Origin: Dehalococcoidia bacterium
Lineage (GTDB): Bacteria > Chloroflexota > Dehalococcoidia > GIF9 > UBA5629
Length of the DNA stretch: 20,614 nucleotides
Direction of reading: 5' to 3'
Assembly: GCA_014384515.1 (NCBI GenBank)
Contig: JACNFS010000226.1
Location: forward strand, 1 to 20,614
Shown piece by piece: positions 1-20,614 of the stretch. The notes beneath the pieces are model-generated. The model saw only the letters and a list, made by a program, of their open reading frames with translations. It had not been told where the DNA came from and ran no database searches. Both the position numbers and the translations under genes were made by a program. Within the stretch, counting starts at the first letter, position 1. Every line of letters starts with the position of its first letter.

Positions 1-2
1 GA

Positions 3-617
3 ATCGTCCCCGAGCCTATGGGCTCAGGTCATCTAGCGCTTATACCCTACGGAGTTTACAAATGCAAAGAAGGGTATGTCGCCATCGGCCCCTCTTGGCC
101 GAGGTTGGCCAAGGTCATAGGGGCAGAATGGATGATCGATGATCCTAGGTTCAAGCAGGGAGATGCAAGGTTGGAACACCGTGAGGAGTTCAATCGAGTT
201 GTGGAGGAACACTTGGCCAAGGCACCTGCAGAGGATTGGTTGGAACTATTCCGTGTTGAAGATATTATCGCCGGGCCGGTAAATACCATCGACAAAGTTG
301 TTGCTGACCCACAGGTGGAAGCCCGCAACATGATATTGAATCTCTCACATCCGCTTGGCGGCAAGGTAAGGCTAGTAGGAAATCCGGTGAAAATGGCAGG
401 TATTGAAGAAGACAAATACACTGCTCCGCCCACTGAGGGGCAGCACAGCGATGAAATTCTAAAGGGCTTGCTGAAGTACCCTGAGGAGAAGATAACCAAA
501 CTGAGGGATGAGGAGAAAAAGCATATAGAGGAATTAATTACTCGCCTTCAGAAAACCTCTTGGGAGGCGGCCACTCGCATTTTAGAAAGAGAGGCGGAGC
601 AGGAAAAGAAGGACTAG
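3..617 (+). CDS. CaiB/BaiF-family CoA-transferase, C-terminal part (5' end outside window)
   Basis: The reading frame is open from the window edge (base 3), so the first ATG at 18 is internal and the gene is 5'-truncated. The visible 200 or so residues match the C-terminal part of class III (CaiB/BaiF) CoA-transferases: the SGH...PYGVY segment, the G-VAIG-W strand, a DDPRF element, an R---F---VEEHLAK-PAEDWLELF helix and the AGPVNTIDKVVADPQV segment that packs at the domain interface. This family moves CoA between organic acids in the cytoplasm. The active-site Asp lies in the missing N-terminal part, so the substrate cannot be inferred. The charged, helical C-terminal tail (about 45 residues after EILKGLLKY) is longer than usual. 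An MFS carrier follows 254 bp downstream on the same strand, which fits an organic acid uptake and activation pair, but this is inference. Confidence 0.9.
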   Translation: MVPEPMGSGHLALIPYGVYKCKEGYVAIGPSWPRLAKVIGAEWMIDDPRFKQGDARLEHREEFNRVVEEHLAKAPAEDWLELFRVEDIIAGPVNTIDKVVADPQVEARNMILNLSHPLGGKVRLVGNPVKMAGIEEDKYTAPPTEGQHSDEILKGLLKYPEEKITKLRDEEKKHIEELITRLQKTSWEAATRILEREAEQEKKD

Positions 618-871
618 ATGGCGAGTTTGGGCATTAGCAAACCGACAAGGTCATCTTGGCTTTCAACATATCCTCAGTATATGTTCTTAAGTTCGAGATA
701 GTCTGCTTAAGGCAAGAAGGGACGCCAATGCGCACGTACTCCCGGCAGACCGTGCCGGATGGCAGATGCAAATTGGCAATCACACTAATAGTCGGATAAT
801 GCACGTGGCAAGGCTCCTGGCCGAAGTCTACCTGCCGGTTTAGCCACAGACTTGCCTGGAAGGATGGTGAG

Positions 872-2128
872 ATGGACTCAGACCCAGCCAGCCTCGACCC
901 CCCTAGAAAGCAAGGAGTTTTCTACGGCTGGATAGTGGTTGCAGCTGCCTTTCTCATAACAGCTATAACCTGCGGCGCTTTCTATAGTTACGGGGTATTT
1001 TTCATGCCCCTGTTGACCGAGTTTGGTTCGACAAGGGGATTAATATCGGGAGTCTCTTCCGTTGCGGGGTTTACCTATGCTGCCACTATCCCATTGGCCG
1101 GGTTGCTGGCCGATAGATACGGGTTCCGGGTGATAATGGCAATTACCGCAGGCTTGCTAGGGTTGGGCTTCCTCCTTTCTTCTCAGGTTCAGGCTGTTTG
1201 GCAACTGTATCTGTTCGCCGGCCTTTTCACCGGATGTGGTTCAAGCATTGCAATTGCCCTCCCGCTTTCAATGGTCAGTCAATGGTTCACAAGAAGGCAG
1301 GGGCTAGCGCTAGGTATCGCTTCAGCAGGAATAGGTTTCGGAACAGCGCTGGTGCCTGTACTCGCGGCCTGTCTCATCTCTGGCTATGGTTGGCGTGTTG
1401 CCTATGCCATCGTGGGCAGCTTGGTTTGCCTCATCTGCATCCCTTTATCGCTAATAACGATGCGCAAACCCCAAGACAGCTATGTCCAAGCCTATGAGGG
1501 GAAGAAAACAACTGGGGCAGATGCACACAGACCGGGAGATGGAAATCCCGGATCCTCGCTGCTCGAAGCTGTGAAAACCGCGCCATTCTGGTTCTTGTTT
1601 GCGGTTTATGCTCTTTGTATTCTAGGCCTGGCGGCGATAATGATACATGTAGTCCCATACGCACTAGACATGGGATTACCAGCGGTGACTGCTGCTGGCC
1701 TTTTGACTGTCATCGGCGTCTGCAGCATTATTGGCCGGCTTGCATCCGGCGCTGCCTCTGACAAGGTTGGAACGAAACCAGTATTAGCGGCATGCCTAGC
1801 CGCACAAGCAATCATGATGCTCTGGCTCATGAAGGCGGGGGATCTGTGGTCGCTTTACCTATTTGCAGTCTTCTTTGGCATCTCATACGGCGGTTGCATA
1901 CCTCTGATCCCGAAGATGACGTCGCAGCTGTTCGGCTCAAGGTCGATTGGGGCAATCTTTGGCGGAATCTCAGTGGCTGACGGACTGGGATTTATGATCG
2001 GACCATTTCTCGCTGGGTATGTTTTTGACATAACCGGTAGCTACCACATATCTTTCTTGGGCTTCGCGGCAGGGGTGTTGGCAGCAGTCATACTCAGCCT
2101 GTTTCTGAGACCACCAGGGAAGCTGTGA
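872..2128 (+). CDS. MFS transporter, OFA/monocarboxylate-carrier-like
   Basis: This 418-residue protein has about 12 hydrophobic segments in a 6+6 arrangement with a long charged loop near residues 200-225. The N-terminal FYGWIVVAAAF...SYGVFF segment and the loop 2/3 signature GLLADRYGFR are typical of major facilitator carriers related to oxalate/formate antiporters and monocarboxylate carriers. The repeated half-motif appears again as GRLASGAASDKVGTK. It should sit in the cytoplasmic membrane and carry a small organic anion; the substrate cannot be read from sequence. The ATG at 872 is preceded by AGGATGGTGAG, a weak ribosome binding site. The gene runs convergently toward the nucleotidyltransferase at 2220-2915. 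The CoA-transferase fragment upstream may be its functional partner. Confidence 0.92.
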   Translation: MDSDPASLDPPRKQGVFYGWIVVAAAFLITAITCGAFYSYGVFFMPLLTEFGSTRGLISGVSSVAGFTYAATIPLAGLLADRYGFRVIMAITAGLLGLGFLLSSQVQAVWQLYLFAGLFTGCGSSIAIALPLSMVSQWFTRRQGLALGIASAGIGFGTALVPVLAACLISGYGWRVAYAIVGSLVCLICIPLSLITMRKPQDSYVQAYEGKKTTGADAHRPGDGNPGSSLLEAVKTAPFWFLFAVYALCILGLAAIMIHVVPYALDMGLPAVTAAGLLTVIGVCSIIGRLASGAASDKVGTKPVLAACLAAQAIMMLWLMKAGDLWSLYLFAVFFGISYGGCIPLIPKMTSQLFGSRSIGAIFGGISVADGLGFMIGPFLAGYVFDITGSYHISFLGFAAGVLAAVILSLFLRPPGKL

Positions 2129-2219
2129 AGGAAAAGCGGCCTCCGGAGGCAGTTTCTAGTCCCGATGGGGCAAGGAAGGGGTGAACTGTTGCTTTAGGTG
2201 TGGTTTGCTGTCTTAGGCG

Positions 2220-2915
2220 CTACTGCGTGGAACGATAGGCATCAATGGTGCCAATATCCAGCCACAGCTCGCTGAAAGTGTACGCATAGACTTCGTCCCT
2301 GCCAATAAGATAAGCGATAAAACTCCCCAAATTGTCCTTCGTGCCTTCAGAGCAAAACTCAGAGAGAATAGGGAATATCCGTGGGGGGACTATCCAACAA
2401 GCGGTGGCGATAAGGCTGGACTTGGGCACAGCTGGCTTTTCATCGAATTCAACAATCCTATTTCCGTCCAACTTGACGACGCCGAACTGAGTGGCTTTGC
2501 TTTTGTCACCAATATCATAAACAGCTACGGAGACGTTCCTACCGTTGTAGGACGAGATAAATTTGGATAGGTCGAACTCGAAGTAATTGTCACCAGCAAC
2601 AATCAACAGGTCGTCGATGATATTCTTGTTTCTGACCCAGTAGTCCACTGAGCCTATGGCTCCCCAACTCTGCTCCTCGGTGAAAACGGGCTCGGTACAC
2701 AGAGTTATCTCTCTGCTCAGGGTCTTCTGCCACCGGCGAAAATCAGCCTCGAACTTCCTGTTGGTGTTGACCAGAATATCTATGTCCTGTGGGATCTTAT
2801 CCACAACGTGGCCAATTATTGGTTTGCCTTTATATTGGAGCAGGCATTTTGCCGTAGTAATGGTCAAAGGGTAGAGCCTTGTACCAAAACCACTAGCCAG
2901 TATCAAGCTTTTCAA
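2220..2915 (-). CDS. Sugar-phosphate nucleotidyltransferase (NTP_transferase family)
   Basis: The 231-residue protein begins with the nucleotide-binding signature of sugar-1-phosphate nucleotidyltransferases, ASGFGTRLYPLT followed by AKCLLQYKGKPII, in the first 35 residues. It continues with GDNYFEFDL (metal/sugar-binding region, about residue 107), FGVVKLDGNRIVEFDEKP (about 143) and a WLDIGT near the C-terminus. Such enzymes condense an NTP with a sugar-1-phosphate to make an NDP-sugar for cell-surface polysaccharide; the exact sugar is unknown. It lacks the left-handed helix acyltransferase extension of GlmU-type enzymes. The start is TTG at 2915 with GGAG seven bases upstream. A TATAAT on the minus strand at 2950-2955 could be its -10 box, but I see no convincing -35. 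No sugar-pathway genes are adjacent. Confidence 0.88.
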   Translation of the reverse strand: MKSLILASGFGTRLYPLTITTAKCLLQYKGKPIIGHVVDKIPQDIDILVNTNRKFEADFRRWQKTLSREITLCTEPVFTEEQSWGAIGSVDYWVRNKNIIDDLLIVAGDNYFEFDLSKFISSYNGRNVSVAVYDIGDKSKATQFGVVKLDGNRIVEFDEKPAVPKSSLIATACWIVPPRIFPILSEFCSEGTKDNLGSFIAYLIGRDEVYAYTFSELWLDIGTIDAYRSTQ

Positions 2916-3376
2916 TTCGCGTCTCCAAAACCTCTCAGAATTTCGCTCTATTATATCGCTAATTCAATAATGGTGCCGGGTTAGCTAGATTTGCCGAAGA
3001 CAATGCTACGTTGCGTCTGCATCGGCTACGTTCATCTTTAGGGGATTTCGTTGGCCTGCACAAAAAGAGGGCTGGTTGCGCGGTGAAGCCAGGTGATTAG
3101 AGTAGTAGTAAAGGCACGTTGTGGTGGGCCAAAGTGTACAATAGACAGAACTCTTGCTTTAGCCTTCAGCCTCACTAGCTAGGATTTCCATCAATTGCTC
3201 TTTCCAGGCTACTGCGACGCCAGTTCTGCACACTACGGGCTTTTGTGACTCGCGCTGCACATTCTGGACAGAAGTGCGGTTTATCTAGATGAGAGTTAAC
3301 TTAAGAAGGTCTCTTACTATGTATTAGTAGCCGCGAGAACAAAGCAGAGGCAGAGATGAGATACTGCGACGCAAAG
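2916..3376. other. Intergenic stretch with a possible decayed zinc-ribbon ORF
   Basis: No intact gene is visible in this 461-bp gap. On the minus strand, reading from about 3306 to 3215, one frame gives DKPHFCPECAARVTKA with no usable start codon. After a one-base frame change the reading continues as KPVVCR...AWKEQLMEIL and ends at a TAA at 3159-3161. Together these look like the tail of a small zinc-ribbon protein broken by a frameshift. The rest holds only a TATAAT at 2950-2955 upstream of the nucleotidyltransferase. Confidence 0.3.
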
Positions 3377-4324
3377 CTACGCCTTCTTCCTTGACTTGAT
3401 GACTAAGACCGAGGCAACTATAGCAGCAACTACGACCCCACCAATTATCAAATAGAGTGTTGGGAATTTCGTTGGTCTTTCCGGAGCCTCGGAAACTTGT
3501 ATAGGGACCCCCACTGTTTTCTTATCCAGTACGTTTCCTGCAGTATCGGCTAAAGCCACTTCGGCATAATAGTAACCTGGCTCGATGCCACTAGTGTCCC
3601 ACTCGGCAGTGACAGAGGCGTCTCCGACAAGGCTCCTAAGCGACCTGAGAGGCAGACCAGCTTCAGTCTCATCAGAGCCATATTGCTTTATCACTGTGTT
3701 AACGATGACATCTTGTGTCTCGCCAGAGTTGTGCAGCCACATGTCTATAGGAACTTTATCCCCTGGCTCATAGGTTTCCTTGGCGATGGTTAAGCCGGTT
3801 ATCGACACGCTGGAGATGACATATTCGATGTCAAAGCAGTAATTCTTGTAGAATTTCACATCGGTCGTTTCAGGATCATAGTAGAAGGGGTACATCACAA
3901 TGATCAGGGTAGTACTGCCATCAGGGTTCTCCCATTGGCTCCAGTCATATTCCTCTTCTGGGTACCATCCTTCCTTCATTTCTATTGGCAGCTCAGGTGA
4001 TGGGTCTAATATCACAACCGGCAATCTGAGCCCGGTCGCAGTTTCCAATCCAGACCTTTCCTCTAGGATAACATCCTGAACCCGGTATCCTTTGGGATAA
4101 TCAATAGATCTAATATAATAAGGCACTCTTGGTCTACCCTCTTCTGCTAATAGCACCTCGCCTCCGGGTATCTCTACATAGTCCAGACCACCTACACTAG
4201 TTACCGTGTAACCAGGGATAGTTAGCTCAATGGACGAGGGTAACTCAGCACCATAAGAAAGACTGGTAGGCCAAGATGCCAGGAGAAGAATAATAACAGC
4301 CAGAATCCATCTCTTTCTCATCAC
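3377..4324 (-). CDS. Membrane-anchored gingipain-propeptide-like protein
   Basis: This 315-residue protein has an N-terminal signal peptide (MRKRWILAVIILLLASW...), an extracellular part and a C-terminal transmembrane helix (about 288-310, LIIGGVVVAAIVASVLVI) followed by SRKKA, so it is exported and anchored. Residues 30-165 (VEIPGGEVLLAEEGRPRVPY, YPKGYRV, the YPFYYDPET segment, then FDIEYV) resemble the propeptide domain found at the N-terminus of C25 peptidases (Propeptide_C25). Residues 170-275 look like an Ig/CARDB-type beta sandwich. It starts six bases after the stop of the C25 protease gene. GTG at 4324 and ATG at 4321 are adjacent in-frame starts, both served by GGGGAG at the end of the protease gene, so the two are probably co-translated. 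A separate chaperone or inhibitor role in trans is my inference. Confidence 0.75.
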   Translation of the reverse strand: MMRKRWILAVIILLLASWPTSLSYGAELPSSIELTIPGYTVTSVGGLDYVEIPGGEVLLAEEGRPRVPYYIRSIDYPKGYRVQDVILEERSGLETATGLRLPVVILDPSPELPIEMKEGWYPEEEYDWSQWENPDGSTTLIIVMYPFYYDPETTDVKFYKNYCFDIEYVISSVSITGLTIAKETYEPGDKVPIDMWLHNSGETQDVIVNTVIKQYGSDETEAGLPLRSLRSLVGDASVTAEWDTSGIEPGYYYAEVALADTAGNVLDKKTVGVPIQVSEAPERPTKFPTLYLIIGGVVVAAIVASVLVIKSRKKA

Positions 4325-4330
4325 TACTCA

Positions 4331-7300
4331 TCACTCCCCAAATTTCGGGTCTCCGTATAGGTTATATTCATAGACAAAGTAGCGCCAGTTACCCCCTTCA
4401 CGTATCTTTCTCCTTTGCAAGTCAAAGAAGGCATCCCCAATCCTGGAACTCCTTGACCAACCTCTCCAGAATCCTTCTCTTGTAACTTCTTCGTTGTGTC
4501 CCGTAGAAGAGACTTCGGTTGAACCGAGATATATCGCGGCCCCATTTCTCAAGAAGGCCCTTGCAATGCTGGTATGGCCATGAACCGGATCGATAACTGT
4601 ATAATCCCCCGTCAAGCAAGAGAAGGCTAGGACAATAGGACGACTACCACCAAAACTGATAGGCTCAATAGGGCACTCACTTGTTGTCCAATCATCAAGC
4701 ACACAAGCCCAACCACCTGGTCCACCGTGACCCAAAAAGACAATGACGTCTTTGTTAGGTGTCTGCGCCTTAACCTCCTGAGCTATACGATGGAGGACTT
4801 CGTCACCAGTGCGACAGTAAGTATAAGTCCATCCGTAGTCACCGCCTCTTCCTCTTCTGTCAGCCTGTACCCTTTCTGCTATCCGCAAGGCCTGCTGAAC
4901 CTCCTCGTCACCGGTATACGCTGGTGCCCACTTATGTTGCCTGCCTTCACTGTCGGTAAATTCTTGATACTCTATTGCCCACTGTGCCCAGTATACATCT
5001 TCACTATCCAACAGCCAGAGTGCCAATTGCATAGTACTGAAGGTGTTCATTGGAGGATCCGGGTCAGATGCAGCACCTCCATCATCTGGACCTTTAATCC
5101 TCAATGCCTCGGCTAACATACTGTGTTCTATGGTATAATATTCTGTGTGAACAATTGGCACAGGCACAGTGACCCCTTTCCCAGCAAGTGTAACTCTACC
5201 ACCCTCTGCATTCTTTATAGCTGCTTCCCATGTGTCCTCATATCCGGTGACTAAAAGTGCATCAGAGCCATCGTAATCTGCTCTGCCTTTATGAACATCA
5301 AGACTTGCTTTAATTGGTTTTATGAGTTCCTCTGCAGTATTGCCAATGATTCTACCAACCTTCAGCTCGGGTCCGTCATCATCAGCAATATCAGCATAGG
5401 GATAATCGGAGATATCGATAAAGCCGCCGGTATGCTCCTGAAAGAAACCTGGGTAGGACAGACGCCAAGCGGGGACTATCTCAGACTCTCCCACGATGAG
5501 CAAGTAGTCAAAGGGGGCAAGTTTTTCATACCAAGCACCTCCGGGACTGATTCGGCTTTTGAGAGAATAATTCGTTACCCCAGAAGAAGGGAGATAACCC
5601 AGCACACCATTCTTTTCCTTTGCCAGTTCCGCCATAGTCGCTAGTAATTCATTTACATCATCATCATCGTAATGAGTAAACAGGGCTGAGGGGTTAGTGA
5701 CTATAAGGTAATCAGCGCCTAAAAATGCAAGCCTTGGCCCTTCCGATGTGCTCCACCGCGTCCGTGGCTCTTCGGAGTAAGTCCGACCTCCAGCTTGATA
5801 AGAGATCGAAAAGCGATCACCTATAGTGGGAATATGTGGTTCTTCACGGGGGTCAAAAAGTATGGGCACTACATAATACCTTACCTTAAGAGTATTGCCT
5901 GCTCTCAAGGACCTGTACTGATATCCCAGTTGGCTTGACTTTGCTACTGTAGAATATGAAACATTGCAAGGGACCGGGGGCCCAAAAACATCTCTTCCAA
6001 TACTAATAAAAACCTTATTAATACACTGGAAGCCCCAATTGAGATCAGCTATTGTGATGTCGCTGATATCAACATCACCAATGTTCTCTATCGTCAATGT
6101 AACTTCAAAATAGTTATCGGATCTTGTTACATCACGGAAGACTCTAATGGACGGTCTAGGTATAGCCTCAACACGAGGACGAGCAATAATGACTGACATA
6201 CTGGCATGACCCCAATTTTCGTGTTTATCCTGAGCGCTTACCTCAATGATATGGGTACTATCCCACTCAACCCCTGCATCCCAGACACAGGTCTCATACA
6301 CCGGAGGCTCAGGATACCCTGTTACCACCCATATCGGCTCCAGTCCAGGTCCTACATCCATATAATATCCTTTGGTATACGGTTTTTCACATATAACCTC
6401 CCCATCAACCTCAACCGTTATATTCTTAATCCCATACTCCAAATCATGTGTAACCTCTACCCCAATCGGCACCTCACCATAAACCTCAGCCCTTGATTCG
6501 GGAGGGATAACCTCAGGATTGATAATCCGCACATGCACCGGAGAAAGGTCTACGGGGAAGACATTTTGGACATTGCCCGCAAGGGTAGCGACAATACTGT
6601 TGCCGGCAACATCATAAGCTTCAGCACTAAAGTTGTGAGAACCTTCATCAAGAACTCCTGTGTCGCATTCCCACTCAAAGGGAGCAGAAAAATCAGTGAA
6701 CACTGGCTCGCCATCACAGAAGAAGACAACTCTATCCACACCGATGTTATCCTCCGTGTCAGCCGAGATGGGTACTGTCCCGGAAAGCGTATCAGGGATT
6801 AGGAGAGAAAGCGATGGCTTCTCTACATCAGGAGGAGACAAAGTCTCAAAGCTGAGGTCACGGCTTATCGCTCTGTTTCCGCTGGAATCCCTGGATTCAA
6901 CCATAAAGTGGTAGGTTGTTGTCGGCTCAAGCTTGGTCAGGGTGAGACAGTGCTCCTTGACCAGATTAGAATCTTCCAAGACCCTGCCGTACTTTCCGGA
7001 GCGATAATCATAGCCGGTCCGACTATCGCTGGCCTCATCTGTTCCCCAACAGATAACCACTGAGGTCTGGGTTACCTCGGAGACAGTTGGGCCAGAGATA
7101 ATGTGCGGTGGAGTAATATCGACGATGCACTCACAAACTTTTTCTAGGCAATTATTTTGCTCGTTGGACTCCTTCAGCTGATTATAGCCATCAGCGCAAA
7201 CGCTAACCTTTATGGTCTTACACTCAGGCCATTTGTATTCTTTAAACCAAGATTCGTAGCTTGCTCCTGACTTAAGGTCAACGCTGACCAAATCATGCGA

Positions 7301-8785
7301 TACTTCTTCGCCGTCTACATATAGAGTGGTGGCATGACCTGCCTTGGCTTGTTCCTCGCCGATATTCTTTACCACATAGCCTATCTGGCTATTCTCCCGG
7401 TCGCACTTGATTACCTCAATTATGAGGTCTGGTAGTTTTTCCTCCATATACCAGGTTTGTTCGAGACAATTGTTTCCCTCATTCTTTTCGTTAACGTCTT
7501 GGTCCCAATCCGCGCAAACCTTTATGATATGTTGAGGCGGCGTCATCTCCCAGTAGTAATCGAAAGGATTATCAATCCACTGCCCCGGCAGCATTTCATG
7601 GATGTTGACACAGTCTTTCGCCACCAGTTCACCATCAATGAAGAGAGCATTACAGAATGGTGTAGTGCCACCAAGGGGATTTACTACGCTGCCTTGTCCA
7701 ATGTTCTCTATTTTGTAGCGTATCATGTTACCCTCTTGCCGTATATCAACAACTACGAGGTCAGGCAGTGCTATTTCGCAGGGTTCGACTTTCTGTTCCC
7801 TTATATTATTTTGTTCATTAGATTCCGTTATATTGTTTGTGGGGTCAACAAGCACCCTCACGATAACTGGCTCTGCAATATCCCAGGCCACAAGATAGGT
7901 AGAGCTGCCTCCAGGCTTGTCTATGCTCCCACCAACGGTAGAAGTGGGGTGTTTGAGGTCAAAAGCGCCCCTTTTTACGCCGTCAAAATAAGCCTCGGCT
8001 ACTGCTGTCCATCCGCCGGGCAGGGCTCCTGAACCGATGTTCTTTATGGTCACCGAGAGCTTATTGCCCGGGCCACACTCAATCCTGTCGACTATAAGGT
8101 CAGGAGGAGCAGGAGGAGCAGGAGGAGCAGGAGGAGCCGCGGTCTCTATCCTTGCCTCAGCCCAAGCTGCCCAGTCCTGGCCCGAACTCTGTCCGGCGTT
8201 AACATAGAGTATGAAATGCCCTGTTCTGCCAGCTAATGGACTCAGGCTCTTGGTTATTGAATCAAGCTTGCCGTCATAAGTCGCCCCATAGCTGAGAATT
8301 GTTTGTCTATTTTGCCCCTCCTCAAATTGAACCTCAAAGGTAGCGCCATCGGTCCCGGTAGCCCCCTTGAGAAACCCCACGGCAACTCTAAGCTCCGCGC
8401 CGACAGGGATTGTCAATTGGGGGTATCTGCCCATTATCCAACCATTGCTTGTCCACTGAGGATGTGTTTCCAGGACTCTTGTCCTTGTGCTGTTATCCTC
8501 AAGCTGTGCATTGTCCCTGTAGCAGGCGAAGCCCCTGCTATCACTATCACTCCCCGGGAATGGCAAGCTGCCAGCTCCACTTCCCCAGGATGCATAGGGT
8601 GCCTGGGCTATAAAGTCGTAGAAGATAGTGTCGGCGGCAGAGGCTGTTTTAGTGTCTATGCCGAAAGGAAGGCTTGTACTTAAGAGGGATATCAGAACGA
8701 TGGTGATTATGGGGACCGCCAAAATTCTTCGCGGGTTCAGGTGGTTACGCTTTGTATGAACCGTATGAATGTCTGGCAACTTCAT
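4331..8785 (-). CDS. Secreted multidomain C25 (gingipain-like) cysteine protease with CARDB and Ig-like domains
   Basis: I choose ATG at 8785 (1484 residues) over the longer GTG frame from 8851 because a promoter lies inside that extension. Approximate domain order: signal peptide 1-51; an unrecognised domain 55-214; an APP-rich linker; three CARDB adhesion domains (each starting PDL(I/V)(V/I)) at 228-340, 341-451 and 452-556; an Fn3/phosphatase-N-like domain 557-656; two Ig-like domains to about 868; a further beta domain to about 1020; and a peptidase C25 domain 1020-1484. The catalytic dyad is visible as H1353 in FLGHGGPGG and C1390 in LAFSCLTGD, and the domain ends with NLYGDPKFG as in gingipains. 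CARDB regions are Cys-rich, suggesting disulfides. I see no propeptide or C-terminal anchor or sorting domain. The downstream gene encodes a propeptide-like membrane protein. Gingipain-type specificity for Arg or Lys cannot be assigned. Confidence 0.88.
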   Translation of the reverse strand: MKLPDIHTVHTKRNHLNPRRILAVPIITIVLISLLSTSLPFGIDTKTASAADTIFYDFIAQAPYASWGSGAGSLPFPGSDSDSRGFACYRDNAQLEDNSTRTRVLETHPQWTSNGWIMGRYPQLTIPVGAELRVAVGFLKGATGTDGATFEVQFEEGQNRQTILSYGATYDGKLDSITKSLSPLAGRTGHFILYVNAGQSSGQDWAAWAEARIETAAPPAPPAPPAPPDLIVDRIECGPGNKLSVTIKNIGSGALPGGWTAVAEAYFDGVKRGAFDLKHPTSTVGGSIDKPGGSSTYLVAWDIAEPVIVRVLVDPTNNITESNEQNNIREQKVEPCEIALPDLVVVDIRQEGNMIRYKIENIGQGSVVNPLGGTTPFCNALFIDGELVAKDCVNIHEMLPGQWIDNPFDYYWEMTPPQHIIKVCADWDQDVNEKNEGNNCLEQTWYMEEKLPDLIIEVIKCDRENSQIGYVVKNIGEEQAKAGHATTLYVDGEEVSHDLVSVDLKSGASYESWFKEYKWPECKTIKVSVCADGYNQLKESNEQNNCLEKVCECIVDITPPHIISGPTVSEVTQTSVVICWGTDEASDSRTGYDYRSGKYGRVLEDSNLVKEHCLTLTKLEPTTTYHFMVESRDSSGNRAISRDLSFETLSPPDVEKPSLSLLIPDTLSGTVPISADTEDNIGVDRVVFFCDGEPVFTDFSAPFEWECDTGVLDEGSHNFSAEAYDVAGNSIVATLAGNVQNVFPVDLSPVHVRIINPEVIPPESRAEVYGEVPIGVEVTHDLEYGIKNITVEVDGEVICEKPYTKGYYMDVGPGLEPIWVVTGYPEPPVYETCVWDAGVEWDSTHIIEVSAQDKHENWGHASMSVIIARPRVEAIPRPSIRVFRDVTRSDNYFEVTLTIENIGDVDISDITIADLNWGFQCINKVFISIGRDVFGPPVPCNVSYSTVAKSSQLGYQYRSLRAGNTLKVRYYVVPILFDPREEPHIPTIGDRFSISYQAGGRTYSEEPRTRWSTSEGPRLAFLGADYLIVTNPSALFTHYDDDDVNELLATMAELAKEKNGVLGYLPSSGVTNYSLKSRISPGGAWYEKLAPFDYLLIVGESEIVPAWRLSYPGFFQEHTGGFIDISDYPYADIADDDGPELKVGRIIGNTAEELIKPIKASLDVHKGRADYDGSDALLVTGYEDTWEAAIKNAEGGRVTLAGKGVTVPVPIVHTEYYTIEHSMLAEALRIKGPDDGGAASDPDPPMNTFSTMQLALWLLDSEDVYWAQWAIEYQEFTDSEGRQHKWAPAYTGDEEVQQALRIAERVQADRRGRGGDYGWTYTYCRTGDEVLHRIAQEVKAQTPNKDVIVFLGHGGPGGWACVLDDWTTSECPIEPISFGGSRPIVLAFSCLTGDYTVIDPVHGHTSIARAFLRNGAAIYLGSTEVSSTGHNEEVTREGFWRGWSRSSRIGDAFFDLQRRKIREGGNWRYFVYEYNLYGDPKFGE
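8102..8137 (-). repeat. 9-bp tandem repeat encoding an APP linker
   Basis: Four copies of GGAGGAGCA on the plus strand encode an Ala-Pro-Pro repeat on the minus strand. It links the unrecognised N-terminal domain of the C25 protease to its first CARDB domain. A stiff spacer is the likely role, and copy number may vary between strains. Confidence 0.85.
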
Positions 8786-8802
8786 CCCGCCGCCCCCAAA
8801 CG

Positions 8803-8832
8803 ATAATAGCACGGTAATTTCTGATTTGTCAA
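8803..8832 (-). promoter_or_regulatory. Sigma-70-like promoter of the C25 protease unit
   Basis: On the minus strand, TTGACA (8827-8832) and TATTAT (8803-8808) are separated by 18 bp. The expected transcript start falls about 10 bases before the ATG at 8785, with a G-rich GGGGGCGGCGGG in between. A consensus -35 inside the possible GTG-started extension argues for the 8785 start. Confidence 0.7.
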
Positions 8833-8986
8833 TATACACTATGCGTGGCACGGCATCTGCAATGTTGAGGTCGGATGTTCAAATCGCCTGGGTGTCAGCC
8901 CATCTCATCCCAACCAGTTAATGTCGTTTACACGAAACATCTGTATGGCCCCGCGCGAAGAACAAGCAATACGTGCAAACTAGGAG

Positions 8987-9059
8987 TGGGCGATAGTGGA
9001 CTTGAACCACTGACCCCCTGCGTGTAAAGCAGGTGCTCTAACCACTGAGCTAATCGCCC
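8987..9059 (-). tRNA. tRNA-Val (anticodon TAC)
   Basis: A full cloverleaf reads on the minus strand: acceptor GGGCGAT pairs with ATCGCCC, the D arm has TAGCTCAGTGGTTAGAGC, the anticodon stem CCTGC/GCAGG encloses loop TTTACAC, and the T loop is TTCAAGT. The anticodon TAC reads valine GTA/GTG codons. The 3' CCA is not encoded. It is the last of four tRNA genes in the cluster. Confidence 0.97.
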
Positions 9060-9063
9060 GTGG

Positions 9064-9139
9064 TGGCACGCCTGGTGGGATTTGAACCCACGGCCTCAGC
9101 CTCCGCAGGGCTGCGCTCTATCCGCTGAGCTACAGGCGC
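9064..9139 (-). tRNA. tRNA-Arg (anticodon GCG)
   Basis: Acceptor GCGCCTG pairs with CAGGCGT (one G-U at position 1-72). The anticodon stem CAGCC/GGCTG holds loop CTGCGGA, giving anticodon GCG for arginine CGC. The T loop is TTCAAAT and a CCA end is encoded at 9064-9066. Most bacteria read CGU/CGC/CGA with an inosine-modified ACG tRNA, so GCG is unusual. Only four bases separate it from the next tRNA. Confidence 0.95.
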
Positions 9140-9140
9140 A

Positions 9141-9226
9141 TGGTGCCGAAGGTGGGATTTGAACCCACACATCCTTACGGATACTACGTCCTGAACGTAG
9201 CGCGTCTGCCATTCCGCCACTTCGGC
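9141..9226 (-). tRNA. tRNA-Leu (anticodon CAG)
   Basis: This is a class II tRNA with a long variable arm (TATCCGTAAGGATG). Acceptor GCCGAAG pairs with CTTCGGC, and the anticodon stem CTACG/CGTAG holds loop TTCAGGA, giving CAG for leucine CTG. The CCA end is encoded at 9141-9143. One base separates it from the Arg gene and one from the Val-CAC gene. Confidence 0.97.
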
Positions 9227-9227
9227 G

Positions 9228-9300
9228 TGGGCAGTACTGGACTTGAACCAGTGACCTCTTGCGTGTGAAGCAAGCGCTCTAACCACTGAGCTAACCGCCC
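9228..9300 (-). tRNA. tRNA-Val (anticodon CAC)
   Basis: Acceptor GGGCGGT pairs with ACTGCCC (one G-U). The anticodon stem CTTGC/GCAAG encloses loop TTCACAC, giving CAC for valine GTG. No CCA is encoded. It closely resembles the TAC valine tRNA in the same cluster, suggesting they arose by duplication. It is the first gene transcribed from the promoter at 9308-9337. Confidence 0.97.
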
Positions 9301-9307
9301 TGAGCAT

Positions 9308-9337
9308 ATTCTATTCTTAACCCAGAGCAAAAATCAA
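9308..9337 (-). promoter_or_regulatory. Promoter of the tRNA cluster
   Basis: The minus strand shows TTGATT (9332-9337), an 18-bp spacer and TAGAAT (9308-9313). Seven bases separate the -10 from the first base of tRNA-Val(CAC), so transcription would begin almost at the mature 5' end. Confidence 0.55.
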
Positions 9338-9435
9338 GGACGGGCGGCCTTAGTTAGTGAGAGAGTAGGCTCAGGAAGGTCATTTCTTGGGTGAACTCTT
9401 GGGTTGCAGCATGTTGCGTGGGTCAATACATAATT

Positions 9436-9506
9436 AGATTGCTTCGTCGGTTGGGCTCCTCGCAAAGACAGAGCCCACCGTCATTGCGAGCCAAGCGAAT
9501 CAATCT
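9436..9506. repeat. Degenerate palindromic intergenic repeat (REP/MITE-like)
   Basis: The left arm (9436-9469, AGATTGCTTCGTCGG...CTCGCAAAGAC) is an imperfect inverted copy of the right arm (9480-9506, GTCATTGCGAG...CAATCT). The arms flank a 10-base centre. The core words GCAATCT and GTCATTGCGAG match a palindrome that is widespread between genes in several bacterial genomes. It would fold into a long hairpin. It lies between the tRNA cluster and the PKD lipoprotein. Confidence 0.65.
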
Positions 9507-9588
9507 CGCCAAGAATGCTGAGGTTCAGGCGCTCAGCTATTGAATCCATGCCGTGAGGCGCGAATCTGGGTATTTGCGAAATCCCCAG

Positions 9589-9617
9589 TTGAGGTTCAGA
9601 AGCATTAAAGCTACAAT
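9589..9617 (+). promoter_or_regulatory. Promoter abutting a GTG start (possible leaderless mRNA)
   Basis: TTGAGG (9589-9594), a 17-bp spacer and TACAAT (9612-9617) are followed by seven bases and then GTG at 9625. There is no Shine-Dalgarno sequence before that GTG, and the predicted transcript start coincides with it. This fits leaderless translation of the lipoprotein gene. Confidence 0.5.
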
Positions 9618-9624
9618 TTGGGCT

Positions 9625-10281
9625 GTGCATAAGTGTCTTTGGTCAGTCTTGGCATTGCTTTTGCTCGTGGTGGGCTGCGCTAGCAGCCCAGAGCCTGTTG
9701 CTACCTCACCGCCGGTGACAGATTTTAAGGCAAGTCCCGACGAAGGGCTGCCCCCTTTGGCCGTTAGCTTCGCTGACCTGTCTACAGGTGATGTCACTTA
9801 TTGGCAATGGGACTTCGGTGACGGGCAGTTCAGCGGCGAACCAGAACCTAGCCATACTTATACATCAAGTGGGGACTATACGGTGTCACTGGCAGTAATG
9901 GGCCCCGGGGGCAGCGATGTGGAGACCAAAGTTGATTATATCAAGGTTAAGTGTGAAGTCATCCGCTGGGAGGAGGCAGGCAGCTACATCGGTCAGAGCA
10001 AAGTGGTGGAGGGGATTGTTGTTGGTACATACTACCATGAACATGGGAGAGGCAAGCCTACCTTTCTCGATTTCCATAAGCCTTATGAAGGCTATTTCAA
10101 ATGTGTAATCTGGGGTAGCGATAGGGGAAAGTTTGTGAAGAAATTTCCACCCAATCCGGAAACTTATTTCCTGGATAAGCGTGTTCAAGTCGCTGGCTTG
10201 ATTGAGGAATATCCTGAAGGCTCAGGTGTCCCGGAGATAATTCTCAGCGACCCATCTCAGATAGAGGTTGTCGGCGAATAG
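9625..10281 (+). CDS. PKD-domain lipoprotein with OB-fold-like C-terminal domain
   Basis: I place the start at GTG 9625, which gives a compact lipoprotein signal (MHKCLWSVLALLLLVVGC, lipid-attachment Cys at residue 18). The same frame is open back to a GTG at 9553, but that adds 24 polar residues before the signal and has no ribosome site. Residues 31-108 form a PKD domain with its WDFGDG hallmark and SHTYTSSGDYTVSL strand; these are extracellular beta-sandwich modules. Residues 110-218 (KVVEGIVVGTYY, FLDFHKPYEGYFKCVIW, DKRVQVAGLIEEY, PEIILSDPSQIEVV) read like a secreted OB-fold domain related to those of nuclease or tRNA-anticodon-like OB proteins. I do not know the ligand. No nuclease catalytic residues are evident. 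Confidence 0.82.
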   Translation: MHKCLWSVLALLLLVVGCASSPEPVATSPPVTDFKASPDEGLPPLAVSFADLSTGDVTYWQWDFGDGQFSGEPEPSHTYTSSGDYTVSLAVMGPGGSDVETKVDYIKVKCEVIRWEEAGSYIGQSKVVEGIVVGTYYHEHGRGKPTFLDFHKPYEGYFKCVIWGSDRGKFVKKFPPNPETYFLDKRVQVAGLIEEYPEGSGVPEIILSDPSQIEVVGE

Positions 10282-10299
10282 CTAAGCCAACCGTCAGGG

Positions 10300-10458
10300 C
10301 TACTGCCCCAAGATAACACGAACACGATCCAGCGAAATCCCTGCCCTTTGAACTTCTTCTTTGACGCTGCCACATTCCTCAGTCCGCATTCCCATCGTGA
10401 AAGCGTAGTACGGCTGGTAACTTCGAGCACCTATCGTGTTGGCGGGATGCAATTTCAA
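10300..10458 (-). CDS. Possible 52-residue ORF or gene remnant
   Basis: On the minus strand a frame from TTG 10458 to TAG at 10300-10302 encodes about 52 residues, including ARSYQPYYAFTMGMRTEE and EEVQRAGISLDRVRVILGQ. The residue mix reads like a real protein C-terminus with an amphipathic helix. An in-frame TAG lies two codons upstream of the TTG, so it is either a short gene or the surviving tail of a longer one. AGGA lies nine bases before the TTG, within a GGACT/AGTCC inverted repeat. I do not recognise the family. Confidence 0.3.
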   Translation of the reverse strand: MKLHPANTIGARSYQPYYAFTMGMRTEECGSVKEEVQRAGISLDRVRVILGQ

Positions 10459-10577
10459 GGACTAAAGTCCTAGTTAGAGGGTTACCTATTGGTGATTTAT
10501 TGAACAGCGTTGTGGCGTATACTGGTTTTGGGAAAGGATGGAGGAACGCATCCCATCAAGGCGAATGGCAGTCTGAC

Positions 10578-11243
10578 ATGGAAAACGAAGTCAAGAGATA
10601 CTCAATCCCATTTACGACATTGCTTTTTCTACTGTCCAGCTTGGTTCTTGCGTGCGGCCAGCCTGCACTAGGCCTGCCATCACGTACACCACCTGAACAA
10701 CCACCTCCCGTTAGTGCCAGTCTATTGCCAGAGGAATTGCCACCAGTTGACGAGGTTGCGGACGGAGACGAATGGAACACGATTGAAACGTTTACCGGTG
10801 AAGGTAATGAGATTACGCTGCCGTTTCACATATCCGGTACGGAGTGGCGTATTACCTTGACAGCAGCTGCCGAATATCCTGAATACGCTGTTCTTCACGT
10901 CCTCGTTTATCCTGAGGGCACACACAGTATATGTACCAAGAGGATTTCCTACTCAGGCGGTAGTGGTGGCGACACCACTTACATCTACGAGGGCGGGCAG
11001 GATTATCATATCAAAGTTGTTGCTGCCAATCTGCGCAGTTGGAGTATTAGAGTAGAAGATTACGCTACCAAAGCATCGTTGTCCCCGGTTCAGATAACTC
11101 GTATCTATTACAAGGGCCTGGGCCGTCGCGAGAGCCTGGAAATGGGGTATGAAATAGTTGAAGCCGAGGTAGATTGGCTTGGAATGGTATTCACCTACAA
11201 CACTGACGCTGTTTGCAGTATAATTTTGGATGAAGGTTGCTAG
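10578..11243 (+). CDS. Lipoprotein of unknown function
   Basis: The frame is open from 10500, but ATG at 10578 gives a standard lipoprotein start: MENEVKRYSIPFTTLLFLL with lipobox LVLAC and Cys at residue 26. The mature part has a Pro-rich linker, then a beta-rich domain (ETFTGEGNEITLPFHI, EWRITLTA, AVLHVLVYPEG, DYHIKVVAANLRSWSIRVEDY), perhaps an extracellular binding module. The last 45 residues (SPVQITRIYYKGLG...VDWLGM) faintly recall the start of a lamin-tail domain that stops early, so the protein may be C-terminally truncated. It ends with a Cys. I do not recognise a named family. The PKD lipoprotein lies upstream and the zinc-ribbon membrane protein downstream, each with its own promoter. 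Confidence 0.75.
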   Translation: MENEVKRYSIPFTTLLFLLSSLVLACGQPALGLPSRTPPEQPPPVSASLLPEELPPVDEVADGDEWNTIETFTGEGNEITLPFHISGTEWRITLTAAAEYPEYAVLHVLVYPEGTHSICTKRISYSGGSGGDTTYIYEGGQDYHIKVVAANLRSWSIRVEDYATKASLSPVQITRIYYKGLGRRESLEMGYEIVEAEVDWLGMVFTYNTDAVCSIILDEGC

Positions 11244-11247
11244 ACTA

Positions 11248-11277
11248 TTGCTTTATTTGAACCTTTGGATGTATAAT
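11248..11277 (+). promoter_or_regulatory. Promoter of the zinc-ribbon/Fn3 gene
   Basis: TTGCTT (11248-11253), an 18-bp spacer and TATAAT (11272-11277). The -10 lies within TTGGATGTATAAT, a 13-base word that recurs exactly at the promoter of the gene at 12236. The transcript would have a leader of about 70 bases. Confidence 0.6.
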
Positions 11278-11354
11278 CGAAGTGATATATAGTATTGCAG
11301 TAGGAACAAATAGGCGACGGAGGTCTGAATAAGGCAGACAGGAGAGTTGATGCC

Positions 11355-12086
11355 ATGCAGCAAACAGGTAATTGTCCTAACTGCGGTTCACCAATTGGTC
11401 TTGGTCAGCGATTCTGCGGAGGTTGTGGTGGTCAGTTGCCCGCCGGTTGCCCCTATTGTGGGGCGGCTGTTACCCCTGGATTTAGGTTTTGCTCGAACTG
11501 TGGTGGAGCAGTGAGTGGGGGGATGCCACAGCAGCCAGGGGGCGTGCCACAGCAACCAGGGGGCATGCCACAGCAGCCGGGATGGGGTCAACAGCAGCCG
11601 GCGTGGGGCCAGCAAGAACAGCCGGCGTGGGGTCAGGCCGTAGCAGGGAGGCGGTCGTCTATGACACCGCTTCTTATACTGTTGCTGGTTGTCCTCTTGG
11701 CTGGACTTGGGGGCCTCGTCTACTACCAATTTGGCGATCAGCTGACGGGCATGTTTTCGTCTTCCACTGGTACAGATACCACGGCACCTCAAATCACGAA
11801 TGTCGTGGCTTCAGCAGATAACACAAGCGCTACTATTACTTGGTCAACTGACGAGTTAGCTAGCACCCAGGTTGAGTATGGCCCGACTGCCGCTCTAGGT
11901 ACATTGACGATATTGGCGGATGACCCAGCTTCTGGTACCTCTGCGGGAGTCCTTAGTCATTCCCTAGAGTTGACTGGCCTTACCTCTGGAACTACCTATC
12001 ACTATAAGGTTATGTCAAAGGATGTGGCTGGGAACGAAGCAGTATCGGAAGACGAAACTTTCACCGCGGGATCTTCCTCGGAATAA
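11355..12086 (+). CDS. Zinc-ribbon, Pro/Gln-linker, single-TM, Fn3-like protein
   Basis: The 243-residue protein starts at ATG 11355 with AGGAGAG upstream. Residues 1-50 hold two zinc-ribbon halves with eight Cys at 7/10, 21/24, 32/35 and 46/49 (CPNC, CGGC, CPYC, CSNC), as in double zinc ribbons. Residues 57-94 are a repetitive PQQPGG/QPAWGQ linker. Residues 104-125 form one membrane helix with RR before it, which predicts a cytoplasmic N-terminus. Residues 143-240 are an extracellular Fn3/phosphatase-N-like domain (TAPQITNV, TITWSTDE, STQVEYG, TTYHYKVMSKD) closely resembling the Fn3-like domain of the C25 protease. The protein thus places a metal-binding head inside and a beta-sandwich outside the membrane. 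Its role is unknown; sensing or scaffolding are possible. It appears to be a single-gene unit. Confidence 0.85.
   Translation: MQQTGNCPNCGSPIGLGQRFCGGCGGQLPAGCPYCGAAVTPGFRFCSNCGGAVSGGMPQQPGGVPQQPGGMPQQPGWGQQQPAWGQQEQPAWGQAVAGRRSSMTPLLILLLVVLLAGLGGLVYYQFGDQLTGMFSSSTGTDTTAPQITNVVASADNTSATITWSTDELASTQVEYGPTAALGTLTILADDPASGTSAGVLSHSLELTGLTSGTTYHYKVMSKDVAGNEAVSEDETFTAGSSSE
11523..11636 (+). repeat. Repeats encoding a Pro/Gln/Gly-rich linker
   Basis: Three near-identical 21-base units encode (M/V)PQQPGG or PGW, followed by shorter copies of CAGCCGGCGTGGGG(C/T)CAG encoding QPAWGQ. They connect the zinc ribbons to the membrane helix and could change length by slippage. Confidence 0.8.
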
Positions 12087-12188
12087 ATGCGGTCACCTTT
12101 TGATATTAACCTGAGCTCAATGATTCCCCTGTCACATTATCTAGCCGAGGGCTCTTTATCTGGTGTTTTGTTCTGTCTGGCTTGGATG

Positions 12189-12215
12189 TATAATTAGGGT
12201 GAGCTAAGCTCACCC
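12189..12215 (+). promoter_or_regulatory. -10 box overlapping a perfect palindrome (candidate operator)
   Basis: TATAAT (12189-12194) within TTGGATGTATAAT is followed after two bases by GGGTGAGCTAAGCTCACCC (12197-12215), a perfect inverted repeat with 9-bp arms around one base. It covers the expected transcript start of the gene at 12236. No strong -35 is visible. It could be a repressor site or a 5' hairpin. Confidence 0.55.
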
Positions 12216-12235
12216 GGGCGGACTTGGAGTGACTT

Positions 12236-12559
12236 ATGAGTGACGTTCTAGATGAAGCACAGGCATTACTTCAATGCAGGGCTTGCTCCTGGTATAAGAA
12301 CTGCGTCCTGCCGATGCGGTTGACGGAGGATGACTTAAGAAGACAACTGGAGTCTTCGCTGCCTGGACTCACTCCTCCAGGAGCAGCCGAACACGGCATG
12401 CACCAATTGCTGTCTGGTTTAGCCGCAGCCGCCGAGAACTCTCTGCTTGAGGGTTGCCCGGTGTTCATTGGCAGACTTCGGTCAAACCCTGAACTCGCCC
12501 AGCAGATAAAGAAGCTCATGCAGGAATGGTCAAAGGAGAGCGAAGAGCAAACCTCCTAG
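12236..12559 (+). CDS. Small Cys-containing protein of unknown function
   Basis: This 107-residue protein starts at ATG 12236, with GGAG six bases upstream. It has a Cys cluster near the N-terminus (C14, C17, C23 in LQCRACSWYKNC) and a fourth Cys at residue 74 (LLEGCPVF), which could bind a metal ion or an iron-sulfur cluster. No signal peptide or membrane segment is seen, so it is probably cytoplasmic. The rest is helical and acidic/basic mixed, ending in EWSKESEEQ. I do not recognise a named family. The palindrome over its transcript start suggests it is regulated on its own. Confidence 0.7.
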   Translation: MSDVLDEAQALLQCRACSWYKNCVLPMRLTEDDLRRQLESSLPGLTPPGAAEHGMHQLLSGLAAAAENSLLEGCPVFIGRLRSNPELAQQIKKLMQEWSKESEEQTS

Positions 12560-12609
12560 GGCCGTGGGCTAACCCTCTGCCATGCGATGATTCGTGCTTA
12601 ACTGTAACG

Positions 12610-12625
12610 GCCTCAAATTTGAGGC
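12610..12625. repeat. 16-bp perfect palindrome GCCTCAAATTTGAGGC
   Basis: The palindrome lies between the Cys-containing protein gene and the DUF4389 gene. It has no loop and no T-run, so a terminator is less likely than a protein binding site. Its position about 120 bases before the DUF4389 start would suit an upstream operator. Confidence 0.45.
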
Positions 12626-12743
12626 TGCTCAAAAAGGTGGAGGTGAAGCAATAGAGGGAATGTTGGAAAGTCCCAAACTTCAAGCCAAAAAAGGGGCTTT
12701 CGCCAAATAAACAGCGGCAATAACGTAAGGAGGTGCTATCAAG

Positions 12744-12998
12744 GTGCAAACTTCAACTGCCTACCCAATGAGCCTGTCCATCGATTACCCGGATAGAAAA
12801 CTGAACAGGCTGACCACTTTTTTCAGGTTGTTCATGGTAATTCCAATCCTTATCGTCTTGGGCTTGGTTATGGGTGTTGCATACAACGGGGGGACGGACG
12901 GAGGGAACTACCAATACGCCCTGGGTGGACTTGTATTTTTGCCACTAGTGTTAATGCTCCTCTTCCGGCAAAAGTATCCCAGGTGGTGGTTCGACTAA
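12744..12998 (+). CDS. DUF4389 membrane protein, N-terminal part, ended by an in-frame stop
   Basis: GTG at 12744 follows a strong AAGGAGG (12727-12733). The 84 residues include YPMSLSIDYPDRKLNRLTTFFRLFMVIP, typical of the start of DUF4389 proteins, two hydrophobic segments and RQKYPRWWFD, which in the family is an internal position. A TAA follows at once, and the family sequence resumes four codons later in the same frame (next entry). The gene therefore carries a single nonsense codon at codon 85, through mutation, assembly error or readthrough. The family's function is unknown; it is an integral membrane protein. I list the halves separately because each could be annotated alone. Confidence 0.8.
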   Translation: MQTSTAYPMSLSIDYPDRKLNRLTTFFRLFMVIPILIVLGLVMGVAYNGGTDGGNYQYALGGLVFLPLVLMLLFRQKYPRWWFD

Positions 12999-13007
12999 AA
13001 TCTAGCT

Positions 13008-13373
13008 ATGACTAGGTTTAGTACCCGCATTTATGCCTATCTCATGCTATTGAGAGATGAATATCCTTCGACTGACGAGGAGCAGGCAGTACACATTGAT
13101 ATCCCGTACCCGAATGCCAAAGAGGAGCTCAATCGCTGGCTGCCGCTGGTAAAGTGGATAATGGCGATTCCCCACTATGTTGTTCTCTGCTTCCTTGGCA
13201 TCGCTGCCTGTGTGCTTGTAATAATTGCCTGGTTTGCCATCTTGTTTACCGGCCGCTACCCCCAGTCCCTATTTGACTTCGTAGTTGGTGTATTTCGGTG
13301 GTCTTTGAGAGTGGAGGTATACGCTTTAATGTTAACCACCGACCGTTATCCACCTTCCAGACTCAGCGACTAA
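13008..13373 (+). CDS. DUF4389 membrane protein, C-terminal part
   Basis: This continues the DUF4389 gene in the same frame after the TAA at 12996-12998. Before its first ATG (13008) the codons AAT CTA GCT read N-L-A, and the family consensus there is close to N-L-(A)-x-TRFSTR, so homology begins right after the stop. Residues include TRFSTRIYAYLMLLRDEYPSTDEEQ, the second DUF4389 repeat PLVKWIMAIPHYVVL, a membrane segment, and FTGRYPQSLFDFVVGVFRWSLRV. No ribosome site precedes 13008, so translation would need readthrough or reinitiation. Without that, this is the lost half of a pseudogene. Confidence 0.75.
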   Translation: MTRFSTRIYAYLMLLRDEYPSTDEEQAVHIDIPYPNAKEELNRWLPLVKWIMAIPHYVVLCFLGIAACVLVIIAWFAILFTGRYPQSLFDFVVGVFRWSLRVEVYALMLTTDRYPPSRLSD

Positions 13374-13545
13374 CAAATCAAACACTCCAGGGTGCAGTTC
13401 CTCTGTCGCCGTCAAAGGTCAGCCAAGATTCCTGAAACCCACTACAGTCCGTTCTCCAGGGTGGGGGTAATTCTTGCATCAAGACGGGTGTAAGGTAGTC
13501 TTCTGCTCAAAATTGTTTCAGGGCCTTGCAAGGACACCCCGAAAA

Positions 13546-14187
13546 ATGGATTTGCACGTTCATACCATATACTCGGATGGTAGTTCCGAGCCAAGGGCTA
13601 TGATAGACAAGGCCGTCGCTCTTGGCATAAAGGACTTGGGGATAACAGACCACTATGGTGGCCTTGAGCGGTACTCCATTGTATCAATAGCCAGGCTCGA
13701 TGAATATATCGCTGAGCTGACAAGGCTCAAGCAACTGTATCAAGCCAAAATAGATGTCTGGGTTGGCTTGGAGACGGCAGTTCTTGATGATTTGCCTTTT
13801 TCCCAATTGAATAAACTGGATTATGTGGTATTTGAGGATATAGAAATGAACCCGAGGTTAGGCTACTTTGTTAGCCAGGTTAGGCCTAATTTGAGGATTC
13901 CAGTGGGGATGGCGCATCCACAGATTCTCCTTTTGGAGAAGTCTATCGATATTCTGGAAAAAGAAGGCATCTTTATCGAATTGAACACGCATTATTCAGA
14001 CAGATATAGAGGTAACTGGGCAAGGACGGTTTGGAACAAGCTAGCTTCAAAAGATATCCGTATCTCAGTGGCTTCGGATGCGCATGATGTCAGACGGGTT
14101 GGAGATACTGGCGATGCTATCAGGTTTATTGGGGAAAACAACCTATCTGAAAAGGTGTGGTTGCCGAAAAAGAATCAACGGGGCTAG
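13546..14187 (+). CDS. PHP-domain metal-dependent hydrolase
   Basis: I choose ATG 13546 (213 residues), with AAGGA 11 bases upstream, because PHP proteins begin directly with the metal-binding motif. The longer TTG frame from 13474 adds an unrelated 24-residue leader. Metal ligands visible are H4 and H6 in DLHVHTIYSDG, D35 and H36 in GITDHYGG, the GLETAV segment, the MAHP histidine, and SDAHD near the C-terminus. Members of this size include histidinol-phosphatase-like enzymes and other phosphoesterases. The substrate is unknown, and no histidine genes are nearby. It is expected to be cytoplasmic. Confidence 0.88.
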   Translation: MDLHVHTIYSDGSSEPRAMIDKAVALGIKDLGITDHYGGLERYSIVSIARLDEYIAELTRLKQLYQAKIDVWVGLETAVLDDLPFSQLNKLDYVVFEDIEMNPRLGYFVSQVRPNLRIPVGMAHPQILLLEKSIDILEKEGIFIELNTHYSDRYRGNWARTVWNKLASKDIRISVASDAHDVRRVGDTGDAIRFIGENNLSEKVWLPKKNQRG

Positions 14188-14302
14188 CAGTGGAGCGAAG
14201 TTCGTGAGAAACCATTACCCAACCCGAAGACTCGTTTGTTGAATGCCTGAGTTGCCTGTTTGGGAGTTCCGGCGTGCTGAAGACACCATCCGGCAACCCA
14301 CC

Positions 14303-14386
14303 TCATTGCCATTTGCTCATACCTAGAATAATGGCCGCCGCTATTACTATAATGCCGATAATCGATATAGCTACCCAATCTGCCAT
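14303..14386 (-). CDS. Tiny single-span membrane protein (27 residues)
   Basis: On the minus strand, ATG at 14386 opens a 27-codon frame ending in TGA at 14303-14305. AGAGG lies nine bases upstream, a good ribosome site. The peptide begins MADW and runs through an uninterrupted hydrophobic stretch (VAISIIGIIVIAAAIILG) to MSKWQ, an ideal single membrane helix with Trp at both interfaces. No homologue is known to me. It sits next to a tRNA-like scar, so it may also belong to a mobile remnant. Function unknown. Confidence 0.5.
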   Translation of the reverse strand: MADWVAISIIGIIVIAAAIILGMSKWQ

Positions 14387-14430
14387 TCTGCTGTGCCTCT
14401 ACAACGCTAATCGTGGCCACTAAACTAAAG

Positions 14431-14470
14431 TGGCAGTGGCCAGATTTGAACCTCCGGCCCGGGGCTCATA
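14431..14470 (-). repeat. tRNA 3'-end-like sequence, copy A
   Basis: The minus strand reads GGCCGGAGGTTCAAATCTGG followed by CCACTGCCA. It contains a T-loop (TTCAAAT), a pairable stem (GGCCGGA/TCTGGCC) and an acceptor-like end, but no matching 5' tRNA half. It is about 75% identical to copy B at 14992-15030. A GCCACT/AGTGGC hairpin abuts it at 14416-14434. It is probably a truncated tRNA or attachment-site scar. Confidence 0.45.
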
Positions 14471-14520
14471 AACATATAAGGGTAAAAGGCACGAGGCCCT
14501 TTTTCCGGTGGTAGGTCTTC

Positions 14521-14916
14521 TCATGTGGATTCCACAATTTCGGCAAACTGTTCGAGCCCCAATTCAGTGAGTTTGCTCTTGGTGGGCATGCCTCTCTGGA
14601 TATCCCAACCTCTCTCTTCGTAATAGTTGTCGAGCATTCCCTCAAGGTCTTCTCTGGTAAGACGCCTTCCAAACCAATCTGTCAAATAGCGCTCCCCTTC
14701 ACGGGCTGGTAGTGGAGTTTCGATATTCTGGAGATATACCGGCGGTATCCTGTCGTCTTCCCTGCTGAATCCTTCCCTGACGTTAAGCAGCTTCTCCAGA
14801 TTAAAGACCCTCTCCCCGGCTCTCAGCAATTCGCGCGGGGTTATGTCGGAGCCAGTTGCCGCTGAGTAAGCCTCTGACAGCCATGGCATGTCACGGTTGA
14901 TGTTCACCTTGTCCAT
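14521..14916 (-). pseudogene. Aldehyde:ferredoxin oxidoreductase, C-terminal fragment
   Basis: The 131 residues match only the last part of the tungsten/molybdopterin aldehyde:ferredoxin oxidoreductase family: a TGSDITPRELLRAGERVFNL-type helix, KLLNVREGFSREDDRIPP, a LTREDLEGMLDNYYEERGWD-type helix and IPTKSK-like residues (here MPTKSKLTELGLE). Full enzymes are about 600 residues, so the pterin-binding part and all four cluster Cys are absent (the fragment has no Cys). The frame is open upstream of the ATG only to a TGA near 14942, and no AOR sequence is seen beyond. The natural C-terminus seems intact. tRNA-like repeats flank it. It cannot be a working oxidoreductase alone. Confidence 0.85.
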
Positions 14917-14991
14917 ATACCAGAATCCTGTTGGTCTGCGTCAGCCTGGAACTCTCAAAGCATATCCATTTGAGCTAATTCGCTAAGGGGG

Positions 14992-15030
14992 TGGTGCCAG
15001 TGGCGGGATTTCAACTCCTGCGCCCGGGCA
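14992..15030 (-). repeat. tRNA 3'-end-like sequence, copy B
   Basis: The minus strand reads GCAGGAGTTGAAATCCCGC, then CACTGGCACCA, resembling a T arm, acceptor strand, discriminator A and encoded CCA. No convincing 5' half or anticodon arm precedes it, though GAGGTAGA at about 15055 recalls a D loop. It shares the layout and CAGTGGC (plus strand) with copy A, 564 bp away, with the AOR fragment between them. Confidence 0.45.
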
Positions 15031-15056
15031 AGTGAGAATGTGCAGCTAATTCTACC

Positions 15057-15281
15057 TCAGTTGTCATCTTTTGTCACCTCGTTGACCTTGGAGTCTATTG
15101 GCCTTGGGTGACGAACTGGAGCGCTGATCAGAATGTCAGTTCCGGACAAGACTGACTGTGACTTGGGCTCTGGTTGAGCCTTAGCTGTAGGCTTCTCACC
15201 AGGTTCTGTGGCTCTAGCAATGATGTCATTCAGCAACCTGTGTTGTCCGTTATCGATTGTCCCACGAGTCGCCCATTGCAC
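15057..15281 (-). CDS. Hypothetical 74-residue ORF
   Basis: A GTG-started frame with a Pro/Lys/Glu-rich middle (TEPGEKPTAKAQPEPKSQ) and no signal or membrane segment. There is no clear ribosome site and I recognise no family. It lies between tRNA-like copy B and the TPR lipoprotein gene, so it may be part of the decayed insert. Confidence 0.25.
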   Translation of the reverse strand: MQWATRGTIDNGQHRLLNDIIARATEPGEKPTAKAQPEPKSQSVLSGTDILISAPVRHPRPIDSKVNEVTKDDN

Positions 15282-15335
15282 ACGCTATTCAAATTGGATT
15301 CACGCCTAGACGGTGAGAAGATTGCATTTCCGTAC

Positions 15336-16079
15336 TCATTCACCCTCCAATGCTTTTATGCCTTGCTCGGCTGCGTGTATCAGAGCAGGGTCTGTTGATA
15401 ATTCGATTGTCTTTTTGAAGTCGGCGATGGCGAGGTCATGCTTCTTCTTAGTGTAATAGACCCACCCCCGATTGCAGTAGGCTATGGCTAGTTCCGGGTC
15501 AAGCTCGATGGCCATGTTCAAATCGACAATAGCCGATTCATAATATTCAACATTGAAATATGCCCAACCCCGATTGGAATAGGCCTCCGCCAGATAAGGG
15601 TCGAGATCAATTGCCTTGCTCAGGTCAGATATGGCCAAATCATACTGACTCTTGCTAAGATAGGCAGCACCACGATTGCTGTAGGCATTAGCCAGGTCAG
15701 GGTCGAGTTCGATGGCTTTATCCAGGTCTGCGATAGCTAGGTCCACCTGGCCGGTGTTACCATAGGCAATAGCCCGGTCACAATAAGCAGCCGCCATATC
15801 GGGTGCAAGCTCAATGGCCTTGCTTAAGTCGGCCATAGCCAGATCGTATTGACCATTGTCGACATAAAGAGCACCTCTTTTATAATAGGCTACAGCTCGA
15901 CTAGGGTCGAGTTCGATGGCCTTGCCGTACTCAACAATCGCCTCATCTTGTTGCCCTTGCTCTATATAGGTATCACCCTGATTAATGTGAGCCAGCGCTT
16001 CATCTGCACATGCCGACATAAGTGGTGCCGCTAGTAATGCTGCACATACAAAAAGCATTGTCCTAAATCCCGTGTTCAT
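15336..16079 (-). CDS. TPR-repeat lipoprotein
   Basis: This 247-residue protein starts at ATG 16079 with GAAGGAG five bases upstream. It begins with a signal peptide ending in lipobox LMSAC (Cys 24), so it is probably a lipid-anchored surface protein. The rest is about six tandem tetratricopeptide repeats of 34 residues, each with the pattern A-YNRG-AY---G-YDLAI-DL-KAIELDP. These are consensus-like repeats of the kind used for protein-protein contacts. The adjacent repeats are similar enough at DNA level (GTCGAGTTCGATGGC-type words) to suggest internal duplication. The last repeat ends with STDPALIHAAEQGIKALEGE. No enzyme domain is seen. It stands alone, between scarred segments on either side. 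Confidence 0.88.
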   Translation of the reverse strand: MNTGFRTMLFVCAALLAAPLMSACADEALAHINQGDTYIEQGQQDEAIVEYGKAIELDPSRAVAYYKRGALYVDNGQYDLAMADLSKAIELAPDMAAAYCDRAIAYGNTGQVDLAIADLDKAIELDPDLANAYSNRGAAYLSKSQYDLAISDLSKAIDLDPYLAEAYSNRGWAYFNVEYYESAIVDLNMAIELDPELAIAYCNRGWVYYTKKKHDLAIADFKKTIELSTDPALIHAAEQGIKALEGE

Positions 16080-16249
16080 ATTTGCTCCTTCTTCTAAGAG
16101 TCGACCCCAGTACTTGTTGACCGGGCATTAATCCTTGCAATCCTGTCGTCATAAAGTTGAAGCCATTAGATGTAGGCTGGCAGATGACGCGCAGTTTGTT
16201 ATTGTCGGCACTCTGTCAAAGAAAGTCAAGCTAGCTTATTAGAGTCTCT

Positions 16250-16530
16250 GTCAGAGAATCCGAGCCAGTACCACCAGATTTAGAAGAATGGATTATTGAC
16301 TCGCGCATGGGTAAGGGGGCAACTAAGTACAGGGATCGTGAACGCACTTCCTCGAATTGGTAATCCCGGCAATCACCATACCTACTGTCGAGCCACGAGA
16401 ATCGTCTACAACTGCGGGGGCACACGTTTGGCAAGCTCGCTATGCCGAGCCTGACTCAGGAGGAAGTGCTCACCCTCTTGAAAAGGGCGCATAACGCAAG
16501 AGACAAGGCCATTTCTCATTTGATGGAAAC
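16250..16530 (+). pseudogene. Probable tyrosine recombinase (integrase) remnant
   Basis: One plus-strand frame reads VPPDLEEWIIDSRMGKG with a following KYRDRE (like the N-terminal SAM-like domain of phage integrases), then a TAA near 16340, then from 16442 PSLTQEEVLTLLKRA and ARDKAISHLM, which fits the opening of the integrase catalytic domain (LTxEEV..LL...RDRA...L). Both parts are in the same frame. They are only about 58 codons apart, where about 90 is normal, and the catalytic Arg and Tyr are missing. After about 16530 the reading no longer resembles an integrase and overlaps the inhibitor gene on the other strand. Short matches only, so this is tentative. Confidence 0.4.
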
Positions 16531-16902
16531 TACGAAGGTTCTCCGCTCAGCGAAGTCTTGCTCCCATTGCCTCTTGTATGTTAGAGTTACTTCTGTTTTG
16601 CTTGCCTTCAGCCCCTCAAAGGTGAACCTTTGCTCGCCTCCGGCACCAGTCAGGCCAGTTCTGGCCGGTGTGAAATCGCTTTGTGCCAACTTAAGAAGGC
16701 TCTCGTCAAAGTCCGCCTCCCATTCATAACCTGTTGTTGGGTTAGACTCAAGGGCTATCATGAACTGTTCGCCGACACCTATTTCAATTCCCTGGCTGGG
16801 GTTGGTGTATTCACTTGGTTGAGATACGCAGCCGGCAGCTAAACCAGCCAACAGGAGGGTTAACCCTGACAGTAGAATTGAATACCGTTTGCTCCTTTTC
16901 AG
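16516..16902 (-). CDS. Chagasin-like (I42) cysteine protease inhibitor lipoprotein
   Basis: The mature part carries the three inhibitory loops of the chagasin family: NPTTGYEW (residues 54-61), GAGG (85-88) and RQWE (110-113, for the usual RPWE/RPW). Such inhibitors block papain-family (C1) cysteine proteases by inserting these loops in the active cleft. Extending the frame upstream of the first common start codon (TTG 16851) adds a perfect lipoprotein signal: KRSKRYSILL..., lipobox LAAGC, Cys 25. The only start with a ribosome site is CTG at 16902, five bases after GGAGG. The protein would be 128 residues, lipid-anchored at the surface. It could guard the cell against foreign or self proteases. 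Whether it acts on the C25 protease is doubtful, since that is a different clan. Confidence 0.85.
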   Translation of the reverse strand: MKRSKRYSILLSGLTLLLAGLAAGCVSQPSEYTNPSQGIEIGVGEQFMIALESNPTTGYEWEADFDESLLKLAQSDFTPARTGLTGAGGEQRFTFEGLKASKTEVTLTYKRQWEQDFAERRTFVVSIK

Positions 16903-17008
16903 CTAAGCCTCCGCAGTCTTGTGCTTGTCCCAATAATACATCAAGCCAGAGCCAAATAGAATACCTCTAGTGCCCTTCTGGCATAGCGCGAAAGGGCCAT
17001 ACTCCTGC

Positions 17009-17032
17009 AGGCTCTTTGACAACAAAGGGCCT
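17009..17032 (-). terminator. Hairpin downstream of the CARDB lipoprotein gene
   Basis: AGGCTCTTTG and CAAAGGGCCT form a 10-bp stem (one wobble) around ACAA, 48 bases past the stop at 17080. There is no T-run on either strand, so it may protect or end the transcript only weakly. It separates the lipoprotein gene from the inhibitor gene. Confidence 0.4.
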
Positions 17033-17079
17033 GGACGTTGAGCAGGGCTTGAAGCCTTATCGTAGTATGGAAGCCGTGC

Positions 17080-18321
17080 CTAATCCTGAACTATCTTCGC
17101 CTCTACCCACACCAGCCAGTCTTGTTCCCACGAGTCCTTAGCCTCAACTCTCAGAACGAAGTACACCTTTTCCCCTGCCAAGTCACTCAAATCAATCTCA
17201 TAGACATCCAGTGTTTCATCGTAATAGACGTCCAGCTTCTCGAAGAAAACGAGGCTCTCGTCGACACCTATGTAGCCGAGGGCAACTGCTACCCCATCGG
17301 TCGCTATGGCTCCTTTCTTGAAGCCTACCGTGGCAGTGAATTTTGCCTTCTCCGGTACGACGATCTCGCGGGTCAGAGTCACGTGCGCCTCGGCGTAGAA
17401 GTCACCGTACTTGCCCTGTATCCAGCCGTCGGCAACCTGCTCAGGGTATGTGCTGAGGACATCGAGGTAGACCTCGCCGTCTTCCAGTATAACCTTACCC
17501 ACAAAAGCAGCCCCTTTCTTGTTGGTGGGAGCCGCTACCCATTCAAGTTCACCAGAGCTGTTTTTCCAGGTCGCTTTGGCTGCCTTGTCCACAAAATCAT
17601 ACGTGAATTTTGGGCCCCAGATTTGGTCGCTGCAGTTATTGGCTTCATCGCTTTCCTCAACGGCATCATCGCCGTCGGCGCAGACCTCAACGTGATAGGT
17701 CCGAGTCGCTTCAGCTGCACTAATGACTGCCTCAGGTCGAGTGGCTCCCCCTACCAAGGGGAAATCCCACGAGTAATTGGAGAACTTCGTGGTCATTTCC
17801 TGCCCAGCAGCCAGAGGCTCTATATAGTCGTTGGCCGTCTCAAGATCATCCACATACAGGTATGACAGACTCGATTTGGCGTCGGCATCGCCTTGATTCT
17901 TTATCTTGTAGTTAACGGTGTGCCCGCCCGAAAGCCAGAAGTCCGTAATTACCAGGTCTGGCTTGCCGGTTACTGCTGATGTAACTGTGACTGTAACGGA
18001 GCTAGTGGTGCTGCCACCTTCATTGGTGGCCGTTAGAGTAAACATCGTGGTGGCGTATGGCGACACTTGTTCAGTGCCGCTTGGGTCAACGTCACCGACC
18101 ACGGGCTCAATAGTCACTGTTGTGGCACCGGAGACATCCCAGCTTAGGGTTGCTAATTGCCCGGGGTTGATGGTCTCAGGGCTGGCGGTAAACGAGTTGA
18201 TCACTGCTTCGGCCGATTCCTCAGGTGCACCCTTATCACCGGTAGCGCAACCCATTGTTGAGCCAACCAATACAACCAGCGATACTGCAATCAAGATCCA
18301 GTACCATTTGCGTTTCTTCAT
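17080..18321 (-). CDS. CARDB lipoprotein sharing a domain with the C25 protease
   Basis: The 413-residue protein starts at ATG 18321 with AGGAGG six bases upstream. It has a signal peptide with lipobox STMGC (Cys 25). Residues 37-113 are an Ig-like domain (FTASPETINPGQLATLSWDV, TFTLTATNEGG-like). Residues 120-232 form a CARDB domain (GKPDLVITDFWL, NYKIKNQGDADA, VEESDEANNC). Residues 240-411 match the N-terminal domain of the C25 protease over their whole length: YDF, LED, GWIQGKY, VGFKKGA-x2-TDG, LSDLAG and QDWLVWVEAKI. In the protease this domain precedes CARDB; here it follows. The function of this shared domain is unknown; a carbohydrate- or protein-binding beta-sandwich is my guess. A sigma-70-like promoter lies upstream. 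Confidence 0.88.
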   Translation of the reverse strand: MKKRKWYWILIAVSLVVLVGSTMGCATGDKGAPEESAEAVINSFTASPETINPGQLATLSWDVSGATTVTIEPVVGDVDPSGTEQVSPYATTMFTLTATNEGGSTTSSVTVTVTSAVTGKPDLVITDFWLSGGHTVNYKIKNQGDADAKSSLSYLYVDDLETANDYIEPLAAGQEMTTKFSNYSWDFPLVGGATRPEAVISAAEATRTYHVEVCADGDDAVEESDEANNCSDQIWGPKFTYDFVDKAAKATWKNSSGELEWVAAPTNKKGAAFVGKVILEDGEVYLDVLSTYPEQVADGWIQGKYGDFYAEAHVTLTREIVVPEKAKFTATVGFKKGAIATDGVAVALGYIGVDESLVFFEKLDVYYDETLDVYEIDLSDLAGEKVYFVLRVEAKDSWEQDWLVWVEAKIVQD

Positions 18322-18352
18322 GTTAACCTCCTACAACTTCAGATCTCGACCG

Positions 18353-18381
18353 ATTATACATGCAGCGAGCCGGCGAGGCAA
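18353..18381 (-). promoter_or_regulatory. Promoter of the CARDB lipoprotein gene
   Basis: On the minus strand TTGCCT (18376-18381), 17-bp spacer, TATAAT (18353-18358) within GCATGTATAATCGG. The leader would be about 25 bases and includes AGGAGG. Confidence 0.6.
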
Positions 18382-18459
18382 GACCCGCTGTACACCTTTC
18401 TTGTCTTGGAGAAGGGGCAGAGTAAGCATACCCACCCAGATTCTTGCAATTGAGGGGCT

Positions 18460-18653
18460 TCATATCGAGATAGTCTGAAGCCTTATCGTGGTCTTGAAAC
18501 CATCGCCCTAGACAAAGCGTTCAAGCAACTATAGCCAAGACCAAACTAACCACAGTAAGCCACTTTGCGTATTTCATCTTAGTCCTCCCTACCTGCGTAA
18601 AACCGCAACCAAGTCTCTGCCCGTATTACACATGTAGACAAACCGAAGTGGAA
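18460..18653 (-). pseudogene. Collapsed second copy of the CARDB lipoprotein gene
   Basis: Upstream of the intact gene lies a second promoter-like pair (TTCCAC 18648-18653, 17 bp, TGTAAT 18625-18630), a GGGAGGA ribosome site and ATG 18577 encoding MKYAKWLTVVSLVLAIVA. This signal peptide stops with TGA (18521-18523) exactly where the lipobox Cys is expected. Just after comes TGAAGCCTTATCGT (plus strand 18476-18489), a 14-base match to 17050-17063, which is the sequence just past the intact gene's stop. The simplest reading is a tandem duplicate in which nearly the whole coding region was deleted. The rest of 18322-18739 holds no other gene. Confidence 0.5.
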
Positions 18654-18739
18654 TACCCTTGCGCGCCTCCTGCGGTGAGGGTTGAATTGAATGTGTCCGC
18701 ATATGCGAAATTGGCTTGAGTTTCCTGCTGGCATCGTGG

Positions 18740-19768
18740 CTACCTCTGAGGCTCGATAATCACCTTGACAGAATTCCGGGCCTCGGCGACGAGTTGGAAG
18801 CCCAAAGCCGTCTCTGCCAGACCCAGGCGATGGGTAATCATCTGGCGTACCGGAACAGTGCCAGCCTGAATTAGTTCCAGCGCCGTTTGGTAGTCAGCAG
18901 GGCTGCCGGCATAGGAGGTGGTGAGTGTTATATCGTTGCGCCAAAAGAGCTCGTTTATGGAAATTGGAATGGTAACCCTGGAATTAGTCGGCGCAAAGAG
19001 GAGAATAGTGCCCCCACGCTCCACTGATTGCAGGGCTTGGGTAATGGCCGCTGTCGCCCCCGTGCACACTATCACCAGGTCAGCCAGGCGACCCTGGTTA
19101 ACCTGACGCAGGCAGGTGGGCAGGTCCTCTTCGGCACGGATTGTAGCATCAGCCCCAAACCGTTGCGCTGCCTCCAGCCGGTAGTCATTTATGTCCGTCG
19201 CTGTCACCCGACCTGCACCCAGAGTTCGGGCTAGCTGCACATGGAGCAGCCCGGCAATGCCACTGCCGATGACGAGCACAGTTTTGCCTGGCTGCATGTG
19301 TGCTCTCCTTTGTCCGCGCAGGACGCAAGCTAGCGGTTCAATAAATGTTGCCTCTTCGTAAGACACTTCATCAGGCAGCAGGAATACTCCACGGTCTACA
19401 TTGATGGCTGGCAAACGAATATATTCAGCAAAACCACCGGGGTCAAAATTCGTCTGGCGGAGGGTATCGCAAACGGTGTGGTGACCGGTGAGGCAGTAAT
19501 GACATGTATTACAGGGGACATGATGAGCCGCTGATACCCGGTCACCCTCTTTATAGCGCTCTACTCCCTCTCCCACAGCTACAATCTGCCCACCAATCTC
19601 ATGACCTAAGACCAGGGGTGCTCGGTCGAGGCGATACCATTCCATCACGTCACTGCCGCACATGCCACTGGCTTCCACACGCACCAGCAGCTCACCTAAA
19701 CCGATCTGTGGGATGGGCATCTCCTCCAGCCGCACATCCCGGTTGTTATACCACGTGGCGACACGCAT
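18740..19768 (-). CDS. Zinc-dependent alcohol/polyol dehydrogenase (MDR family)
   Basis: I choose ATG 19768 (342 residues), with AGGA five bases upstream, because MRVATWYNNRDVRLEEMP matches the usual family start. A GTG at 19792 overlaps the upstream stop by four bases (GTGA) and is the alternative. Catalytic zinc ligands are C37 (GMCGSD) and H56/E57 (GHEIGG) with E144. Structural zinc ligands are C86, C89, C92 and C100. The NAD(P)-binding turn is GSGIAG at 168-173, followed by TDIND, whose Asp suggests NAD. This is the threonine/sorbitol dehydrogenase-like branch; the exact substrate is unknown. It directly follows the LsrF-like aldolase gene and is probably coupled to it. Confidence 0.9.
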   Translation of the reverse strand: MRVATWYNNRDVRLEEMPIPQIGLGELLVRVEASGMCGSDVMEWYRLDRAPLVLGHEIGGQIVAVGEGVERYKEGDRVSAAHHVPCNTCHYCLTGHHTVCDTLRQTNFDPGGFAEYIRLPAINVDRGVFLLPDEVSYEEATFIEPLACVLRGQRRAHMQPGKTVLVIGSGIAGLLHVQLARTLGAGRVTATDINDYRLEAAQRFGADATIRAEEDLPTCLRQVNQGRLADLVIVCTGATAAITQALQSVERGGTILLFAPTNSRVTIPISINELFWRNDITLTTSYAGSPADYQTALELIQAGTVPVRQMITHRLGLAETALGFQLVAEARNSVKVIIEPQR

Positions 19769-19788
19769 TTTATTCCTGTCCGTGCCGG

Positions 19789-20592
19789 TCACGACTTCTT
19801 CGGTTCTTTCTCCTTTTCAGTGTTGTATATCTTTTGAGCCTCTTTTGGGGTAGCATTTTGGTGAACAAGGGCACGTATAGCCTTAATCATTGCCACCGGA
19901 AAATCGTTTTGCCACACGTTCCTTCCCAGATTCACTCCTATAGAACCCCTTTGCATGCCATCATGGACAAACTCAAACACCCCAAGCTCTGAGTCAACCT
20001 GAGGTCCGCCCGCCATAACGACCGGAACCGGACAACCCCTTACCACGTTTTCAAAGTCTTCGCACCAGTAGGTCTTTACCACGCGTGCGCCCAACTCAGC
20101 GGCGATGCGACAGGACAAGGCAAGGTAGCGGGCATCTCGTTTTTCAAGCTCCTTACCTACGGCGGTAACTGCCATTACCGGTATGCCATACTTCTCTCCG
20201 TCATCGACAAGCTTTGATAGATTCAATAACGACTCTTTCTCGTAGTCGCTGCCGACAAAGACAGAAATGCCTACTGCTGAAACGTTGAGACGGATAGCTT
20301 CCTCCATAGAGGTGGTGATTCCTTCGTTAGCCAGGTCTTTCCCAACCATGCTGGTGCCGCCAGACACTCTGAGAATGACTGGTTTGGTACTCTCGGCTTT
20401 TACCGATGAGCGTAACACGCCTCTGGTGATGAAGATTGCGTCGGCGTAAGGCAGAAGTGGCTCAATAGTCTTACGTGGCTCTTCCAATCTTCTGGTGGGA
20501 CCTTGAAAGTATCCGTGGTCTACCGGCAAAAACAAAGCGTGCCCGTCCGGTTGGATTAGTTGTGCCATGCGGTTTGCCATTCCCCATTCCAT
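19789..20592 (-). CDS. LsrF/DhnA-type class I aldolase
   Basis: This 267-residue protein starts at ATG 20592 after AAGGAGG (spacing nine). It resembles E. coli LsrF (the autoinducer-2 pathway thiolase) and DhnA-type aldolases: GMANRMAQLIQPDGHAL, VDHGYFQGPT, PLLPYADAIFITRGVLRS, then ARVVKTYW with the expected Schiff-base Lys at 173, and GCPVPVVMAGG and GVNLGRNVWQ for phosphate binding. It is a TIM-barrel enzyme acting on a phosphorylated sugar or dione. True LsrF carries about 30 more residues at the N-terminus, and no lsr genes are seen here, so a different substrate is likely. The alcohol dehydrogenase gene overlaps or abuts its stop, suggesting consecutive steps in one catabolic pathway. 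Confidence 0.88.
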   Translation of the reverse strand: MEWGMANRMAQLIQPDGHALFLPVDHGYFQGPTRRLEEPRKTIEPLLPYADAIFITRGVLRSSVKAESTKPVILRVSGGTSMVGKDLANEGITTSMEEAIRLNVSAVGISVFVGSDYEKESLLNLSKLVDDGEKYGIPVMAVTAVGKELEKRDARYLALSCRIAAELGARVVKTYWCEDFENVVRGCPVPVVMAGGPQVDSELGVFEFVHDGMQRGSIGVNLGRNVWQNDFPVAMIKAIRALVHQNATPKEAQKIYNTEKEKEPKKS

Positions 20593-20614
20593 GCCAGTAA
20601 TCCTCCTTCTAGCT

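What the first reader, a model, noticed from the sequence alone, without database searches (positions are those of the whole stretch)
3377..8785. Split gingipain-like system: C25 protease with a separate membrane-anchored propeptide-like partner
The 1484-residue protein has a full C25 catalytic domain (H1353, C1390) but no recognisable N-terminal propeptide and no C-terminal anchor or sorting domain. The gene six bases downstream encodes a signal peptide, a Propeptide_C25-like region and a C-terminal membrane helix. In known gingipains the propeptide is part of the same chain and inhibits or folds the enzyme. Here that role may be supplied in trans from the membrane, which would both activate and tether the protease. 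The homology call for the partner is by eye.
Basis: partly seen in the sequence, partly recalled or inferred. Interest (0 to 1): 0.72.

Follow-up and report, generated by a model that had tools for sequence, protein, structure and literature searches.

The report
Gingipain-type protease with detached propeptide
A Dehalococcoidia-like bacterium encodes a secreted gingipain-family protease whose propeptide domain is not part of the enzyme but is made by the next gene as a separate membrane-anchored protein; related microbes have this either as two genes or as one fused chain with the propeptide behind the protease instead of in front.

Summary
Bases 4331-8785 (-) encode a secreted C25 protease with both catalytic residues and no detectable propeptide in its chain. 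Six bases on, 3377-4324 (-) encodes a signal peptide, a Propeptide_C25-like domain, an Ig-like domain and a C-terminal membrane helix. Pfam misses the propeptide homology in the single sequence, but profile comparison finds it (HHalign 96%, E 4e-9; shuffles at most 0.3%), and the canonical set used hits the solved gingipain prodomains. The larger result lies outside the window: of 178 related C25 proteins examined, 92 carry this domain in the same chain, each time after the protease domain, and 86 show none; in none was it found before the protease. Fused and split states change 7-8 times on the protease tree. In four genomes read directly the partner starts 2-6 bases after the protease; one relative lacks it. 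So this is a C25 lineage with a C-terminal propeptide module that is repeatedly detached as an anchored subunit. A complex and tethering are strongly inferred; inhibition is not shown, and the segment matching the gingipain inhibitory loop is the least conserved stretch of the domain. Structure prediction could not be completed. New variant of a known kind.

The parts
4331..8785 (-). secreted C25-family cysteine protease, 1484 aa from ATG 8785 (an upstream in-frame GTG at 8851 gives 1506 aa)
   Evidence: ORF; PF01364 E 1.7e-16
8636..8785 (-). probable signal peptide of the protease, ending ...TKTASA
   Evidence: seen in the sequence, cleavage site by eye; 74 of 86 split proteases have a hydrophobic 12-mer in the first 80 residues
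8147..8620 (-). N-terminal domain without a Pfam family, shared with the 17080-18321 protein
   Evidence: BLASTP 32% identity over 172 columns; no Pfam match there
7121..8134 (-). CARDB domains
   Evidence: PF07705 E 7.9e-32, 3 stretches
6623..7096 (-). fibronectin-like and Big_7 domains
   Evidence: fn3 and PF16656 below their cut-offs, PF17957 E 9.6e-13
4334..5740 (-). C25 catalytic region
   Evidence: His codon 4727-4729, Cys codon 4616-4618
8803..8832 (-). promoter-like site just upstream of ATG 8785
4325..4330 (-). intergenic 6 bases (TGAGTA): a second in-frame TGA directly after the protease stop; partner start in the same frame
3377..4324 (-). partner protein, 315 aa (GTG 4324) or 314 aa (ATG 4321)
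   Evidence: 153 proteins at E <= 0.01, 120 listed
4247..4324 (-). signal peptide of the partner
   Evidence: of 120 listed partner proteins (window's own included) 110 have at least 18 aa before the domain, and 110 of these 110 have a hydrophobic 12-mer there
3809..4246 (-). Propeptide_C25-like domain (residues 27-172)
   Evidence: HHalign E 4.4e-9; alignment; canonical profile hits 108 of 120 partners at E <= 0.01
3494..3811 (-). Ig-like domain (residues 172-277)
   Evidence: follows the propeptide-type domain in split and fused forms; matches to PF13199 in 49 of 69 relatives (best E 1.1e-6) and to MG2 and CARDB; dextranase 3vmn at E 9e-4
3398..3457 (-). C-terminal membrane helix, followed by KSRKKA
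   Evidence: hydropathy

Best explanation
The two genes make one surface protease system. The protease is exported through its own signal peptide; the partner is exported beside it, stays in the membrane by its C-terminal helix, and holds a propeptide-type domain facing outward. That domain docks on the C25 catalytic domain in trans, does the job that the C-terminal propeptide module does in the fused relatives (helping the catalytic domain to fold and holding it, probably covering the active site until released), and tethers the otherwise anchor-less enzyme to the cell. Shown: domain homology, absence of a detectable propeptide in the protease, adjacency in four genomes, fused equivalents, repeated change between the two states, and anchors on the partner but not on the split protease. 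Inferred: binding, tethering, folding help. Open: whether it inhibits.
For: Homology: HHalign 96%, E 4.4e-9 over 142 of 153 columns against 18 canonical PF08126 domains of the same phylum; 20 column shuffles gave at most 0.3%, the reversed profile 0.2%, the partner's own Ig domain 0.8%. A profile of 14 of those 18 hits the Kgp and RgpB prodomains in the PDB at 1.5e-27 and 1.8e-20. The profile of the 18, which holds no partner or fused sequence, matches 108 of 120 partners (best E 4.8e-9) and 49 of 92 fused relatives (best 2.8e-8) but 0 of 86 proteases without the module, at E <= 0.01 in a set of 298. Fused forms: 92 of 178 related C25 proteins carry the domain after C25, 86 carry none, 0 carry it before C25. 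Adjacency: window, L025/L009, L026, L027, gaps 6, 2, 2, 4 bases counted to the first start codon. In the genome searches all 10 matches that span the propeptide-type domain lie beside or within a C25 gene. Interchange: 8 changes of state on a 126-row quick tree, 7 forced by starred branches, shuffled mean 40; 7 changes when two rows that may be truncated are left out. Co-inheritance: distance correlation 0.80 over 21 pairs, 0 of 2000 permutations as high. Anchors: of 120 partners 80 end in a membrane helix and 17 look dockerin-like (23 neither); of 86 split proteases 0 do.
Against: No structure or complex model could be made. The segment aligned with the gingipain inhibitory loop (residues 103-118) is the least conserved stretch of the domain, and it holds a basic residue in only 85 of 115 partners and 48 of 91 fused forms, so a substrate-like plug is not evident. 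L011 has a C25 protein with an anchored Ig-type neighbour without a propeptide domain. Adjacency was read directly in only 4 genomes, and L025-L027 were found with the partner as query, so they show that the partner goes with a C25 gene, not that each such C25 gene has a partner. Of the 21 pairs in the co-inheritance test 17 were picked by equal contig length (one of them also read directly) and one by consecutive locus tags; shared descent alone also gives correlation. In the class sample 7 of 21 C25 places show no propeptide of either kind.
Confidence: 0.72

Rival explanations
1. Scaffold and anchor only: the propeptide-type domain in this lineage has lost the zymogen role and is a permanent docking and anchoring module; the enzyme is active when bound. 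(This shares binding and tethering with the best explanation and differs in the role of the domain, so the two confidences overlap.)
For: Inhibitory-loop segment most variable; in fused forms the module lies between the protease and the C-terminus, which is a membrane helix in 16 of 92, dockerin-like in 4 and neither in 72, many of these with a YLP-type tail; L011 keeps an anchored Ig neighbour without the propeptide domain.
Against: The framework of the domain, not only the anchor, is strongly conserved (for example P37, Y39, P53, G55, P68, W128, Y149 at 95% or more), and gingipain propeptides inhibit in trans (PMC3677877, abstract and section 22).
Confidence: 0.3
2. The split is a sequencing, assembly or pseudogene break of one fused gene.
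For: In the window the partner is in the protease's reading frame, after two TGA codons.
Against: Partners have their own signal peptide (110 of the 110 with enough sequence) and fused linkers have no such stretch (0 of 92); the three other loci have gaps of 2, 2 and 4 bases, none in frame; 82 of 86 proteases without the module end within 4 residues of the domain end.
Confidence: 0.02
3. The partner is a substrate, or an immunity-like inhibitor that protects the cell from its own protease, rather than a subunit.
For: Protease-inhibitor gene pairs exist (SpeB-Spi, staphopain-staphostatin; PMC3462683 passages).
Against: Those inhibitors are thought to act in the cytoplasm (same passages); this partner has a signal peptide and an anchor. 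Fusion to the protease in 92 of 178 relatives fits a subunit better.
Confidence: 0.1

Closest known systems
Gingipains RgpB and Kgp (MEROPS C25) with their N-terminal propeptide (PF08126; PDB 4ief, 5mun)
   Same: C25 catalytic domain with the GHG...C dyad and a propeptide domain of the same family.
   Different: Propeptide not N-terminal but C-terminal (fused relatives) or on a separate anchored protein; no conserved basic residue in the loop segment; CARDB and Ig-type domains before the protease.
Canonical C25 proteins of the same class (L079-L084, L086)
   Same: The same two domain families.
   Different: Propeptide before C25, in 7 of 21 C25 places of the class sample. One genome, G207, has both a canonical and a C-terminal form.
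SpeB-Spi and staphopain-staphostatin pairs
   Same: Cysteine protease gene directly coupled to a gene for a binding protein (PMC3462683, passages); that Spi resembles the SpeB propeptide is recalled, not checked.
   Different: Other protease families (C10, C47); inhibitors thought to be cytoplasmic (same passages).
Legumain (C13, same clan CD) with a C-terminal prodomain
   Same: C-terminal position of the prodomain (PMC4357240, passages).
   Different: Single chain; that its prodomain is unrelated is recalled, not tested.
A stand-alone subtilisin-propeptide-like inhibitor of the malaria protease SUB1 (PMC6993865, search listing only)
   Same: A propeptide-like protein made apart from its protease.
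   Different: A serine protease of another clan; its gene order was not looked at.

Membership tests
Peptidase C25 | Pfam PF01364 above the curated cut-off | tested here: met
   60.9 bits against 23
Peptidase C25 | catalytic His in GHG and a Cys downstream, aligned with gingipain | tested here: met
   H1375 and C1412 of 1506, 85 of 85 rows; aligned to the mature gingipain chains 4ief_B and 1cvr_A, whole-sequence E 2e-4 but best single stretch only 0.08
Gingipain-type zymogen | N-terminal Propeptide_C25 in the protease chain | tested here: not met
   at most 0.6% for any of ten segments; 0 of 178 relatives
Propeptide_C25 (PF08126) | Pfam match above the curated cut-off for the single protein | tested here: not met
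   none for the window protein; 23 of 69 relatives match, best E 0.004; the one partner score seen, 16.3 bits for L027, is below the cut-off of 22
Propeptide_C25 (PF08126) | profile-level homology along the whole domain | tested here: met
   with shuffled, reversed and Ig controls; link to PDB prodomains
Propeptide_C25 (PF08126) | inhibitory loop with a substrate-like P1 residue | tested here: inconclusive
   loop segment aligned but variable; no structure
Propeptide_C25 (PF08126) | fold of the gingipain prodomain | not tested
   structure prediction was interrupted, then switched off
Protease-inhibitor gene pair (SpeB-Spi like) | adjacent genes in several genomes | tested here: met
   window, L025, L026, L027; exception L011
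Protease-inhibitor gene pair (SpeB-Spi like) | partner inhibits the protease | not testable with these tools
   needs biochemistry

The most novel reading that the evidence does not exclude
A lineage of C25 proteases, found in bacteria and archaea, in which the propeptide lies behind the protease and has repeatedly been released as a separate, surface-anchored regulator: the enzyme would be held and kept silent on the cell by a reusable propeptide subunit and set free by dissociation rather than by cutting, so one conserved module couples zymogen control to surface display.
Probability: 0.3. Interest if true: 0.75.

Novelty: new variant of a known kind. Interest (0 to 1): 0.6.

Why it matters
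C25 genes were the most abundant exported peptidase class in an estuarine sediment metagenome, 41-45% of those with signal peptides (PMC6752024, passages), yet in the papers seen here the mechanism of the family rests on the gingipains of one oral species. If environmental members hold their propeptide at the other end or on another protein, ideas of how they are activated, anchored and assayed must change; the protease expressed alone may be inactive or unfolded, and the partner gene would be needed. The natural fused and split pairs also make a clean test of what a C25 propeptide does.

Tried and rejected

Rejected: a broken single gene; stop-codon read-through as a rule (two in-frame TGA in the window, the three other pairs out of frame); a hidden propeptide inside the protease; a second C25 in the window's genome (G000:C217 is below the cut-off, and matches neither my C25 nor my propeptide profiles).

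Weak or empty: matches to the partner in G004, G019, G319, G347, G021 and G207:C16 cover mainly its Ig, helix or PKD part and were not counted as propeptide-type; G004, G019 and G021 were searched again with the domain alone and gave nothing. The searches of the genomes of L010-L012 rang nowhere, even though L011 itself matches PF01364, so they show nothing; L010 and L012 match the protease only in its N-terminal part and were not studied. The contig-length test is indirect: 17 of 86 split against 1 of 91 fused proteases (one fused protein has no contig length) share the longest-contig length with a partner (an earlier try was mistyped and gave no result); only the 120 best of 153 partners and the 120 best of 284 proteases were listed. 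For the tree 182 rows had at least 280 covered model positions and 126 were kept after dropping rows over 68% alike; no canonical C25 passed, so there is no outgroup and the direction of change is unknown. Four of the 86 proteins without the module end 11-33 residues after C25 and may be cut by contig ends; two of them are in the tree. Without these two the count falls from 8 to 7 changes.

Paper searches for an earlier description (open-licence PMC only) showed none in their listings; this is no proof that none is in print.
Full report
What is there. The window is contig 108 of a 1.38 Mb, 77% complete genome. On the minus strand lie two genes. The first encodes a protease of 1484 aa (ATG 8785; 1506 aa from a GTG at 8851): signal peptide, an N-terminal domain without a Pfam family, CARDB, fibronectin-like and Big_7 domains, then a C25 catalytic domain that reaches the end of the chain. 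The second starts 6 bases later and encodes 315 aa: signal peptide, a 146-residue domain, an Ig-like domain and a C-terminal membrane helix with a basic tail.

Is the 146-residue domain a Propeptide_C25? Pfam does not say so for the single protein; among 69 relatives 23 give a PF08126 match, best E 0.004. I therefore took canonical PF08126 domains from genomes of the same phylum (18 of the 24 loci; the other six were left out as short or weak) and compared profiles. Partner domains and fused forms (75 sequences) against the canonical set: 96% probability, E 4.4e-9, colinear over 142 columns. Controls: 20 column shuffles at most 0.3%, reversed profile 0.2%, the neighbouring Ig-like domain 0.8%. 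A profile of 14 of the 18 finds two gingipain prodomain structures, Kgp 5mun at 1.5e-27 and RgpB 4ief at 1.8e-20. The canonical profile of 18 finds 108 of 120 partners (57 at E <= 0.001, best 4.8e-9) and 49 of 92 fused relatives, and 0 of 86 proteases without the module.

Does the protease have its own propeptide? Ten segments covering residues 40-1506, as profiles of the window protease and 24 other split proteases (rows with little sequence in a segment left out), were compared with both propeptide profiles; the best probability is 0.6%. None was found.

Relatives. A search with the catalytic region gave 284 proteins (120 listed); a search with a fused relative gave 60 (58 new). Of these 178, 92 carry the propeptide-type domain after C25 in the same chain, with a linker of 15-88 residues (median 21), and 86 carry none and stop 0-33 residues after C25, 82 of them within 4. 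None was found to carry it before C25. The second search was made with a fused protein, so 92 to 86 is no estimate of natural shares. Names given by the sources include Chloroflexota, Bacillota, WOR-3 and several archaea; in one, a Methanosarcinales archaeon, the protease and the partner have the tags DRN70_02240 and DRN70_02245.

Gene order. Read directly: window, gap 6; L025 (the same contig as L009), gap 2; L026, gap 2; L027, gap 4. Fused: L028, L029, L032, and L033, which starts inside the protease. An exception is L011: a C25 protein followed by an anchored Ig-type protein without the domain. In the order, 4 of 84 genomes have the domain, two split and two fused; in the family 1 of 30, the window's own; in an even draw of the phylum only the window's own genome of 226. 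The distribution is patchy. In a class sample 18 of 386 genomes have C25, at 21 places: 7 with the propeptide before C25, 4 with it after C25 (G207:C19, G218, G117, G173; the last two are remote matches), 3 with the downstream partner (G000, G295, G405), and 7 with none seen, of which 3 frames are cut by contig ends (G184, G272, G158) and one is below the cut-off. As indirect evidence for metagenome contigs, 17 of 86 split proteases but 1 of 91 fused ones share the exact longest-contig length with a partner.

Split and fused are interchangeable states. On a quick tree of 126 C25 domains (73 fused, 53 split) the state changes 8 times, at least 7 by starred branches, against 40 for shuffled labels; leaving out two rows that may be truncated gives 7. 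Split partners have their own signal peptide (110 of the 110 with enough sequence), fused linkers have no such stretch (0 of 92); so neither state looks like an artefact of the other. For 21 protease-partner pairs the two distance matrices correlate at 0.80, 0 of 2000 permutations as high, and 15 of 21 have the same nearest neighbour in both. Of these pairs 17 were picked by equal contig length (one, P0171 with P0004, is also L025), one by locus tags and 3 were read as loci; common descent contributes to the correlation.

Anchors. By a simple hydropathy and motif rule, 80 of 120 partners end in a membrane helix, 17 look dockerin-like and 23 neither; 0 of 86 split proteases do; fused forms end in a helix (16 of 92), look dockerin-like (4) or neither (72), many of the last in a short ...YLPLVLR-type tail. 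Where an anchor can be recognised it lies on the propeptide side of the system.

Mechanism. A domain that occurs either fused to an enzyme or as its next-door gene, with several switches between the two, most likely binds that enzyme. Being of the gingipain-propeptide family, it most likely binds at or near the catalytic domain as those do: in RgpB a loop of the prodomain puts an Arg into the S1 pocket (PMC4357240, passages), and separate propeptides inhibit the mature enzymes with Ki 12 nM (RgpB) and about 2 uM (Kgp) (PMC3677877, abstract and section 22). Here the anchored partner would fold, hold and tether a protease that has no anchor of its own. Against a plain copy of the gingipain mechanism: the segment that aligns with the inhibitory loop is the most variable stretch, with a basic residue in 85 of 115 partners and 48 of 91 fused forms (which residues form that loop was judged by aligning by eye); and in the split form nothing needs to be cut to part the two proteins. 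I therefore hold complex formation and tethering as likely, folding help as plausible, inhibition as open.

Novelty. C25, Propeptide_C25 and in-trans inhibition by gingipain propeptides are known. A C25 lineage with the propeptide behind the protease, repeatedly split off as an anchored subunit, was not described in what my eight searches listed (open-licence PMC only; listings seen, and passages or named sections of five papers: PMC3677877, PMC13366090, PMC3462683, PMC6752024, PMC4357240). It is a new variant of a known kind.

Noticed in passing
17080-18321 (-): A 413-aa protein shares the unnamed N-terminal domain (32% over 172 columns) and CARDB domains with the protease, so the domain is a repeated extracellular module in this genome.
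   Followed up: partly
8986-9300 (-): Four tRNA genes (Val, Arg, Leu, Val) lie directly upstream of the protease; with the patchy distribution of the pair a tRNA-side insertion is conceivable.
   Followed up: no
L011 3693-4517: A C25 relative is followed by an anchored protein with Ig-like domains but no propeptide domain: a possible loss of the propeptide part.
   Followed up: partly
P0204, P0207, P0226, P0235 and other fused relatives; L079; L092: Many of these extracellular proteins end in a short ...YLPLVLR-like tail, which looks like an unnamed C-terminal sorting or anchoring signal.
   Followed up: no
P0016, P0047, P0110, P0118, P0258, P0273: Some partners and fused forms carry dockerin repeats (PF00404), which suggests cohesin-type docking of the protease.
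   Followed up: no
4325-4333: The protease ends in two in-frame TGA codons and the partner starts in the same frame; in the three other pairs the frame is not kept.
   Followed up: yes
L081 and L029 (genome G207): One genome holds both a canonical N-terminal-propeptide C25 protein and a C-terminal-propeptide one.
   Followed up: partly
11355-12086 (+) and 13008-13373 (+): A double-zinc-ribbon protein with a fibronectin-like C-terminal part and probable membrane helix, and a DUF4389 protein.
   Followed up: no
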